Positions 1 to 64,000 of a DNA stretch of 64,000 nucleotides are shown piece after piece. Origin of the DNA: Candidatus Gastranaerophilales bacterium. GTDB lineage: Bacteria > Cyanobacteriota > Vampirovibrionia > Gastranaerophilales > Gastranaerophilaceae. The notes under the pieces were generated by a model, which was not told the DNA's origin, searched no databases, and saw nothing but the letters and a program-made list of their open reading frames with translations. The position numbers and the translations under genes were made by a program. The stretch spans positions 1 through 64,000 of the forward strand of contig JAFQOV010000016.1 in assembly GCA_017402995.1 (NCBI GenBank), read 5' to 3'. Each line of letters opens with the position of its first letter. The stretch's first letter is position 1.

Positions 1-20
1 ATTATTGTATAAGGTGTTCA

Positions 21-337
21 AAACCTCGACTGTTTTATTCAGGAGTTAAGTTTTGAAGCGTTGTAAAGAAACAAAACAATTTAACCAAGCCCGAGGTTTC
101 TTTCTTTTCTCGTACTCTTTTCTTTCTTTTCATTTCGGCGTCTGAGAGAAAAAGAAAGAAAAGAGTACAAAAGCTAAAGTTTTTTAAGAAAAAACAAAAG
201 CTTTAGCTTTTTAAAAAATAAGACGAAAGCCCTTTAAAACTTCTCTAAAAAATCCCACTTTCTTCCTAAACAAAAAGAATAATGAAACTTTAAAAAATCT
301 AGGTCAAAATAAAGTATCATTTTAAAGGAGAAACAAG
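21..337. other. Non-coding leader region upstream of hsp20
   Basis: I see no credible coding sequence in this first stretch. It holds nested inverted repeats. Arms at 21-28 and 92-99 (AAACCTCG/CGAGGTTT) could close a domain that contains a GTTTTG/CAAAAC stem. A pyrimidine mirror repeat with a perfect 19-bp hairpin lies at 97-168. Another hairpin uses arms 169-179 and 201-211 (AAAAGCTAAAG/CTTTAGCTTTT) and ends in a T-run, so it could terminate a rightward transcript. The rest, to 320, is AT-rich with no clear motif. A ribosome site (AAAGGAG) for the heat-shock gene lies at about 324-330. Confidence 0.6.
97..168 (+). repeat. Homopyrimidine mirror repeat plus complementary purine arm (triplex-capable)
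   Basis: Positions 97-111 (TTTCTTTCTTTTCTC) are mirrored exactly, 15 of 15, by 115-129 (CTCTTTTCTTTCTTT) around GTA. The second pyrimidine tract, with GTA before it and one T after it, then pairs perfectly over 19 bp (112-130) with 150-168. Read in parallel orientation, the first tract also matches the purine arm 151-165 base for base in T.A-T and C+.G-C triplets. A mirror-symmetric pyrimidine/purine tract is the classic H-DNA motif, and the folded single strand could in principle form 15 base triplets. Function is unknown. No coding frame explains the pattern. Confidence 0.8.
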
Positions 338-799
338 ATGAGATTTTCAATTGTCAAAAGAGAACCATCATATTTTTTTGAAAATATACACGAAGACCTA
401 AACCGCTTTTTGAAAGATACCTTTGGAGAGTTTGAATTTGAAAAGCACGCACCAAACGTATATAAGGCTTTTCGCCCAGCGGTTGAAATCAAGGAAAAGA
501 AAAACGAATATAATATCAAAGTTGAATTACCAAACGTTCAAAAAGAAAATATCGACGTTGAACTAGGTCAATATGCAATTTCAATTTCAGCAGAATCAAA
601 ATTTGAAAAATGTAATGAAGATGAAAACATTAAAACTTCAGAATTTCGCTATGGCAAATTTTCGCGCGTAATTCCTTTTGAACATGAAATCAATACAGAA
701 AACGCAACAAGCCAATTTAAAGATGGCATTTTGCACATTACTTTACCAAAAATGCACGAAGATAAAAAAGAAGATATTAAGAAATTAAAAATCGATTAA
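338..799 (+). CDS. Small heat-shock protein, Hsp20/alpha-crystallin family
   Basis: This 153-residue ATP-independent holdase binds unfolding proteins in the cytoplasm. The alpha-crystallin domain spans about residues 47-140. It opens with FRPAVEIKEKKNEYNIKVEL, continues through the beta-sandwich with PNVQKENIDVEL, and ends with the family G-x-L signature in DGILHITLPK. The N-terminal 45 residues are the usual variable arm, rich in Phe and Glu. The start is supported by an AAAGGAG site eight bases upstream. It is a single-gene unit closed by a strong terminator. No CIRCE-like operator was found upstream. The family assignment is secure; the specific orthologue (IbpA, Hsp18 and so on) is not. 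Confidence 0.95.
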   Translation: MRFSIVKREPSYFFENIHEDLNRFLKDTFGEFEFEKHAPNVYKAFRPAVEIKEKKNEYNIKVELPNVQKENIDVELGQYAISISAESKFEKCNEDENIKTSEFRYGKFSRVIPFEHEINTENATSQFKDGILHITLPKMHEDKKEDIKKLKID

Positions 800-820
800 T
801 AAACTTTCTTTGTTATATAT

Positions 821-880
821 AACCACCTCTCAAAAAAAGAGCTTATGCTTGATTTTGCATAAGCTCTTGGTGGTTTTATT
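821..880 (+). terminator. Intrinsic terminator after hsp20
   Basis: The core stem AAGAGCTTATGC (837-848) pairs with GCATAAGCTCTT (857-868). The flanking AACCACC (821-827) pairs with GGTGG plus a T-run (869-877). The hairpin is two-part with an internal A-rich bulge, and the T-rich tail fits rho-independent termination of the rightward gene. Confidence 0.85.
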
Positions 881-886
881 TTGTTT

Positions 887-1248
887 ATTGGGCGCAGTCG
901 CGCCGCAATTCGCTTTGTTCGGGTTTTCCGCCTGTGAAATCAAAGATTTCTTCGCTCCTTTCGCGCTTTCGCTTCAGTCGCAACGGCGGGTTAGAACGGT
1001 TTCGGGCTGTTCGCCAAAGCTCTTCGCTTTGCCGTCACGCCCTCACACTCTTTATGCCCTCACTTTGCTCAGCTAGTGCGTCGCACTACGCTTCGCTTTG
1101 TTCGGGTTACGCTTTTGCTCCTGTGGGTATCTCGCTTGTTTTCGCTTTTGCTATCGCAGTCGCTCAAAAGCTCGATTATCCTACGTCGCAATCGTAGTGC
1201 TATCGTCAAATCTCAACGATTTGCCGATTTAGCACCGGCTTACGCTTT
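887..1248 (+). repeat. Dispersed hairpin-rich island, copy 1 (longest)
   Basis: This GC-richer island lies between hsp20 and the 3' end of hppA. It contains class A hairpins at 887-909 (ATTG-GGCGC, loop AGTC, GCGCC-CAAT) and 1071-1092 (TAGTGC, loop GTC, GCACTA). Class B hairpins lie at 1012-1034 (CAAAGC, loop TCTTC) and 1204-1226 (CAAATC, loop TCAAC). The shared core that starts CCGCCTGTGAAATC runs 928-989. Extra stems lie at 1144-1171 and 1181-1197. The same modules recur at about 10.6, 33.5, 39.1 and 41.5 kb. Short open frames through it encode low-complexity Ser/Phe/Ala-rich strings and are not credible genes. The hppA stop codon lies at its edge. Confidence 0.85.
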
Positions 1249-3630
1249 AATTCTCATTGCGTAGAATGAACGAATAACGAAAATTAACGCAATGATTAAG
1301 AACGTAAATCCTGCAATTTTTGAGAATTTAGAAAATTCTGCGCTTATTGCAATTTCCATTGCCAACAAACCAAATAATGTTGTGAACTTAATTATTGGAT
1401 TCATTGCAACAGAAGATGTATCTTTGAATGGGTCACCAACAGTGTCGCCAACGACAGTTGCGTCGTGCAGTGGTGTCGCTTTTTGTGCAAGGTCAACTTC
1501 AACAATTTTCTTTGCATTATCCCAGCAACCGCCAGCGTTTGCCATAAATACCGCTTGGAACAAGCCAAACACAGCAATTGCGATTAGATAGCTGACAAAG
1601 AATGACACAGGAGCAGTGTTATCTTTAATTGGTGAAGATAAAAATGCCAATGCTAAAGCAAATGAGAACAAAGCAACAAATATATTAAACATACCTTTTT
1701 GAGCATATTGAGTACAAATTTTAACAACTTCTTTAGAATTATCTAAAGTTGCTTTTTTGTCATCTGCTTCGCCAAGTTTAATATGATTTTTAATATATTC
1801 AGTTGCAGAATATGCCCCTGTTGTAACTGCTTGCATTGAAGCACCAGAGAACCAGTAAATTACCGCACCACCAGCAATAAAGCCAAGCAATGTATATGGA
1901 TTTAATAGGTTCAATATCATTTCAGGTGTGATATTCAATGTATTTTGAATAACTAAAATTAAAGAGAAAATCATTGTTGTGGCACCAACAACAGCTGTAC
2001 CAATTAAAACGGGTTTAGATGTTGCTTTAAATGTGTTACCTGCACCGTCATTTTCTTCTAAGTATTTTTTAGCATTTTCAAAATCAGGTTTAAAACCATA
2101 TGCTTTTTCAATTTGATTTGAAATGTCTTCTTGTTCTTCAATTAATGATAACTCATAAACTGATTGAGCATTATCTGTAACAGGGCCATAAGAGTCAACC
2201 GCAATTGTAACAGGACCCATACCCAAGAAACCAAATGCTACAAGACCAAAAGCAAATACTGATGGGTAAATCATTACGCCATCAATTGATAAACTAGCCC
2301 AATATGCAAGTCCCATTAAAAGAACAATAATTGCGCCAATCCAAAAACCGCTGAAGTTTCCAGCAACAATACCAGAAAGAATTGTTAAAGAAGCACCACC
2401 TTCGCTTGACGCTGTAACAACTTCTTTTGTGTGTTTTGCTTTTGGTGAAGTAAATACTTTTGTTGCTTCTGGAATTAATGCAGCGCCTAGTGTACCACAA
2501 GAAATGATTAAAGATAAAATTAACCATAAGTTGTTTGGAGCGTCTGCTAAAAGCCATTTTGAAACGCCAAAAGTCATGATGATTGATAGAATTGAAGTTA
2601 ACCAAACAAGGTTTGACAGTGGTGTTTCAAAGTCAAATTTTTGACATTTTTTTGCATAGCAACAAGTGATTACATTATTAATCCAATAAGCAACAATTGA
2701 TGTAACAATCATCAAAAATCTCATTGTGAAAATCCAAGTTAAAAGTTGAATTTGATATTGTGGGAAAACACCCAACAAAATAAAGCTAACAAGCGCAACA
2801 CCTGTAACGCCATATGTTTCAAAACCATCAGCAGATGGTCCAATAGAATCGCCTGCGTTGTCGCCTGTACAGTCTGCAATTACGCCAGGGTTTCTTGGAT
2901 CATCTTCTTTAATGCCAAATTGAATTTTCATTAAGTCTGAACCAATATCGGCAATTTTTGTAAAAATACCGCCCGCAACACGCAAAGCACTTGCGCCCAA
3001 GCTTTCGCCGATTGCAAAACCAATGAAACAAGCGCCAGCAAGTTCACCTGGGACAAATAATAAAATTACAAGCATTAAAATTAGCTCAACGCAAACCAAT
3101 AATACGCCGATTGACATACCAGCTTTTAATGGAATATTCAAACAGCCTAATGGTTTAGAGCGAAGTGCTGTAAATGATGTTCTAGCATTTGCAAGGGTAT
3201 TCATTCTGATACCAAACCAAGCAACAAAATATGAACCCAAAATACCGATTATTGACCACAAAAGAATCAACCCAACGCTTTTTGCGCCCATATGTTCTAA
3301 AACACCAAAGTAATATGCGATACACAAACCAATTAAAACTTCTAAAACAACTAAGAATTTTCCTTGTTGAATTAAATATGTTTTACAAGTTTCAAAAATT
3401 GTGTTTCCAACATTTTCCATTAATGGATGAACTTTGATTTGTTTGATTTTGAAATATTCAATCAAACCGAAAATAGCCCCTAATACAGCAACTGCAATAC
3501 CAGCCAATAATAAATTGTAGTGGAATTTGTCTGCGCTAAAATCAGGAACAACTAAAGACGCTTCTGAAGCAAATGTTGGCATAGCGCACAATAACATTGC
3601 CAAAGCACCTTTCATGAATTTTTTAAACAT
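1240..3630 (-). CDS. hppA: Membrane-bound ion-translocating pyrophosphatase
   Basis: This enzyme hydrolyses PPi and pumps H+ and/or Na+ across the inner membrane. It has 796 residues and many membrane segments. The substrate-binding signature DDPRNPGVIADCTGDNAGDS lies at 243-262, with further conserved acidic motifs at 478-488 (VDSYGPVTDNA) and in the C-terminal GDTVGDPFKDT stretch. The TGDNAGDSIGPSADGFETYG form differs from the common NVGDNVGD form and marks a divergent subfamily. GNTFKAT (531-537) has Lys535 where K+-dependent enzymes usually have Ala, which suggests K+ independence. A cleavable-looking signal segment precedes the first conserved helix. The start has AGGGG upstream. Ion specificity cannot be fixed from sequence. 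The last codons run into a repeat island. Confidence 0.95.
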   Translation of the reverse strand: MFKKFMKGALAMLLCAMPTFASEASLVVPDFSADKFHYNLLLAGIAVAVLGAIFGLIEYFKIKQIKVHPLMENVGNTIFETCKTYLIQQGKFLVVLEVLIGLCIAYYFGVLEHMGAKSVGLILLWSIIGILGSYFVAWFGIRMNTLANARTSFTALRSKPLGCLNIPLKAGMSIGVLLVCVELILMLVILLFVPGELAGACFIGFAIGESLGASALRVAGGIFTKIADIGSDLMKIQFGIKEDDPRNPGVIADCTGDNAGDSIGPSADGFETYGVTGVALVSFILLGVFPQYQIQLLTWIFTMRFLMIVTSIVAYWINNVITCCYAKKCQKFDFETPLSNLVWLTSILSIIMTFGVSKWLLADAPNNLWLILSLIISCGTLGAALIPEATKVFTSPKAKHTKEVVTASSEGGASLTILSGIVAGNFSGFWIGAIIVLLMGLAYWASLSIDGVMIYPSVFAFGLVAFGFLGMGPVTIAVDSYGPVTDNAQSVYELSLIEEQEDISNQIEKAYGFKPDFENAKKYLEENDGAGNTFKATSKPVLIGTAVVGATTMIFSLILVIQNTLNITPEMILNLLNPYTLLGFIAGGAVIYWFSGASMQAVTTGAYSATEYIKNHIKLGEADDKKATLDNSKEVVKICTQYAQKGMFNIFVALFSFALALAFLSSPIKDNTAPVSFFVSYLIAIAVFGLFQAVFMANAGGCWDNAKKIVEVDLAQKATPLHDATVVGDTVGDPFKDTSSVAMNPIIKFTTLFGLLAMEIAISAEFSKFSKIAGFTFLIIALIFVIRSFYAMRIKA

Positions 3631-3711
3631 AAAATATCCCCTATAATAATAGCTATAATAGGATATTATAATAATTATTTAAAATTGAACTCCAACAAAT
3701 GAGTCATTTTC

Positions 3712-4290
3712 TTAAATTGTTTTTGTGTAAAGTCTGATTTTAAACTTTGCAATTAAGATAGTTTTGTCTTTGTCGTATGGTTCAATATAAACTTCATAGA
3801 TATTTGTTAAATAATTTTCTTTTGTAATATTTTTGAAAAATGATTGCAATTGAGAATAATTACCAACAGTAACAAATGACAATTCACAAGCATTATATCC
3901 AGGAGTGTTTGTCATTGCAACTTTATCATCTTTTGGTTCGTAATTGTAATCAATTGAACGAATTTTAATGCCACTATTTGTAATGTTAGATAAAATATTT
4001 TCAAACATTATACCAAAAGAAGCTTCTGGGCTGAATTGTTGTCCAAGAACTTCATAGATAACTTTTCCGCTTTGGCTTTCTTTCTTTTTAACATTTCTAT
4101 TTGCAGCTTTTGCTTTTCTGATTTGGTCAAGTTTTGCTTGTTTTGTTTGCAATTCTTCTTTCTTTTGTGTGACTGCACTGTGTGTTTCAAACGCAACAAC
4201 CGCGCGGTCGTAAACGAAATATATGCCGCCACCAAAAGCGATTAAAACAATTAAAATATATAAGATATTATCTTTAATTAACTTTTCCAT
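3712..4290 (-). CDS. pilO: PilO-like type IV pilus inner-membrane assembly protein
   Basis: This probable PilO partner of PilN in the alignment complex has 192 residues from the chosen start. It has one N-terminal membrane helix (about residues 8-26, ILYILIVLIAFGGGIYFVYD) and a Lys/Gln-rich coiled coil to about residue 70. A periplasmic ferredoxin-like domain follows, with the typical FGIMFENILSNI and YSQLQSFFKNI elements. I chose ATG at 4290 over the upstream TTG at 4308 because it has an AGGGTGA site and leaves a 7-base gap to the preceding stop. It is co-transcribed behind the PilM-PilN fusion. The call rests on architecture and position, since the family is poorly conserved. Confidence 0.75.
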   Translation of the reverse strand: MEKLIKDNILYILIVLIAFGGGIYFVYDRAVVAFETHSAVTQKKEELQTKQAKLDQIRKAKAANRNVKKKESQSGKVIYEVLGQQFSPEASFGIMFENILSNITNSGIKIRSIDYNYEPKDDKVAMTNTPGYNACELSFVTVGNYSQLQSFFKNITKENYLTNIYEVYIEPYDKDKTILIAKFKIRLYTKTI

Positions 4291-4297
4291 CTTCACC

Positions 4298-5989
4298 CTA
4301 TCTTGCAAGCTTCATTTGTTTTGAAGGTTTTTCAATTTCTTTTTTATTATTTTCAGCTTCAGGAGCTTTTTTCTTAATGATTTCAATTTCGGAAGCTTCA
4401 GACGCTTCTTCTTTAGCAATTTCAATATCAGTATTTGCAATTTCGAAACTATATAATCTGTCGAAATCTTTTTCCATTAATAAATTGCTGATATATGCTT
4501 CACTTTCACCACTAACATCTGTTAAAACTTTTAATTCTGTTAATTTGATATTTGATTGAGGTGAAACAACTCTTAAATTTTTATAATATTCATAGATATC
4601 TGCGATATTTTCAGCAATACCTTTGATTAAAATTTTATCTCCAGCTTTGTTATAATATTTTGTTAACCAAACATTTTTTGGAATATCAGTTGCAATAGAA
4701 TCATAGAAATTAATTGCAACAACGTTTGACGCTGCAACTTGGTCAATCACACCAAACATATCGATATCTGGAGCTTTTTCGCCTTGTTCTTCTGAGCTAA
4801 TTTGAGCATCAAGTGATTGAATTTCAGATTTATATTGAGATAATTTATCTTGAGCGCTAACATCAACAAAATTAAGCCCTGCGCCAATTGCACCAAAGAA
4901 AATTGCAACCACAACAGCAAGTACAACACAAACTTTAATAACAAATTCGCTTGTAATATCAACGTCTTGACCTGCGATTTTAGTTGTAAAATAAATTCCT
5001 AAATAAGCAGCAGGGTCGTCTGATAAAACGTTTAATGTGATGAAATCTGGAGCAATAATTGAAGCACCCAAAACACTAGCTGTTACAGAGTTTGCCTCGT
5101 TAAAGTCTGTCGCTGCCATTACATCAAGCATTGGCTTTTTAGAATATTTATTTGAATCAATTGCAACAATTTCTCTGTCATATTGCATTTGACGTTTTAA
5201 AACATCTGCACATATATCATCAGTTTGGCTGATAATATAAAGTTTCATTGAAGGGTAATTGTTTAAAAGTTGAGATGAGCTTGAAACAATCGCTTGGTAA
5301 GCTTCTTCTGTTGAGAATGATTTAATCGCCAAAGGAACTTCTGTGCAATCAAGAAGATTTTTGCCTTCCATTTGGAACAGAGTAAAGCTGTTTGTATTAA
5401 TCATCATTAATGTCCAAGAAGATTCTTCAAGAACAACATCATCAATAAGTCCTGTAACGTGTAAACCACGAATTGTAGCTGAATAAGCACTTTCTATCCC
5501 GATTAATTGCAAACCGCAATCGCTAATTATATCTTTGATTTGATCAATTGCAGTTTTTTGGAAAGATGTGTAAGCAATTTTTTTAGTAGACGCGTCATTT
5601 GCACCAGAAACAGTATAGCAACCAGAAACAGGCTCTTCTCTTTTGAAAAGATAAAACTCTTCTGCTTTTGATAAAACAACAGTTTTTAATTCTGCGTCAC
5701 CAATGATAGATGGAACTTGAGTGAAATCAAAATGAACATTTGGTAAAACCAAATATGTCAAAGCTTTTGGCGGAATTTTCATCTCGTCCATTAATTCGAC
5801 GATTGCGGTTTTAAATTGAATATAATCTTGAATTTCTCTTGTTGAGAAATTATAATCAACTTTTTTTCTTCCGTAATTTAAAACAACATTTTTAAACTTG
5901 TCTACAATGACTGCTTCAAGCCCTATACCAGGGGTAAGCGAAATTCCGACAACTTGCTTTTGATTTCCTTGCGATAAAAAATTTAACAT
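4298..5989 (-). CDS. PilM-PilN fusion protein (type IV pilus/competence assembly)
   Basis: This single 563-residue chain appears to join two normally separate pilus proteins. Residues 1 to about 325 look like an actin-like PilM domain that would sit on the cytoplasmic face. Residues about 345-373 form one membrane helix. A coiled coil (about 378-402) and a PilN-type periplasmic domain follow, recognisable by PKNVWLTKYYNKAGDKILIK. A charged Glu/Lys tail (about 520-563) ends the protein. In most bacteria PilM binds the short cytoplasmic N-terminus of PilN, so fusion would fix their 1:1 pairing. PilO follows immediately. PilP, PilQ and the motors are not in this window. The fold calls come from pattern recognition, not alignment. 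Confidence 0.75.
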   Translation of the reverse strand: MLNFLSQGNQKQVVGISLTPGIGLEAVIVDKFKNVVLNYGRKKVDYNFSTREIQDYIQFKTAIVELMDEMKIPPKALTYLVLPNVHFDFTQVPSIIGDAELKTVVLSKAEEFYLFKREEPVSGCYTVSGANDASTKKIAYTSFQKTAIDQIKDIISDCGLQLIGIESAYSATIRGLHVTGLIDDVVLEESSWTLMMINTNSFTLFQMEGKNLLDCTEVPLAIKSFSTEEAYQAIVSSSSQLLNNYPSMKLYIISQTDDICADVLKRQMQYDREIVAIDSNKYSKKPMLDVMAATDFNEANSVTASVLGASIIAPDFITLNVLSDDPAAYLGIYFTTKIAGQDVDITSEFVIKVCVVLAVVVAIFFGAIGAGLNFVDVSAQDKLSQYKSEIQSLDAQISSEEQGEKAPDIDMFGVIDQVAASNVVAINFYDSIATDIPKNVWLTKYYNKAGDKILIKGIAENIADIYEYYKNLRVVSPQSNIKLTELKVLTDVSGESEAYISNLLMEKDFDRLYSFEIANTDIEIAKEEASEASEIEIIKKKAPEAENNKKEIEKPSKQMKLAR

Positions 5990-6098
5990 CTCTATAAAAT
6001 TCTAAACTTATTCACATCTACCTATATTTTATAATACAATAATAATATAAAATATAATAATATCTTAACAATTGTATACAAAAAAACAAGGTGAAAAA

Positions 6099-6860
6099 AT
6101 GGAAAATAACTATATTTACGGAAAAAATCCAATATTTGAAGTACTATCAAAAAACCCAAAAAGAGTAAACAAAATTTACATTCAAAAAGGATTTTTTTAC
6201 GATAAGCGTTTAAAAAATATTGTTGACCTTGCACGTGACAATAAAATTATTGTTCAAGAGGCGTCTTTGCAAAAATTTGCAGAATTTTTTGAACCAAACG
6301 TTAATTTTCAAGGAATTATCGCAAGCATTTCGCCTGTTGAATATATCGAGCTTGAAGACTTTTTAGAAATTGAAAAAGAAGGCTATAAAAAATTAATTAT
6401 TTTAGATGGCATATCAGACCCACATAACTTTGGGGCAATAATAAGAACAGCAGCTGCTGCGGGATTTGACGGGGTATTAATTTCAAATCACAGAAGTTGT
6501 CCAATTACACCAACTGTTGAAAAAATTTCTTCTGGCGCAATTAATCATATTCCAATTATTAAAACAACTAGTCTTTCAGCTAGTATTGAAACTTTGAAAA
6601 AACACGACTTTTGGGTAATTGCGACACAAATGCAAGCAAAAGATAATTACTATGAAATTGATTATACGGATATGAACTTTGCTGTTGTTATGGGTTCAGA
6701 AGGTTCAGGGATTTCCAAAACAATTTTAAACAAAGCCGATTTTACAATCAAAATGGAATCAAATTTTGAATCTCTAAACGTATCAGCAGCTACTGCTGTC
6801 ATTGCATATGAAGCATTAAGGCAAATTCGAGTAAAAGAAAAAATCGCTTTAAGAAAATAA
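6099..6860 (+). CDS. rlmB: TrmH/SpoU-family 23S rRNA 2'-O-ribose methyltransferase (RlmB-like)
   Basis: This SAM-dependent knotted (SPOUT) methyltransferase probably methylates G2251 of 23S rRNA. An N-terminal substrate-binding domain (about residues 5-75, beginning YIYGKNPIFEVL) precedes the catalytic domain. The three SpoU motifs are visible: LDGISDPHNFGAIIRTA, VVMGSEGSGIS, and LNVSAATAVIAYEALR. The start ATG at 6099 has AAGGTG nine bases upstream, whereas the longer frame begins at TTG without one. The length of 253 is normal. TrmH-family substrates are hard to tell apart, so the exact target nucleotide is inference. The sigma factor gene follows in the same direction after 38 bases. Confidence 0.9.
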   Translation: MENNYIYGKNPIFEVLSKNPKRVNKIYIQKGFFYDKRLKNIVDLARDNKIIVQEASLQKFAEFFEPNVNFQGIIASISPVEYIELEDFLEIEKEGYKKLIILDGISDPHNFGAIIRTAAAAGFDGVLISNHRSCPITPTVEKISSGAINHIPIIKTTSLSASIETLKKHDFWVIATQMQAKDNYYEIDYTDMNFAVVMGSEGSGISKTILNKADFTIKMESNFESLNVSAATAVIAYEALRQIRVKEKIALRK

Positions 6861-6898
6861 AAAAATAGTATATAATAGCATTAATTCTTGGAGAAAAA

Positions 6899-7906
6899 AT
6901 GAAAATAAAAAACGAAAATAAAGATACAAACGATTTTTTATATGACGATTTAGACGAACAAGCTCTCCTTGAAATTGACAACGATATTACTTCTCAGGAA
7001 GAAACAGAACAAGAAGACAACCAAAAAAACCAAGAAGACTACAAGTCAATTGTTGCTGACGATTCCGTTAAAATATATTTGCAACAAATTGGTAAAATTC
7101 CGCTTTTGAGCTTTGAAGACGAACTTGAAGTCGCAAGACAAATCAAAGAAAAAGGTTCTCAAAAAGCTCGCGAAATCTTAATTAATGCCAATTTAAGATT
7201 AGTTGTATCAATTGCAAAAAAATATATTGGTAGAGGGTTATCTTTTCTTGATTTAATTCAAGAAGGAAATCTTGGCTTGATGAAAGCAGCAGAAAAGTTT
7301 GATTATTCAAAAGGATATAAATTTTCAACATATGCAACTTGGTGGATTCAACAAGCAATCACAAGAGGCATTGCGGACAAATCTAGAATGATACGTCTTC
7401 CAGTTCATATGATTGAAACTTTATCTAAAATTAAACGTGCAACAATTGAACTATCAACTGAATTAAACAGAGTCCCAACCAAAGAAGAAATTGCAAAAAG
7501 AGTTGATTTGCCGGTCAATAAACTTGTTGCATTAATGAAAAGTTCGCAAAGCACAATCTCAATCGAAACCCCAGCAAACCAAAAAGATGACAACTCTAAA
7601 ATTGCTGATTTCATTATTGACGAAACTCATTTAACGCCTGACACAAAAGTTACACAAGAAAACTTATTGGGTGATGTGCAAAAAATGTTAAACCAATTAA
7701 ACCCAAAAGAAAAAGACGTTTTAATCATGCGCTATGGGTTAGATAACAATGGACAAAAGAAAACACTAGACGAAATTGGCACAAGATATGGTGTTTCAAG
7801 AGAAAGAATTCGCCAAATTGAAACAAGAGCGATTGCAAAATTGAAAAAATTATGCAGAAATAAAAACCTTTCAATCAACTTAAAAAATTATATTGGCTTA
7901 GATTAA
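6899..7906 (+). CDS. rpoD: Sigma-70 family RNA polymerase sigma factor (primary/group 2 type)
   Basis: This 335-residue sigma factor has region 1.2 (DSVKIYLQQIGKIPLLS), core region 2 with NLRLVVSIAKKY and LDLIQEGNLGLMKA, and -10 recognition region 2.4 with YKFSTYATWWIQQAITRGI. It also has region 3 (RLPVHMIETL) and the region 4.2 helix-turn-helix (LDEIGTRYGVSRERIRQIE). The acidic N-terminus is only about 55 residues, so the large non-conserved region of E. coli RpoD is absent, as in cyanobacterial SigA-type factors. GGAGAAAAA precedes the ATG, and a TATAAT box lies at 6871-6876. Whether it is the housekeeping factor or a close paralogue cannot be decided here. The stop overlaps the convergent amidase stop by four bases. 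Confidence 0.9.
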   Translation: MKIKNENKDTNDFLYDDLDEQALLEIDNDITSQEETEQEDNQKNQEDYKSIVADDSVKIYLQQIGKIPLLSFEDELEVARQIKEKGSQKAREILINANLRLVVSIAKKYIGRGLSFLDLIQEGNLGLMKAAEKFDYSKGYKFSTYATWWIQQAITRGIADKSRMIRLPVHMIETLSKIKRATIELSTELNRVPTKEEIAKRVDLPVNKLVALMKSSQSTISIETPANQKDDNSKIADFIIDETHLTPDTKVTQENLLGDVQKMLNQLNPKEKDVLIMRYGLDNNGQKKTLDEIGTRYGVSRERIRQIETRAIAKLKKLCRNKNLSINLKNYIGLD

Positions 7907-9081
7907 AAATTATCTTTCAAATATTGCGCTGTTCCTCTTGCAATTGCTTTGGCAACTTTATTTTGAAATTTTTTGTTTTTCAAACATTTTGCCTCAAATT
8001 CACAAATCAAATATCCACATTCAATTAAAACGCTCACAGGCAAAGTTGGTCTTGTTAAAACAAAAGAAGCATAGTTTACCCCGTCATCTTTAAATTTTGT
8101 CTCATGTAAAAGATGCTTTTGGATACTTTGTGCTAAAGGTTTTGCTTGAGTTTGATAGTAATATGTCCCTGCACCATGTTTAAATTCAACTTTAGATCTA
8201 TCAGCAAGCGAGTTTTGATGGATTGATAATAAAATATCTATATCTTTTTCTTTTGCCATTTGAACTCTATCATACAACGGCACGGTTTTGTCTTTTGTTC
8301 GGGTCATATATACTTTTGCGCCACGTTTTTTCAATTCTTTTTTCAATTTTTTTGAAATTTGCAAATTAATCTTTTTTTCTTTTAAATTGTTTGCGCAAAC
8401 CCCGCTCTCCGCTCCGCCATGACCCGCATCAACAAGCACATTAATGCCTTTTAAAAGTTTTGTTTGATCAATTTTTGGCGCTTTTTTGATGATTATTTTA
8501 TATCCATCATCATATTTTTGAACGTCATAGCCAAAAAAAGGCTTATTTTGCTCTAGGTTTTGATATTTTATTTCAAATTCATTTGCAATTTTATCGGTCA
8601 AAGAAAAATTACTTATCTTTTTTTCAATTTTTGCATTTGTTGGGTCAAAATGAATATCATAAAAAGTAATATTTAAGTTATTTCCCTCTTCTTTCATTAC
8701 AAATGGTGGCAAAAACTCTGTTTTTAAATTAATTATGTATCTATCTTTTTTGTCTTGAAAAATCATTTCATCAACATTTCCAAGTCTTTTTTCTGGAATA
8801 ATTGCTTGGACTTCGACAAATTTTTTATTTATATAAAATTTATTTTCTTCATTTAATTCAACTAAAAAATAATTTTCGCTTTCTTGTAATGAAAACAAAA
8901 CCGCCCCAAGTGGCAAGTGGGTAATTCTTTTCGCACTTTCTGATGGTTTTTCGCGAATTGGAACATAATTTTTAACAGTTTCCAAAACGGCATATTTTGC
9001 AATACCGACATTTTCAAACTCTTCTACCCCATACGCGCTCATAACAAACAAAGCGCTTAATAACAAAAATATTTTTTTCAT
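7903..9081 (-). CDS. N-acetylmuramoyl-L-alanine amidase (Amidase_3) with SH3-like N-terminus
   Basis: This secreted zinc enzyme cleaves the amide between MurNAc and the stem peptide of peptidoglycan. A signal peptide covers about residues 1-18. An SH3-like cell-wall binding segment follows (about 30-95, NYVPIREKPSESAKRITHLP), then a linker resembling an AMIN-type domain. The catalytic Amidase_3 domain begins near residue 215, with VDAGHGGAESG, the zinc His in LLSIHQNSL and the conserved Glu in SVLIECGYL. It ends a three-gene minus-strand run after an SDR and a small repeat protein, with 15 bases separating it from the SDR. A role in cell separation is inferred from the family. Confidence 0.9.
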   Translation of the reverse strand: MKKIFLLLSALFVMSAYGVEEFENVGIAKYAVLETVKNYVPIREKPSESAKRITHLPLGAVLFSLQESENYFLVELNEENKFYINKKFVEVQAIIPEKRLGNVDEMIFQDKKDRYIINLKTEFLPPFVMKEEGNNLNITFYDIHFDPTNAKIEKKISNFSLTDKIANEFEIKYQNLEQNKPFFGYDVQKYDDGYKIIIKKAPKIDQTKLLKGINVLVDAGHGGAESGVCANNLKEKKINLQISKKLKKELKKRGAKVYMTRTKDKTVPLYDRVQMAKEKDIDILLSIHQNSLADRSKVEFKHGAGTYYYQTQAKPLAQSIQKHLLHETKFKDDGVNYASFVLTRPTLPVSVLIECGYLICEFEAKCLKNKKFQNKVAKAIARGTAQYLKDNF

Positions 9082-9096
9082 AATTTAATTATACCA

Positions 9097-9792
9097 TTAG
9101 CAGCCGATTGATAAACCTGCACAAAGGTTGATATTCTGTCCTGTAATGCCTTTTGCACTATCAGAGATTAAATATTCGCACAATTTTGCAACCTCTATTG
9201 GTTCAACAAAGCGCTTTTGCGGGGTCACATCAATCACCTCTTGTCTTTCGCTTTCATCTAAAACATTAGCTAGTGGCGTATCTACCCAACCTGGATTGAT
9301 TTGATTAACTGTGATGTTATCTGTTGCTACTTCAAGCGCTAGAGCTTTTGTGAAGCCAGATAAAGCAGATTTTGTCGCTGAATACAAAGTCGCATTTGCT
9401 TCTCCGACCATGCCAGAAATTGAGCCAATATTAATTATTCTGCCCCATTTATTTTTTTTCATGTTTGGAATTACAAGCGAAGATAAAATATATGCAGATT
9501 TAAAATTTAAATCTAGAAGATATGTTGTTTCATCAATTGTCATATCTTCAATTTTTTTATAGACATATTGTCCTGCGCAATTGATTAAAATATCGATATC
9601 AGAATTAAAATATTCAACCGCTTTTTGATACAAATTATCAAGCGAAAAGGAATCTATTAAATCGCAAGAATAATAATTTACTTTGTCGAGCTCTCGTCTA
9701 CCAGATAAAAAAACATCATGTTTTTGAGAAAGTAAATTTGCAATTGTTTCGCCAATACCAGATGAAGCGCCTGTGATTAAAATATTTTTCAT
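9097..9792 (-). CDS. Short-chain dehydrogenase/reductase (FabG-like SDR)
   Basis: This 231-residue classical SDR has a Rossmann fold with TGASSGIG at residues 7-14, NCAG in place of NNAG, the catalytic Ser in NIGSISG, and YSATK (Tyr-x-x-x-Lys). NPGWVDTP follows the active site, and the C-terminus TGQNINLCAG is the usual FabG-type ending. It should reduce or oxidise a keto/hydroxy substrate with NAD(P)H. The substrate is not predictable. No other fatty-acid synthesis gene is adjacent, so I do not call it fabG. Its start codon directly abuts the stop of the upstream small gene, which suggests translational coupling. Confidence 0.88.
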   Translation of the reverse strand: MKNILITGASSGIGETIANLLSQKHDVFLSGRRELDKVNYYSCDLIDSFSLDNLYQKAVEYFNSDIDILINCAGQYVYKKIEDMTIDETTYLLDLNFKSAYILSSLVIPNMKKNKWGRIINIGSISGMVGEANATLYSATKSALSGFTKALALEVATDNITVNQINPGWVDTPLANVLDESERQEVIDVTPQKRFVEPIEVAKLCEYLISDSAKGITGQNINLCAGLSIGC

Positions 9793-10131
9793 TTAATCTA
9801 AGCCCTCGATTTTAATGTAGTGCGAATTTAAAATTTTATCTGAAAACTCTTGGACAATAATATCGCGTTGTTTTTCTGTTAAATCTCTTAAAGATTCAAT
9901 CGCAAGATGAATATTTGGATTTTTATCATACCAACGTTTAAAGTTTTTAGGGTCAAAATTTGCAACATCTTTGATAATTTTTGTATAGTCCCTGTCAATC
10001 ATATTTGAAGATTTCATAATAATATCGATAGCAATCTCGCATTGGACTTCGATTGGCAAATCCGCCAATAAGTTCATAAAAGCGTTTAAATAAGGGTCTT
10101 TTTCATACCAACGTTGGAAATGTTTTTTCAT
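9793..10131 (-). CDS. Unrecognised 112-residue protein with internal duplication
   Basis: I do not recognise a family. The protein consists of two similar helical units of roughly 50 residues. The first starts KHFQRWYEKDPYLNAF at about residue 3, the second KNFKRWYDKNPNIHLA at about residue 63. Both share F-x-R-W-Y-x-K-[DN]-P followed by an amphipathic helix containing a Leu-acidic turn. There is no signal peptide or membrane segment, so it is probably cytoplasmic. It leads a minus-strand run with the SDR and amidase, and its stop abuts the SDR start. Conservation of the RWY-x-K core in both halves argues that it is a real gene. Confidence 0.75.
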   Translation of the reverse strand: MKKHFQRWYEKDPYLNAFMNLLADLPIEVQCEIAIDIIMKSSNMIDRDYTKIIKDVANFDPKNFKRWYDKNPNIHLAIESLRDLTEKQRDIIVQEFSDKILNSHYIKIEGLD

Positions 10132-10168
10132 AAAATCATTATATCAGATATTTTTTTTAAAAAAAGAC

Positions 10169-10197
10169 TTGCAACATGTCAAATTTACCGATATAAT
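10169..10197 (+). promoter_or_regulatory. Strong sigma-70 promoter of the HU gene
   Basis: TTGCAA at 10169-10174 and TATAAT at 10192-10197 are separated by 17 bases, a near-consensus vegetative promoter. Transcription would start near 10204, giving a leader of about 25 bases that carries the AAAGGGG ribosome site. High expression fits an abundant nucleoid protein. Confidence 0.8.
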
Positions 10198-10228
10198 CAA
10201 TCCAAGAGATATAGAAAGGGGTTCATAA

Positions 10229-10507
10229 ATGAACAAAGAAGAATTAGTACAAGAAATTGCTAAAAAAGCTAAAGTTACTCAAAAAGAAGCTGCTGAAGTT
10301 TTAAACGGTTTAGTAGAAACTGTTCAAAAAACTGTTGCTAAAGGTGAAAAAGTTACTTTAGTTGGTTTCGGTACATTCGAATCAAGAAAAAGAGCTGCTA
10401 GAACTGGTAGAAACCCACAAACTGGCAAAGAAATCAAAATCGCTGCTAAAACTGTTCCAGCTTTCTCAGCAGGTAAAAAATTCAAAGAATTAGTAAACAA
10501 AAAATAG
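10229..10507 (+). CDS. hup: HU-family DNA-binding protein
   Basis: This histone-like nucleoid protein bends and compacts DNA as a dimer. It has the usual length of 92 residues. The N-terminal helical dimerisation part starts MNKEELVQEIAKKA. The beta-arm that inserts in the minor groove carries the conserved GFGTFESRKRAARTGRNPQT and PAFSAGKKFKELV. A consensus promoter and strong ribosome site precede it, and an intrinsic terminator follows. Codon use is biased to a few codons (GCT, AAA, GTT), as expected for a highly expressed gene. HU is much more likely than IHF, given a single short gene in this lineage. Confidence 0.97.
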   Translation: MNKEELVQEIAKKAKVTQKEAAEVLNGLVETVQKTVAKGEKVTLVGFGTFESRKRAARTGRNPQTGKEIKIAAKTVPAFSAGKKFKELVNKK

Positions 10508-10526
10508 TTCTTGAATGAATAATTTT

Positions 10527-10560
10527 AAAAGGTATGTTCCATTTGGGCATACCTTTTTTA
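10527..10560 (+). terminator. Intrinsic terminator after the HU gene
   Basis: AAAAGGTATG (10527-10536) pairs with CATACCTTTT (10548-10557) over 10 bp with an 11-base loop. A T-run continues to 10559. This is a canonical rho-independent terminator just upstream of repeat island copy 2. Confidence 0.92.
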
Positions 10561-10587
10561 TTTTGTAACAAAAATATTCTAGATTTG

Positions 10588-10807
10588 TTAAGCGCAGTCG
10601 CACTAAGCTCATTGGACTTGGGTATTCCGCCTGTGAAATCAAAGATTTCTTCGCTTCCTTTCGCTTACGCTTCAGTCGCAACGGCGGATTGGTAAGGACT
10701 TCGCTCTGTCCGCCAGACCTCAACGGTCTGCCGTCACGAGCTTCGCACACCTTTGCCCTCGCCTGCATTCGCTAAGCGCAGTCGCGCTAAGCTCATTGGA
10801 CTCGGGT
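10588..10807 (+). repeat. Dispersed hairpin-rich island, copy 2
   Basis: This copy is bounded by two near-identical units of 17 bases that start GCTCATTGGACT (10607-10623 and 10791-10807, 16 of 17 identical). Each follows a class A hairpin, at 10587-10608 (AGCGC, loop AGTC) and 10771-10792 (AGCGC, loop AGTC, GCGCT with outer GCT/AGC). The shared core runs 10627-10687, closed by CCGCC/GGCGG. A class B hairpin (CAGACC, loop TCAAC, GGTCTG) lies at 10711-10733. The second boundary unit encodes the last residues and stop codon of map on the other strand. The 92-residue frame across it is not a credible gene. Confidence 0.87.
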
Positions 10808-11539
10808 TGTAATCAGTGGACCATCATCTGTTGCAATAACAGTATGTTCAAAGTGCGCAGAAGGCTTTTTATCATCTGTCACAACTGTCCAACCATCATC
10901 AAGCTGATGAACCTCATCACACCCTAAATTCAACATTGGCTCAATTGCTATTGCGCAATTTCTTTTAATAATAACTCTTGAATTTGTACGGTAATTAAAC
11001 AAAAATGGCTCTTCGTGCATTTCTCTACCAACCCCATGTCCGCCATATTGGCGCACAATTCCAACACGACCTTCTTTTGCGACATCTTCAATCGCAGCAG
11101 AAACATTTTCCAAAGGATTTTCTGGAATCATTTGTTCAATCCCAGCGAAAAGCGCTTTTTGAGTAATATCCATTAAATTTTGAACTTCTGGGGCAATTTT
11201 ACCAACTGCATATGTCCAAGCACTGTCTCCAACTAAACCACGATAGGTTGCACCAACGTCAACTGAAATGATATCGCCTTCTTTTAAAATAACATCTTTT
11301 GATGGAATGCCGTGGACAACTTGTTCGTTAACTGACGCACAAATTGTGTTTGGGAAACCGCAATAGCCAAGAAATGTTGGTATTGCTTTGTTTTTCTTGA
11401 TGATGTCATGTGCGATTTTATCAAGCTCCAAAGTTGAAATCCCAGGCTCAATCACTCGTTTCATTTCTTGATGAACCAAAGCAACGATATTCCCCGCCAT
11501 ACACATTAATTTAATTTCTTCTCTGGATTTTTTATTCAT
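10793..11539 (-). CDS. map: Type I methionine aminopeptidase
   Basis: This dimetal enzyme removes the initiator methionine from nascent proteins. The 248 residues contain the PGISTLELDKIAHD N-terminal region. The metal ligands are visible as Asp in ISVDVGATYRG and DSAWTY, His in YGGHGVGREMHEEP, and Glu in AIEPML. HFEHTVIATDDG closes the fold. The gene ends an rpsE-rpmD-rplO-secY-adk-map run, the normal spc-operon order. The last residues (TRVQ) and the stop codon fall inside a repeat island, so the original C-terminus has probably been replaced. A perfect 14-bp inverted repeat separates it from adk. Confidence 0.96.
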   Translation of the reverse strand: MNKKSREEIKLMCMAGNIVALVHQEMKRVIEPGISTLELDKIAHDIIKKNKAIPTFLGYCGFPNTICASVNEQVVHGIPSKDVILKEGDIISVDVGATYRGLVGDSAWTYAVGKIAPEVQNLMDITQKALFAGIEQMIPENPLENVSAAIEDVAKEGRVGIVRQYGGHGVGREMHEEPFLFNYRTNSRVIIKRNCAIAIEPMLNLGCDEVHQLDDGWTVVTDDKKPSAHFEHTVIATDDGPLITTRVQ

Positions 11540-11556
11540 AATATTCCTCTCTTAAA

Positions 11557-11585
11557 TTAAATCACCTTTTAAAAAGGTGATTTAA
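11557..11585. repeat. Perfect 14-bp inverted repeat between adk and map
   Basis: TTAAATCACCTTTT (11557-11570) and AAAAGGTGATTTAA (11572-11585) are perfectly complementary around one base. The repeat lies in the 51-base gap between adk and map. It could be an intra-operon processing or attenuation hairpin. There is no clean T-run on the minus strand, so full termination before map is unlikely. Confidence 0.75.
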
Positions 11586-11590
11586 TCAAG

Positions 11591-12259
11591 TTATTTTTCT
11601 TCAAAAATTATCTCTTTTAACTTTTCCCAAATTTCTGTGATTGCACCTGACGCGTCGATTTCTTTCAAAATTCCCATTTGCTTGAAATAATCATAAAGTG
11701 GAGCTGTTTCTCTTTCGTATGTTACAAAACGAGCTCTTGCAACCTCTTCATTATCATCATCTCTTTGGGTCAATTTTTCGTCGCAAATATCGCAATAATC
11801 CATAATTTTAGGTGGATTTGAAATTAAATTATAAATTGTTGCACATTTTGGACAAGAACGACGGTTGACTAGCCTTTGGATTAATGCCTCAGTATCTACA
11901 TCAAAATAAACAGCTAAAGCATCTTCGATTAGTGAAAATCTTCCGATTTCATCTAAGATTTTTTCCAAAGCTTGTGCTTGTTCAATTGAGCGAGGGAAAC
12001 CATCTAATACGAAGCCATCTTTGCAGTCATCTTTTTGTAATCTTTCTTTGATAACGCTTGAAACGACTTCGATTGGAACAAGATTTCCTTTGTCAATAAA
12101 ACTTTTTGCGATTATCCCAAGCTCAGTATTGTCTTGAATATTTTTTCTTAACAAAGAGCCTGTATCTATGTGTGGAATAGACAATTTGTCAGATAATCTT
12201 GAAGTTTGGGTGCCCTTACCAGAGCCTGGAGGGCCTAAAAATATGAAAACTTTTTTCAT
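11591..12259 (-). CDS. adk: Adenylate kinase, long zinc-containing form
   Basis: This enzyme catalyses ATP + AMP = 2 ADP. The P-loop GPPGSGKGT is at residues 9-17. AMP-binding residues follow in DTGSLLRKNI and DGFPRSIEQAQAL. The LID (about 128-165) carries a four-cysteine zinc site, CPKCATIYN to CDICDEKL, as in Gram-positive and cyanobacterial enzymes. The Arg-rich end RFVTYERETAPLYDYF is typical. Its 222 residues are normal for the long form. It lies between secY and map, as in most bacterial spc operons. A 15-base gap to secY fits co-transcription. Confidence 0.97.
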   Translation of the reverse strand: MKKVFIFLGPPGSGKGTQTSRLSDKLSIPHIDTGSLLRKNIQDNTELGIIAKSFIDKGNLVPIEVVSSVIKERLQKDDCKDGFVLDGFPRSIEQAQALEKILDEIGRFSLIEDALAVYFDVDTEALIQRLVNRRSCPKCATIYNLISNPPKIMDYCDICDEKLTQRDDDNEEVARARFVTYERETAPLYDYFKQMGILKEIDASGAITEIWEKLKEIIFEEK

Positions 12260-12274
12260 TTTTTTATTTTCCTC

Positions 12275-13618
12275 TTATTGTTGTTGCAAAAAACTTTCAT
12301 AGTTTTTAGCTAACATATGTGTCTTGATTTGGTTAATGAAATCAAGAGCAACACCAACCAAGATGATTAAACTTGTTGCGCCAATACCTTGGAAAGTGGT
12401 AATTCCTGTTACTTTTGTTGCAACTGTTGGAATCATTGCGATTATACCAAGCGCCAAAGCACCAATTAAAGTAGTTCTTGATAGAATTTCGTTTAATTTA
12501 TCTGCTGTTGGTTTGCCAGGTTTAACCCCAGGAATTGCAGAACCATATTTTTTCAAATTGTTTGCAATTTCTTTTGGTTGCATTGAAGGAATAATTGAAG
12601 CATAGAAAAATGTCAAAGTAACAATCAAAACAAAGTAAATTACATAATAACTGATTGAATTTGCGCTGAATACTATGCTTAATTTTTCAAAAACTGACGC
12701 AACCGCAACGTTTTCAATGTGCATTTGTTGAACAAAACCTAAAACTGTTGCAGGGAACAACAAAATTGCAATCGCAAAGATAATTGGCATAACCCCACCA
12801 GGATTAAGTTTAAAAGGAATGCTTGTATTTTGTCCGCCATATACTTTGTTTCCGACTTGACGTCTTGCTGAAACGATTGGAACTTTTCTTGCAGCTTCAT
12901 GAAGAACAATAATGAAAACTATTGTTGCCAAGAAAATTGCAACCAAAGCCAACAAACCAAGTTGCAGCATAGCATCTTGTGAAACCAAAGTAGCAGTTCT
13001 GTTACAATATAGTGGAATACCAGCAATGATACCAACGAAAATTATCAATGAAGCGCCGTTTCCAACGCCTTTTTCGGTGATTAACTCAGCAAGCCACATA
13101 ACAATAACTGAACCAGCAGTTAATGAAACAGCTGAACCTACAAAAAACATTACAGGATCAACCCCAGGCATTATTGCACCAGGAAGTTTATATAAAGCCA
13201 AAGCAAAAATTAATGATTGGAAAAGAGCAAGACCAACAGTAAATACTCTTGTAATTTGCTGAATTTTACGTCTGCCTGCTTCGCCATCTTCTTTTTGGGC
13301 ACGTTCTAAACTTGGAACAATAACCGCCATTAATTGCATGATAATAGATGATGTAATATATGGCCCGATACCAAGAGCAAAGATTGAAACTTTACCCAAA
13401 GCACCGCCAGAGAACATATCTAAAAATCCAATTAGATTGTTTCCGCTTGCTAAAGCTTGGAAAACTTCGTTATTGATACCATAAATTGGCAATTGCGCGC
13501 AAAATCTAAACAAAGCAATAATGGCAAAAGTGAAAATCAGCTTTTGCTTCAATCCACTTGCTTGCCAACTTGCCATTAAATTTTGCACAACTTTATCTGA
13601 ATCGATTTTTTGTTGCAT
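12275..13618 (-). CDS. secY: Preprotein translocase subunit SecY
   Basis: This is the channel subunit of the SecYEG translocon in the inner membrane. Its 447 residues have ten predicted membrane helices. Recognisable elements are the TM2 plug region (NLIGFLDMFSGGALGKVSIF), GIGPYITSSIIMQL, the basic cytoplasmic loop AARKVPIVSARR before TM6, NPGGVMPIIFA, and the long TM8-TM9 loop with GSAIPGVKPGKPT. Its ATG overlaps the rplO stop by one base (TAATG), which implies translational coupling. The gene is in its normal place in the spc order. Confidence 0.98.
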   Translation of the reverse strand: MQQKIDSDKVVQNLMASWQASGLKQKLIFTFAIIALFRFCAQLPIYGINNEVFQALASGNNLIGFLDMFSGGALGKVSIFALGIGPYITSSIIMQLMAVIVPSLERAQKEDGEAGRRKIQQITRVFTVGLALFQSLIFALALYKLPGAIMPGVDPVMFFVGSAVSLTAGSVIVMWLAELITEKGVGNGASLIIFVGIIAGIPLYCNRTATLVSQDAMLQLGLLALVAIFLATIVFIIVLHEAARKVPIVSARRQVGNKVYGGQNTSIPFKLNPGGVMPIIFAIAILLFPATVLGFVQQMHIENVAVASVFEKLSIVFSANSISYYVIYFVLIVTLTFFYASIIPSMQPKEIANNLKKYGSAIPGVKPGKPTADKLNEILSRTTLIGALALGIIAMIPTVATKVTGITTFQGIGATSLIILVGVALDFINQIKTHMLAKNYESFLQQQ

Positions 13619-14061
13619 TATACTAATTCTGCCTTTCCGCCTGCTTTTTCGATTTTTTCTTTAGCTGATGGGCTGAAATAGCTAGCTTTTACAGTAATAG
13701 CTTTAGCAATTTCGCCATTTCCAAGAACTCTTAATGCGACAGCAGTGGAAGAAGCTTTTTTATTTTCTTGTAAAAATGCTAAATCAATAGTTTCAGCGTC
13801 TAATTCAGCTAATCTTGAAATATTGATTGCAGCAGATTCTTCTCTAAATCTGTTTTTGAAACCTTTTAATTTAGGCATTTGTCTGTATGAAGGCATTTGA
13901 CCGCCTTCGAAACCTCTTTTGTGGCTGTTACCACTTCTTTGACCTTCACCGTTGTTACCACGGCAAGATGTTTTACCATGACCTGAAGCAATACCTCTGC
14001 CTTTGCGTTTTCTAGCGTGAGTAGCGCCTTCAGCTGGTTTAATATCTTCTAAATTTAACAT
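13618..14061 (-). CDS. rplO: 50S ribosomal protein L15
   Basis: This late-assembly protein of the large subunit has 147 residues. The N-terminal extension, rich in Lys, Arg and Gly, contacts 23S rRNA (KRKGRGIASGHGKTSCRGNN and FEGGQMPSYRQMPKLKGFKN). The globular C-terminal half ends SAKEKIEKAGGKAELV. The gene lies between rpmD and secY as expected, and its stop overlaps the secY start. Confidence 0.98.
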   Translation of the reverse strand: MLNLEDIKPAEGATHARKRKGRGIASGHGKTSCRGNNGEGQRSGNSHKRGFEGGQMPSYRQMPKLKGFKNRFREESAAINISRLAELDAETIDLAFLQENKKASSTAVALRVLGNGEIAKAITVKASYFSPSAKEKIEKAGGKAELV

Positions 14062-14079
14062 TATATTATACCTTCCTTA

Positions 14080-14262
14080 TTATTCTACAATTTGTACGAT
14101 GTGTGGAACTTTGTTTACCATGCCAAGAATAGTAGCACTTGGTAAGTGTTCAACAACTTGGTCTTTTTTAGTTAAACCAAGAGCACGAACAACTCTTACT
14201 TGTTTTTCAGAAGCGCCGATTGTGCTTTTTACTTGTTTAATTTTTATTTTTTTATCTGCCAT
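14080..14262 (-). CDS. rpmD: 50S ribosomal protein L30
   Basis: This 60-residue protein of the large subunit contains KIKQVKSTIGASEKQVRVVR and GLTKKDQVVEHLPSATILGM, the conserved L30 body. L30 is absent from cyanobacteria and chloroplasts, as I recall from established knowledge, so its presence is consistent with a deep-branching relative rather than a true cyanobacterium. It is separated from rpsE by about 23 bases and from rplO by about 18. Confidence 0.96.
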   Translation of the reverse strand: MADKKIKIKQVKSTIGASEKQVRVVRALGLTKKDQVVEHLPSATILGMVNKVPHIVQIVE

Positions 14263-14285
14263 TTTATTTAAATCCTTTAATTAAC

Positions 14286-14915
14286 TTATGCTTTTAACAT
14301 TTCTTTTACTGAAATACCACGAACTGCAGCAACTTCTTTGAATGGTCTTAAAGATTTCAAAGCATTTAATGTAGCGTTTGCTGCGTTTAATGGAGATTTT
14401 GAACCTAATGATTTTGAAAGAATATTTTCAACACCAGAAAGCTCTAATACTGCACGAACAGCACCACCAGCAATAACACCAGTACCTTTTGAAGCTGGTT
14501 TTAAAACAACTGAACCAGCGCCAGAACGACCAGTAATCATATGAGGAATAGTTGTGTTGAACAATGGAACTGTAACAAGATTTTTTCTAGCATCTGCAAC
14601 AGCTTTTTGAATAGCAATAATAACTTCAGCAGCTTTTGCAACGCCCATACCAACTTGTCCTTTTTTGTTACCAACGATAACAATAGCTCTGAAAGATAGT
14701 TTTTTACCACCTTTAACAACTTTTGTTACACGACGGATTTGAACAACTTGTTCTTTCCATTCAGATTCAACAGGTTCAACTGTTTCAATTTTTCTTCTTC
14801 TAGCTTTTCTTTGAGGTTTTTTATCCTCTTTGTTTTCTTCTTGAACTTCAGCAGCTTCTACTGTTTCAACAGTTTCAACAACTTCTTGTTCTAGGATTTC
14901 TTTGTTTTCTTCCAC
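14286..14915 (-). CDS. rpsE: 30S ribosomal protein S5 with acidic N-terminal extension
   Basis: This small-subunit protein is involved in decoding accuracy and mRNA unwinding. The conserved double-stranded-RNA-type domain begins near residue 54 ([20 protein letters not shown]), and the C-terminal domain contains [19 protein letters not shown]. The first 45 residues are an extension rich in Glu and Val, ending in a basic patch ([11 protein letters not shown]). The protein is therefore 209 residues against about 165 in E. coli. The start is GTG with AAAGGT upstream. It is the first gene of this spc fragment. No rplR, rplF or other usual upstream gene precedes it. Confidence 0.96.
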
Positions 14916-15094
14916 GTTTATTACCTTTCTTATTGTAATTTACTGATTTTTTCCTATAAAACTAAAAAAGAACATCAAAATAAACTTATTTCTAAGCATT
15001 TTATGTTCGGGTATTTAGGATATATTTCTGACATGGAAAATAATACAATATCAATTATTTTTTGCAATAGGTTTGTTAATGAATATTAATATCA

Positions 15095-16063
15095 TTAAAA
15101 CTTAACCAAAACCTTCAAAACTCCTTTTTGGGAATTTTTCTCAAATGCAAGTTTAAAATCTTCAACGCTATAAATGCCATCAATCAATGGTTTTGGATTA
15201 ATTTTTTTATTTTCCAATAATTTTATAATTGGTTTAAATTGTCCACATCTTGAACCAACAATTGTAATTTCATTTACAACAATTGTTGCCAAGTTTAACC
15301 CTTCTTTTGCAGCTATTGTGCTTTTTAAAACAAGAGTTCCTCTTGGTTTTACAAGACTTGCGCTAACTTCAAAACCACCAGTTGAACCTGTCGCTTCAAC
15401 TACAACATCAAATGACATTTTATCTTCATCTTTTAATTCAGATAAAAGCATTGTTTTAGCGCCTTGCTCTTTTGAAATTTTAAGTTTTTCTTCGTGTTTT
15501 CCAATGTGAACAAAGTCAATGTTCATTGCGCTAAACACAAGCGAAATGCAAAGCCCAAGCTTGCCATCACCCACAATTGCAACTTTTGAATTTGGTTTAA
15601 TGTGAACTTGTTCTAATATTTCATATCCAGCAGCTAATGGCTCTGTGAAAGTTGCGGTTTCATCATCAATATTATTTGAAATTTCAAAAACATTTTCAAC
15701 AGGTAAAGTAAAATATTCACAAAAACAACCATCTTTTTGCCAAATACCAAGCGTTGAACGGTTTGGGCAATGTCTTTGCAAGTTTTGATGACAATATGAA
15801 CAGTCCTGACAAGCACAATTAATTTCGCCGACTACTCTTTTATTAATCCACTTTTTATCAACATTTTCACCAACACTTTCAACAACTCCGACAAATTCAT
15901 GTCCTAAAATGCCGCAATAGCCCATATATCCTTGAGTTATTTCATAATCCGTATTGCATATTCCAACCATTTTGGTTTTGATTAATACTTCGTTTGGTTT
16001 TAAAATTGGTTTTTGATAATCAGTGACTAATTTTAATTCTTTGTCGTAAACTAATGCTTTCAT
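15095..16063 (-). CDS. Zinc-dependent medium-chain alcohol dehydrogenase
   Basis: This 322-residue oxidoreductase of the MDR superfamily has the catalytic zinc site in GICNTDYEITQG and GHEFVGVVESVG. The structural zinc loop has four cysteines (CQDCSYCHQNLQRHC). A Rossmann motif AIVGDGKLGL lies near residue 165. It most resembles threonine/sorbitol/glucose-type dehydrogenases, and the substrate is not determinable. It is on the shorter side for the family. It follows the thioredoxin reductase gene by eight bases, so the two are probably co-transcribed, perhaps as a redox unit. Confidence 0.9.
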   Translation of the reverse strand: MKALVYDKELKLVTDYQKPILKPNEVLIKTKMVGICNTDYEITQGYMGYCGILGHEFVGVVESVGENVDKKWINKRVVGEINCACQDCSYCHQNLQRHCPNRSTLGIWQKDGCFCEYFTLPVENVFEISNNIDDETATFTEPLAAGYEILEQVHIKPNSKVAIVGDGKLGLCISLVFSAMNIDFVHIGKHEEKLKISKEQGAKTMLLSELKDEDKMSFDVVVEATGSTGGFEVSASLVKPRGTLVLKSTIAAKEGLNLATIVVNEITIVGSRCGQFKPIIKLLENKKINPKPLIDGIYSVEDFKLAFEKNSQKGVLKVLVKF

Positions 16064-16071
16064 TTTTTTCC

Positions 16072-17010
16072 TTATTTCTTAATTTCGATTTTTTCGCTAT
16101 TTAAAACATATTTTGAAACATTCACACCCGCAATTGCACCATCTGATACAGCTGTAATCACTTGCCTTAAAGGTGTGTTTCTGATATCTCCAATGGCATA
16201 GACACCATCTAGATTTGTTTTCATATTTTCATCAGTCAAAATAAAACCGTCAGGCGTTAATTCAAGTTGCGAGTGGAAATAATCTATATTTGCACTTAAG
16301 CCGATATATGGGAAAATACCGTCTGTTTCAATAATTTTTTCAATTCCATTTTGCTCAATTTTTAAACCATAAACCTTATTATCAAGCAAAATTTCCTTGC
16401 ACTGTGCATTTAAAACAAATTCAACATTTTCAATTTGTTTAATTCTTTCTTGTAAAATTTTATCTGCTCTAAATTCATTGCGTCTATGGATTAAATAAAC
16501 TTTTTTAGCAATATTTGATAAATAAATCGCCTCTTCTAAGGCCGAATTTCCCCCGCCAACTACGCAAACAATTTTATCTTTGTAAAAATTGCCGTCACAA
16601 ATTGCGCAATAGCTAACGCCTTTTCCTCTTGCTTCTTCTTCTCCTTTAATATCAAGCTTTTTAGGGCTTGCACCTGTTGCAATGATTATTGATTTTGCAA
16701 GAAATTCTTTTTCTGTTGTTTTAATTTTTTTAATATCTTTTGTTAAATCAATTTTTTCAATTTCGCAATATGGATATTTTTGAATATTAAAATTATCAAT
16801 ATGTTGTTCAAATTTTTCGCACAAATCAAAAGTATTAATTTTATTGAAACCTAAATAGTTTTCAATTTCTAAATAGTTCATTGGCGCTCCACCAATTGCG
16901 CTAATATCAACCAATGCGCAATCTAAATTTGCCCTTGCGCAATATAGCGCCGCGTTCATTCCCGCAGGACCAGCACCTAAAATAACGCAATCAAATATTT
17001 TTTGTGTCAT
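16072..17010 (-). CDS. trxB: Thioredoxin-disulfide reductase
   Basis: This FAD- and NADPH-dependent flavoprotein reduces thioredoxin. Its 312 residues include the FAD-binding GAGPAGMNAALYCARANL at 12-29. The redox-active Cys-x-x-Cys lies in YCAICDGNFYK, the NADPH motif in VVGGGNSALEEAIYLS, and the second FAD motif in GVYAIGDIRNTPLRQ. All active elements are intact. It leads a two-gene unit with the alcohol dehydrogenase and is divergent from the biotin ligase gene. No thioredoxin gene is in the window. Confidence 0.96.
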   Translation of the reverse strand: MTQKIFDCVILGAGPAGMNAALYCARANLDCALVDISAIGGAPMNYLEIENYLGFNKINTFDLCEKFEQHIDNFNIQKYPYCEIEKIDLTKDIKKIKTTEKEFLAKSIIIATGASPKKLDIKGEEEARGKGVSYCAICDGNFYKDKIVCVVGGGNSALEEAIYLSNIAKKVYLIHRRNEFRADKILQERIKQIENVEFVLNAQCKEILLDNKVYGLKIEQNGIEKIIETDGIFPYIGLSANIDYFHSQLELTPDGFILTDENMKTNLDGVYAIGDIRNTPLRQVITAVSDGAIAGVNVSKYVLNSEKIEIKK

Positions 17011-17110
17011 TTCAACCCTCTTTGAATACTATATTAACATAAATCCTTATACATTTAGACGAATTTAAAAAAAATTTGTTTCAAATTTTTATTTTTGATA
17101 TCATTAATGT

Positions 17111-17677
17111 ATGTATAATATTTTACATTTTGATGAAATAAATTCTACAAGTGTTTATTCTCATCAACATTTAGAGGAACTACAAGACTTTCAGGTTGTA
17201 TCGTGCGACTTACAAACACAAGGACATGGACAGTTTGAACGTGTATGGTTCTCATCAAACAAAAATGGTGGAAATATTTATATTTCAATCATTTTAAAAC
17301 CAAACAATATTGAACATTTAAACGAATTAACAAGATATGTTGCCTTAATTGGTGCTAAAACTCTTGAAGAATATGGGCTTAAACCAAGTTTTAAATATCC
17401 CAATGATATTTTAATCAACGGCAAAAAAATTGCAGGTTTTTTGGCAGAATCTGAATTTTTAGGAACAAAATTAAAAGGAGTTATTGTTGGTTGCGGAATT
17501 AATTTGAACCTTGATGAAAATGAGCTCAAAAACATCAACATTCCAGCAACATCAATCTATAACGAAACCAAAAAAAATGTTAATAAACAAGAATTTTTAG
17601 AAGCATTTTTAAACAACTTTAAACAAGACTATGATGATTTTTTAAATAACGGATTAAAAGGAGAAAAGTTATGTTAA
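17111..17677 (+). CDS. birA: Biotin--protein ligase, minimal catalytic form
   Basis: This enzyme activates biotin with ATP and attaches it to the lysine of biotin-carrier domains. The 188 residues begin with FDEINSTSVYSHQH. The adenylate loop reads TQGHGQFERVWFSS where the usual form is T-x-G-R-G-R-x-G-R-x-W. KYPNDILINGKKIAGFLAES and GCGINLNLD are intact. There is no DNA-binding N-terminus, and the C-terminal SH3-like domain seems missing, so it is catalytic only and unlikely to be a repressor. Its stop overlaps the start of the decarboxylase gamma gene, whose operon partner oadA carries the biotin acceptor. This context makes substrate pairing obvious. Confidence 0.9.
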   Translation: MYNILHFDEINSTSVYSHQHLEELQDFQVVSCDLQTQGHGQFERVWFSSNKNGGNIYISIILKPNNIEHLNELTRYVALIGAKTLEEYGLKPSFKYPNDILINGKKIAGFLAESEFLGTKLKGVIVGCGINLNLDENELKNINIPATSIYNETKKNVNKQEFLEAFLNNFKQDYDDFLNNGLKGEKLC

Positions 17678-17907
17678 ACGCGCAACTTTGGTTACAAGGC
17701 GGAACAACGGTTTTAATTGGCATGAGCGTTGTTTTTAGTTTTTTGATAATCACTATTTTTGCAATTACAATTATGGCAAAAATTGTTGCTTTTATCGATA
17801 AAATTTGCCCACCTGTAATTGAAGAAGCTAAAACAAAAGCTAAAGCAAAAACAACAGATGAAGCAGATATTGCTCTTGCAGTATTAATTGCTCAAAAACA
17901 AGGTTAA
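17671..17907 (+). CDS. oadG: Sodium-pumping oxaloacetate decarboxylase, gamma subunit
   Basis: This small membrane subunit of 78 residues assembles alpha with beta and carries zinc in characterised complexes. One membrane helix lies at about residues 14-38 (LIGMSVVFSFLIITIFAITI), followed by a hydrophilic Ala/Lys tail that should bind the alpha-subunit C-terminus. A GGAG site precedes the ATG, which overlaps the birA stop by seven bases. OadG sequences are poorly conserved, so the assignment leans on topology and the G-A-B gene order. It is very likely given the neighbours. Confidence 0.88.
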   Translation: MLNAQLWLQGGTTVLIGMSVVFSFLIITIFAITIMAKIVAFIDKICPPVIEEAKTKAKAKTTDEADIALAVLIAQKQG

Positions 17908-17929
17908 TAATTTATTAGAGGTAATAAAA

Positions 17930-19735
17930 ATGGCAAAAAAATTAATTAAAGTTATGGATACGTCATTTCGTGACGGTTTACAATCCATTTATGGCGCAAA
18001 AGTTTTAGTAGACGACTTTTTACCAGCCTTAAAATCAGCAGTTGACGCTGGTATCAAACATTTTGAAACAGCAGGTGGTGCTCGTTTTCAAGCGCCTATA
18101 TTTTTCTGCAACGAAAACGCATTTGAAACAATGGACAAAATCAGAGCTGCTGTTGGTCCAGATGTTGTTTTACAATCACTTTCTCGTGGCGTAAACGTTG
18201 TTGGTTTAAACTCTCAACCAAGAGATATCATTGACTTACACGCTAAAATGTTTGCTAAACACGGTGTTAATGTTATTAGAAACTTTGACGCTTTAAACGA
18301 CGTTAATAATTTAGTAGATTCAGCAAATTCAATTAAAAAACATGGCTTAAAACACGAAGTAACAATTACAATGATGGAACTTCCATATGGTTGCGAAGGT
18401 GCTCATGACGTTGCTTTTTATGAAAAAGTTTTAAGAAATATCTTAGATTCAGGTTTACCATTTGATTCATTAGCATTTAAAGACGCTTCAGGTACATCAA
18501 ACCCAAGAAAAGTATATGAAACAGTTAAAATGGCTCGTGAATTATTGGGCAAAGATGCTCATATCCGCTTCCATTCACACGAAACAGCTGGAACTGGCCT
18601 AGCTGCATATTTAGCAGCACTTGATGGCGGAGCTGATGGCATTGACCTTGCAATGAAACCTGTTTCAGGTGGTACTGGCCAACCAGATATCATTTCAATG
18701 TGGCATGCTTTAAAAGGAACCGAATATGACCTTGGTATAGACATTAAAAAGATTATGGAAACAGAAGAAATCTTTAAAGAATGTATGAAAGATTATCCTC
18801 TTGATCCAATTTCTTTAGCAGTTAACCCAATTTTAATCCAAGCTCCACTTCCTGGTGGCGCTACTGCAACAACAGTTAACCAATTAAAAGATATGGGTAT
18901 GTTAGATAAATTCCCTAAATTAATTGAAAATATGAAAGAAGTTGTTGAAAGAGGCGGTTTTGCAACATCTGTAACTCCTGTTTCACAATTCTATGCTCAA
19001 CAAGCATTTTTAAATGCGATTTCACCTGAACCATGGGCACAAGCAAATCCAGGATACGCTAAAATGTTATTAGGTTATTTTGGTAAAACTCCTTGTGAAC
19101 CAGACCCAGAACTTGTTAAATGGGCAAGTGAAAAATTAGGTATGGAACCAACAAACGAACTTGTTGTTGACTTAAACGAAAAAGATGCAGATAAAGGCGT
19201 TGAAGCTGCAAAAGCAAGACTTGCCGAAGCAGGTTTAGAAGCAACAGAAGAAAATATCTTTATTTCAGCTGCTTGTAAAGATGGTAATGTTGATAAAGGT
19301 ATCGAATTTTTACTTGGTAAAGGCGTTGTTTCAGTTAATAAATCTGCAAATGTTCAAACATCTGCACCTGCAACTTCATCAAATGGCGAATATACTGTTA
19401 CATTAAATGGCAAAAAATATGCTGTTAAATTAGATGGCTCTAAAGCAACAGTTAACGGTAAAACATATGATACATCTGTTGTTGCTGGTATTGAAGCAAA
19501 AGCTTCAGCATCATCTGGCGACGGTCAAGAAGTTAAAGCTGCGCTACCTGGAAACGTTTTAAGATTAGAAGTATCTGTTGGTGATGAAGTTTCTGAAGGT
19601 GATGTATTATTAGTCGTTGAAGCTATGAAAATGGAAACAGAAATTAAATCTCCATTTACTGGCACAGTTCAATCAATTGAAGTTTCACAAGGCGACAAAG
19701 TTGTTAACGGTCAAACATTGGTTGTAATTGGATAA
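17930..19735 (+). CDS. oadA: Oxaloacetate decarboxylase alpha subunit / pyruvate carboxylase B-type
   Basis: This cytoplasmic carboxyltransferase moves CO2 from oxaloacetate to biotin. From ATG at 17930 (AGAGG upstream; the longer frame starts at TTG) it has 601 residues. The TIM barrel opens with DTSFRDGLQS and contains LAFKDASGTSNPRKVYE. The conserved PYC/OADA helical domain (about 290-480) follows. A Pro/Ala-rich linker leads to a biotinyl domain with the acceptor lysine in VVEAMKMETEIKSP, at about residue 567. Oxaloacetate decarboxylase fits best because beta and gamma subunits flank it. A methylmalonyl-CoA type would lack the barrel. Confidence 0.95.
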   Translation: MAKKLIKVMDTSFRDGLQSIYGAKVLVDDFLPALKSAVDAGIKHFETAGGARFQAPIFFCNENAFETMDKIRAAVGPDVVLQSLSRGVNVVGLNSQPRDIIDLHAKMFAKHGVNVIRNFDALNDVNNLVDSANSIKKHGLKHEVTITMMELPYGCEGAHDVAFYEKVLRNILDSGLPFDSLAFKDASGTSNPRKVYETVKMARELLGKDAHIRFHSHETAGTGLAAYLAALDGGADGIDLAMKPVSGGTGQPDIISMWHALKGTEYDLGIDIKKIMETEEIFKECMKDYPLDPISLAVNPILIQAPLPGGATATTVNQLKDMGMLDKFPKLIENMKEVVERGGFATSVTPVSQFYAQQAFLNAISPEPWAQANPGYAKMLLGYFGKTPCEPDPELVKWASEKLGMEPTNELVVDLNEKDADKGVEAAKARLAEAGLEATEENIFISAACKDGNVDKGIEFLLGKGVVSVNKSANVQTSAPATSSNGEYTVTLNGKKYAVKLDGSKATVNGKTYDTSVVAGIEAKASASSGDGQEVKAALPGNVLRLEVSVGDEVSEGDVLLVVEAMKMETEIKSPFTGTVQSIEVSQGDKVVNGQTLVVIG

Positions 19736-19747
19736 GCGAGGTAGATT

Positions 19748-20929
19748 ATGAATATAGGAGAAGTTTTTCAACAATTATGGTCTACAACGGGTATTTGCAA
19801 CCTTGTAAAAGACGTTGACCCTACAATTACATCAGGTTTTGAACAATTCTTGCACCAATTTGGTTCTCCAATTATGCTTTTAATTTGTTTATTCTTAATG
19901 TATTTAGGTATTAAAAAACAATATGAACCATTGCTTTTAATCCCAATTGCTTTTGGTGGTTTCTTGTCAAATATTCCATTGGCAGGGATTTCTGAACCAG
20001 GTGGTTTCTTATATATCATTTACGAAGCAGGTATTCACCAAGGCTTGTTCCCATTAATTATTTTTATGGGCGTAGGCGCAATGACAGACTTTGGTCCATT
20101 ATTGGCTAATCCAAAAACAGCTTTGCTTGGTGGTGCAGCGCAATTTGGTATCTTTGGCGCATTATTACTTGCTCTTTGCTGCTTTGGTTTCACACTACCT
20201 CAAGCAGGCGCTATCGGTATTATTGGCGGGGCAGATGGTCCAACATCAATCTTTGTAACATCAAAACTAGCTCCAGAATTACTTGGCGCAATTGCAGTAG
20301 CAGCATATTCATATATGGCTTTGGTTCCAGTTATTCAACCACCAATTATGAAACTTTTAACAACAGAAGCTGAACGTAAAATTGAAATGAAACAATTAAG
20401 AGAAGTTTCAAAACGTGAAAAAATTGTTTTCCCTCTTTTAGTTCTTTCTTTATGTATTTTATTCTTGCCAGACGCTTGTCCGTTAGTTGGTGCTTTGGCA
20501 TTTGGTAATTTGTGTAAAGAATGTGGAGTTGTAGATAGATTATCTGATACAATGCAAAACGCATTAATCAATATTGTCACAATTTTCCTTGGCTTATCTG
20601 TTGGTTCAAAACTTTCAGCAGACCAATTCTTAACAGTACAAACATTGTTCATTTTAATCCTTGGTATTGTTGCCTTTTCACTTGCAACAGCAGCAGGGCT
20701 TATCATGGCAAAAATTATGAATTTATTCTCATCAAAAGATAATAAAATCAATCCACTTATTGGTTCAGCAGGTGTTTCTGCGGTTCCAATGGCAGCGCGC
20801 GTTGCAAACAAAGTTGGTTTAGAATATAACCCAAACAATTTCTTGTTAATGCACGCTATGGGTCCAAACGTAGCTGGTGTTATTGGTTCAGCAGTTGCAG
20901 CTGGTATTTTGTTATCAGTTTGTCATTAA
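19748..20929 (+). CDS. oadB: Sodium-pumping decarboxylase beta subunit
   Basis: This integral membrane subunit decarboxylates carboxy-biotin and exports Na+. Its 393 residues contain many membrane helices. The family signature [20 protein letters not shown] and the re-entrant region around [19 protein letters not shown] are clear. [20 protein letters not shown] and [19 protein letters not shown] carry the Na+-path residues known in the family. It follows oadA by 12 bases and ends at a strong terminator, completing a birA-oadG-oadA-oadB operon. The complex would couple oxaloacetate breakdown to a sodium gradient. Confidence 0.96.
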
Positions 20930-20947
20930 TTTATAAATTATAAATTG

Positions 20948-20981
20948 AAAGAGGTTTTGTATAATACAAAGCCTCTTTTTT
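20948..20981 (+). terminator. Intrinsic terminator after oadB
   Basis: AAAGAGG (20948-20954) pairs with CCTCTTT (20972-20978). The inner TTTGT/ACAAA extends the stem to 13 bp with one T-G pair, and a T-run follows. It closes the decarboxylase operon and lies just before the PHP gene start. Confidence 0.88.
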
Positions 20982-20998
20982 GTGAGATACTTTTAAAT

Positions 20999-21637
20999 AT
21001 GGATATCAAGGAATTAATTAAATCGTTTAATAAAGAAGATTTCTATTCAAAAGTGAATTTACACGTTCATTCAAACTTTTCAGATGGCGAATTTGAATTT
21101 GATAAATTAGTTGAACAAGCAAAAAATTTGAATATGAAATATATTTCAATCACTGACCATAACAGCGTTCAAGGCTATTTAACTTCAACATATAAAGATG
21201 ATGAAATTTTAATCAAAGGTGTTGAATTTGATTGCATGTATAATTTTGTGCTTTTACATATCTTAGGGTATGGAATTGACCCAAACAACAAAGCCTTGCA
21301 AGCAATTTGCGCGCAAAATGAGCAAGAGCAAAAAAATGATTTAATACGTCTTTTTAAATCTCGTCACCCTAAAAAAGTCATTAATGCGATACATCAAGCG
21401 GGCGGGATTGCCGTTTTGGCGCACCCTTGTTGTTGCAATGTGTTTTCTTTAGATAACTTTGTTAAAAAGCTTGTGTCTTTTGGGCTTGATGGCATTGAAA
21501 CATATTATCCATATGACAGATTAAGAGGAGTTGTCAAATTTTCATCTTCAAAATTGCCACCAAAATTAGCCCAAAAATACAGTCTTATTCAAACAGGCGG
21601 AAGTGACGAGCACAAGGATTTGTCTAATCATCTTTAG
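20999..21637 (+). CDS. PHP-domain phosphoesterase (TrpH/RNase AM-like)
   Basis: This metal-dependent phosphoesterase has 212 residues from the ATG at 20999. A longer TTG-started frame would run back through the oadB terminator and is less likely. PHP metal-ligand motifs appear in order: NLHVHSNFSDGEFE near residue 22, SITDHNSVQGY, a Glu in GVEFDCM, HILGYG, AVLAHPC, and GGSDEH near the C-terminus. In characterised relatives this fold gives 5'-3' RNase or 3',5'-nucleotide phosphatase activity, but the substrate is open here. The 3' end overlaps a convergent 49-codon gene by 14 bases. Confidence 0.85.
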   Translation: MDIKELIKSFNKEDFYSKVNLHVHSNFSDGEFEFDKLVEQAKNLNMKYISITDHNSVQGYLTSTYKDDEILIKGVEFDCMYNFVLLHILGYGIDPNNKALQAICAQNEQEQKNDLIRLFKSRHPKKVINAIHQAGGIAVLAHPCCCNVFSLDNFVKKLVSFGLDGIETYYPYDRLRGVVKFSSSKLPPKLAQKYSLIQTGGSDEHKDLSNHL

Positions 21638-21773
21638 GTTTTTCAACCCAGATATACGTCTGTTCATAAATTGATTTAAAAGGGTTATAGGCAAAATTGT
21701 TTTCAATAAACGGATTTTTTGCTTTTTTGTTGTAGTTATTAACTTTTTTTAATAATTCACCAAATTTTTTCAT
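21624..21773 (-). CDS. Small basic protein of 49 residues
   Basis: This short gene is easily missed. It begins MKKFGELLKKVNNYNKKAKN, continues through an Asn/Phe-rich middle and ends IWVEKPKDD. An excellent AAGGAGG site lies 6-8 bases before the ATG, which is the main support. There is no membrane helix or signal peptide. The N-terminus is an amphipathic Lys-rich helix. I do not recognise the family. It is transcribed against the PHP gene and overlaps its end by 14 bases. Its position between two rightward genes on the opposite strand suggests an independent small unit. Confidence 0.65.
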   Translation of the reverse strand: MKKFGELLKKVNNYNKKAKNPFIENNFAYNPFKSIYEQTYIWVEKPKDD

Positions 21774-21999
21774 AATCTAGCCTCCTTAATTTTGGAGTTA
21801 TTTTTATTATCTCAATTTTTCTTTTTTTAAAATTCCCCAATTGTCTATTAAAGGCTAATTTTTTAGGATAATTTTTTTCAAAAAATGTTTACCTTTTGAA
21901 ATGTCTTTTTGGCTAGTCTAAAAAGATGATTTTTATTATATAAAATAGTTACTTTATGATAAAATAAAGGCAAAATAGGGGAGTTTTGTAAGGTTAATT

Positions 22000-23157
22000 A
22001 TGAAAAAAATATTAATAATATCATCACTAGTTATAATTGCACTTGTCGCAATTCGTTTTTCGTTTGTTAAAGTTGGCGAAATTCAAAGAAACAAGCAACT
22101 TATGGCGTCTAGAGTGCCAACTGTTACATTGGCAAATGTTGAAGAAAAAGAAATTTCTAAATCAATCGAGCTTTCAGGAAGAATTGAATCGCAAGACAAA
22201 GTTAATTTGGTTGCAAGAATTGACGGCTATTTACAAAAAAGACATTTCAAAGAAGGCGATTTTGTTAAAGCAGGACAAGTGCTTTTGACAATTGAACCAA
22301 CTCAATATTTAAATATTTTAAATAAAGCAAAAGCTGACTTAAAAACAGCGCAAGCTAACCTTTTCAAAGCAAAACAAGATTACGAAAGAGGTTCTGAGCT
22401 TGTACAAAAAGATTTCATTTCAAAATCAACATATGACGGTTTAAAATCAGCTTTTGATGGCGCTCAAGCTCAAGTTGAAGCAGCTAAAGCACAATTAGCA
22501 GAAGCAGAGCGTAATTATAGCTATACACAGGTTAAATCCCCAGTTGATGGCAAAATTGGTTCGTTAATAATCCAAGAAGGAAACTATGTTTCAATGGCGT
22601 CTGGAACTTTAGCAACCGTTGTTAAAACAAATCCAATCTATGTTAAATATAGCGTCGATTCAAAACAATTTGATGAATTAAGAAATTCAGGCTTTTTGCC
22701 TAAAAAGAACGAAAAAATTAACGTTGAAATAATTTTATCAAACAATGAAACCTATTCAATCAAAGGTGTTCAAGATTTTTATGATAATCAAATATCAACA
22801 ACGCACGGCACAATTGATTTTCGCGCAACTTTTCAAAACCCAGAAAATCACTTAATCGCTGGCGATTTTGTTAAAGTAAAAGTTTATTCAAACCAAAAAG
22901 ATAAAGCGCTTGTTGTACCTCAAGAGCTTGTAATGCAAGACGCTAAAGGAAAATTTGTTTATACTATTGCGCAAGATGAAACTGTTGTTCCTAAATATTT
23001 CAAAGACAAAGGGCAACATGAAAAATATTGGATTGTGCAATCTGGTTTAGATAAAAACGATAAATATATTTCTTCTAAAATCACAAGCATTATGCCTAAA
23101 ATGAAGGTTAGATTAATGCAAGAAGAACAACCAAAAAATAGCGAGGAAAATAAATAA
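22000..23157 (+). CDS. RND efflux periplasmic adaptor (AcrA/HlyD family)
   Basis: This membrane-fusion protein bridges the inner-membrane pump and the outer-membrane channel. An N-terminal anchor covers about residues 4-22. A split lipoyl domain ([20 protein letters not shown] and [18 protein letters not shown]) flanks a long alpha-hairpin rich in Ala, Lys and Gln (about 105-170). Beta-barrel and membrane-proximal domains follow ([20 protein letters not shown]). The length of 385 is typical. Its stop overlaps the pump ATG by one base (TAATG). It is the first gene of a three-gene efflux operon. Substrates are unknown, and no dedicated regulator is adjacent. Confidence 0.95.
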
Positions 23158-26100
23158 TGAACTGTAAATTTTTTATTGAAAGACCTAGGTTTGCGTTCGT
23201 TGTTTCAATTGTAATAATGCTCGTTGGTTTTATTGCAATGAAAAGCCTTCCTCTAGAAGAATATCCTTCAATTACTCCTCCACAAGTTTCAGTTACTGCA
23301 ACATACATGGGTGCAAGCTCTGATGTTATTGAATCAACTGTTGCAGCCCCTATTGAATCGGCCGTAAATGGCGTTGAACATATGTTATATATGACATCTG
23401 ATTCAAAAGACGGCACCTATCGTTTAAATATCTTTTTTGAAGTCGGCTCAGACCCACACATGAACGTTGTTAACGTACAAAATAAAGTTTCGCTTGTCAC
23501 TTCTCGCTTGCCATCTGACGTATCTCGTTATGGCTTAACGGTTAAACAAAACAACGCTGGTGGCGGTTTATTATATTATGGCATTTATTCACCTGATAAT
23601 TCCGTTGATTTAATCACCTTATCAAACTACGCTGCAATATATTTAAAAGATGAATTAGCGCGTATTGACGGGGTTGCAGAAGTTCAAGTTTTTGGCGGAA
23701 AAGATTACGCAATGCGCATTTGGCTAGATAATCAAAAAATGGCAACTTTGAATGTTTCCCCATCTGAAGTTGCTAGCGCAATCAATTTGCAGAACGCACA
23801 AATTTCAGCAGGGGCTTTGGGTAATGAACCACTTGTAAACAAAGCCGAAATGTCAATCACATTAAGAACTCAAGGCAGATTAAAATCAAAAGAAGAATTT
23901 GAAAATATCATTGTAAAATCAGATAATCTTGGAAGAATTATCAAAGTCAAAGACATAGCTACCGTTGAATTACAAGGCGAAAACTATGTCACAGATGGTA
24001 AAGTAGACGGAAAATCTGTCGCTGTAATGTCAGTCAACCAATTATCTTATGCAAACTCTATTGAAGTTGCAGATAAATGTAATGAAAAAATGGAAGAATT
24101 GGCAAAATCCTTCCCGCAAGGCATTAAATACAGCGTATTTTATAATAAAACAGATTCTGTAAAAGATAGTCTTGCAGAAGTTATTCACGCGATTATTGAA
24201 GCGGTTTTCATTGTAATTATTGTTGTATATTTATTTTTAGGTGATGTCAGAGCGGCAATTGTACCGTTTTTGGCAATTCCTGTATCTTTAATCGGTACAT
24301 TTGCAGCATTTGCAATCTTAGGCTTTTCAATAAATACCTTGGTTCTATTTGGCTTAGTTTTAGCAGTTGGTACAGTTGTTGACGACGCGATTGTTGTTGT
24401 TGAAAACGTACAAAGGCACATTGAAGAAGGCAAAAAACCAAAAGAGGCGGCAATTGTTTCAATGGAAGAAGTTTCAGGCGCCGTTATTGCAACATCTTTG
24501 GTTTTAATGGCGGTATTTGTTCCGGTTGCATTTATCCCTGGTATCACAGGTAAAATGTATCAACAATTTGCCGTTACAATCGCTGTTTCAATCGGTCTTT
24601 CTGCGGTTATGGCACTGACTTTGGCGCCTGCTTTGTGTGCAGTATTTTTGCGCTCAAAAGATGAATTACCAAAAAGAAGCTATTTTGAAAAATATAGAGA
24701 ATTGTATAACACCTATTGGATAGACAAAAAAGACTTATCTTTAATTGAAAATATCAAAGCTTGGGGCGAATTTTTAGCATATGGCTGGGATGTTTCATTG
24801 AAAAAATTTGACAGAGCTTTTGATAGAATTCGCGATAGTTTCATTGAAGGTTCAAAATATTTCATTGAAAAATGGTCAAGAACCTTAATTACCTATGTTT
24901 TCTTGTTCTTTTCTTTAATTGCAATGTTTAAAATATTGCCAGCAGGCTTTTTACCAGAAGAAGATACAGGCGCATTGTTTGCTAGTGTTCAACTAAAACC
25001 AGGTTTATCATTAGCAAAAACAGACGAAATGATGCAAGATTTTACCGCTAAACTTTTAAAAGTTCCAGGGGTAGATTCTGTTCTTTCTTTGAATGGTTTC
25101 CAAGGTCAAAATACTGCAATTGCAATTATTCAACTAAAAGAATGGCAAACAAGATTAAAACCAAGCCTGATTAAATATTTGTTTATGTCAAAAGAGGAAA
25201 AGCTTGCCTCTAAAAAAACATTGGCTGATATTAAAATAGCTGCAAATAAAATTGGTGCAACATATCCAAACGCAATGATTCAAGCATTTGTTCCACCAGC
25301 AATTGATGGGCTTTCTATGTTTGGTGGGTTTGAATATCAATTGTTAGATAAGGGAAACAGAACCCCTCAAGAGCTTCATGCAATCGCTAAACAATTAATT
25401 TTCACCGCTAATCAAAATCCAAAATTAACAAGCGTTTTCACACAATACAACTCTCAAGCGCCTCAACTCTTAATTGAAATTGATTACGCAAAAATCTTAG
25501 CTCAAGGAATTAATATCCAAGAAGTTTATACGGCACTATCAAGCCTTTTTGGTACATATTACGTCAACGACTTTAACTTATACGGTCGTGTCTTTAGGGT
25601 TATGATGCAAGCGCAAGAACAATATAGATTAGATATTAATTCAATTAATAAAGTCTATGTTAAAACGGCTGTTGGAACTTCAACCCCATTGTCTACAATC
25701 GTTCGAATTACTCCAACAATCGGTGCTTTTGATATCACAAGATTTAATATGTACAAATCTATTCAAATTATTGGAAACCCTGCGAAAAACATATCATCAG
25801 GTGAAGCAATCAACGAAATGGCTAAAATTTCAAAAGAAACATTGCCAGAAGACGTTGGTTTTGCTTGGTCTGGCACATCTTTACAAGAAATTGAAGCGCA
25901 AGGACAAACAACAATCGTAATTGCAATGTCTTTGATATTTGTTTATTTGTTCCTAGTTGCGCTTTATGAAAGCTGGATGTTACCAATTGGGGTTATGTTA
26001 ATCGCTCCGATTGCGATGCTTGGAGCTTTGGTTTTCCAATATCTTTGGGGACAAGCAAATGACCTATACGCACAAATCGGTATGATTATGTTGATTGGTC

Positions 26101-26486
26101 TTGCGGCAAAACAAGCAATTTTGATTATTGAATTTGCAAAAACAGAACGTGAAAATGGATTATCAATTTTTGAAGCGTCAATTAAAGCTGCAAAAATCAG
26201 ATTTAGAGCGGTTATGATGACTGTTTTAGCGTTCATTTTCGGTATTTTACCGCTTGTATATGCCGTTGGCCCAGGTTCAAATTCTAGAAAGTCTCTTGGT
26301 GTTATCGTATTTGGTGGCATGATTGCAGCTGCAATTATCGGTACGATAATGGTTCCAGCGTTTTATGCTTTAATTCAAGAATTAAGAGAATTTGTTAAAA
26401 AAGAAGGTTTCAAAGGACTTTTTGAAGCAATAAAAAACAAATGTCATAATAAAAACAAGGGGGATAAAAATGAAGAAAATAATTAA
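23157..26486 (+). CDS. RND multidrug efflux permease (AcrB/MexB-like, HAE1 type)
   Basis: This proton-driven inner-membrane exporter has 1109 residues, 12 membrane helices and two large periplasmic loops. Key elements are [20 protein letters not shown] at the start, the proton-relay Asp pair in [15 protein letters not shown], and the TM10 lysine in [30 protein letters not shown] and [16 protein letters not shown] are conserved near the end. The cytoplasmic segment between TM6 and TM7 (about residues 498-580) is longer than in AcrB, rich in charged and aromatic residues. Drug rather than metal specificity is inferred from the Asp-Asp/Lys pattern. The gene overlaps tolC by 17 bases. Confidence 0.96.
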
Positions 26487-28020
26487 TGCTTCATTGATAT
26501 TTGCTTTGTCTTTATCTATGATTTCTCCCGTTTTTGCGCAAGAAATCGAACAAAACAACGAAACAGAGCAAAAGCAAGAATGGGATTTGGGCAAAAAATT
26601 ATTCAAAAATAAAAAAGTTAAAAAACAAAAAGTAAAACCTGCAAAAAAACAATACGAAGTTTCAGAAAAAACCAAAGAAAAATATCAAATTCCGACTGAT
26701 GTATACATGAATGTTGGCGAACAAAGTGACAAAGTTGTGAAATTAGAAGGCGGGGTTTCAAAATCAATCGAATTAAACATGGCTGATTGTCTTGAGCTTG
26801 CTTTAATCAACAATCCAAAAATCAAAGCAGCATATGCTCAATCTGAAATTGCAAAATATCAAAAATGGGAAACTTTATCAGGCTATGCGCCAAGATTAGA
26901 TTTTTCAAGTTCGATTAATCATCAAAAGCCTGACTTATCAATGCTTCGAAACAACATAAAAATCGGCGCATTTGATAAATATACACTTGGTCAAATCGGT
27001 ATCCGCCAGCTCGTTTGGGATTTTGGCTATACCCAAAACAAATATACAATTGATAAAATTGCATATGAAAAAGCAAAATCTGAGCTTGATAGAATTGTAA
27101 ACGAGGTTGTTTGCGCCGTTAAAGACGCATATTACAACCTTTTATACGCGTATGACGCAAAAAAAGTTGCGCAAGATAATCTTGATGGTTTTAATCAAAC
27201 ATATCAACAAGCGCTTGCTTTTTGGGAAGTTGGCATGAAGGCAAAAGTTGATGTTTTGTTTGCTCAAACAAACATGGAACAAGCTCGTCAACAATTAATT
27301 CAAGCAGAAAATAATATTGATATAGCATATTCAAAATTAAATAATGCTTTAGGCTTGCCGTTCGTTGACCCATATATGATAGATACGTCTATTAGATATG
27401 AGCCTGTGTCTGTCACAATGAAAGAAATTGTTGAAATTGCAAACAATTCGCGCCCAGATTTAAAAGGTTTTATGCTTGATGTTGATAGTGCAAATCAGGC
27501 GGTTAAACTTGCTTGGAAAACCTTTTTACCAAGCTTAGAATTTCAAGCAAACTATGGCAAAGGCGGAATTGAAGACTGGACAGAACGCTCTTGGTACAAT
27601 TATGGCGGATTTTTGGCTTTCCCAACAGTCAACCCTATTTTGTTAAGAAACCAAATCAAAGAAGCAAAAGCAAGATTAGAACAGGTTGAATATTTAACAA
27701 AAGCTCAAATAAACGATATTTATTTTGAAATTCAATCCGTATATACCGCACTTAAAGATACCAAAGCGCGCATTCCTGTTGCAAAAACAGCAATGGAAAA
27801 AGCTCAAGAAAACTACGATTTAACATCTGGCAGATATAAAGTTGGCTATGGTGATGTAATCGAGTTAAAAGACGCTCAAGTCGCCCTTGCAAGCGCTAAA
27901 TTGAACTATTTTAAAACAATTTATGAATATAATAGTGCAAAAGCAAATATGGAAAGAGCAATCGGACAAACCTTGAAGCCTGAAAGCACTGAAATTATCG
28001 AAAATTTTCAAGATATTTAA
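26470..28020 (+). CDS. tolC: TolC-family outer-membrane efflux channel
   Basis: This outer-membrane channel of the tripartite pump has 516 residues. The signal peptide [20 protein letters not shown] is cleaved near FAQ (residues 22-24). A Lys/Glu-rich segment follows to about residue 95. Two repeated OEP domains then start at [20 protein letters not shown] and [20 protein letters not shown], each with long helices and a beta-strand pair. [20 protein letters not shown] is the usual C-terminal helix. An AAGGGGG site precedes the start. It closes the efflux operon and is evidence for an outer membrane. Confidence 0.93.
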
Positions 28021-28283
28021 TTTATAAATTTATAATAAAATATATAGCAACAAATTAAAAAAATAATTAAATTAATTTGAAATTTGTAATATTTCATACT
28101 TGCAAAATAACAACAAACCGTATTAAAAAACAATAGATATTGCAAAAAAGATATCTTTTTTAAAGCAAGGAAGGTTTGCGCTTTTTCAAAATATAAAGGC
28201 AAAGCACAAACGCACAAAACGCCCAAGAAAAGCGTAATTGTGCCAATTATTAAAAAAATTATTTCTTTATTTATCTTTTTCAT
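28017..28283 (-). CDS. Small three-helix membrane protein
   Basis: I do not recognise this 88-residue protein. Almost all of it is membrane-spanning: about residues 8-30 (IIFLIIGTITLFLGVLCVC), 45-62 (FLQYLLFFNTVCCYFASM) and 68-86 (INLIIFLICCYIFYY). It is rich in Cys, Phe and Ile and starts with a basic MKKINKE. It follows the WYL regulator gene with a four-base overlap, so it is probably the last gene of that unit. Its end overlaps the tolC stop from the other side. It has no signature that would suggest a function. Confidence 0.65.
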   Translation of the reverse strand: MKKINKEIIFLIIGTITLFLGVLCVCALPLYFEKAQTFLALKKISFLQYLLFFNTVCCYFASMKYYKFQINLIIFLICCYIFYYKFIN

Positions 28284-29158
28284 GTCGTTTCAAAATCCAG
28301 TGTTGAAAGGTTGTTTATCGCATTTGTAATTAAATTTTTGAAATGTTCAACATCAGCCTTTCCTAAAATCACCTTGCATAATGTATCATATCGCAAAAGT
28401 CGTCTAAAAAGTAGGTTTTTATCTTTTTGCGAATTTGCAATAACAATCCTGTCAGGATAAATATCCACAACTCTTTCATCTGCTTTTAAAAGATATGATT
28501 TTGCTAAATGTCCGTATAATTCAAAAAAGACTTCTTGGCTTCTAATGTTTTCTTTTGGCTCGTTTTTAGGTGTTATTTTAACGATTTTTTCAATAGATAA
28601 ACTCTTTGTTTTGTCATTTTCTAAATATTTCACATAAATTCGGTTATTTTTCCAAACCAATTCGTTCGCTGTAAATTCATATTCTTTTTTTGAGCGCAAA
28701 GTGACAACAATTTCTTCTTTTTTTTCAATATATTCATTTAAAAGGTTAATTCTCTCATTGTAGATATCAAAAAATTCAATTTTTTTATAATTTAAAAATT
28801 TTTCCAAGATTTCTTCGTAATTTTTAGAACTTGAAAGATGCGCGATTTTTTTGATTAACTCTTCAACATTTTGATATTTCTTTTTATTTAAATATGTCTC
28901 TGATAAAGTTAAAATATGCGCCAATAGACTCTTTTCAACGTCATTTAAAGAAAGCGAATTTAAAAATTTATCATAGTAATATTTATTATTTTTTTTGGTA
29001 ATCTTAAAACCGACTTTTCTTAAATTTGCAATGTGTTTTAAAAAAACCTTTTCGCTCAAATCAAAATTTTCTTGCAAAGAAACACCGTTATAACCAGCAT
29101 TTTCAAGACAATCTAATATTTTAAAATAATTTTCATTAAAAATCGATTTGTTCTTCAT
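28280..29158 (-). CDS. WYL-domain-type transcriptional regulator (second of a pair)
   Basis: This 292-residue protein has an N-terminal helix-turn-helix (about residues 10-60, ILDCLENAGYNGVSLQENFD) and a helical middle. A WYL-like beta domain follows (about 140-230), with FTANELVWKNNRIYVKYLEN in place of the W-Y-L core, and then a C-terminal extension. WYL proteins sense nucleic acids or nucleotides and control DNA damage, defence or metabolism genes. The start overlaps the upstream homologue by 23 bases, so the two are translationally coupled, as in PafB/PafC-type heteromers. The domain match is approximate and the targets are unknown. Confidence 0.7.
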   Translation of the reverse strand: MKNKSIFNENYFKILDCLENAGYNGVSLQENFDLSEKVFLKHIANLRKVGFKITKKNNKYYYDKFLNSLSLNDVEKSLLAHILTLSETYLNKKKYQNVEELIKKIAHLSSSKNYEEILEKFLNYKKIEFFDIYNERINLLNEYIEKKEEIVVTLRSKKEYEFTANELVWKNNRIYVKYLENDKTKSLSIEKIVKITPKNEPKENIRSQEVFFELYGHLAKSYLLKADERVVDIYPDRIVIANSQKDKNLLFRRLLRYDTLCKVILGKADVEHFKNLITNAINNLSTLDFETT

Positions 29159-30041
29159 ATGTTTCTTTCATTGTTTTTAATTTTTCTTCGATTTCCTTTT
29201 TGATTTTATTATCAGAGATATAAAACAAATCGGGACAAAAGTTAAACAACCTTTGGCTCAAATAAAAATCGTCATCTTTTGGTCGTTTAATGATTATTCT
29301 GCCATTTTTTTCGCCGTAAATATTCTCTTTTTCATCAAGTCCTAATTCTTCAAATTTTTCTTTGGAAGTGACGTAAGTTGAAATATCCATAATTTTTTCA
29401 TAACGTGCATTTTTTCGAACAACTTTTTCAATTTTAAAAATTCTATCAATAGGCAAAATTGAAAAATGGTCGGAAAATTCCAAAAATCCCTTTAAATAAA
29501 GCCTTTCTGATGTCATGCTTTGACAGATTTCATCTGCATGAATTGTAATAAATTTGTTTGCACCATACGGCAAAATGTAATCTATTTCAATGATATCTTT
29601 GTTTTTGCAGTGTTTTTCAAGCTCTTTAACCAAAAACCAATTCAAAGTTGAATAATAGTTAAAATACAAAAACTCGCTTCTTTCTTCAAAATCTTCAATA
29701 TATAAAGAAATTTTTAAAAATAATTTAATCGCTTCTTTGATATGTTTGTAGTTTTTTTCAAGCTTCAAAAGATTTTTAATATCAAGCAGAGCAAGTTTAT
29801 CTTTTTTGTCTAAAACAAGCTTTGAAGGCGGATTTTCGATATAATAAAAAGTTTTTTTACCTTTTATTTGAACTTTAATTTCTGCATATTTTTTTAATTT
29901 TGAAAGGTAATAATCAAGAGTTCTTTTGCTAATTTGAATCTCATTTTGCGCAAATTTTTCAAGCAGTTGTTGCTTTGTAAACTTATCTTCTTTCAAAAAA
30001 ATCCATAATAGTAATATTTTTGATGAACTCATCAAGCGCAT
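29136..30041 (-). CDS. WYL-domain-type transcriptional regulator (first of a pair)
   Basis: This 301-residue partner of the downstream regulator starts with a DeoR-like helix-turn-helix (about residues 8-65, LWIFLKEDKFTKQQLLEKFA). A helical linker follows, then a WYL-type domain (about 145-225, IIEIDYILPYGANKFITIHA, then LYLKGFLEFSDHFSILPIDR). The C-terminal part (about 240-300) is basic and acidic in turn. AAAGGAC lies before the first of two possible ATGs. It is divergent from the S1 gene with a 129-base spacer. I infer the family from the overall layout. A DNA-damage or stress role would be guesswork. Confidence 0.72.
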   Translation of the reverse strand: MRLMSSSKILLLWIFLKEDKFTKQQLLEKFAQNEIQISKRTLDYYLSKLKKYAEIKVQIKGKKTFYYIENPPSKLVLDKKDKLALLDIKNLLKLEKNYKHIKEAIKLFLKISLYIEDFEERSEFLYFNYYSTLNWFLVKELEKHCKNKDIIEIDYILPYGANKFITIHADEICQSMTSERLYLKGFLEFSDHFSILPIDRIFKIEKVVRKNARYEKIMDISTYVTSKEKFEELGLDEKENIYGEKNGRIIIKRPKDDDFYLSQRLFNFCPDLFYISDNKIKKEIEEKLKTMKETYEEQIDF

Positions 30042-30170
30042 TTTTTGTCCTTTTTCAAATTATAACTTAAAATTTGTTTTCGTACAAATGTAGTAAAAAA
30101 GCTTAAAAACCTTGATTTTATTGAAACTGAGATATAATATGAACATACTACGATACAAGGAAAAATGTGT

Positions 30171-31208
30171 ATGTTAAGCGATAACGATTTTTCAGAATTA
30201 TTAGAAAGATACAACTATGCTTATAAATATGGCAAAATTGTTCAAGGCGTGGTTGTGAGCGTTGAAAACAGTGGTCTTTTGGTAGATATCAAATCAAAAG
30301 CTTGTGCCATTTGTCCAACAAACGAAATTTTGCTCTCTTCAAACGATAGCATAAGAGATATTTTTAAAATTGGCGAAACATACGATTTTTCAATCAATTC
30401 AGAAGAAAACGAAGACGGCGTTTTCTATCTTTCACATAAAAAAGTTGCTTTGGCAAAAAATATTGAAATTTTAGAAGAAAAATTTAAAAATGATGAAATC
30501 ATAACAGGCACAATTTCAAATATTGTCAAAGGCGGTGTAATCGTTAATGTACTTGGTGTTAAAGGCTTTGTACCATCAAGCCAATTACATATTAACGGCG
30601 AAAAAGTTGGTCAAGAGCTTGAATTAAAGATTTTAGCACTTGAAATGGACAAAGGAAACTTCATTTTATCTAATAAAAAAATCTATCAAGATAACATGCA
30701 AAATATAAAACAAGAAATTTTAGATAAAGTCGAGCTTAATATGGTTGTAAAAGGCACAGTAACGCGCATTACAGACTTTGGCGCGTTTATTGATATCGGC
30801 GGAATAGATGCTTTGTTGCCATTGTCTAGAATTTCTTGGAGTTGGATTGATTCGCCAGCTGACGTTTTAACTTGTGGCGAAAAAATTGACGTTGAAATTA
30901 TTGGAATTGACAGAGAAAAACAAAGAATTTCATTGAGCCTTAAAACTCTTGAAGAATCACCTTGGTTAAAAGCGCAAGAAGTATTAGAAATTAAGAAAAA
31001 AATGAAAGGCAAAGTCACACGTATCAAGTCTTTTGGCGCTTTTGTTGAGGTTTATCCACAAGTTGAAGGGCTTTTAAACAAAGGACAAGTCCAACAATAC
31101 CAAAACAAAACAAAACGCGAGCTTCAAGAAAATGATGAAATTGATATCATCATTAATCGTTTTGACCCAGAAGCCGAAAAAATCAATCTCGAAGCGGTTT
31201 ATGAATAA
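30171..31208 (+). CDS. rpsA: Ribosomal protein S1-type RNA-binding protein, short form
   Basis: This protein brings mRNA to the 30S subunit. From ATG at 30171 (AAGGA nine bases upstream, better spaced than the ATG at 30165) it has 345 residues. Four S1-type OB folds are visible: KIVQGVVVSVENSGLLVDIK (about 20-90), ITGTISNIVKGGVIVNVLGV (about 108-168), VVKGTVTRITDFGAFIDIGG (about 188-258) and MKGKVTRIKSFGAFVEVYPQ (about 275-345). E. coli S1 has six. Short S1 proteins are usual in cyanobacteria and their relatives. The third repeat is the best conserved. The stop overlaps the convergent unknown gene by 10 bases. Confidence 0.88.
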   Translation: MLSDNDFSELLERYNYAYKYGKIVQGVVVSVENSGLLVDIKSKACAICPTNEILLSSNDSIRDIFKIGETYDFSINSEENEDGVFYLSHKKVALAKNIEILEEKFKNDEIITGTISNIVKGGVIVNVLGVKGFVPSSQLHINGEKVGQELELKILALEMDKGNFILSNKKIYQDNMQNIKQEILDKVELNMVVKGTVTRITDFGAFIDIGGIDALLPLSRISWSWIDSPADVLTCGEKIDVEIIGIDREKQRISLSLKTLEESPWLKAQEVLEIKKKMKGKVTRIKSFGAFVEVYPQVEGLLNKGQVQQYQNKTKRELQENDEIDIIINRFDPEAEKINLEAVYE

Positions 31209-32680
31209 ACATATGGCGGTCCATTTTTAATTTCTCTTAAAATATTTTCTGCCATTGTTTTCAATTCTTCATCAGATTTGTTATTTTTTGCTGCCTTGTA
31301 ATTTTCAATTAACGGATTAATTGCGCTTAGCTTTTTAGCTTTGAAATTGTCGATTTCAACCCGCACGAGCTCTTTTTTCAAGTTTAATTCGCTTTTAGAG
31401 TTTTCTCTTTCAACTGTCACTGTTTTAATCGCATTTGCACACGTTTTTGCAACATATCCAATCGCGCTAAGAGCAGAAAAAGACAAGAAAAGATACTTAT
31501 TGAACTTGTTTTCAGGATTTAACACCCAATTATATAAATGTCCTCTTTCTTCATTGATATAGCAATAATATTGGATTTTTTCCGATATTCCACCCAACGC
31601 CTCTGGCGCATTTGCATATATTTGCGCAGATTTTATATCTTGCGCTGCTTTTTCAATTTCATCTTGAGTAATGTCTTTGATTTTTCCTAAATTAGACTTA
31701 ATTGTGTCGTCTTTTGCATTTATTGTTTTAAACAAGTCGCTAAGGCTTTTAATTGCGCTTTTTTTATCGTCTAAAGCTGTAAATTTCGCAATTTTTGCTT
31801 GGATTTCTTTATCCTCATATTTTTTTACAAAAGTATCTAGATTTTTTGCTGTTTTTTGATAATTTTTAAATACTCCAAAACCAAGTCCCAAAAGCCCAAT
31901 GGTTGCTAAAGAAATCGCCAAAAATGTTTTTTTATTTTCATTTTGTTTGTTTTCTTCGGTTTTTTCTTTTCCCTTAAAACCTAAAAATGGATTAGTTGGA
32001 GTTGGCTTTTTATTGTCTTCTTTAAAAAACTTCGTTGTATCCACCAATAAATCGTTAATAACGTTTAATTTTCCGCTGAAAGCCTTTGTTTCAACCTCAA
32101 TCAAATTTTGTTGCAAATCATGTTCAATATCACAATTTTGCTTTTTAATCCAAATTTCGCTCACCCCATCAATAAAATTTTTAGCACACAACGTAAAAGC
32201 ACTCATTATCCCAACAGCGCCAAGCCCAATGATATTTTTTGTGCTTGGTTCTCTTAAAGCACGATACATTGCAAAATGTGGCTCTTCGAGGATATTGATG
32301 TTTCTTGCCAAGTCTCCTGGGCGAATTAAATCGGGTTTTTTTGCCATTGCAGATGAAAAATTCTTAATAGATGCGCTAACAATTCCAATTCCGCCAAGAG
32401 TTATCCCTGTTGCAATTGCAAGAGGTTTTAGAGCTTTTTTATAGTTAAAACCTTCTTTTTTATCAATTTCAAATGCAAAAGTTTCATTTTTTTTATTTTG
32501 CGGAATTAAAAGGTCATTTGATATATTTTCAAAATTGTCAAAAGGCGTTTTTTGCTTTTTTATATAATTATTCAAAAGCACTCCTTTTATTGCCTCATCT
32601 GTTTTTGGGGGCGTTTGTTTTGGTGCTTTTTTATTGATTTCTGTATTATTTTTTGGCAAATTTGGAATTATTGTGTTCAT
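31199..32680 (-). CDS. Unrecognised 493-residue membrane-associated protein
   Basis: I do not recognise a family. The N-terminal 70 residues are Pro/Lys/Asn-rich and polar. At least four hydrophobic segments follow: about 90-107 (LAIATGITLGGIGIVSASIK), 150-168 (NIIGLGAVGIMSAFTLCAKN), 252-268 (FLAISLATIGLLGLGFGVFK) and 398-415 (YLFLSFSALSAIGYVAKTCA). Between them are long charged helical stretches. No enzyme motif is visible. AAAGGAAAAAG precedes the ATG, which lies 35 bases inside the upstream gene. The pair probably forms one unit of membrane or envelope proteins. Confidence 0.75.
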   Translation of the reverse strand: MNTIIPNLPKNNTEINKKAPKQTPPKTDEAIKGVLLNNYIKKQKTPFDNFENISNDLLIPQNKKNETFAFEIDKKEGFNYKKALKPLAIATGITLGGIGIVSASIKNFSSAMAKKPDLIRPGDLARNINILEEPHFAMYRALREPSTKNIIGLGAVGIMSAFTLCAKNFIDGVSEIWIKKQNCDIEHDLQQNLIEVETKAFSGKLNVINDLLVDTTKFFKEDNKKPTPTNPFLGFKGKEKTEENKQNENKKTFLAISLATIGLLGLGFGVFKNYQKTAKNLDTFVKKYEDKEIQAKIAKFTALDDKKSAIKSLSDLFKTINAKDDTIKSNLGKIKDITQDEIEKAAQDIKSAQIYANAPEALGGISEKIQYYCYINEERGHLYNWVLNPENKFNKYLFLSFSALSAIGYVAKTCANAIKTVTVERENSKSELNLKKELVRVEIDNFKAKKLSAINPLIENYKAAKNNKSDEELKTMAENILREIKNGPPYVYS

Positions 32681-33347
32681 CTTTTTCCTTTTTTATTTTA
32701 AACATTTCTTTAATTATTTTTCTAATTTCGCGAGCTTTCAATTTTTCAATAATTTCTTTTTCTTCTTCGTCTTGTGAATTTTCGCTGAACAAAGAAAGAA
32801 TTGTTTTAATTGTTTTTTTGAATTTTTTTGTCACTTTTTCATTAACAAAATTCCTTATCTCGCCCAATAAACTCGATATTTTTTCACTCGCAGAATTAAT
32901 CATTTGAACAATATTTGAAACAAAAGTTTTAATGTTTGTGATTATTGTTGGCAATTTAGATATTAAATTTAAAATCGGTTTAATGATGATATTTAAAGCA
33001 ATTTGAGCTGGGATTTTAATTATTTTTGGAGCATTTTCAAGTTTATTTTCAAAATTTTTAATTAAATTTTGAATTTTATCCAACCCAGATATTATTCTAT
33101 TTTCAATGGTTTTTTGGTGTTGGGCTTCGAGTTTATTAATTTTATCTTGAATTTTAGCTTCTTGCATAGCTTGAATTTTAATCCACGCCGCCATACATTC
33201 ATTGTAGCTCATCTCGCCTGCGCGACGTGGTTTATCGCGGTCTTTTGGTGCTCCACCCATACCAGAACACAATGGACATGTGCCTATTGGAAAGCCATGC
33301 GGACATTTATTATTATTTTGATTTTGAATTGAATATGGTGCGCTCAT
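32646..33347 (-). CDS. Unrecognised 233-residue helical protein with N-terminal Cys knuckle
   Basis: No family is recognised. Residues 14-30 hold CPHGFPIGTCPLCSG, a compact Cys/His cluster that looks like a half zinc ribbon. A polar segment and then a long amphipathic helical region follow (about 55-200), with QAMQEAKIQDKINKLEAQHQ and repeated Ile/Asn/Lys heptad-like stretches. The C-terminus is highly charged. There is no clear membrane helix or signal peptide. No good ribosome site was seen before the ATG. It leads a two-gene unit with the 493-residue protein, and a repeat island lies upstream of it. Confidence 0.7.
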   Translation of the reverse strand: MSAPYSIQNQNNNKCPHGFPIGTCPLCSGMGGAPKDRDKPRRAGEMSYNECMAAWIKIQAMQEAKIQDKINKLEAQHQKTIENRIISGLDKIQNLIKNFENKLENAPKIIKIPAQIALNIIIKPILNLISKLPTIITNIKTFVSNIVQMINSASEKISSLLGEIRNFVNEKVTKKFKKTIKTILSLFSENSQDEEEKEIIEKLKAREIRKIIKEMFKIKKEKDEHNNSKFAKK

Positions 33348-33439
33348 ATGTTCTTTTTGGCGCGCAAAAACTGCAAAACATTTTTCGGATTTCCGCGAAA
33401 AGTGTTAATATTAAGGTGCCTGTTATATTTTACACCTTG
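33348..33439. other. Leader with short hairpins upstream of the 233-residue gene
   Basis: This non-coding stretch lies between the gene start and repeat island copy 3. A hairpin TTTTCGG/CCGCGAAAA lies at about 33382-33402, and AAGGTG/CACCTT arms enclose a 14-base AT loop at about 33414-33437. No promoter motif is strong enough to call. Confidence 0.5.
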
Positions 33440-33767
33440 TGCCCTCATTTTGCTCAGCGAGTGCGTCACACTGCGCTTCGCTTCATTCGGGTAAGGTTTC
33501 GCACTCGGCACCAGCTCTTCGCGGCTGCCGTCGTGCTCACACACCTTGTGCCCTCATTTTGCTCATTGGGCGCGTCGCGCCACAATTCGCTTCATTCGGG
33601 TGCAGTTTTCCGACTGTACGGTTGCGGCCCAGCCAAGGAATTTCACCTTGATTTCCTGCTATACTTGTTTAATAGTAGCAAAAATATTTTAAAAGGGCAA
33701 TTATGGTATGTCCGCCTGTGAAATCAAAGATTTCTTCGCTTCCTTTCGCGCTTCGCTTTGTTCGGGA
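33440..33767 (+). repeat. Dispersed hairpin-rich island, copy 3
   Basis: This copy lies between ilvD (3' end) and the 233-residue gene (5' end). Class A hairpins lie at 33456-33477 (AGCG-AGTGC, loop GTC) and 33565-33586 (ATTG-GGCGC, loop GTC, GCGCC-CAAT, nearly identical to 887-909). A class B-type hairpin with loop TCTTC lies at 33506-33530. The shared core TCCGCCTGTGAAATC recurs at 33711-33766, ending TTCGGG right before the ilvD stop. A stretch in the middle (about 33620-33700) is not shared with other copies and contains its own CCAAGG/CCTTG stem. Frames across it look non-coding. Confidence 0.84.
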
Positions 33768-35426
33768 CTATTGTGCAATAGCGCCTTTATTTGCTTGTGA
33801 AACGTTTCTTTGATATTTTGCCAAATATCCTTTTGGAACTTCATTTACATATGGCTTAAAGTTTGCTTTTCTTGCCTCTAAGACTTCATCAGACACTAAT
33901 AAATCAATTGTTCGTTTATTGATATCAATTTTAATTTCATCACCATCTTCAATCAAGCCAATAATACCGCCCATGCAAGCTTCAGGAGCAATATGTCCAA
34001 TGCAAAGACCGCGAGTTCCACCAGAAAAACGTCCGTCTGTTATAAGAGCGCATTTTTTGCCCAAGCCTTTGCCAACTAATAGCGCAGTTGGTGCAAGCAT
34101 TTCTCTCATGCCAGGTCCGCCTTTTGGACCTTCATAGCGAATAACTACAACATCACCCGCCACAACAACATCATCTGTTATAGCTTTCATGGCGTCTTCT
34201 TCATGATTAAATACTTTCGCAGTTCCCTTAAATTCAAAAACGTCTTTATCAACGCCTGAAATCTTAACAACGGCCCCATCTGGCGCAATATTACCATGTA
34301 AAATTGCTAATCCTGGGTTTGATGTAATTGGGTCATTTAATGGTCTTATTACTTCATTATTTACCCAAGCAGAATTTGCAATTTCTTCCACTGTTTGACC
34401 AATTAAATTTTTAGTATTTTTTAATTCTGGTGTATTTCCCCATAACGTTTTAAATACGCCAGAAATACCACCAGCATTGTCTAAATCTGTCATTGTTAAG
34501 GTACTTGATGGGTCAAGTTTTATGATTTGAGGAATTTTTGAAGATAATTCTTCAAAATCATCTAAAGATAATTCAATATCTGCACTTTGAGCAATTGCAA
34601 GCAAGTGAAGAATTGAATTTGTAGAACCACCAAGAGTTAAATCAGCAACAATTGCATTTCTTAATGAATCTTTTGTGATGATATCTTTTGGTAAAATGTT
34701 TTCTCTAACTAAATCGCAAACAACGTAACCAGAGTCAAATGCAATTCTTTTCTTTTTAGATGAAACAGCAGCAGCCGTCGCACAACCAGGCAAGCTCATG
34801 CCCATTACTTCTGTTAGGCAAGCAAGAGTGTTTGCTGTGTATAAACCTTGGCAAGAACCAATTGTCGGACAAGCGTAATGTTCCATTTCGCAAAGCTTGC
34901 TTTCTGTAATTTCGCCAATTCGATATTTTCCAATTGCTTCATATGAACCTCTAATAAACGTTAAAGTTTCACCTTTGCAGCTGCCTTCTAGTGATGGTCC
35001 TGCTGTTACGATTATGCAAGGAATATTAAGGCGCAATGCGGCAATTAACATACCAGGGGTGATTTTATCGCAATTTGTTAACAAAACAAGCCCGTCAAGT
35101 TGATGTGCGCTTGCAACTGTTTCAACGCAATCTGCAATTAAATCACGACTTGGAAGAGAATATCTCATTCCACAATGACCCATTGCAATGCCATCACATA
35201 CCGCAGGAACACCAAAAATGAAAGCTTGACCGCCATTTGAATGGATGCCTTTTTCAATTTGACGCTCTAAATCGCGCATTCCAGCGTGTCCTGGGACTAA
35301 ATCTGTAAATGAACTTGCGATACCAATAAATGGTTTTTTAATATTTTTATCTGATAAACCACCAGCATATAATAGGGCTCTATGTGGTGCGTGTTCAATG
35401 CCTTCTTTAATGATGTTGCTTCTCAT
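33768..35426 (-). CDS. ilvD: Dihydroxy-acid dehydratase
   Basis: This iron-sulfur enzyme makes the 2-keto acids of valine and isoleucine. Its 552 residues include the cluster cysteines in [11 protein letters not shown] and [51 protein letters not shown] and [12 protein letters not shown] are conserved. The length is normal. No other branched-chain gene is adjacent, so it is a scattered biosynthetic gene here. It ends at repeat island copy 3 only a few bases past the stop. Confidence 0.97.
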
Positions 35427-35490
35427 TTTAACTCCTAAAAAACGTAATATAATTTTATTAAATCACTTTTTAAGAGTTTTAACAAGTAAA

Positions 35491-36465
35491 CTACATTCTT
35501 GAAAAAACTTCAAGCATCATTGAATTTTCTGTTTTAATTGGGTTGAAATAAGCACATGCTGCAACCATTGCAGCATTATCTGTGCAATATTTTAATTCTG
35601 GAGCTTGCGTAGTATATCCAAGTTCTTTTAATTCGCTCAATCGTTTTCTAAGTTCAGAATTTGCCGCAACCCCACCAGCTAATGCGATTGTTTTACAATT
35701 TAATTTATCTGCAAAGAGTTTTGTTTTTTTAATTAATGTATCACAAATTCGATATTGAAAACTTGCCGCGATATCGGCTTTTGGCAATGTTTCTGGGGTA
35801 AATTTTTTAACTTCTCTTAAAACAGCTGTTTTTAAACCAGAAAAAGAAAATTCATCTTCCCCAACACGCGCTTCAGGGAAAGAAAAAGCTTCTTTATTGC
35901 CTTCATGTGCCATTTTATCCAATAATATCCCCCCAGGATATGAAATTGAGCATAATCTTGCAACTTTGTCATATACTTCGCCAACTGCGTCATCTATTGT
36001 TGAAGCCAAGATTGTTTGTTTATCATAATCTTCGACATAAATTATTTGGCTATGACCACCTGAAACCAAAAGGCACACAAAAGGTGGTTTTAAATCTGAA
36101 TTAATGAAATTTGCACTAACGTGTGCATGTAGGTGATTAACACCCAAAAAAGGTTTGTTATGTACTAAAGAGAGGGTTTTTGCGGAATTTAAACCAACCA
36201 AAAGGCACCCAACAAGCCCTGGACCAACAGTTGAAGAAAAAGCGTCAATTTCTGATGGTTTGATGTTTGCTGTATCATATGCTTCTTTAATTACCATATT
36301 AATTGAGTTTAAATGTTCTCTTGCGGCAACTTCTGGGACAACTCCGCCAAATTTTTCGTGTGTTTTAATTTGGCTAGATACCACATTTGCTAATACTTCG
36401 CGCCCATCTTTCACAATGGCACATGCGGTTTCATCACAGCTTGATTCAATACCTAAAATAATCAT
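35491..36465 (-). CDS. tsaD: tRNA N6-adenosine threonylcarbamoyltransferase TsaD
   Basis: This metalloprotein transfers threonylcarbamoyl to A37 of ANN-decoding tRNAs, with TsaB and TsaE partners that are not in the window. The 324 residues begin GIESSCDETACAIVKDG. The metal-binding His pair is in NHLHAHVSAN. The ASKHA phosphate motifs appear as LLVSGGHSQIIYV and ALAGGVAANSELRKRL. The C-terminal CTDNAAMVAACAY is typical. It is divergent from the TPR/NHL gene with a 43-base spacer. All catalytic elements are intact, and the protein is essential in most bacteria. Confidence 0.97.
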   Translation of the reverse strand: MIILGIESSCDETACAIVKDGREVLANVVSSQIKTHEKFGGVVPEVAAREHLNSINMVIKEAYDTANIKPSEIDAFSSTVGPGLVGCLLVGLNSAKTLSLVHNKPFLGVNHLHAHVSANFINSDLKPPFVCLLVSGGHSQIIYVEDYDKQTILASTIDDAVGEVYDKVARLCSISYPGGILLDKMAHEGNKEAFSFPEARVGEDEFSFSGLKTAVLREVKKFTPETLPKADIAASFQYRICDTLIKKTKLFADKLNCKTIALAGGVAANSELRKRLSELKELGYTTQAPELKYCTDNAAMVAACAYFNPIKTENSMMLEVFSRM

Positions 36466-36474
36466 AATTTTCTC

Positions 36475-36502
36475 TTGTAGTTTGTATTCCTTTTGTTATA
36501 AT
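36475..36502 (+). promoter_or_regulatory. Extended -10 promoter placed for a leaderless transcript
   Basis: TGTTATAAT (36494-36502) is an extended -10 element, and TTGTAG lies 16 bases upstream at about 36475-36480. The start ATG is at 36509, seven bases past the box. Transcription would begin at or next to the start codon, and no ribosome site exists in between. Confidence 0.65.
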
Positions 36503-36508
36503 AATAGC

Positions 36509-37366
36509 ATGAAAAATTTAGCTACAATTTCATTTTTATTATTTTCTTTGATGGTAATACAACCATCATTTTCTAATGAAATTGAAGACGCAACTTTTTT
36601 GTATAACGAAGCGATTGATCAATATAAACAAGAAAATGTTGAAAAATCTGTTGAATTATTTAAAAAAGCAATTGAACTAAGACCAGATTTTTACGAAGCA
36701 CACTATAATTTGGCGCAGATTTTAATGTCTATTGAAAAAAATGACGACGCTTTGAAATCTTTGGAAGAAATTGCAAAATTAAAACCACAAGATTCTGAAA
36801 CATTTTATAACCTTGGAAAAATTTATTACAAAAAAGGATATCTATCAAAAGCACATGCGAATTTGTCAAAAATTCCACAAGGCACACCACAATACGAATC
36901 TGCTAGAATTTTGATTGCAAAAATTGAAAAAAGACAACTTGAACTTAATTTAGAATCAAAAATAAATGAGCACAAAAATATTGTTGATACACAAGGTAAA
37001 TTAAAAGGCATTAACCTTGAAGAAGTCATTGCCCCATCTGGCATTGCGCTAGATTCTTTGGGAAATATTTACGTTGCTAGTTTTAGCGAAAATAAAATTT
37101 ATAAAATATCGATTTATGGTCAAAAAACTGTTTTTTCAAATTCAACAATGATTAAAGGTCCAATTGGCTTGGCGGTTGATAAAAATAACAATGTTTATGT
37201 TGCAAATTACAGCGCAAATAATATCGTTAAAATCACCCCAGATAACACAATTGTCAGCATTTTTGCCGACATTCAAAGACCTTATTGTTTAATTTATGAC
37301 GAAGTCAGAAACAGACTTTACGCGACAGAACAAAACACAAATAAACTTGTAAAATTCGATTTATAA
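36509..37366 (+). CDS. Exported TPR and NHL/beta-propeller repeat protein
   Basis: This 285-residue protein begins with a signal peptide (MKNLATISFLLFSLMVIQPS, cleavage near FSN). About three TPR units follow (about 27-130: ATFLYNEAIDQYKQENVEKS, YEAHYNLAQILMSIEKNDDA, SETFYNLGKIYYKKGYLSKA). A partial beta-propeller of NHL type (about 165-285) has repeated G-I/L-A-x-D-x-x-x-N-x-Y-V-A blades (SGIALDSLGNIYVASF, IGLAVDKNNNVYVANY). A much longer frame runs upstream across tsaD, but ATG at 36509 is the sensible start because the signal peptide and promoter fit. It is probably a periplasmic scaffold. The partner is unknown. Confidence 0.85.
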   Translation: MKNLATISFLLFSLMVIQPSFSNEIEDATFLYNEAIDQYKQENVEKSVELFKKAIELRPDFYEAHYNLAQILMSIEKNDDALKSLEEIAKLKPQDSETFYNLGKIYYKKGYLSKAHANLSKIPQGTPQYESARILIAKIEKRQLELNLESKINEHKNIVDTQGKLKGINLEEVIAPSGIALDSLGNIYVASFSENKIYKISIYGQKTVFSNSTMIKGPIGLAVDKNNNVYVANYSANNIVKITPDNTIVSIFADIQRPYCLIYDEVRNRLYATEQNTNKLVKFDL

Positions 37367-37433
37367 ATCTTCATATTTAATTAAAGTTTTAAATTTTTCT
37401 GCCGATAATTACTCTTGAAACAAGAGGATAAAA

Positions 37434-38537
37434 ATGTTAAATATCAAAAGCGATTTACTTTTGAATAGTGTCGGAGACTTGATTAGCGCCACAAGCGCTC
37501 ACAATGAACATACTATTTTAATTGTTGATGACGAAATCAACAATTTACAGCTTTTGAAAAGAACTTTTAGAAATAAATATAAGATTTTAACTGCTTCAAA
37601 TGGGCTTGAAGGGCTTGAAACCTTAAAAAGAAACATAGATAACATCTCTTTAATCGTTTCTGACCATAAAATGCCTATTATGGAAGGGACAAAATTTTTA
37701 GAAGAAGCAAATTCAATCGCTCCTGATGTAATTAAAATTCTTTTAACAGGTTTTTCAGATGTCGAAATCATCACCGACGCAGTTAATAAATGTAATTTAT
37801 ATCAATATATTTTAAAACCATTTAACCCCGAAGAATTGCAAGAAATTGTTAAAAATGGATTAGATAAATTTGACCTTGCAAGTTCAAAATCATTGATTTT
37901 AAAGGATTTAAAAGAGCTTTTCTATAAAACAATTAAATCAATCGCATCTGCGCTCGACGCAAAAGACCCATACACCCACGGTCACTCAATGCGCGTAACT
38001 CTATATTCAATTATTTTAGCTAAAGAATTAAATATTCCGCAAGCACAGCTTGAAATGATTGAAACAGCAGGCTTGTTGCATGATATTGGGAAAATTGCAA
38101 TTCCAGAATCTATCCTTTGCAAACCTGGAAAATTAACAGATGACGAGTTTTTAATTATGAAAACTCACCCAATCAATTCAGAAAAATTAATTGCGAGCAT
38201 TAAAAAGCTTGATGATATTGTCCCTGGCATTAAACATCACCACGAAAGATGGGACGGAAGGGGCTATCCTGATAATTTGCAAGGAGAAAATATCCCATAT
38301 CATGCTAGAATTATTGCTCTCGCAGATACATATGACGCAATGACTTCAACTCGTTCGTACCGCAAAGCACTTGATCATGAAGTTGCAATCGCAGAGATTG
38401 AAAAGTGCGCAGGAAGTCAATTTGACCCAAATTTAGCAAAAGAATTTATTGCAATTCAAGATATTATTAAAGCTGCAAAAGAAAATCCAGAAGAATATTA
38501 TTTGAAATATTCTACTTTATACAAAGAAATTAAGTAG
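37434..38537 (+). CDS. Response regulator with HD-GYP phosphodiesterase output
   Basis: This protein should break down cyclic-di-GMP under phosphorelay control. A receiver domain (about residues 26-145, TILIVDDEINN) has phospho-acceptor Asp77 in VSDHKMP and the switch Lys in YILKPFNPEEL. An HD-GYP domain follows (about 165-345), with THGHSMRVTLYS, LLHDIGKIAIPE (His216-Asp217), HHHERWDGRGYP and ALADTYDAMTS. All catalytic residues are present. AGAGGATAAAA precedes the ATG. It ends convergent with fliE, and the flagellar genes beyond make control of motility a reasonable inference. No cognate kinase is adjacent. Confidence 0.94.
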   Translation: MLNIKSDLLLNSVGDLISATSAHNEHTILIVDDEINNLQLLKRTFRNKYKILTASNGLEGLETLKRNIDNISLIVSDHKMPIMEGTKFLEEANSIAPDVIKILLTGFSDVEIITDAVNKCNLYQYILKPFNPEELQEIVKNGLDKFDLASSKSLILKDLKELFYKTIKSIASALDAKDPYTHGHSMRVTLYSIILAKELNIPQAQLEMIETAGLLHDIGKIAIPESILCKPGKLTDDEFLIMKTHPINSEKLIASIKKLDDIVPGIKHHHERWDGRGYPDNLQGENIPYHARIIALADTYDAMTSTRSYRKALDHEVAIAEIEKCAGSQFDPNLAKEFIAIQDIIKAAKENPEEYYLKYSTLYKEIK

Positions 38538-38547
38538 ATTAATTTTT

Positions 38548-39024
38548 CTATATGCTCATATTTTTAAATTCATTATAAGCATTCAACATTTGATTTCTCA
38601 ATTGAATAGCCATTTGCATTGCAAGACCAGATTTTTGCGCTGAAATCATAACATCATGAACGCTAATATCGCCACCAGATGCAAATGTTTCCAAATCGGT
38701 TTCTGCTTGTTTTGTGACTTTATTCAAATCATTCAAACCTTTTGAAAAGCCTTGTCCAATATCTTGCGCCATTTTTTCTGTTGGAGATAAATTTTCAATT
38801 TTCATTGCAGAAATCGTATCCATTCCAACAGTTTGTGGGACATTTGTTTGAATATTTCCTTGTAAAGCTTTTTGATTAAATGAATTAAAAACATCATCAA
38901 ATGCAACATTTGACGCTGTTTTTGCGCCTTGTTGATACTGTTGATTAAAGATTTTATTAAAATCACTAATCGAGTTATCAAAACCCATGTTATTAAAATT
39001 TGTATTGATGTTAAAATTATTCAT
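38548..39024 (-). CDS. fliE: Flagellar hook-basal body protein FliE
   Basis: FliE joins the MS ring to the proximal rod. The 158 residues are longer than usual (about 105). The N-terminal 75 residues are Asn/Gln-rich and variable. The conserved C-terminal part (about 85-158) contains FSKGLNDLNKVTKQAETDLE, DISVHDVMISAQKSGLAMQM and LRNQMLNAYNEFKNMSI, which are clear FliE features. It follows flgC after a 189-base gap that holds repeat island copy 4, unlike the tight flgB-flgC-fliE operon in most bacteria. Confidence 0.92.
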   Translation of the reverse strand: MNNFNINTNFNNMGFDNSISDFNKIFNQQYQQGAKTASNVAFDDVFNSFNQKALQGNIQTNVPQTVGMDTISAMKIENLSPTEKMAQDIGQGFSKGLNDLNKVTKQAETDLETFASGGDISVHDVMISAQKSGLAMQMAIQLRNQMLNAYNEFKNMSI

Positions 39025-39087
39025 TTGTTTTCCTTATTATTGCTTATTTACTTTATTTGCTCCTGTGGAGTTTGCGGGCAAACTCTT

Positions 39088-39210
39088 ACGTCGCTTTGGA
39101 ACGGACTCCGCTCTGTCCGCCAGACCTCAACGGTCTGCCGTCACGAGCTTCGCACACCTTTGCCTTTGTCTGCATTCGCCAAGCCAAGTCTGGCTAGGCT
39201 CATTTGACAA
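39088..39210 (+). repeat. Dispersed hairpin-rich island, copy 4
   Basis: This short copy lies between flgC (3' end) and fliE (5' end). A class B hairpin at 39118-39140 (CAGACC, loop TCAAC, GGTCTG) and the following GTCACGAGCTTCGCACACC are identical to copy 2. A class A hairpin at 39178-39199 (GCC-A-AGCCA, loop AGTC, TGGCT-A-GGC) has a stem changed at several pairs relative to copy 2 (GCT-A-AGCGC/GCGCT-A-AGC) while keeping loop and A-A mismatch. The CCGCCTGTG core is missing. A separate GTTTGCGGGCAAAC stem lies at about 39070-39083. Confidence 0.87.
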
Positions 39211-39213
39211 AGG

Positions 39214-39705
39214 TTATATATTAATTGCGCTTTGTATCATTGCCTTTGTTGTTTGTGCAATAGTAACATTTGCCTCATAAGCGCGTGAAGCATTTACCAT
39301 ATTAACCATTTCTTCAACTACGTTGATGTTTGGCACTTCAACATATCCATTATCATCTGCGTCTGGGTGAGATGGGTCATAGATTATTTTTGTTGGATTA
39401 TCTGCATCTACAATTGAATCAACCATAACTCCGCTTGCAATGTTATTTGCATCCATTGAAACGCTACCAACCAAATATGGTTTTTCTGGCGGGTCAAACT
39501 CTACTCCCACATTTCCTTGCGGAAAATTAAAGCCCTTTTCAATTGCCATTTGCTTAAAATTTACTTGTTTTTTATGATACACTTCTTTTTCGCCAAACTC
39601 GTTTCTTGTTGTATTAACGTTTGCGATATTTGACGAAACAGTATCCATTTTTATTCTCTGCGCGTGCATTCCGCTTGCTGCGATATTAAAAACTTCAAAA
39701 CTCAT
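39214..39705 (-). CDS. flgC: Flagellar proximal rod protein FlgC
   Basis: This rod protein has 163 residues. The N-terminal rod-family signature AASGMHAQRIKMDTVSSNIA (about 9-28) is followed by NVNTTRNEFGEKEVYHKKQV. The C-terminal MVNASRAYEANVTIAQTTKA forms the coiled coil with other rod subunits. The DPSHPDADDNGYVEVPNIN segment is diagnostic for FlgC. It follows flgB by 12 bases. The stop lies a few bases from repeat island copy 4. Confidence 0.95.
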   Translation of the reverse strand: MSFEVFNIAASGMHAQRIKMDTVSSNIANVNTTRNEFGEKEVYHKKQVNFKQMAIEKGFNFPQGNVGVEFDPPEKPYLVGSVSMDANNIASGVMVDSIVDADNPTKIIYDPSHPDADDNGYVEVPNINVVEEMVNMVNASRAYEANVTIAQTTKAMIQSAINI

Positions 39706-39717
39706 AAACTTCTATCC

Positions 39718-40176
39718 TTATTGATTTTGTCCTGTAATAACAGTATTTAACATGTTGTATGATTTGCTCAAAAGGTTTGCAATTACTTGATATTGCATGC
39801 CTGTTTTGGCTTCGTCCATCATTTCAACTTCTAAATTAACATTGTTTCCATCTAACCCATCAGATTCTTTTGGGTCATTTTGAACATCAACAATATAACC
39901 TTCATTAATTTGCGAATTTAAAAATGCAATTTGCTCAGGAGTTTGATAAAAAGTGCCTGTTTTTTGATATTGCATTGAATTTTGGACTTTAATTTCCTCT
40001 TTTTCATCTTCGCGTTTAATGATTTCTCTTAAACTATTTTCAAAAGAAACTTCTTTTCTTTGATACCCAGGCGTCAGCGCATTTGCAGTATTTGCAGAAA
40101 TCGCTTTCGAACGCTCATACAGCCCGTTAAGCGCCATATGAGCAATTTCTTTGGTTCTATTGTTAATTAAATCCAT
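39718..40176 (-). CDS. flgB: Flagellar basal-body rod protein FlgB
   Basis: This proximal rod protein of 152 residues begins MDLINNRTKEIAHMALNGLY, with the rod motif in YERSKAISANTANALTPGYQ. The middle has DGLDGNNVNLEVEMMDEAKT, diagnostic for FlgB, and the C-terminus ends with LLSKSYNMLNTVITG. It is first in flgB-flgC and follows the histidine kinase by 17 bases, so kinase and rod genes are likely one transcript. Rod, ring and export genes beyond these three are not in the window. Confidence 0.95.
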   Translation of the reverse strand: MDLINNRTKEIAHMALNGLYERSKAISANTANALTPGYQRKEVSFENSLREIIKREDEKEEIKVQNSMQYQKTGTFYQTPEQIAFLNSQINEGYIVDVQNDPKESDGLDGNNVNLEVEMMDEAKTGMQYQVIANLLSKSYNMLNTVITGQNQ

Positions 40177-40193
40177 CTTTATTCTATCCTTAT

Positions 40194-41408
40194 TTATACA
40201 AGAGGGATTAAAATTGAAAACTCCGTTTCTTTTTCATCACTCTTGGCAAGTTCAAAAGTTCCAAATTGCGAACCAATGAACTTTTTACACACACTCAAGC
40301 CGACTCCCCAACCATCAGTTTTTGTTGTGTATCCTTGCTCGAATATTTTAGTTTGATTTTCTTCTCTAATCCTTTCCCCATGGTTGATTATAGAAATTTT
40401 AATTTTTCCTTCAACCTCTGAAAGTTTGATTATTATTTCATCATCTATTGTCACATCATGGGCATTTTTGATTACATTACCAATTACAATTGCAAATTTT
40501 TCTTCGTCTACAAAAGCTTTTGCCTCTACCCCAGGTATTTCATCAATCAAAATAATTTTATTATTTTTTTCTTTCAACAAACCGCCATAGGTTTTGATTG
40601 TTTCTTGAATAATTGATTTAACATTTCGCTCTTGCAAATTAATCACATCAAGGTTTTTAAACTGTTCAACTTGCGATTTTATTAATGCAATTGATTTTTT
40701 AATTGGCTCAGTTGTTTCTATATCACCTGTTTTTTTCTCAAAAATTCTTGCGTAAATATCTAAAATGCTTAATTGGTTTTTAATTTCATGTGCAATTTGT
40801 CTGACATTTTGATAGATTTCGTTTCTTAAAGAGGTATTTGTTTCATTGACGTTTTTATAATTTTCTTGGATTTTAGAGTTATAAACGCTCTCTATCACTG
40901 TTTCTTCAAATTGCGAAACAATATTTAAAACCGCCCTATTCATCAAGTCGTTTTCGCGTCTTTCGGGTTTATGTTCAAAAAATTGCTCGTCGTAATCGAT
41001 TAAAAATATTGTTTTTAAAGCCTTATAGACATCATTCACGAGTTTTGAATTTAATTTTAAATAGATTTCATATTTCTCATCTTCAACTTCTTTGAACAAT
41101 AACGCAGCGTTATATCTTTGAGATGTTAAAACAACGAAACCAATTTCTTCAACATCAAATTTTGAAAATTCGAAATCTGAAAATTCTTTTAAAATTATGT
41201 TTGGTGAATATTCGAGTCTTTTTATTATGCTATCAATGTTCGAAGTGTCTTGCAAGCGAGTAAAAACCACAGCTTTCGCATTTTCCTTTGCAATTGGTTC
41301 CAAAACGCTTCGAATTAATGCTTGCAAAGTTGTTTTGGAATATTGCTCATTTTGCACAAAGTCTTTGTTTTCAAAGAATATGTTGAAGTTTTTTTTCGCT
41401 TTGTTCAT
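40194..41408 (-). CDS. Sensor histidine kinase (NtrB-like HxxxN type)
   Basis: This 404-residue kinase has no clear membrane helix, so it is probably cytoplasmic. The N-terminal 180 residues are an unrecognised sensor region. The phospho-acceptor His207 lies in NVRQIAHEIKNQLSILDIYA. The ATPase domain has the N-box in VIGNVIKNAHDV, the F-box in KIFEQGYTTKTD, and the G-box in GWGVGLSVCKKFIG. It lies between the NarL-type regulator gene upstream and flgB downstream, which suggests control of the rod genes, like FlgS/FlgR-type systems. The pairing with the LuxR-type regulator is by position only. Confidence 0.9.
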   Translation of the reverse strand: MNKAKKNFNIFFENKDFVQNEQYSKTTLQALIRSVLEPIAKENAKAVVFTRLQDTSNIDSIIKRLEYSPNIILKEFSDFEFSKFDVEEIGFVVLTSQRYNAALLFKEVEDEKYEIYLKLNSKLVNDVYKALKTIFLIDYDEQFFEHKPERRENDLMNRAVLNIVSQFEETVIESVYNSKIQENYKNVNETNTSLRNEIYQNVRQIAHEIKNQLSILDIYARIFEKKTGDIETTEPIKKSIALIKSQVEQFKNLDVINLQERNVKSIIQETIKTYGGLLKEKNNKIILIDEIPGVEAKAFVDEEKFAIVIGNVIKNAHDVTIDDEIIIKLSEVEGKIKISIINHGERIREENQTKIFEQGYTTKTDGWGVGLSVCKKFIGSQFGTFELAKSDEKETEFSILIPLV

Positions 41409-41420
41409 TTAACTTACCAC

Positions 41421-41545
41421 ATGGCTCCTATGAGCCTTTAGTCCCTTTGCTATCGCCTTCGCTTGCTAAGCTATCGCTAAGCTCGCTCGGTTCGGGATAT
41501 CCGCCTAAAAACGTCAAATCTCCCCGATTTGCCGTTTTTTATACG
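41421..41545 (+). repeat. Dispersed hairpin-rich island, copy 5 (degenerate)
   Basis: This copy is between the NarL-type regulator (3' end) and the kinase (5' end). It starts with GGCTC-CTAT-GAGCC at 41423-41436. A stretch of GCTATCGC/GCTAAGC units follows, with TTCGGGATATCCGCC at 41491-41505 matching the core start. It ends with a class B hairpin (CAAATC, loop TCCCC, GATTTG) at 41512-41534. The AGTC hairpin and CCGCCTGTGAAATC core are degenerate or absent. Confidence 0.75.
41507..41540 (-). terminator. Bidirectional terminator built on a class B hairpin
   Basis: The CAAATC/GATTTG stem is extended by ACG/CGT and by A5/T6 tracts (41507-41511 and 41535-41540). Read on the minus strand it ends in a T-run just after the response regulator, so this copy of the repeat hairpin has the form of an intrinsic terminator. 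Confidence 0.7.
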
Positions 41546-41557
41546 GCTTCACCCTGT

Positions 41558-42271
41558 CTACACCGCAATTTTCTTAGCTTTTGGTTTAAAGCCTTTATTA
41601 ATAGCATAAAGTACAGCTTGAGTTTTTTCTTTAACTTGAAGTTTTTGGAAAATATTGTTTACGTGTGTTTTAACAGTTGTTTCAGAGATAAACAATTCTC
41701 TTGCAACATCTTTATATGTAGCACCTTCTAAAAGTAAAGATAAAACTTCTTCTTCTCTGTTTGTTAAATAGTGCAATAAGTTTTCTTCGCCATCTTCATC
41801 TTGAGCATTTGCACCATTTCTTTCAAAATCTTGGAAATATTCAAAGAATTTTGAACAAAGAACGTTTGGCAAATAAATTTTACCCATTGAAACTTCATCT
41901 AACGCCTTGATTAATTGTGCTGATACCATTGTTTTTAAAACATAACCACATGCGCCAACTTTCATAGCACGGTAAATCAAATCAGCATCATCATACGCAG
42001 TTAAAACAATAATTCTTGTTTTTAAACCTAATTTTTGAACTTCAGCAATTGCGTTAATACCGTCCATTTCAGGCATATTAATATCCATTAAAACAATATC
42101 TGGTTGATATTTTTTAATTAATGAAATTGCAACGTTTGCATTGCCTGCATTTGCGATTACTTCGTAATCATTTTCTAGGTTTACTAATTCACGAACGCCC
42201 GATGCGTGTTCGTATTTGTCATCTACAACAATGACTTTTTGCTTTCTTTTAAACTCAATAGTTCCTCTCAT
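41558..42271 (-). CDS. NarL/FixJ-family response regulator
   Basis: This DNA-binding regulator has 237 residues from the ATG at 42271, preceded by GGAGGGG (the longer frame starts at TTG within that site). The receiver domain (about 13-130) has VIVVDDKYEHA, phospho-acceptor Asp63 in VLMDINMPEMDG, Thr in VLTAYDDADL and Lys in YVLKTMV. The LuxR-type helix-turn-helix (about 165-228) has LTNREEEVLSLLLEGATYKD and ETTVKTHVNNIFQKLQVKEK. NarL-type regulators with this layout are widespread in cyanobacteria. The gene is divergent from atpB. The adjacent kinase is a plausible partner. Confidence 0.94.
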   Translation of the reverse strand: MRGTIEFKRKQKVIVVDDKYEHASGVRELVNLENDYEVIANAGNANVAISLIKKYQPDIVLMDINMPEMDGINAIAEVQKLGLKTRIIVLTAYDDADLIYRAMKVGACGYVLKTMVSAQLIKALDEVSMGKIYLPNVLCSKFFEYFQDFERNGANAQDEDGEENLLHYLTNREEEVLSLLLEGATYKDVARELFISETTVKTHVNNIFQKLQVKEKTQAVLYAINKGFKPKAKKIAV

Positions 42272-42516
42272 TAACCCCTCCAAAAAGTATATTTTTTTGT
42301 AATTTTTAATCTATTTTATGTAACTTACCTTATGAATATACTTCTTTAAGTCGATTTATTCATCAATAGTTAGATTGAAATTTAGCCCATATATACTGGA
42401 ACTTTTTATCTAAATCTTTAGATTGAGAAAATTTTTTAAATTATTTCATCTATTTGGATTAAATAATATTTTCAAAAATGAATTATTATATATAGGAGTA
42501 CAAAGGTAGAATTAAA

Positions 42517-43320
42517 ATGGAATTTCATATCGGAAAACACTGGGTAGTAAATCTTTTTGGATTAGATGTCCATATGGATACTTTAATCACTTTATGGATT
42601 ACTATGGCAATAATTATCTTTTTTGCAGCGTTGGCTGTTGGAAAAATCAACCTTGTTCCAACAAAAATTCAAGCAGTTTTTGAAAATATCGTAACTATAT
42701 TTTCATCTTTAACAAAACCAATGGGCGAAGAAGGCAAAAAACACACCCCCATTTTAATGACACTATTTTTATTTATTATTACAGCAAACTTAATTGGTCA
42801 GCTACCTTGGAAAATTTTAAACTTTTTCCCACATGTTAAAGCGCTCCACGGCGAATTTGCCTCTCCAACAAATGACATTAATGTGACAGGTGCTTTAGCC
42901 ATTATTGTATTGTTTTATTATATTATTTCAGGTGTTAAAGTTAAAGGGATTAGCTATTTTAAACACTATTTCCAACCAATTTGGTTTATGACACCATTTA
43001 ATATTTTAGAAGACTTTGTCCGCCCCTTAACCCTTGCGCTTCGTCTTTTTGCAAACATTTTAGCAGGCGAAATTTTAATTATGGTTCTAGGCGGTCTAAT
43101 TGCGTCATTATTGAGTCCAGAAAGCATATCTGCCTTCTGTCAAAATACTTTTGGAAGCATTTTACCTTCTGGATTTATATATAATTTGAGCTTATTTTTA
43201 GGCTCATTATTACCGCTACCAATAATGTTTTTTGAATTATTTGTAGCATTCGTTCAAGCACTAGTATTTACATTGCTAGCAAATGCTTACATCTCGGGTG
43301 CAGTAGCAAAACATCATTAA
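42517..43320 (+). CDS. atpB: ATP synthase F0 subunit a
   Basis: This membrane stator subunit forms the ion half-channels against the c ring. It has 267 residues and about five to six membrane helices. The essential Arg is in PLTLALRLFANILAGEILIM, with QALVFTLLANAYISGAV near the end. AAAGGT precedes the ATG. It leads a seven-gene operon in the order a-c-b'-b-delta-alpha-gamma. No atpI gene precedes it. The 245-base upstream region is AT-rich, with a TCTAAATCTTTAGA palindrome at 42409-42422. Confidence 0.97.
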   Translation: MEFHIGKHWVVNLFGLDVHMDTLITLWITMAIIIFFAALAVGKINLVPTKIQAVFENIVTIFSSLTKPMGEEGKKHTPILMTLFLFIITANLIGQLPWKILNFFPHVKALHGEFASPTNDINVTGALAIIVLFYYIISGVKVKGISYFKHYFQPIWFMTPFNILEDFVRPLTLALRLFANILAGEILIMVLGGLIASLLSPESISAFCQNTFGSILPSGFIYNLSLFLGSLLPLPIMFFELFVAFVQALVFTLLANAYISGAVAKHH

Positions 43321-43339
43321 AATATAAAGGAGTAAAACT

Positions 43340-43573
43340 ATGGATTTATCAGTATTAAAATTTATCGCAATGGGTATCGCAATTGGCTTAGGCGTTGTTG
43401 GTCCAGCATTAGGTCTTGGTTGGGCAACAAAGGCAATCATTGAATCAATTGCAAGACAACCAGAAGTAGAAGGTCAAATTTCAAAATATTTCTACATTGG
43501 CGCTGGTCTTATCGAAGCTTGTGCGATTTACGCATTATTAGTTGTTATCTTAATTGGTTTCGTTCTTAAATAA
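43340..43573 (+). CDS. atpE: ATP synthase F0 subunit c, proton-type signature
   Basis: This two-helix hairpin of 77 residues makes the rotor ring. The polar loop IARQPE is conserved. The ion-binding Glu is in the second helix (GAGLIEACAIYALL). Sodium-type c subunits carry a Gln in helix 1 and Ser/Thr after the Glu. Here those positions are Leu (GPALGLGWAT) and Ala (IEAC), so I predict proton coupling. AAGGAG lies before the ATG. That contrasts with the sodium-pumping decarboxylase nearby. Confidence 0.96.
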   Translation: MDLSVLKFIAMGIAIGLGVVGPALGLGWATKAIIESIARQPEVEGQISKYFYIGAGLIEACAIYALLVVILIGFVLK

Positions 43574-43603
43574 TTAAACTAATCATATCAAGGAGTAAAA
43601 CCA

Positions 43604-44077
43604 ATGTTAATGCAAATAGACGGAACTTTTGTTTTCGTCGTAATTAGCTTTTTAATTTTCTTGTTTATCATAAAAGCAATTCTTTTTAACCCAATTACGA
43701 CAGTGATTGAAAAGAGAAACGAGTTTTATGATAAAAATTCAAATACAGAAAAATCTTCAAAAGAAAAAGCGCAAAAGCTAATTGAAGAAAAAGAGCAAAC
43801 CATAAAAAATGCTCGCGCTAAAGCAGCAGAAATCATAAAAACAGCAAGCGATAGCGAAAGCAAAAAAGGCGAAGAAGAAATTAAAGAAGAAAAAACTAAA
43901 GCAAATGATGAACTAATAAAAAATCAAGAAGCTTTAGAAAAAACTTCGTCTGAAATCAAATCTGAAATCAAATCTGAAATTTCTACCTATGTTTCAGACA
44001 TCATTTCAAAAATTTTAAAAGAAGATATTAAAGTAGAACTAAACGACGAAAAGATTAATAAACATCTTCACATATAG
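43604..44077 (+). CDS. ATP synthase F0 subunit b' (AtpF-like, first copy)
   Basis: This peripheral-stalk subunit has 157 residues. One N-terminal membrane helix (about 10-28, VFVVISFLIFLFIIKAILF) is followed by NPITTVIEKRNEFYDKN, the typical b/b' junction. A long charged coiled coil rich in Lys/Glu follows (to about 130). Having two different b-type genes in a row is characteristic of cyanobacteria, chloroplasts and a few other lineages with b/b' heterodimers. AAGGAG lies before the start. Confidence 0.88.
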   Translation: MLMQIDGTFVFVVISFLIFLFIIKAILFNPITTVIEKRNEFYDKNSNTEKSSKEKAQKLIEEKEQTIKNARAKAAEIIKTASDSESKKGEEEIKEEKTKANDELIKNQEALEKTSSEIKSEIKSEISTYVSDIISKILKEDIKVELNDEKINKHLHI

Positions 44078-44085
44078 AGGTCAAA

Positions 44086-44595
44086 ATGCACGAAGTTAGC
44101 TTATTTGAAGCGATATTACAAACAAATTTAATAAATTTCATAATCGTTATTGCAACCTTGGCTTTAATTTTCAAAAAAGCACATCTTGGCGATTTAATTC
44201 AAAAAATGGCAGACGATATTAAAGCTGATGTTGAAAAAAGCGCGCTAAGTGCTCAAAGTGCTCTAAAAGAATATAAAGAAGTTAAAAAACAAACAAAAGA
44301 TACCCCACAACTTGAAGAAAATATCATAAAACAAGCAAACATTAACGCACAAATTTTAAAAGGTAAAATCCAAGAAAAAACAAATATAAAAAAGGAAGAA
44401 ATCGCACAAACCCTTGAAAGAAGAAAGATTTCACAAGCCGAAAAATACAAAAAATTAACAGCGCAAGAAATCTATCAAGCAAGCGTAAATATCGCACAAG
44501 ATGAAATTAAAACAATGTTAAATGATGAGTTTCATCAAAAACTAATCAAATCATCAATTGATGAATTGGATAAAATCGAAGGAAAATTAAATTGA
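44086..44595 (+). CDS. atpF: ATP synthase F0 subunit b (second copy)
   Basis: This second peripheral-stalk subunit has 169 residues. A membrane helix (about 13-29, LINFIIVIATLALIF) is followed by KKAHLGDLIQKMADDIKADV and a long coiled coil with many Lys, Gln and Glu. It should pair with b' in the stalk. The stop TGA overlaps the TTG start of the delta gene by four bases (TTGA), which indicates translational coupling. Sequence divergence in b subunits is normal, so order and topology are the main evidence. Confidence 0.9.
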   Translation: MHEVSLFEAILQTNLINFIIVIATLALIFKKAHLGDLIQKMADDIKADVEKSALSAQSALKEYKEVKKQTKDTPQLEENIIKQANINAQILKGKIQEKTNIKKEEIAQTLERRKISQAEKYKKLTAQEIYQASVNIAQDEIKTMLNDEFHQKLIKSSIDELDKIEGKLN

Positions 44596-45128
44596 AAAAT
44601 ATAGACATAAAAAACCTTAAAATAGCCTCAAGATATGCTCATGCACTCATTGAAGAAACAAAAGATATTACAGATGAAGTACTATCAAACCTTGAAGTTG
44701 TGAGCAATATTGTTTTTGAAAATGAGGATTTTAAGCTTTTCTTTAATCACCCCATAATTTCACTCAAAGATAAACAAGAAACAATAAAAGAAACTTTTGA
44801 AGGCAAAATTAACCCTTCGGTTTTAAATTTCATTATGATTTTGCTTGAAGAAAATCGTTTCAACGCTTTTTTGACAATTGTTGAACTCTACAAAAAAGAA
44901 GTGGACGAATTAAAAAACAAACAAAGGGTTGAAATCGTTTGTGCGGTTGAAATTCAAGAAAAATACAAAAAAGAATTAGAAGAAAAATTAAACGAAAAAT
45001 TAAACAAAGAAGTCATTTTAAACTATGAACAAAATGAAGATATCCTTGGCGGACTAGTCGTTAAAATCGAGGACAAAGTAATTGATTTAAGTTTAAAAAC
45101 AAAATTTGATAATTTAAGAAAAAATTAA
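44592..45128 (+). CDS. atpH: ATP synthase F1 subunit delta
   Basis: This subunit links the peripheral stalk to the top of alpha. The 178 residues begin with [16 protein letters not shown], a standard delta N-terminus. [20 protein letters not shown] and [20 protein letters not shown] are typical of the N-domain end, and the C-terminal [20 protein letters not shown] is diagnostic. The start is TTG, overlapping the b stop. The unusual start is accepted because the conserved N-terminus begins immediately and no ATG lies nearby. Confidence 0.95.
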
Positions 45129-45147
45129 TTTAGGAAAGGCAAAATAT

Positions 45148-46692
45148 ATGTCATCAATGATTAACAGCTCAGAAATCACGGCAATAATTAAATCAAAGAT
45201 TGAAAACTATTCAAAACAACTGCAAGTTGAAAACACAGGCAGTGTCATTGAAATTTCTGACGGTATTTCAAGAATTTATGGTCTTAAAAATATCATGGCG
45301 TCAGAATTAGTTGAATTTGATGATGAAAATAAAACACTTGGAATTACATTAAACCTTGAAGAAGACAACGTTGGGGTTGTAATTTTAGGTGATTACACAA
45401 AAATCAAAGAAGGAATGAGCGTTAAAGCAACGGGTAAAATCGCTTCTGTAAAAGTAGGCGACGAATTAATTGGAAGAATTATTGACCCAACAGGTGTTGC
45501 AATTGATGGCAAAGGCGAAATTAATACAACAAAAACTCGTGCAATTGAGCGTGTTGCCCCTGGTATCATTGAAAGAAAATCTGTTCATGAACCATTGCAA
45601 ACTGGTTTAACAGCAATTGACGCCCTAACTCCGATTGGTCGTGGGCAACGTGAATTAATTATTGGTGACAGACAAACAGGAAAAACAGCAATCGCAACAG
45701 ATACAATCATCAACCAAAAAGGCAAAGATGTAATTTGCGTATACGTTGCTATTGGTCAAAAAACTTCAACTGTTGCGCACCTTGCAAAAACTTTAGAAGA
45801 AAAAGGCGCAATGGATTACACAATCATTGTTTCAGCTACTGCTGATAACTCTGCACCATTGCAATATATCGCACCTTTCGCAGGTTGCGCTATTGCAGAA
45901 GAATTTCTTGAACAAGGCAAACACGTTTTAATCATATATGACGACTTAACAAAACACGCACAAGCTTATCGTGCAATGTCATTATTATTAAAACGCCCAC
46001 CAGGACGTGAAGCATATCCAGGAGACGTATTCTATTTACATTCAAGATTATTAGAACGTGCTTGTAAGTTATCTGATGAACGTGGTGGCGGTTCAATTAC
46101 TGCTCTACCTATCATTGAAACGCAAGCAGGCGACGTTTCAGCGTATATTCCAACAAATGTAATTTCAATTACAGATGGTCAAATATTCCTTGAATCAAAC
46201 CTATTTAACTCAGGTCAAAGACCAGCAATCAACGCAGGTATTTCTGTTTCTCGTGTTGGGGGCGCTGCGCAAACAAAAGCCATTAAACAAGTTGCAGGGC
46301 AATTGCGTTTGGACCTTGCTCAATATAGAGAACTTGCGGCATTTGCTCAATTTGCTTCTGACCTTGACGCTGCAACAAAAGCTCAGCTTTTAAAAGGTGA
46401 AAAATTAACACAAGTTCTAATTCAACCACAATACGAACCACTTTCAGTTGCAAAACAAGTCGCAATTCTTTTCTGCGCAAATGAAGGCTTCATTAATGAC
46501 GTTGAAAATAAAGACATTCAAATGTTCAAAAAACTTTTCTTTGAATATTTCTGTGCAAATTGTTCAGAACTTGAAGCAAAATTAAATAACGGTGCAAAAT
46601 TAGAAGATGAAGACAAAAAAGAACTAATTGAACATATTAAAACCTTCAAAGAAACTGTATTTAACGAACGCAGAAGCGCAAAAAGAGATTAA
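45148..46692 (+). CDS. atpA: ATP synthase F1 subunit alpha
   Basis: This non-catalytic nucleotide-binding subunit has 514 residues. The Walker A motif is [15 protein letters not shown] (about 168-182). [20 protein letters not shown] carries the Walker B region, [20 protein letters not shown] the usual signature, and [20 protein letters not shown] the arginine-finger region. All are intact. AGGAAAGG lies before the ATG. It is the sixth gene in the operon. Confidence 0.98.
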
Positions 46693-46706
46693 TTTTAAGG
46701 AAAGCT

Positions 46707-47678
46707 ATGGCAAATCTAAGAAGCATAAAAGATAGAATAAATTCAATCAAAAACACTCAAAAGATAACTCGTGCAATGAAAATGGTTGCAGCAGCAAAAG
46801 TTAAAAAAGCTGAAAGCGCTGTAAAATCATCTCGCCCATTTACTTTTGAATTATATAAAATGTTTTCTTGGATATATAAAGAAACCCATAGTGATATTTG
46901 CGACAAATTAAAAACAAAAGAAGCAATAGATAACTACTCAGCACTTTTGTGCGAAAGAGAAATTAAAACCGTTGGTCTTGTAATAATTTCATCTAATAAA
47001 GGGCTTGCGGGCGCCTATTGCGCAAATATCGTACGTTATAGCTTAAATTTGATTAAACAATACTTAGCCGAAGGCAAAAAGGTTAAAGTTTATCTTGTTG
47101 GTCAAAAAGCACAAAGTGCGATTAAAAACGCTCAAAAACAACTTGATTTTGAAATTAAACAATCATATGTCAATATCTTAGATGGCATAAACTCAAGCTC
47201 TGCCTATATTGTAGCTAACAATTTAGCAAGAGATTATGTTGATGAAACGATTGATAAAATTGAAGTTGTGACAACAAAATATAAAAACATGATGAGCTAT
47301 CAAGTTCAATCTTGGTGCTTGTTGCCAGCGATAATTGAAGACAAAGAAATTCAAAAATACGAAAATAAAGAACTTGATGAAGAATTGAAAATCGAAAACA
47401 ATTCATCACATATCGAACCATTAAGCGAATTTTTACCTGACGCAAAAACGTTGTTATCTACAATTGTGCCAATGTATGTCACAAATGTGATATATCAAGC
47501 ACTTTTAGAAGCGCAAGCAAGCGAACTTGCTTCAAGAATGACTGCAATGAGCTCTGCAACAAATAACGCGCAAGATATGATTTCAAGTTTAACAATTGAA
47601 TATAACAAAGCTAGACAAGCAAAAATCACCCAAGAATTAACAGAGGTTATCTCTGGCGCTGGTGCATTAAAAAAATAG
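46707..47678 (+). CDS. atpG: ATP synthase F1 subunit gamma
   Basis: This central rotor shaft has 323 residues. The N-terminal helix has SIKDRINSIKNTQKITRAMK and MVAAAKVKKAE, and the C-terminal helix has LASRMTAMSSATNNAQDMIS and YNKARQAKITQELTEVISGA. The middle is about 30 residues longer than in E. coli, including a charged stretch around IQKYENKELDEELKIENNSS (about 215-235). That segment has no cysteine pair, so redox control of the chloroplast type is not expected. It ends the operon. Beta and epsilon genes are not in the window, as in the cyanobacterial split arrangement. Confidence 0.96.
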   Translation: MANLRSIKDRINSIKNTQKITRAMKMVAAAKVKKAESAVKSSRPFTFELYKMFSWIYKETHSDICDKLKTKEAIDNYSALLCEREIKTVGLVIISSNKGLAGAYCANIVRYSLNLIKQYLAEGKKVKVYLVGQKAQSAIKNAQKQLDFEIKQSYVNILDGINSSSAYIVANNLARDYVDETIDKIEVVTTKYKNMMSYQVQSWCLLPAIIEDKEIQKYENKELDEELKIENNSSHIEPLSEFLPDAKTLLSTIVPMYVTNVIYQALLEAQASELASRMTAMSSATNNAQDMISSLTIEYNKARQAKITQELTEVISGAGALKK

Positions 47679-47682
47679 ACTT

Positions 47683-47713
47683 TTAATCTAGCCAAAAAGG
47701 CGATTAATTTTTT
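47683..47713 (+). terminator. Intrinsic terminator after atpG
   Basis: TTAATC-TA-GCC pairs with GGC-GATTAA around an AAAAA loop, followed by TTTTTT at 47708-47713. It ends the ATP synthase transcript. Confidence 0.82.
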
Positions 47714-47737
47714 GAAAATTTAAAATATCTTTCTAAT

Positions 47738-48205
47738 ATGAAAAATATTTTAATTATCTTTTTTGCTATCTTTTTATTAGGCGATTGTGCATTGTGTTTT
47801 ACAAGCTATAACCCAACTCGCACATACAGAAACACTTATAACCCCTATAACAACCCTCTTAGCTATTCAAGAAATCAAAACAAGAATAGAATTAAAAAAA
47901 TGCAACAAAGAAGGAAATTAAACCGCGCAAGAAGAATTTATAACTCCATAAATTCAACTCTAAACAACACAAGATATAACCCCGGAACATTGACTGGATA
48001 TAGCGTTCCTGTAAATCAAAGCATTTTTTCGCGCTTTGGCTCAAACAACGTTTTTAACAACAGACATCAGCTAAATTCACCAACTTGCAACCAAGATTTA
48101 TTTTCCGACGGTTCATCAGGCGAAACATATTATAATAATGGCGAATATTTCAACCATACAAGAAATACAGGCGCAAAAACAGGGGTCACAATAATTTATG
48201 ACTAA
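47738..48205 (+). CDS. Unrecognised secreted Asn/Tyr/Arg-rich protein
   Basis: No family is recognised for this 155-residue protein. A signal peptide covers about residues 1-20 (MKNILIIFFAIFLLGDCALC). The mature part is rich in Asn, Tyr, Arg and Ser with little hydrophobic content (TYRNTYNPYNNPLSYSRNQN) and should be largely disordered. One basic stretch has KMQQRRKLNRARRIYNS. A lipobox is not convincing because Asp precedes the Cys. No ribosome site is visible, so expression control is unclear. It follows the ATP synthase terminator and overlaps the convergent TPR gene by four bases. Confidence 0.6.
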   Translation: MKNILIIFFAIFLLGDCALCFTSYNPTRTYRNTYNPYNNPLSYSRNQNKNRIKKMQQRRKLNRARRIYNSINSTLNNTRYNPGTLTGYSVPVNQSIFSRFGSNNVFNNRHQLNSPTCNQDLFSDGSSGETYYNNGEYFNHTRNTGAKTGVTIIYD

Positions 48206-49968
48206 GAAAACATGCTGTTTTCATTATTAAACACATTAAAATCAGCAATATCGGTTTCTTCTTCAAAAACAGGCTCTTGTTGCATTGTTTCAACGATTTC
48301 TTGTTCTTCTTCTTGTGTTTCTATGATATATTCTTCACCTAAAAGAAGTTCAAGATTGTGTTTTGCTTCTTTATGATTAGGCATTACAGATAATGCTTTT
48401 TTATAGTTTTTAATTGCGCGTTCAATATCGCCGACAAGTTCATATGCCAAAGCTAAATTATAAATTGTATCAGCGTCATTTGGTGCTTGTTTAATAATTT
48501 CAATAAATTGCTCAATACTTTGAGCATATTCTAATTCTTTAGTCAATGAAATTGCATATGCACGTCTTGCTGAAAGATTCATTGGGTCAATATTAACGGC
48601 ATCTTGAAAAGATGATTTTGCACCTTTTGTCGAGCCCATTTCGTCATATGCACAACCTAAACCGTAATAATATCTTGACATTTGTGGTTTGATTGAAATT
48701 GCTCTTTTGAAGTGCGCAACTGAATCTTGGAAGCTTTTAATATAATAATTACATCTTCCTAATTCATAATAAACTTCATCATTTTCTTCGTCATATTTTA
48801 AAGCTTCAAAAAATTTGTCAAAAGCTTGGTTATATTCGCCTTTTTTAAATAAATCGCAAGCCCAAGCGCAAATCAAATTTGAAATGTGTTTAACAATCAT
48901 TTCGCTTTGTTCTGGTGGCAAATCTTCTAAAAGTTTGTTGTACAAGTTAATGCCTTGTTGATATTGCCCAACAATCGTATAAGCTTGCGCTAATGTAAAA
49001 TTGAAAGATGTTTCTTGCGGATTTTGAATAACTAAATCTTGCAAAGTATCAATCGCTTCGTCATATTGTTGGTTTTTCAACATTGCAGAGCACAATTCAT
49101 TTTGGTGATATAAATAATTGGTATTTTGTTTGTCTTCCATTGAAATGATTTTTTTGTATAAATCAACAGCTTCTTGCCAATTTTCAAGAGTTGTGTGCAA
49201 CTGAGCAATTTTTTCCAAAATTTCAAAATCATCTCCAACAATAGACACAACTTTTTGATAATATTTCAAACAATCTTGCCAATAATGGTTTTTATTTGCT
49301 AAATCTGCAAGCATAATCAATATTTCAAGATTATCTGGATTTTTCTTATATATTTTTTCATATGCTTCATATGCTCTTGAAAAATCTTGAATTTGCAAAT
49401 AAATATTTGCCATTTTATATTCAAGTTCCAATATGACATTTTCATCAACTTCAGCGTCAACGAGCATTTGATAAAGCTCTAGCGCTCTATCAAAATTTTC
49501 AAATTCTTCATATAATTTGACAAGTTGCTCAACAGCGTTGAAATTACCTCTATCATAATATAAAATTTGCTCGTAAAGCTCTGCTGTTCTTGGCTTTGGA
49601 CCATGTTCGTAATAATATTGAGCCAATAATTCAAGAGTTTTAATATCCCCTGGGGAAATATTTGTAATCGCCTCATAGTGCATTATCGCCATTTGTTCAT
49701 TTCCAACAGCCATAAGCGATTGCGCCAATAAACGTCTGATTTCAATATCGGTATAATTTTTTTGCAAAGCACGTTGTGCATACCTTTGTAATTCAGCATG
49801 CATACCCTGTTCAAAGAGCTTTTGGCATCTTTCATATGCGTCGTCATATGTCGGCTCTTGAACTACTGTTTTCTTATTATCATTTATCGCGTTTGTCACA
49901 AACAGAATATATATCCAAACAATTGTGCACGCAAATAATACTAATCCTATTATCAAAAGAACGTTCAT
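48202..49968 (-). CDS. Membrane-anchored tetratricopeptide-repeat protein
   Basis: This 588-residue protein has one N-terminal membrane helix (about 4-25, LLIIGLVLFACTIVWIYILF), an Asn/Lys/Asp linker, then a solenoid of about 13 TPR units to about residue 545. Examples are YDDAYERCQKLFEQGMHAEL, FNFTLAQAYTIVGQYQQGIN, DEVYYELGRCNYYIKSFQDS and DTIYNLALAYELVGDIERAI. The C-terminal 40 residues are Glu/Gln-rich. It should act as a scaffold on one face of the membrane, but its partner is unknown. The gene stands alone between convergent and co-directional neighbours. Confidence 0.88.
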   Translation of the reverse strand: MNVLLIIGLVLFACTIVWIYILFVTNAINDNKKTVVQEPTYDDAYERCQKLFEQGMHAELQRYAQRALQKNYTDIEIRRLLAQSLMAVGNEQMAIMHYEAITNISPGDIKTLELLAQYYYEHGPKPRTAELYEQILYYDRGNFNAVEQLVKLYEEFENFDRALELYQMLVDAEVDENVILELEYKMANIYLQIQDFSRAYEAYEKIYKKNPDNLEILIMLADLANKNHYWQDCLKYYQKVVSIVGDDFEILEKIAQLHTTLENWQEAVDLYKKIISMEDKQNTNYLYHQNELCSAMLKNQQYDEAIDTLQDLVIQNPQETSFNFTLAQAYTIVGQYQQGINLYNKLLEDLPPEQSEMIVKHISNLICAWACDLFKKGEYNQAFDKFFEALKYDEENDEVYYELGRCNYYIKSFQDSVAHFKRAISIKPQMSRYYYGLGCAYDEMGSTKGAKSSFQDAVNIDPMNLSARRAYAISLTKELEYAQSIEQFIEIIKQAPNDADTIYNLALAYELVGDIERAIKNYKKALSVMPNHKEAKHNLELLLGEEYIIETQEEEQEIVETMQQEPVFEEETDIADFNVFNNENSMFS

Positions 49969-50006
49969 ACAGAAATTATAGCACTACAATGCAGAATAAC
50001 AAAATT

Positions 50007-50894
50007 TTAAGCTAAGTTAAGCGCAAGTTTTATAGCTTCCACCATGCTATTTGGATTTGCAATGTTTTTGCCTGCAATATCATAGGCAGTTCCTGAAGTT
50101 GGCGAAGTGCGAATTATCGATAAACCAATGGTTGTATTAATTGCTTTATCAAAAGCTAAGGCTTTAAGTGGCGCTAAACCTTGGTCATGATAGCAAGATA
50201 AAATTGCGTCATAAGATAATTTTTCGTTATTTAAATATTCCTTACCAACACGCGCAAATAGAGCGTCTGCGCTGATTGGAGAGGTAATATTTACCCCATT
50301 TTTTTGCAAAATTTCAACCGCAGGATTTAAAATTTCAAGTTCTTCTTTTCCTAAAATCCCTTCTTCGCCACAATGCGGATTAAAACCGCAAAGCGCAATC
50401 TTTGGAGATTGAATTTTGCATTTTTCAATTAAAAACTTGTTTAAGATATTTGTTCTAAAGACAACATCTTCAATCGTCAAATTAACCTCTTTTAGCGCAC
50501 AATGACGAGTTAAGAGCATTACTTTTAATTTATCTGCAATGAAAATCATTTGCGCGTTTTTTTGCTCTGGGTCCAAAAAACTTTCAATAACTTCTGTTTG
50601 TCCGTTAAAAATATAGCCAGCTTTGTGAAGTTGAGCTTTTGAAACAGGAGCCGTCGCAAGCGCTTTAATTCGCCCATTTTGTGCTAATTCACAAGCTTTT
50701 TTTAAAGACAAATAACAAAATTTGCCATTATCTTCTTCATTAATTTCTAAAAAATCATAATCAACGTTGATTTTTTCGCCAATTATTAAAATATCTTTTC
50801 TATTAGGCTTTAAAATTTTAAGAGCTTTTTCGACAATTTCCTTGCCAATTCCAAGCTTATCGCCTGTTGTAATTGCGATTTTATAATTGTTCAT
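50007..50894 (-). CDS. 4-hydroxythreonine-4-phosphate dehydrogenase family (PdxA/PdxA2)
   Basis: This metal-dependent NAD+ dehydrogenase/decarboxylase family member has 295 residues from ATG 50894, chosen over TTG 50909. AITTGDKLGIGKEIVEKAL is the N-terminal signature. The metal-ligand His residues are in LLTRHCALKEV and ILSCYHDQGLAPLKALAF, with TSPTSGTAYDIAG near the end. It is coupled (14-base overlap) to a four-carbon acid sugar kinase gene. That pairing is known for PdxA2 enzymes that oxidise 4-phospho-threonate or -erythronate to dihydroxyacetone phosphate. A vitamin B6 role cannot be excluded. Confidence 0.88.
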   Translation of the reverse strand: MNNYKIAITTGDKLGIGKEIVEKALKILKPNRKDILIIGEKINVDYDFLEINEEDNGKFCYLSLKKACELAQNGRIKALATAPVSKAQLHKAGYIFNGQTEVIESFLDPEQKNAQMIFIADKLKVMLLTRHCALKEVNLTIEDVVFRTNILNKFLIEKCKIQSPKIALCGFNPHCGEEGILGKEELEILNPAVEILQKNGVNITSPISADALFARVGKEYLNNEKLSYDAILSCYHDQGLAPLKALAFDKAINTTIGLSIIRTSPTSGTAYDIAGKNIANPNSMVEAIKLALNLA

Positions 50895-52194
50895 GTTTAA
50901 ACCTGTCAAAATAGTTTAAAATTTCAATCAAAGTTGAATTTGTGCCAAAATTGCCCGATTTTGTTGTAATAATTTTACCATTAGCGTCAATACACAAAGG
51001 AATTGCAGGAGCAATAGCGTCAAGGATTTCTAAATATGAGCTGTTAATTTTTTGCGCACATTTAAAAGATGTCTCCCCGCCAACCATGATTAAAATAAAA
51101 TTAGATTTATGATTAATTTCATATAAGATATTTGCCAAAAAGTCAGTTATTTTGCCCGGAAAATCTGCTTTTGCAATGCCTGCATCAATTAATTTATTAA
51201 GCGCATCTTCTTCTTTTAGCTCTTCGTTAATCATTGAACAGTGAATAACAACATCAACATTTGAGTTTAATTTTTCACAAATTTGGTCAATTCTATCTAA
51301 ATCAATGTCTTTGATAATATCTTCGATTGTTAAATCAACATAAAAGATATCAGTTCTTTCTTCTTTTAATTTTTGAATTTGATTTGCGCAAAGTTGAGTT
51401 GCAGAACCAGAAAGAATTAATTTTGCACATTTTGGTATGTTTTCAACATGTTCATTTTTAATATCTTCACCAATTTTATTGCTCATTGCTTGTGCTAAAC
51501 CTGCAGAACCACAAGGCAAAATGTCATATTGACTTTTATCTATTGCAAGCGCAATCTGTTCTAAATCTGTGTTTGATATTGCGTCAATTATGATGATTTT
51601 TTTACCTTTTTGCACAAGTTCATTAAGCTTTAAAATAATCGGACCTGCACCTTTTACGACAGTATTAAATTCGATATTACCAATTAGCGTGTGCAATTGA
51701 GGGTTTAAATCTTTTTTCAAAATATCAGCTATACAAGAATCATAAATCGGCGATTTTGGATCTAGCGCACATTGAGTACGCTCAATTGGAACGCCATTTA
51801 AAAGCTGATATCCGCCAACGGTGGTTCTATTTTCCTCTGGATATGCTGGCGCTACGATTGCAACATCTTTTTCTAGAGCTTCTAAAAGTGCCACAATTTC
51901 AAGCCCTGTGTTTCCTCTTAGAGTTGAATCGATTTTTTTATAGTAGTTTTCACTTTTTGATAATTCTTTTACTTTATTTGCAACTTCAATAATACGCTCA
52001 AGAGCGACTTCTTTTTCAACATTTCTACTTTCAGTTGAAATCGACCAAACATCAACGTCATCTGCCTCAATGATATTTTCGCCGAAATCTATAACAACGC
52101 GAGAAGAACAACCTTTTTTAAAATATTGCAAGGCTGTATCGTTTGCACCTGTTAAATCGTCTGCTATTATTGTCGTTGAATTTAATAAAGCCAT
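50881..52194 (-). CDS. Four-carbon acid sugar kinase (DUF1537 family)
   Basis: This 437-residue ATP-dependent kinase of four-carbon sugar acids (threonate, erythronate) is of the DtnK/OtnK family. The N-terminal domain has TTIIADDLTGANDTALQYFK with the conserved Asp pair. YKKIDSTLRGNTGLEIVALL carries the substrate-binding Lys and Arg, and VAIVAPAYPEENRTTVGGYQ is conserved. The C-terminal nucleotide-binding part has ILSGSATQLCANQI, MVGGETSFKCAQKI and TKSGNFG. Together with the PdxA homologue behind it, the enzymes could funnel plant- or ascorbate-derived threonate into glycolysis. The particular substrate cannot be fixed here. Confidence 0.9.
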   Translation of the reverse strand: MALLNSTTIIADDLTGANDTALQYFKKGCSSRVVIDFGENIIEADDVDVWSISTESRNVEKEVALERIIEVANKVKELSKSENYYKKIDSTLRGNTGLEIVALLEALEKDVAIVAPAYPEENRTTVGGYQLLNGVPIERTQCALDPKSPIYDSCIADILKKDLNPQLHTLIGNIEFNTVVKGAGPIILKLNELVQKGKKIIIIDAISNTDLEQIALAIDKSQYDILPCGSAGLAQAMSNKIGEDIKNEHVENIPKCAKLILSGSATQLCANQIQKLKEERTDIFYVDLTIEDIIKDIDLDRIDQICEKLNSNVDVVIHCSMINEELKEEDALNKLIDAGIAKADFPGKITDFLANILYEINHKSNFILIMVGGETSFKCAQKINSSYLEILDAIAPAIPLCIDANGKIITTKSGNFGTNSTLIEILNYFDRFKHEQL

Positions 52195-52203
52195 AAAAAC
52201 CTA

Positions 52204-52539
52204 TTAAACTTGTGCTTGAGAATCTTTCTTTGAACCAACAAAAGAGTAATCTGTTGCGTTAATTAGATATCTTTCAACCATTTCGCCATCTGGTGCTTGC
52301 CATTTTGATAAGATTATTCTGCCTTCGATTGAAACCAAAGAACCTTTTTTAATCCATTCAGCAGCAGATTCAGCTTTTTTATCCCAAAGTTGAATATTGA
52401 ACCAATCAGCTTCTCTTTGTTTTGTTTTTGCGTTCCATCTGTCAACAGCAATAGAAAAAGTTGTTTTGCTTTTTCCACTTTCAAAATATTTTATTTCAGG
52501 GTCTTGTCCAACACGTCCAACCAAAATAACACTGTTCAT
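52204..52539 (-). CDS. ssb: Single-stranded DNA-binding protein, short form
   Basis: This 111-residue protein is essentially one OB fold. It has MNSVILVGRVGQDPEIKYFE, the aromatic/basic DNA-binding strand TTFSIAVDRWNAKTKQREAD, and WFNIQLWDKKAESAAEWIKK. GSLVSIEGRIILSKW closes the fold. After about residue 102 only a short tail remains, ending SQAQV. The Gly-rich linker and acidic DDDIPF-type tip that recruit partner proteins in most bacteria are missing. Short forms are also found in cyanobacteria. It lies between two unrelated minus-strand genes. Confidence 0.93.
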   Translation of the reverse strand: MNSVILVGRVGQDPEIKYFESGKSKTTFSIAVDRWNAKTKQREADWFNIQLWDKKAESAAEWIKKGSLVSIEGRIILSKWQAPDGEMVERYLINATDYSFVGSKKDSQAQV

Positions 52540-52583
52540 AACATAAATCCTTATTACTTTTTTATAATTATATTATGTTAAAT

Positions 52584-53180
52584 CTAGTTTTGCAAATACA
52601 CTTGTGCATATGCACATTTTGTATCTGATATGGTTGAATAGACAACTCTTATTACATTTTCATCTATAATATCAAGGCGCGAATAGGTAATATCATGTTC
52701 TTTTTTCAAGGTATCCTCAAATTTTTTCAATTTTAACTTACCATATTCCTGACTACCTTGATAAAAAACAAGCAAATTCGCGCCATTTTCAGTTTTTTCT
52801 TGAATTTTATAGTTTCCTAAAGGAATAATTTTTCCTTCAGCATCATAAATCGAAACCAAAAGTTTAATATAATAGACACCATTTTTAATGTCTTGAATTG
52901 CTTTTAATTCGCCACCTAAATCGATTTCTTTGTCTTGCCCTTTTGGTGCAGGGTCAACACCATATTTCCTTCCAAAAAAGAAGGTTTTTAACTTGCCTTT
53001 AAAAGAATTATCCAAAGGCTGAGGAGTCATTCTATTTATTGTATCGTCAAATTCTTTGTTTGTGACTGGTTTAATCCCATCAAAAGCCGTATCAATGAAA
53101 TTATAATCCACATCAAGCATTTGTGCTCTTAAAGGGCAAACAAAACAAAGTGATAATAGCAATAAAAATAAATATCTCAT
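52584..53180 (-). CDS. Unrecognised exported protein
   Basis: No known family is seen in this 198-residue protein. A signal peptide (MRYLFLLLLSLCFVCPLRAQ) is cleaved after residue 19 or so. The mature part contains FDDTINRMTPQPLDNSFKGK, a basic stretch KLKTFFFGRKYGVDPAPKGQ, and a probable beta-rich domain (about 95-198) with VYYIKLLVSIYDAEGKIIPL and VIRVVYSTISDTKCAYAQVY. It has one cysteine near the C-terminus and is likely periplasmic. It is a single gene upstream of ssb in the same direction with a 44-base gap. Confidence 0.7.
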   Translation of the reverse strand: MRYLFLLLLSLCFVCPLRAQMLDVDYNFIDTAFDGIKPVTNKEFDDTINRMTPQPLDNSFKGKLKTFFFGRKYGVDPAPKGQDKEIDLGGELKAIQDIKNGVYYIKLLVSIYDAEGKIIPLGNYKIQEKTENGANLLVFYQGSQEYGKLKLKKFEDTLKKEHDITYSRLDIIDENVIRVVYSTISDTKCAYAQVYLQN

Positions 53181-53246
53181 ATTATCATTTTAATATTTTT
53201 TTTCTAATTGTCATGATTTTAAAAGAAAAATCAGCTAATTAAAGGG

Positions 53247-54503
53247 TTAGGCTTTATTTTTAAGCAATTGCGCAACAACTTCTTTAAGAGCAATTTTAAT
53301 ATGGAAATAATTTAAACCACCTTGAATATAAATCGCCCAAGGGTCTCTGCAAGGTCCATCTGCCGATAGTTCAATTGTTGAGCCTTCAATGAAGCTTCCG
53401 CCAGCCATTAATAAATCACACGCATAACCAGGCACTGTGTCTGGAATTGGAGTTAAATAGCTTTCAACGGGAGAAGATTTTTGTATCATTGCGCAAAAGT
53501 CTTGTTGTTCTTGAATATTGTTTAATTTAACAGTTTGAATTAAATCACTTCTTTTAGAATTTGAAGATGGAAAAGTTGAATAATTCATGTCTTCAAAAAC
53601 TTTTGCTGTTAAAATTGCACCTTTGTGCGCATCAGAAACAACATTTGGCGCCATAAAAAACCCTTGCAACATAACGCGTGTTTGATTGTGCATAGCACCA
53701 CCTTCTGCGCCAATTCCAGGAGCAGTTAAACGACGCGCTGCCATATCAACATATTTTTTTGAGCCTGCGATATATCCGCCTGCTTCAACAATTCCGCCCC
53801 CTGGATTTTTAATTAAACTTCCAGCAATTAAATCTGCCCCAACTTCAATTGGTTCTTTGTAATCTACAAATTCGCCATAGCAATTATCTACAAAACAGCA
53901 AATTTCAGGGTTTTTCGCATGAACAATCTGGCAAATTCTTTCAATATCTTCAATTGATAATGGTTTTCTTAATGAATATCCGCGAGAACGTTGAATTAAA
54001 ACCATTTTAGTATCTTCTGAAAGATATTTTTCAATATTTTCAAAATCAACTTCAAGCCCATCTTTTAAAGGTACTTCGCTATATTTAACCCCATGACCCA
54101 TCAAGCTTGTATCAAAATCGTCACAACCTTTTCTTGAGCCAATAATTTGTTGCATGGTGTCATATGGTTCGCCTGCAATTGAAACCAATCTATCGCCATA
54201 TCTTAAAACGCCAAACAATGCACAAGCTATTGTATGTGAACCAGATACAAAATGTGGGCGAACAATTGCACTTTGAGCGCCAAAAACTTGCGCATATACT
54301 TTATCTAGCGCCTCTCTACCAATATCATCATGCCCGTAACCTGTGACTGTATAAAAATGTTCTTCGCCAATTTTATTATCATAAAAAGCTTTTAAAACTT
54401 TTTTTTGGTTAAATTCTGTTATTTTATCAATCTCGAAAAATCTCTCTTGAAGGGATTTTTGCGCACTTTCTACAATTTGCGTTGCTTGGTTTAGATAGTT
54501 CAT
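53247..54503 (-). CDS. Methionine gamma-lyase family protein (aluminium resistance-type, PLP)
   Basis: This PLP enzyme of the Met_gamma_lyase family has 418 residues. The N-terminal region has YGHDDIGREALDKVYAQVFG. SGSHTIACALFGVLRYGD is the conserved phosphate/cofactor area. The cofactor Asp is in CFVDNCYGEFVDY, and the Schiff-base Lys in LIAGSLIKNPGGGIVEAGGY. RRLTAPGIGAEGGAM and DLLMAGGSFIEGSTIELSAD are typical. The real substrate in this family is unsettled, since the aluminium-resistance label is historical. Its ATG overlaps the diadenylate cyclase stop by one base (TAATG), which suggests a coupled unit with cdaA and lysA. Confidence 0.9.
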   Translation of the reverse strand: MNYLNQATQIVESAQKSLQERFFEIDKITEFNQKKVLKAFYDNKIGEEHFYTVTGYGHDDIGREALDKVYAQVFGAQSAIVRPHFVSGSHTIACALFGVLRYGDRLVSIAGEPYDTMQQIIGSRKGCDDFDTSLMGHGVKYSEVPLKDGLEVDFENIEKYLSEDTKMVLIQRSRGYSLRKPLSIEDIERICQIVHAKNPEICCFVDNCYGEFVDYKEPIEVGADLIAGSLIKNPGGGIVEAGGYIAGSKKYVDMAARRLTAPGIGAEGGAMHNQTRVMLQGFFMAPNVVSDAHKGAILTAKVFEDMNYSTFPSSNSKRSDLIQTVKLNNIQEQQDFCAMIQKSSPVESYLTPIPDTVPGYACDLLMAGGSFIEGSTIELSADGPCRDPWAIYIQGGLNYFHIKIALKEVVAQLLKNKA

Positions 54504-55408
54504 TAATTTTTCCCGAAAATATTATCAAATTTGATAAAATTTTTCTCTCCTGTTTGTTTTTCTTCTTGTTTATAGCCTAAAATTCTGATTAAATCAGCTT
54601 TTAATTTTCCTAAATCTTCATATTTTTTCAAAATGCCATCAATTGCAACAGAAACATCTCCTGTTTCTTCTGAAACAACGATACAAGCACAATCTGGATA
54701 AATTTCTGATACACCGATTGCAGCTCTATGGCGAGTTCCATATCTCCAAGATAGTTTAGGATCCTCTGTTAATGGCAACAAAACTCCAGCCGAAATGATT
54801 TTATTATCGCGAATTACAACCGCGCCATCATGAAGCGGAGTATTTGGGAAAAAGATTGTTAACAATAACTCTTGCGAAATATCAGCGTTAATTTTAACTC
54901 CAACATCAGATTGAGTTAAAGAAGAGATATCTTTTTGTAAAACAATCAACCCACCAGTTTTTGATTTAGATAAATATTTTATTGTTTCAATTAATTCTTG
55001 AGCAATATCTACCCTTTTTTCATTAATGAAATCAACGCCATTTCCAAATAATTTTTCAAATAAATTTCCTTGACCGATATAACCCAAAAAACGACGTAAT
55101 TCGGGTTGGAAAATGACAATCAAAGCAAAAGATACGATACTTACTAATGTTTTTAAGAAAACACCAAAAATATTCAAATTAATTTTAATTAAAATTTCGG
55201 AAATAACCCACATGATCACAAGCGCTAATGAGCCTCTGACAAGGTTTTCGCTTTGCGTGCCTTTAATAAATCTTTTATATAAATAATATAAAAGGAAAAC
55301 TAAAATTGAAATTTCAAAAAAATGAATAACGATTGCAACTCTGTCCATTTCTTCAAAAAAATGTTGCAATTGAGATAACAAAACTACATCTAATCCTGCA
55401 AAATTCAT
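54503..55408 (-). CDS. cdaA: Diadenylate cyclase CdaA
   Basis: This membrane enzyme makes cyclic-di-AMP from two ATP. Three membrane helices in the first 100 residues (for example VIHFFEISILVFLLYYLYKR) precede the DAC domain. FQPELRRFLGYIGQGN leads in, followed by the catalytic DGA motif in NTPLHDGAVVIRDNKI and the RHR motif in YGTRHRAAIGVSE. The 301 residues are slightly longer than typical, with a Lys/Glu-rich tail. In Firmicutes cdaA sits with cdaR and glmM; here it lies between lysA and a PLP enzyme, a different context. c-di-AMP usually controls potassium and cell-wall homeostasis. Confidence 0.95.
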   Translation of the reverse strand: MNFAGLDVVLLSQLQHFFEEMDRVAIVIHFFEISILVFLLYYLYKRFIKGTQSENLVRGSLALVIMWVISEILIKINLNIFGVFLKTLVSIVSFALIVIFQPELRRFLGYIGQGNLFEKLFGNGVDFINEKRVDIAQELIETIKYLSKSKTGGLIVLQKDISSLTQSDVGVKINADISQELLLTIFFPNTPLHDGAVVIRDNKIISAGVLLPLTEDPKLSWRYGTRHRAAIGVSEIYPDCACIVVSEETGDVSVAIDGILKKYEDLGKLKADLIRILGYKQEEKQTGEKNFIKFDNIFGKN

Positions 55409-55424
55409 GTTTTCCTCGATATTT

Positions 55425-56747
55425 CTATAATCTATCTAATATTACATCATTTTGGGTTAATTGTTCAAGAGTTTGCCTTTTCACAATGATATCTGATTGA
55501 CCGTTGTTAATTAAAACCATTGCAGGTTTTAGAGCGCTATTATAATTTGATGACATTGAATAGCAATATGCTCCAGTATCAAAAACGCACAAAATATCAC
55601 CAGCAGTCGGAGAATTTAGCTCAATATCTTTTAATAAAATATCGCCTGATTCGCAACATTTTCCAGCGACAGTAACTGTTTCATATTTTTCTTCGTCTTT
55701 TTTATTTGCAATTTGCGCGCTGTATTGCGCTTGATATAATGAAGGGCGAATATTATCGGTCATTCCGCCATCAATAGCGATATATTTTCTCACATTTGGA
55801 ATAATTTTTTCGCTACCGATTGTATACAAAGAAAAACCAGCCGAACAAACCAAAGAGCGCCCAGGTTCAATATAAAGCGTTGGTTTTTCAAGATTAAATT
55901 TAGCGCAACCATCATCAATTGCTTTAATGATTACATCTGCAACTTCATAAACGCTTGGTGGGTTATCTTCTTTTGTATATGCAATTCCAAGCCCACCGCC
56001 GATATTCATTTCATCTAGTTTAATGTTGAATTTATCTTGCAAACGTTTGATTTCAGACATGATTACTTGAATTTCGTCATAAAAACATTGTGTTTCAAAA
56101 ATTTGCGAGCCAATATGTGCATGTAAACCTTTTAAATCAAGGTTTTTATATTCGTTTTGAATTAAATTAATTGCTTCATCAAGCGCTGATAAATCAAACC
56201 CAAATTTTGAATCTAGCTGTCCTGTTTGAATATATTCATGCGTATGACATTCAATTCCTGGGGTAATTCTTAAGTGAATTTTTTGAACTTTGCCCATGCT
56301 TTTAGCAATTTTATTTAAAAACCCAAGTTCATATAAGTTATCTACGCTAAAATGGTCGATATTATGATTTATTGCATAAACTATTTCATCATATGTTTTA
56401 TTGTTGCCATTAAACGAAACTTTATCAAAAGTTATTCCCGCATTTAATAAAATGTGCATTTCGCCTAATGAAACAACATCAAACCCAAAGCCAAAACTTG
56501 AAAAAATCTTTGCGACGGAAGATGTTAAAAGAGCTTTTGAAGCAAACAAGATTTTTATTTTTTCATATTTTGAAAAAGCATTTTTGTAATCTTGTGCCAT
56601 TTGGCGCAAAGAAACTTCATCTAAGACATATAAAGGAGTAGAAAATTTATTTGCTAAGTCAACTAAATCACAACCTGATATTTCAAGATTTCCTTTTTCG
56701 TTAACTCTTGTGCTTAAAGGTTTAATACTTTGATTGACATATGGCAT
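55425..56747 (-). CDS. lysA: Diaminopimelate decarboxylase
   Basis: This PLP enzyme converts meso-diaminopimelate to lysine. Its 440 residues include the PLP Lys in KILFASKALLTS (about residue 70), GFDVVSLGEMHILLNAGI, and the HIGSQIFETQCF region. The Gly-rich phosphate loop is in EMNIGGGLGIAY and TLYIEPGRSLV, and the substrate-binding Cys/Glu in AGKCCESGDILLKD. The length is typical. It leads the lysA-cdaA-PLP enzyme run. It is divergent from the AI-2E-type gene with a 77-base spacer. Confidence 0.97.
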   Translation of the reverse strand: MPYVNQSIKPLSTRVNEKGNLEISGCDLVDLANKFSTPLYVLDEVSLRQMAQDYKNAFSKYEKIKILFASKALLTSSVAKIFSSFGFGFDVVSLGEMHILLNAGITFDKVSFNGNNKTYDEIVYAINHNIDHFSVDNLYELGFLNKIAKSMGKVQKIHLRITPGIECHTHEYIQTGQLDSKFGFDLSALDEAINLIQNEYKNLDLKGLHAHIGSQIFETQCFYDEIQVIMSEIKRLQDKFNIKLDEMNIGGGLGIAYTKEDNPPSVYEVADVIIKAIDDGCAKFNLEKPTLYIEPGRSLVCSAGFSLYTIGSEKIIPNVRKYIAIDGGMTDNIRPSLYQAQYSAQIANKKDEEKYETVTVAGKCCESGDILLKDIELNSPTAGDILCVFDTGAYCYSMSSNYNSALKPAMVLINNGQSDIIVKRQTLEQLTQNDVILDRL

Positions 56748-56824
56748 AATAGACTTTTACTCCTTGCTAAATTTTACAAAAAATTATAACATAAAATTAC
56801 TATACGAAAGTAAAAGAGGTTAAA

Positions 56825-57853
56825 ATGTTCGATTTAAACAATAAATTTTTAAGCATAGGAAATATTATTACTTTTATTTTAATACTAGGGGTTCTTGCTC
56901 TTTGCTTCCAAGCAATTGATATTCTTTTAATATTATTTGCTTCTTTTGTAATCACTTGCGCAATTAATCCAATAATCGACAAAATGGAAAAGAAAATTCC
57001 GCGAATTTGGGCAACAACAATTGTTCTTTTGGCTTTAATTTTAGCAAGTTTGTTAATCATTGTTCCTTTAATCACAGTTTGCGTTAAAGAGGCTTCTGGC
57101 TTAGCGATTAATTTTCCAAATATCTTAGATAACATAGATAAATTTTTAAATATCAAAATTTTTGACAAACAAATTTCAGATTTTGTAACGCTAGATGCCC
57201 TAAAAGATTCAGTTTTACAAGCTTCTCAAAGAGTAATTGAAAACTCAATTTCTGCGGGCAAAGTTGTCGCAAGCTTTATAAGCGCTGGGTTTGCAATTTC
57301 AATTATGGTATTTTATTTAACTTATGATAAAAAAAGAATTCAAGATAAATTTATTGAATTTTTCCCTCAACCACAAAAAGAAAAAGCGCTAAATATCATT
57401 GAAAATATTTCATCAAAAGTTGGAAACTACATTTTCGCGCAAGGCATTGCAATGATTTTTGTTGGCGCATTAACTACCATTGGACTTTTACTAATTGGTC
57501 ATGACCATGCGTTTTTACTTGGGTTTATCACTTGCATAATGGATATTATTCCTGTTATTGGTCCTGCAATTGCAATTGCAATTGGTTTAATCACAAGTGT
57601 ATCAGACGGCGCGATTTTTGTACTTTTAACTTTTATCGTTTATATTATTGCTCAATGGGCGCAAAATCAGCTTTTAAGACCAATCGTTTTTGGAAAACTT
57701 TTAAACATGCACCCTCTTGTAATTATTGTTGCCCTATTAGCTTCTGCAAAATTTTTGGGCTTCTGGGGTGTAGTTTTATCCCCTGCAATCGCTTGTGTTA
57801 TCTGTACATTGGTTGATGAATTATATTTAGATAAAATAAACAAAAAAGATTAA
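56825..57853 (+). CDS. AI-2E family (PerM-like) membrane transporter
   Basis: This membrane protein has 342 residues and about seven to eight hydrophobic segments. The family's N-terminal helices and ITCAINPIIDKMEKKIPRIW are recognisable, and the central long helical domain carries VIENSISAGKVVASFISAGF. The conserved C-terminal part has GHDHAFLLGFITCIMDIIPV, IGPAIAIAIGLITSVSDGAI and AQNQLLRPIVFGKLLNMHPL. Family members export autoinducer-2 or act as Na+/H+ antiporters, so the substrate is open. AGAGG lies before the ATG. The radical SAM gene begins one base after its stop. Confidence 0.92.
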   Translation: MFDLNNKFLSIGNIITFILILGVLALCFQAIDILLILFASFVITCAINPIIDKMEKKIPRIWATTIVLLALILASLLIIVPLITVCVKEASGLAINFPNILDNIDKFLNIKIFDKQISDFVTLDALKDSVLQASQRVIENSISAGKVVASFISAGFAISIMVFYLTYDKKRIQDKFIEFFPQPQKEKALNIIENISSKVGNYIFAQGIAMIFVGALTTIGLLLIGHDHAFLLGFITCIMDIIPVIGPAIAIAIGLITSVSDGAIFVLLTFIVYIIAQWAQNQLLRPIVFGKLLNMHPLVIIVALLASAKFLGFWGVVLSPAIACVICTLVDELYLDKINKKD

Positions 57854-57854
57854 A

Positions 57855-59408
57855 ATGGAAAAGTTTTTATATCAAAGAATTGAAAAAAAAGACCCAAAAT
57901 TAAATGTTTGGTTTGCCTATGGCGCGCCTGAAAGCTTTGCTATGGCATCATTAGGCTATTTAGCAATTTTTAAAGATTTAGATTTAAATCCAGATTTATT
58001 TGTTGAAAGAATTTATCAAGATACAAAAATTACAACTATTCCATACAAAGCAGTTGATTGCATGGGCTTTTCAATGAGCTTTGAATTAGATATTTTAACC
58101 ATAATCAAAATGCTTGAAAAATATGGTTTTCCTTTATTAGCAAATGAAAGAGGGGAAGATGACCCCTATATTTTCGTTGGTGGACCTGTGACAATGTCTA
58201 ATCCAAAACCATATGAAGATTTTTTTGATTTTATTGCAATTGGCGAAAAAATCGTTTTAGACGACGTTTTCAAAGTTTTAAAAGAAAAAAATAAGCTTTC
58301 AAGAAATGAAGTTTTAAAAAAATTAAGCGAAATTGAAGGAATTTACGTTCCAAAATATAAAAAAGAAGTCACAATCAAAAGAGATGACCTATCTGATGAC
58401 ATAATTTACACAACAATTTTGTCAGATAACAGCTTTTTTAAAGACACGTTTATTATTGAGCTTGAGCGCGGTTGCCCAAAAATGTGTAATTTTTGTTTGG
58501 CAAGCTGGTTAAACATTCCAACACGATTTGTAAAATACGAAAAAATCATTGAAGCAATTGATTTCGGCTTAGCTCATACCAATAAAATCGCCCTTTTAGG
58601 AGCATATGTGGCAGGGCACCCTGATTTTAAAAAAATTATTGAATATATTTCAAAAAAATGTGAAACGCAAGATATCGAGCTTTCAATCTCATCTTTAAGG
58701 GCAGATTTAGCAGACATTGATTTAATCAAAACATTGGTTAAATGCAAACAAAAAACCGCAACAATCGCGCTTGAAGCTGGAAGTCAAAGGTTGAGGGATT
58801 TAATTGGAAAAGATTTATCTGAAAATCAGGTAATTGATACTGTTTTATGTGCCAAAAAAGGCGGTTTAAAAGGGCTTAAAATATACGCCATGCTTGGTTT
58901 ACCAACAGAAAATGACGAAGATATTGAAGAATTAATTAATTTAATTCAAAAAATGAAAAATGAACTTAAAAAAATATCTGGCTCGTTTGATTTAACCTTG
59001 TCTGCTTCAACTTTTATTCCAAAGGCACATACGCCATTTGAAACGGTTGAAAGAACAGATAAAAAGATTCTTGAAAAAAGAATTAATTACCTTAAAAAAA
59101 CATTTCATAAAATGGGCGTAAATTTTAGAGCCTCAAGCGTTGAGTGGGATATCATTCAAGGAATTTTATCAAGATACGATAAAAGTTTGGCAGAATTTTT
59201 AATTGAAGTCGTTGAAAAAGGCGCAAACCTTGGCGCTTTCAAGCAACTTTGGCGCGAAAAAGCCAAAAAAGGACTCTTGCCCTCATTTGACGACGTGGCA
59301 AAAATCCCTTTTTCTAATAACATCACAGCTCTTGATTGGTCCTTTATCAAAACCGGTGCTGACGATTTGAAAAGGGCTCGCCAGCAAAAATTAACCCCTT
59401 ATTTGTAA
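57855..59408 (+). CDS. B12-binding-type radical SAM protein
   Basis: This 517-residue enzyme has an N-terminal Rossmann-like region (about 15-150) as in cobalamin-binding radical SAM proteins, including CMGFSMSFELDILTIIKMLE and YIFVGGPVTMSNPKPYEDFF. The radical SAM core (about 195-420) has cluster cysteines 207, 211 and 214 in ELERGCPKMCNFCLASW. SLRADLADIDLIKTL and IALEAGSQRLRDLIGKDLSE follow. The classic B12 His motif (DxHxxG) is not visible, so cobalamin binding is doubtful. It resembles the family often found with a DUF2344 partner. The function is unknown. The stop overlaps a convergent gene by ten bases. Confidence 0.88.
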   Translation: MEKFLYQRIEKKDPKLNVWFAYGAPESFAMASLGYLAIFKDLDLNPDLFVERIYQDTKITTIPYKAVDCMGFSMSFELDILTIIKMLEKYGFPLLANERGEDDPYIFVGGPVTMSNPKPYEDFFDFIAIGEKIVLDDVFKVLKEKNKLSRNEVLKKLSEIEGIYVPKYKKEVTIKRDDLSDDIIYTTILSDNSFFKDTFIIELERGCPKMCNFCLASWLNIPTRFVKYEKIIEAIDFGLAHTNKIALLGAYVAGHPDFKKIIEYISKKCETQDIELSISSLRADLADIDLIKTLVKCKQKTATIALEAGSQRLRDLIGKDLSENQVIDTVLCAKKGGLKGLKIYAMLGLPTENDEDIEELINLIQKMKNELKKISGSFDLTLSASTFIPKAHTPFETVERTDKKILEKRINYLKKTFHKMGVNFRASSVEWDIIQGILSRYDKSLAEFLIEVVEKGANLGAFKQLWREKAKKGLLPSFDDVAKIPFSNNITALDWSFIKTGADDLKRARQQKLTPYL

Positions 59409-59884
59409 AAATTTGCTTGATTAATCATTGAAAGGTTGTGTAATTGCGAACCCAAAATCGTTGTGAAATCAGCATTTTGATAGTTCTTCTTAAATCTAAT
59501 ATACATGCTTTCAACGTTTTTTTCTAAATCATAAACTTCGGCTAATAATTCTTCGTCATCTACCCCGCGCATAAGCATTGCGAGCTCGTCTTTAATATCT
59601 TGAATATCGTCTTTTGGGTCTTCATTAAAAGGAATATTCAATTGATACATCAAATCAGCCCAGGGTCTATCTGAGTTTGGAATTTCTTGTTCTTGAATAT
59701 TTTGTTGTTTTTCTAAATCTTTTGCTCTTTTTAGCATGGCAATATTCAAATTTTCATTATCTGTCGGATTAAGCCCATATTTGCGCATTTCATCAGCAAG
59801 AGGACTTTCTTTTTTCTCTTCTTTTCGATGAATTGAGTAATAATATTCGTATAAAGATACGCTACCTATCGCATTTATAGACAT
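59399..59884 (-). CDS. Unrecognised acidic 161-residue protein
   Basis: No family is recognised. I chose ATG at 59884 (N-terminus MSINAIGSVSLYEYYYSIHR). The longer reading would add a hydrophobic stretch of 22 residues that lacks a ribosome site. The protein is acidic and helical, with EKKESPLADEMRKYGLNPTD, DPKDDIQDIKDELAMLMRGV and DDEELLAEVYDLEKNVESMY. The ends are polar, and there is no membrane helix in this version. It is convergent with the radical SAM gene and divergent from cytidine deaminase. Its start is the least certain part. Confidence 0.65.
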   Translation of the reverse strand: MSINAIGSVSLYEYYYSIHRKEEKKESPLADEMRKYGLNPTDNENLNIAMLKRAKDLEKQQNIQEQEIPNSDRPWADLMYQLNIPFNEDPKDDIQDIKDELAMLMRGVDDEELLAEVYDLEKNVESMYIRFKKNYQNADFTTILGSQLHNLSMINQANFYK

Positions 59885-60011
59885 ATTCTCTTGATACCTT
59901 CGGGGGATACTATATAAAATAAATACCCAAAATAGTGGAAAAATAACCAAAAGGCTGGCTTTTTTAAAAAAATAACGTTATAATATGCTACACAGCATTC
60001 GCGAGGTGAAA

Positions 60012-60410
60012 ATGGACAAAATATATTACGAGCTTTTAGAACAAGCGAAAGAAGCAAGCAAAAAAGCATATGCTAAATATTCAAACTTTTTTGTAGGAGC
60101 TTGTGCATTATTTGAAAGTGGAGAGAAATTTTGCGGTTGCAATATTGAAAATGCAAGTTATGGTTTAACTATCTGTGCCGAAAGAGTTGCGATTTCAAAC
60201 GCTATTGCAAACGGGGAAAAAAGTGCCATTAAAGCGATTGCAATTTATTCACCAAATCAAAAATTGTGTTTTCCATGCGGTGCTTGCAGACAGTGGCTCA
60301 GTGAATTTGCCACCAATGACGATATTAAAATTATTTTAGAAGACGAAAACGATATCAAAGTTCAAACTCTAAAAGAACTTTTCCCTTGCGGTTTTAAATT
60401 GAACGATTAA
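60012..60410 (+). CDS. cdd: Cytidine deaminase
   Basis: This zinc enzyme converts cytidine to uridine for pyrimidine salvage. From ATG 60012 (GAGGTG upstream) it has 132 residues, typical of the tetrameric form. YAKYSNFFVGACALFESGEK is the N-terminal signature. The zinc ligands and catalytic Glu are in LTICAERVAISNAI (Cys-Ala-Glu), and the second Cys pair in CFPCGACRQWLSEFA. The C-terminal LKELFPCGFKLND is usual. All active residues are intact. The next gene is convergent and abuts its stop. Confidence 0.96.
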   Translation: MDKIYYELLEQAKEASKKAYAKYSNFFVGACALFESGEKFCGCNIENASYGLTICAERVAISNAIANGEKSAIKAIAIYSPNQKLCFPCGACRQWLSEFATNDDIKIILEDENDIKVQTLKELFPCGFKLND

Positions 60411-60632
60411 TTATTCGTCAGCTAAAACTTGTTTTAATTCGATATCTGGTTTGCCAAGAACTCTAACAAGTTCTAAAACAGATGCTTTCATTTGGCATTT
60501 TTGGCTTGAATTGTTGAAAAAATCTGTATAAAAACAACCTTCGCAGTTGCAACCTCTTTTGTAACATTCGATAGCAGTTTGTGTCCATCTTCTAACTGCA
60601 GTTGCTCTGCCGAAATCTCTACTTTTTAACAC
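60411..60632 (-). CDS. Small cysteine-cluster protein of 73 residues
   Basis: I do not recognise a named family. The central CYKRGCNCEGCFYTDFF (about residues 23-39) has four cysteines in C-x5-C-x-C-x2-C spacing, and one more follows in SQKCQMK. This could bind zinc or an iron-sulfur cluster. An Arg/Trp-rich N-terminus (RATAVRRWTQTAI) and a helical C-terminus (SVLELVRVLGKPDIELKQVL) flank it. The start is GTG with GGAGAG nine bases upstream, and a good promoter lies about 60 bases before it. The size and cysteine pattern suggest a regulator or RNA/DNA-binding protein. Confidence 0.72.
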   Translation of the reverse strand: MLKSRDFGRATAVRRWTQTAIECYKRGCNCEGCFYTDFFNNSSQKCQMKASVLELVRVLGKPDIELKQVLADE

Positions 60633-60699
60633 TTTATAAACTCTCCAATATCTAGTAGCCTAATGGGCTTTAAGCATTGCGCCCCTTGGCTTTAATATA

Positions 60700-60727
60700 A
60701 TTATATCCTTTCATGTTCAATTATCAA
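60700..60727 (-). promoter_or_regulatory. Promoter of the 73-residue cysteine-cluster gene
   Basis: On the minus strand TTGATA (60727-60722) and TATAAT (60705-60700) are 16 bases apart. The predicted start near 60693 leaves a leader of about 60 bases before the GTG start codon. Confidence 0.65.
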
Positions 60728-60769
60728 GCAATTTTTCGCCAATTATTACGACATTTTACAATCATGGTA

Positions 60770-60786
60770 ATAGGCATAATGCCTAT
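60770..60786. promoter_or_regulatory. Perfect 17-base palindrome (operator-like)
   Basis: ATAGGCAT and ATGCCTAT flank a central A, a perfect 8-bp dyad. It lies 43 bases upstream of the -35 box of the minus-strand promoter. A dimeric regulator could bind here. No regulator gene is adjacent. Confidence 0.55.
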
Positions 60787-60958
60787 ATTTCGGGCATATC
60801 GGGTAGGTTGAAACCATGTCGTATCATGCTTTTTGAGGATAGCGCTAGTCTTAAAACCATGAATAGTGCATGTTAGAGCATGTTTTAAGTTTTTTTAAAC
60901 CTGTAAACAATTGTAAATAATACGTTAAATTTTAATTTTGAGGCATGCCTTTTATAAA

Positions 60959-61213
60959 TTAAACAAGTTTTAAAAGCTCTTGTTCGATTTTTGCAATCAT
61001 TTCAAAATCAGTATATTTAAGCGCAGATTTTAGCTTTTTCTTTTTAATTAATGTTTGAATGCACTCAAGATTTTTACAAACATAAGCGCTTCTTCCAAGC
61101 TCATTTGAATTTGGATTAATTTTTAAGGTTCCATCTTTTAATTTTGTGATTTTAATTAAATCGCATCTTTGCTTTTCTGTTCTGCAACTTTGACAAATTC
61201 TTGTTTTTTCCAT
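60959..61213 (-). CDS. ylxR: YlxR-family RNA-binding protein
   Basis: This 84-residue protein of the YlxR (DUF448) family starts MEKTRICQSCRTEKQRCDLI, with the Cys-x-x-Cys pair. LKINPNSNELGRSAYVCKN has the conserved G-R-x-A-Y-V-C motif, and a basic helical end follows. YlxR proteins bind RNA and, in some species, modulate RNase P or nucleoid-related expression. It normally sits between nusA and infB. Here neither is present, and it follows a methyltransferase gene with a one-base overlap (TAATG). Confidence 0.93.
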   Translation of the reverse strand: MEKTRICQSCRTEKQRCDLIKITKLKDGTLKINPNSNELGRSAYVCKNLECIQTLIKKKKLKSALKYTDFEMIAKIEQELLKLV

Positions 61214-62079
61214 TATTTTGTTGCCTTAATTAACGCTGTTTTTGAAATTATTTCTACTTGTTTGTCTGACAATTCTCTTTGAACTTCTAAGATAAAATTA
61301 TCTACTTTTTTCTCTTCAAAATATTCTAAATAGCGCTCCTTCATTGTCTTTTGATTTGGCGCAGGCGGAGTTATAAACCAAGATTTAATAGCGTCAAACT
61401 TTGCAATATAGCTTGATTTAACTTCGTCTACATTAATTAAAACATCACTAAACCCTGCATTATTTAAATTTTCATCTAAAGAATTTGCGCTAAAATTAAC
61501 AAGACAATCATCTTTTCTTGACATAAATTCATCTTCAGCACGCTTAAATTCATCATAATCAGATATATTATATCCTTTTAAAATATCGCCATAACGCGTT
61601 GTTTCAGAAATTATCGGCTCAAAAGCGCAATAAATTCCTTCTGGCTTTAAAACGCGATAAATTTCATCAAAAACAGGTTGTTTTTCAACAATATGAACCA
61701 AAACTGAGCGCATTAAAGCTCTATCGAGATAATTTTTTTCCAACTTCAAACTTGCAACATCACAACACAAAAAGCTTGCGTTATATGGAGTTTGAACATC
61801 TTTTAAAATGTTTTTACATTCATCTAAGCAATCTTGAAATTTATCTTGAAAAATTAATTCAACACTATCTTGAAACCTTTCAATAACACCAAAAGCCAAC
61901 AATCCAGAGCCACAACCAAGGTCTATTATTTTTTGAGCAGACTCAAGATGTGCATAATCCAAAATTTGATTTCTTAAAATCATAAGCCAATTAAGAGTTT
62001 GTTGAACTTGATTTTCGTCCATGTATGCAAATCTTGTTTTTTTAAGCCAAGTTGACCAATTTTTACAAACGTCGCTCAA
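61213..62079 (-). CDS. Class I SAM-dependent methyltransferase
   Basis: This methyltransferase has 288 residues from a TTG at 62079 that has GGAGG five bases upstream. It has motif I in KIIDLGCGSGLLAFGVIERF (about 54-73), LIFQDKFQDCLDECKNILKD, motif post-I/II in FLCCDVASLKL, and YRVLKPEGIYCAFEPIISET as motif III. The N-terminal 35 residues contain WSTWLKKTRFAYMDENQ. It looks like a small-molecule (UbiE/ArsM-like) enzyme, and the acceptor is unknown. It is coupled to ylxR and divergent from the GGDEF gene. A later ATG (MDENQ) cannot be ruled out as the start. Confidence 0.85.
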   Translation of the reverse strand: MSDVCKNWSTWLKKTRFAYMDENQVQQTLNWLMILRNQILDYAHLESAQKIIDLGCGSGLLAFGVIERFQDSVELIFQDKFQDCLDECKNILKDVQTPYNASFLCCDVASLKLEKNYLDRALMRSVLVHIVEKQPVFDEIYRVLKPEGIYCAFEPIISETTRYGDILKGYNISDYDEFKRAEDEFMSRKDDCLVNFSANSLDENLNNAGFSDVLINVDEVKSSYIAKFDAIKSWFITPPAPNQKTMKERYLEYFEEKKVDNFILEVQRELSDKQVEIISKTALIKATK

Positions 62080-62171
62080 AGTTTCCTCCAAATACAGTAT
62101 TTAGGTTTTTTTTCGTGCTTTTTAAATGCTTAACATCTATAATTATATTGTATAGTTTATTGAGTATAATT

Positions 62172-63791
62172 ATGTCCGACATTCACACTACACTAGAAAA
62201 TAACATAAAATATCTTAACACAATGTTTGAAGTTAGCACAATTGCAAATCAAACAGACGACGTATATGAACTTTTAAAAATGTTAAAAGATTACCTAATC
62301 AAAACAAATCCGATTGAAACGGCAGTTTTTTACATTTTAGATAATCACCACTTTTGTTGTGCAAACTCAGACGATAAACAAAGATACAGCGAATTTTTTG
62401 AATGTGAAGAAGGCAATTCGCCATTTTGGCAAGCTGTAAACACTAAAAAATTAGCAACAATGAAGGACAATGAAGGTAACCAAATCTTCAAAACATTTTT
62501 AGAAAACAACAATCTTTTAAATATCAACCCAAACTATACAAGAGTATTTTTCAACAATGACGTGCCTATTGGCTTTTGCTTTATAAAAGAACAAAAAGAA
62601 AATCCAATAAACGAAGAGATTTTTTCAAAATTAAATAATATTTTTGATTATATCGAACCAATCATTGCAAAATTTCAGAAAAAAATCAAAAGAGAAGCAG
62701 AAATTGCGCAATTACAAAAATCTTTGCACAACATCTCAATTCTTTATAACATTTCTCAAGCCGTTAATTTCATTGACGACTTAAAAAGACTTTTACAAGT
62801 TATTATTCAAAAAGCACTTGTTGCGCTTGACGCAGAAAAAGGCTCTTTGATGTTATATGATTATTCGCAAAACGCTTTGCAAGTCCGAATTGTTAGCGGT
62901 TTGCAAGATAAAAAATTGGAAGATGCAATCAATAACGGTGCTGTTCAATGTGCCAAAATTGCAATCGGCGAAGGCATTGCAGGGACAGTATTTTTAGAGC
63001 GTAAACCAATCATCACAAACCTTGGTTCTGCAGACCCTCGTTTCATCACAAAAGAAGTTTTATCAAATACAAAATCTCTTCTTTGTGTACCATTGGTTGC
63101 AAAAGGCGAAGTCATTGGCGTAATCAATATTACAAACAAAAAACATGATAAATTATTCAACCAAAAAGATTTAGAATTTATCACTTCTTTAGCAAACCAA
63201 GCCGCTATCGCAATTGATAACGCAAAATTATATGAACTTGCAACAAAAGACGGCATGACAAAACTATATATCTATCGTCATTTCTATACTCTTTTAGAAA
63301 ACGAAATGAGAAGATGTAACAGATATAACAGAAATATGTCTTTGATTATGATGGATATTGATAATTTCAAAAAAATCAACGACACATATGGACACTTGAT
63401 TGGCGACTTGATTTTGAAACGTCTAGCCGCAGTTTTACAAGAAACTGTCCGCAAAATCGATATCCCAGCACGTTATGGTGGCGAAGAATTTGTTGTAATT
63501 TTACCTGAAACAGATAAAGAAAATGCTTGCGTAATTGCAGAACGCATTAGAAAAAATATCGCTCAAATTGTTGTTAAAGTAAATGAAACACAAGAGTTGT
63601 CACCAACTGTTTCAATGGGCGTTGCGCAATTTTCAACAGATGGCAAAGAACCAAAAGACTTAATCAACTCTGCCGATACAGCGCTTTATTTCTCAAAACA
63701 CAATGGCAAAAACTGCGTTTCAACCTTTGAACAAGACGGCTGCAAAAAAGTAGAGCAAATTAACATTGATATTCAACAAAGACTAGACTAA
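62172..63791 (+). CDS. GAF-domain diguanylate cyclase (GGDEF)
   Basis: This enzyme makes cyclic-di-GMP from two GTP. It has 539 residues from ATG 62172. An N-terminal region (about 1-175) of GAF-like character has NIKYLNTMFEVSTIANQTDD. A short coiled linker and a clear GAF domain (about 195-345) follow, with LVALDAEKGSLMLYDY, EGIAGTVFLERKPIITNLG and LLCVPLVAKGEVIGVINITN. The GGDEF domain (about 360-520) has DIDNFKKINDTYGHLIGD and active-site RYGGEEFVVILPE. RKID five residues before is the product-inhibition I-site. No membrane helix was found. It pairs functionally with the HD-GYP protein at 37 kb. Confidence 0.95.
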   Translation: MSDIHTTLENNIKYLNTMFEVSTIANQTDDVYELLKMLKDYLIKTNPIETAVFYILDNHHFCCANSDDKQRYSEFFECEEGNSPFWQAVNTKKLATMKDNEGNQIFKTFLENNNLLNINPNYTRVFFNNDVPIGFCFIKEQKENPINEEIFSKLNNIFDYIEPIIAKFQKKIKREAEIAQLQKSLHNISILYNISQAVNFIDDLKRLLQVIIQKALVALDAEKGSLMLYDYSQNALQVRIVSGLQDKKLEDAINNGAVQCAKIAIGEGIAGTVFLERKPIITNLGSADPRFITKEVLSNTKSLLCVPLVAKGEVIGVINITNKKHDKLFNQKDLEFITSLANQAAIAIDNAKLYELATKDGMTKLYIYRHFYTLLENEMRRCNRYNRNMSLIMMDIDNFKKINDTYGHLIGDLILKRLAAVLQETVRKIDIPARYGGEEFVVILPETDKENACVIAERIRKNIAQIVVKVNETQELSPTVSMGVAQFSTDGKEPKDLINSADTALYFSKHNGKNCVSTFEQDGCKKVEQINIDIQQRLD

Positions 63792-64000
63792 ATATTCATA
63801 TCAAAATTACGAATATTTTTGTCGCTCGCCTTTAAATTCATGCCTACAATCATTGCTTGGCGCGAATACATGCCGATTTCTTTTGCTACATTTCCATTAA
63901 AAACATCTTCATATTTATCGACATAACTTGTCATTGAATCGATAAAATTATTTACAGATTCAGCAATATCAACTTTTTTTGGAGCATAATTAGGCTGCGC
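63788..64000 (-). CDS. Unrecognised protein, C-terminal part only
   Basis: This minus-strand frame enters from the right edge and stops at 63788-63790, overlapping the diguanylate cyclase stop. The visible 70 residues include KKVDIAESVNNFIDSMTSYV, DKYEDVFNGNVAKEIGMYSR and QAMIVGMNLKASDKNIRNFD. It is helical, charged and without cysteine. Codon use resembles the neighbours, and the frame is open to the edge. No family is recognised. The start lies beyond the window. Confidence 0.7.
   Translation of the reverse strand, partial: AQPNYAPKKVDIAESVNNFIDSMTSYVDKYEDVFNGNVAKEIGMYSRQAMIVGMNLKASDKNIRNFDMNI

What the first reader, a model, noticed from the sequence alone, without database searches (positions are those of the whole stretch)
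97..168. Perfect pyrimidine mirror repeat followed by its purine complement: possible triple helix
Seen: 97-111 is the exact mirror of 115-129 around GTA, and 150-168 is the exact complement of 112-130. The first tract therefore matches the purine arm base for base in parallel orientation, giving 15 possible T.A-T/C+.G-C triplets, in a geometry where the third strand joins the base of the stem through GTA. Established: such tracts form H-DNA, and RNA triple helices of this kind stabilise transcripts or act as switches. Inference: the region could be a structured RNA or a DNA-topology element. Chance matching over 15 triplets plus a 19-bp stem is improbable.
Basis: partly seen in the sequence, partly recalled or inferred. 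Interest (0 to 1): 0.62.

Follow-up and report, generated by a model that had tools for sequence, protein, structure and literature searches.

The report
Mobile repeat with triple-helix pseudoknot ends
The odd pyrimidine sequence is one end of a jumping, non-coding repeat found dozens of times in this gut bacterium, and comparison of its many variants shows that three strands change together, as they would if each end folds into a pseudoknot locked by an unusually long triple helix.

Summary
It is the right-hand end, cut by the contig start, of a dispersed non-coding element of about 650 bp in a Candidatus Gastranaerophilales genome. The motif is more than a hairpin plus third strand. The segment just 5' of the third strand pairs with the apical loop, giving an H-type pseudoknot whose loop 1 lies along the purine strand of stem 2 for 12-17 layers, as in the telomerase RNA pseudoknot. 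Across 31 distinct variants the three strands covary: 339 T.A-T, 76 C.G-C and 20 other triplets. Mirror beats direct repeat in 46 of 48 variants and loses in none. All 12 scored stem-2 pairs show two-sided changes. Each pseudoknot follows a covarying hairpin with invariant tandem G.A on the same strand. Units usually sit as inverted pairs, pseudoknots outward. The element moves: 23 of 23 syntenic relatives have an empty site where this genome has about 650 bp extra. It was found only in one family, is not in Rfam, and no mover was identified. RNA versus single-stranded DNA is unresolved. Folding is inferred, not measured.

The parts
1..266 (+). right part of a dispersed mobile element, truncated at left by the contig end; the right boundary lies somewhere between 168 and about 267, where homology with the hsp20 leader of relatives begins
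1..60 (+). loop and 3' arm of the unit's long hairpin (type B); CCTCGACTG at 24-32 holds one side of the tandem G.A internal loop
   Evidence: comparison with the intact copy L017
89..96 (+). stem 1, 5' strand (GCCCGAGG); pairs with 133-139; the register in this copy is ambiguous by one bulged base
97..111 (+). loop 1 = pyrimidine third strand
112..114 (+). linker GTA (can also pair with TAC 166-168 in the extended hairpin)
112..130 (+). stem 2, 5' (pyrimidine) arm; triplet layers at 115-129
133..139 (+). stem 1, 3' strand in the apical loop (TTTCGGC)
140..149 (+). loop 3 with the conserved NNTGA
150..168 (+). stem 2, 3' (purine) arm
169..240 (+). variable array of mini-hairpins of the AAAGCTTTAGCTTTTT type outside the pseudoknot
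338..799 (+). Hsp20-like heat-shock gene downstream of the insertion (not part of the element)

Best explanation
The feature is one arm of a non-autonomous mobile element. Each arm is a unit made of a long imperfect hairpin followed, on the same strand, by an H-type pseudoknot. In the pseudoknot, bases 5' of the third strand pair with the apical loop (stem 1), the pyrimidine loop 1 runs parallel to the purine strand of stem 2 and forms 12-17 T.A-T/C+.G-C triplets in its major groove, and a short loop 3 ending in TGA crosses stem 1. Two units in inverted orientation make the usual element of about 650 bp, so either strand, once single, carries one correctly folded unit. The most likely role of the fold is to be the structure by which an enzyme supplied in trans recognises and mobilises the single-stranded element (RNA from read-through transcription, or single-stranded DNA). 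A side effect or second role would be a very stable, nuclease-resistant 3' structure on transcripts that run through it. Shown: dispersal, insertion at a site empty in relatives, inverted-pair anatomy, covariation of stem 1, stem 2, third strand and hairpin. Inferred: that the triple helix forms in vivo, that single-stranded nucleic acid is the acting form, and that recognition by a mobility enzyme is the function. My split is RNA about 55%, single-stranded DNA about 45%.
For: Three-strand code: 31 distinct variants with 339 T.A-T, 76 C.G-C, 13 G.C-G, 4 G.T-A and 3 other triplets; in an earlier count of 25 arms C matched C 60 times with no discordance. Own third strand/stem match 0.99 against 0.68 for pairs swapped between genomes, 0 of 5000 permutations. 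Mirror better than direct repeat in 46 of 48 variants and never worse. Stem 2: all 12 pairs show two-sided changes; whole structure 98.4% paired, covariation 0.560 against 0.240 in shuffles and at most 0.199 when slid. Stem 1: variants with G-C, C-G, T-A, A-T and G.T at pair 4 and a GGC/GCC flip in the G025 type; own pairing -6.99 against -6.52 +/- 0.14 kcal/mol when swapped, 0 of 300. Hairpin: 14 of 28 pairs with two-sided changes, 97.1% paired, invariant tandem G.A, wobble G.U far commoner than A.C on the pseudoknot strand; all 16 copies fold better on that strand. Inverted outward pairs in several species. Mobility: intergenic 788 bp here against 120-163 bp in 23 of 23 syntenic relatives; copies nearly identical within the genome. 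No promoter- or terminator-like site in an intact copy, which fits a non-autonomous element.
Against: No transcript, probing or structure data. The linker bases also pair with the foot of stem 2 (GTA/TAC here, GTTCA/TGAAC elsewhere), so the fully extended stem and the full triple helix cannot coexist; the fold may be two-state or the triplex partial. C+.G-C layers need protonation. Stem 1 is short; at its fourth pair about a quarter of genome-unique cases are unpaired in the simple register. With two C residues per tract, mirror and direct repeat are partly confounded, so the test rests on run lengths and ends. Copies share ancestry, so variants are not fully independent, and the shuffles do not correct for that. 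No mobilising enzyme was found, and no target-site duplication was identified.
Confidence: 0.6

Rival explanations
1. The element works as a REP/BIME-like single-stranded DNA unit moved by a Y1 (HUH) transposase; the pseudoknot is a DNA fold recognised during replication.
For: Dispersed, intergenic, inverted pairs, imperfect palindromes with strand-specific mismatches resemble REP/BIME and IS200/IS605 ends, and base triples occur in guide recognition there (PMC6006769). One Y1_Tnp gene exists in this genome.
Against: The Y1 gene is absent from the other 27 genus genomes, many of which carry the element. The gene is flanked by its own GTAG/CTAC hairpins, not by these pseudoknots. No TnpB.
Confidence: 0.25
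2. The element acts mainly at RNA level as an orientation-independent 3' stabiliser or terminator of read-through transcripts, like triple-helix 3' elements or REP stabilisers, and was spread by an unrelated mechanism.
For: Either strand ends in a pseudoknot; strand-specific G.U and tandem G.A features suit RNA.
Against: No bias for gene 3' ends: genes next to the pseudoknot run away from or towards it about equally; one copy lies between two divergently transcribed genes. No terminator-like site.
Confidence: 0.2
3. Duplex H-DNA or DNA-topology element: only the mirror repeat matters.
For: Near-perfect homopyrimidine mirror in every variant.
Against: The purine arm, the loop pairing and the neighbouring hairpin are conserved by compensatory change although H-DNA does not need them.
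Confidence: 0.05
4. No triple helix: low-complexity pyrimidine tracts that resemble each other by descent or slippage, beside an ordinary hairpin.
For: Tracts are T-rich with few C; shifted direct repeats match partly.
Against: C positions differ between variants yet agree in all three strands; mirror order, not direct order, in 46 of 48; shuffled arms rarely reach the observed score (2.8% at 12 or more, against 92% observed).
Confidence: 0.08

Closest known systems
Telomerase RNA pseudoknot (H-type, U.A-U/C+.G-C major-groove triple helix)
   Same: Order stem1-loop1-stem2-stem1'-loop3-stem2', with pyrimidine loop 1 parallel to the purine strand of stem 2 (own knowledge of the telomerase structures)
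   Different: About 12-17 layers instead of a few; bacterial; dozens of mobile copies; no telomerase context; not shown by structure
REP/BIME/REPIN with TnpA-REP (RAYT)
   Same: Dispersed intergenic imperfect palindromes, often in inverted pairs, non-autonomous
   Different: Units of more than 150 nt and elements of about 650 bp rather than hairpins of 21-65 nt; pseudoknot and triple helix; no GTAG foot; RAYT missing in most carriers (PMC6006769)
MITEs with long terminal inverted repeats
   Same: Non-coding, short, inverted ends, lineage-specific insertions
   Different: The ends keep structure rather than sequence; left and right units may carry different hairpin types; no partner transposase known
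ENE-type RNA triple helices (MALAT1, PAN, transposable-element RNAs)
   Same: Long U.A-U triple helix in RNA, some of them in transposable-element RNA (own knowledge)
   Different: ENEs clasp a poly(A) tail; here the third strand is local and the fold is a pseudoknot
IS200/IS605 ends
   Same: Single-strand hairpins with mismatches as recognition sites
   Different: No Y1/TnpB pair in the genus apart from one RAYT

Membership tests
H-type pseudoknot with loop 1-stem 2 major-groove triple helix | stem 1 between the 5' segment and the apical loop | tested here: met
   covariation and swap test, modest strength
H-type pseudoknot with loop 1-stem 2 major-groove triple helix | loop 1 follows the triplet code with stem 2 | tested here: met
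   415 of 435 cells T.A-T or C.G-C in 31 variants
H-type pseudoknot with loop 1-stem 2 major-groove triple helix | physical folding | not testable with these tools
   needs probing or structure
Telomerase RNA | telomere template and TERT partner | not tested
   bacterial host; only the fold is compared
REP/BIME with RAYT | Y1 transposase in carrier genomes | tested here: not met
   1 of 28 genus genomes
REP/BIME with RAYT | GT[AG]G foot at the hairpin | tested here: not met
   conserved AGCC...GGCGNNTGA instead; the RAYT has separate GTAG hairpins
MITE | non-coding insertion at a site empty in relatives | tested here: met
   23 of 23 empty orthologous sites
MITE | short terminal inverted repeats and target duplication tied to a transposase | tested here: inconclusive
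   ATAAAACAATATATTTTAT-like ends in some copies, no duplication identified
Known Rfam family | match above gathering score | tested here: not met
   only a B12 riboswitch and a tRNA elsewhere; weak sub-threshold hits to leader and miRNA models look like A/T-rich hairpin noise
H-DNA | homopurine-homopyrimidine mirror repeat in duplex | tested here: met
   but it does not explain the other conserved pairings

The most novel reading that the evidence does not exclude
A new class of bacterial mobile genetic element whose mobilisation signal is a long triple-helix pseudoknot, maintained by three-strand covariation and duplicated in inverse orientation so that either strand yields a functional structured RNA (or single-stranded DNA), possibly switching between the extended hairpin and the triple helix.
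Probability: 0.35. Interest if true: 0.9.

Novelty: new variant of a known kind. Interest (0 to 1): 0.73.

Why it matters
Natural triple helices are usually argued from a single sequence. Here dozens of diverged copies in many species give direct comparative evidence of a three-strand code. The element also raises a testable question, how a bacterium moves a repeat by recognising a triple helix, and it explains why this genome breaks at these repeats in assembly.

Tried and rejected
RAYT as the mover (own GTAG hairpins). Reverse transcriptase as the mover: in 12 of 27 genomes, absent from several carriers. TnpB: none over the cut-off. Rfam. Phage carriage: 35 IMG/VR pattern hits, none with stem and mirror. 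Riboswitch or leader role: no gene orientation bias (some loci are counted twice there because of two stem-1 registers, which does not change the balance). Empty-site test at the C25 copy failed because neighbouring synteny is lost; it succeeded at the C4 copy. Wobble asymmetry at stem-1 pair 4 is not above expectation from base frequencies (my estimate from the counts), so I do not use it; the asymmetry in the hairpin is clear. Literature searches found nothing on this element.

Full report
What is at the coordinates. The window begins at the first base of contig C14 of a 1.7-Mb, 26-contig genome. The mirror, stem and parallel match are exact as described. Neither a 15-nt homopyrimidine mirror nor a 15-bp pyrimidine hairpin appeared in 20 shuffles of the window. 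The next gene is an Hsp20; its named relatives are Candidatus Gastranaerophilales, so the host belongs there.

It is a repeat. A search with 60-230 gives 16 main copies in the genome, all but one at contig ends and always facing inwards, so the unassembled side is the element itself. With the intact copy C25:87929-88559, matches reach at least 29 of 52 contig ends (my count). Intact copies inside contigs (C4, C21, C25) show that it is not an assembly artefact.

The fold. Copies have the order AGCC-n-third strand-linker-pyrimidine arm-nGGCGnnTGA-purine arm. A pattern holding only the AGCC and GGCGnnTGA anchors plus seven pyrimidines finds 34 places in this genome and hits in 13 of 28 genus genomes, with one hit for the reversed pattern. 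It does not demand a mirror, yet every distinct hit in the genus but one is a mirror (scores 10-17, against 3-8 for unrelated hits elsewhere). The AGCC segment and the nGGC of the apical loop pair: GCCG/CGGC, GCCC/GGGC, GCCT/AGGC, GCCA/TGGC and, in the G025 type, GGCG/CGCC. This makes an H-type pseudoknot with the pyrimidine tract as loop 1 in the major groove of stem 2.

The three-strand code. In 31 distinct variants read through all three strands there are 339 T.A-T, 76 C.G-C, 13 G.C-G, 4 G.T-A and 3 other triplets. C positions differ widely between variants (30 different 12-nt arms) but stay in register. Because two-C tracts partly match as direct repeats, I compared orders: mirror is better in 46 of 48 distinct pairs, equal in two, worse in none. 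The aligned lengths in that comparison were set by the mirror match, which leans slightly towards it. Stem 2 has two-sided changes at all 12 pairs; those rows were chosen for having a stem, so the percentage paired is biased, but the two-sided changes are not. Stem 1 beats swapped partners in all 300 permutations, by a modest margin. Relatedness of copies is not corrected for.

The unit and the element. Upstream of each pseudoknot, on the same strand, lies a long hairpin. Type A covaries strongly (14 of 28 pairs, 0 of 500 shuffles) around an invariant U.U mismatch and tandem G.A (UGAA/UGAA), with G.U pairs far commoner than A.C on this strand; all 16 copies fold better on the pseudoknot strand than on the opposite one. 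Type B carries GGAG/CGAC or UGAA/UGAA at the matching place (read from the sequences). Two units in inverted orientation, pseudoknots outward, with 210-423 nt between them, make the element in several species; single units also occur (L057, L060, genus g41). No promoter- or terminator-like site was found in the intact copy.

Mobility. At the pflA/hook-gene locus (gene names from my reading of the translations) this genome has 788 bp between start codons; 23 of 23 relatives with the same neighbours have 120-163 bp and no pseudoknot. The window copy likewise sits before hsp20, where relatives examined have none immediately upstream. Copy number varies from none to 34 pattern hits within the genus. 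Distribution: genera g1, g41, g37, g45 (and one contig of g39 with a sequence identical to G015) of one family; no true case outside the family in 386 genomes of the phylum, judged by the mirror and arrangement of the listed hits; none in IMG/VR.

How it may work. The fold is conserved as structure, on one defined strand, inside a mobile element, so I infer that it is the recognition structure of the element in single-stranded form. RNA is slightly favoured by the frequent G.U pairs and RNA-like internal loops; DNA remains open. The foot of stem 2 pairs with the linker, so the molecule may switch between an extended hairpin and the triple helix; this is a prediction, not a result.

What is not shown. 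No mover: the Y1 gene is unique to this genome and has its own REP-like hairpins; reverse transcriptases and TnpB do not track the element. No expression or probing data. No target duplication was identified.

Noticed in passing
window 885-1262: A second, GC-rich, mosaic dispersed repeat family between hsp20 and the membrane pyrophosphatase gene; 44 matches in the genome. Pieces of other repeats also sit inside the apical loop of two pseudoknots (L057, L141).
   Followed up: partly
window 33595-33673 (-): AdoCbl-II (B12) riboswitch above gathering score.
   Followed up: no
L085, L086 (G042, another family of the order): A different repeat, about 10 copies: 21-bp pyrimidine/purine hairpin with a 4-nt loop and a perfect 19-nt mirror third strand, without the stem-1 pairing; possibly an independent triplex hairpin.
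   Followed up: partly
L089 1390-2000 (G000:C1): A lone RAYT-like Y1 transposase gene flanked by GTAGACTTTAGTCTAC hairpins; the CTTTAG mini-hairpins beside the pseudoknot elements look similar.
   Followed up: partly
L167 (G253, genus g39): Pseudoknot sequence identical to copies of G015 in another genus: horizontal transfer or bin contamination.
   Followed up: no
G000 contig ends: At least 29 of 52 contig ends lie in this repeat, so it limits assembly in this genome.
   Followed up: yes
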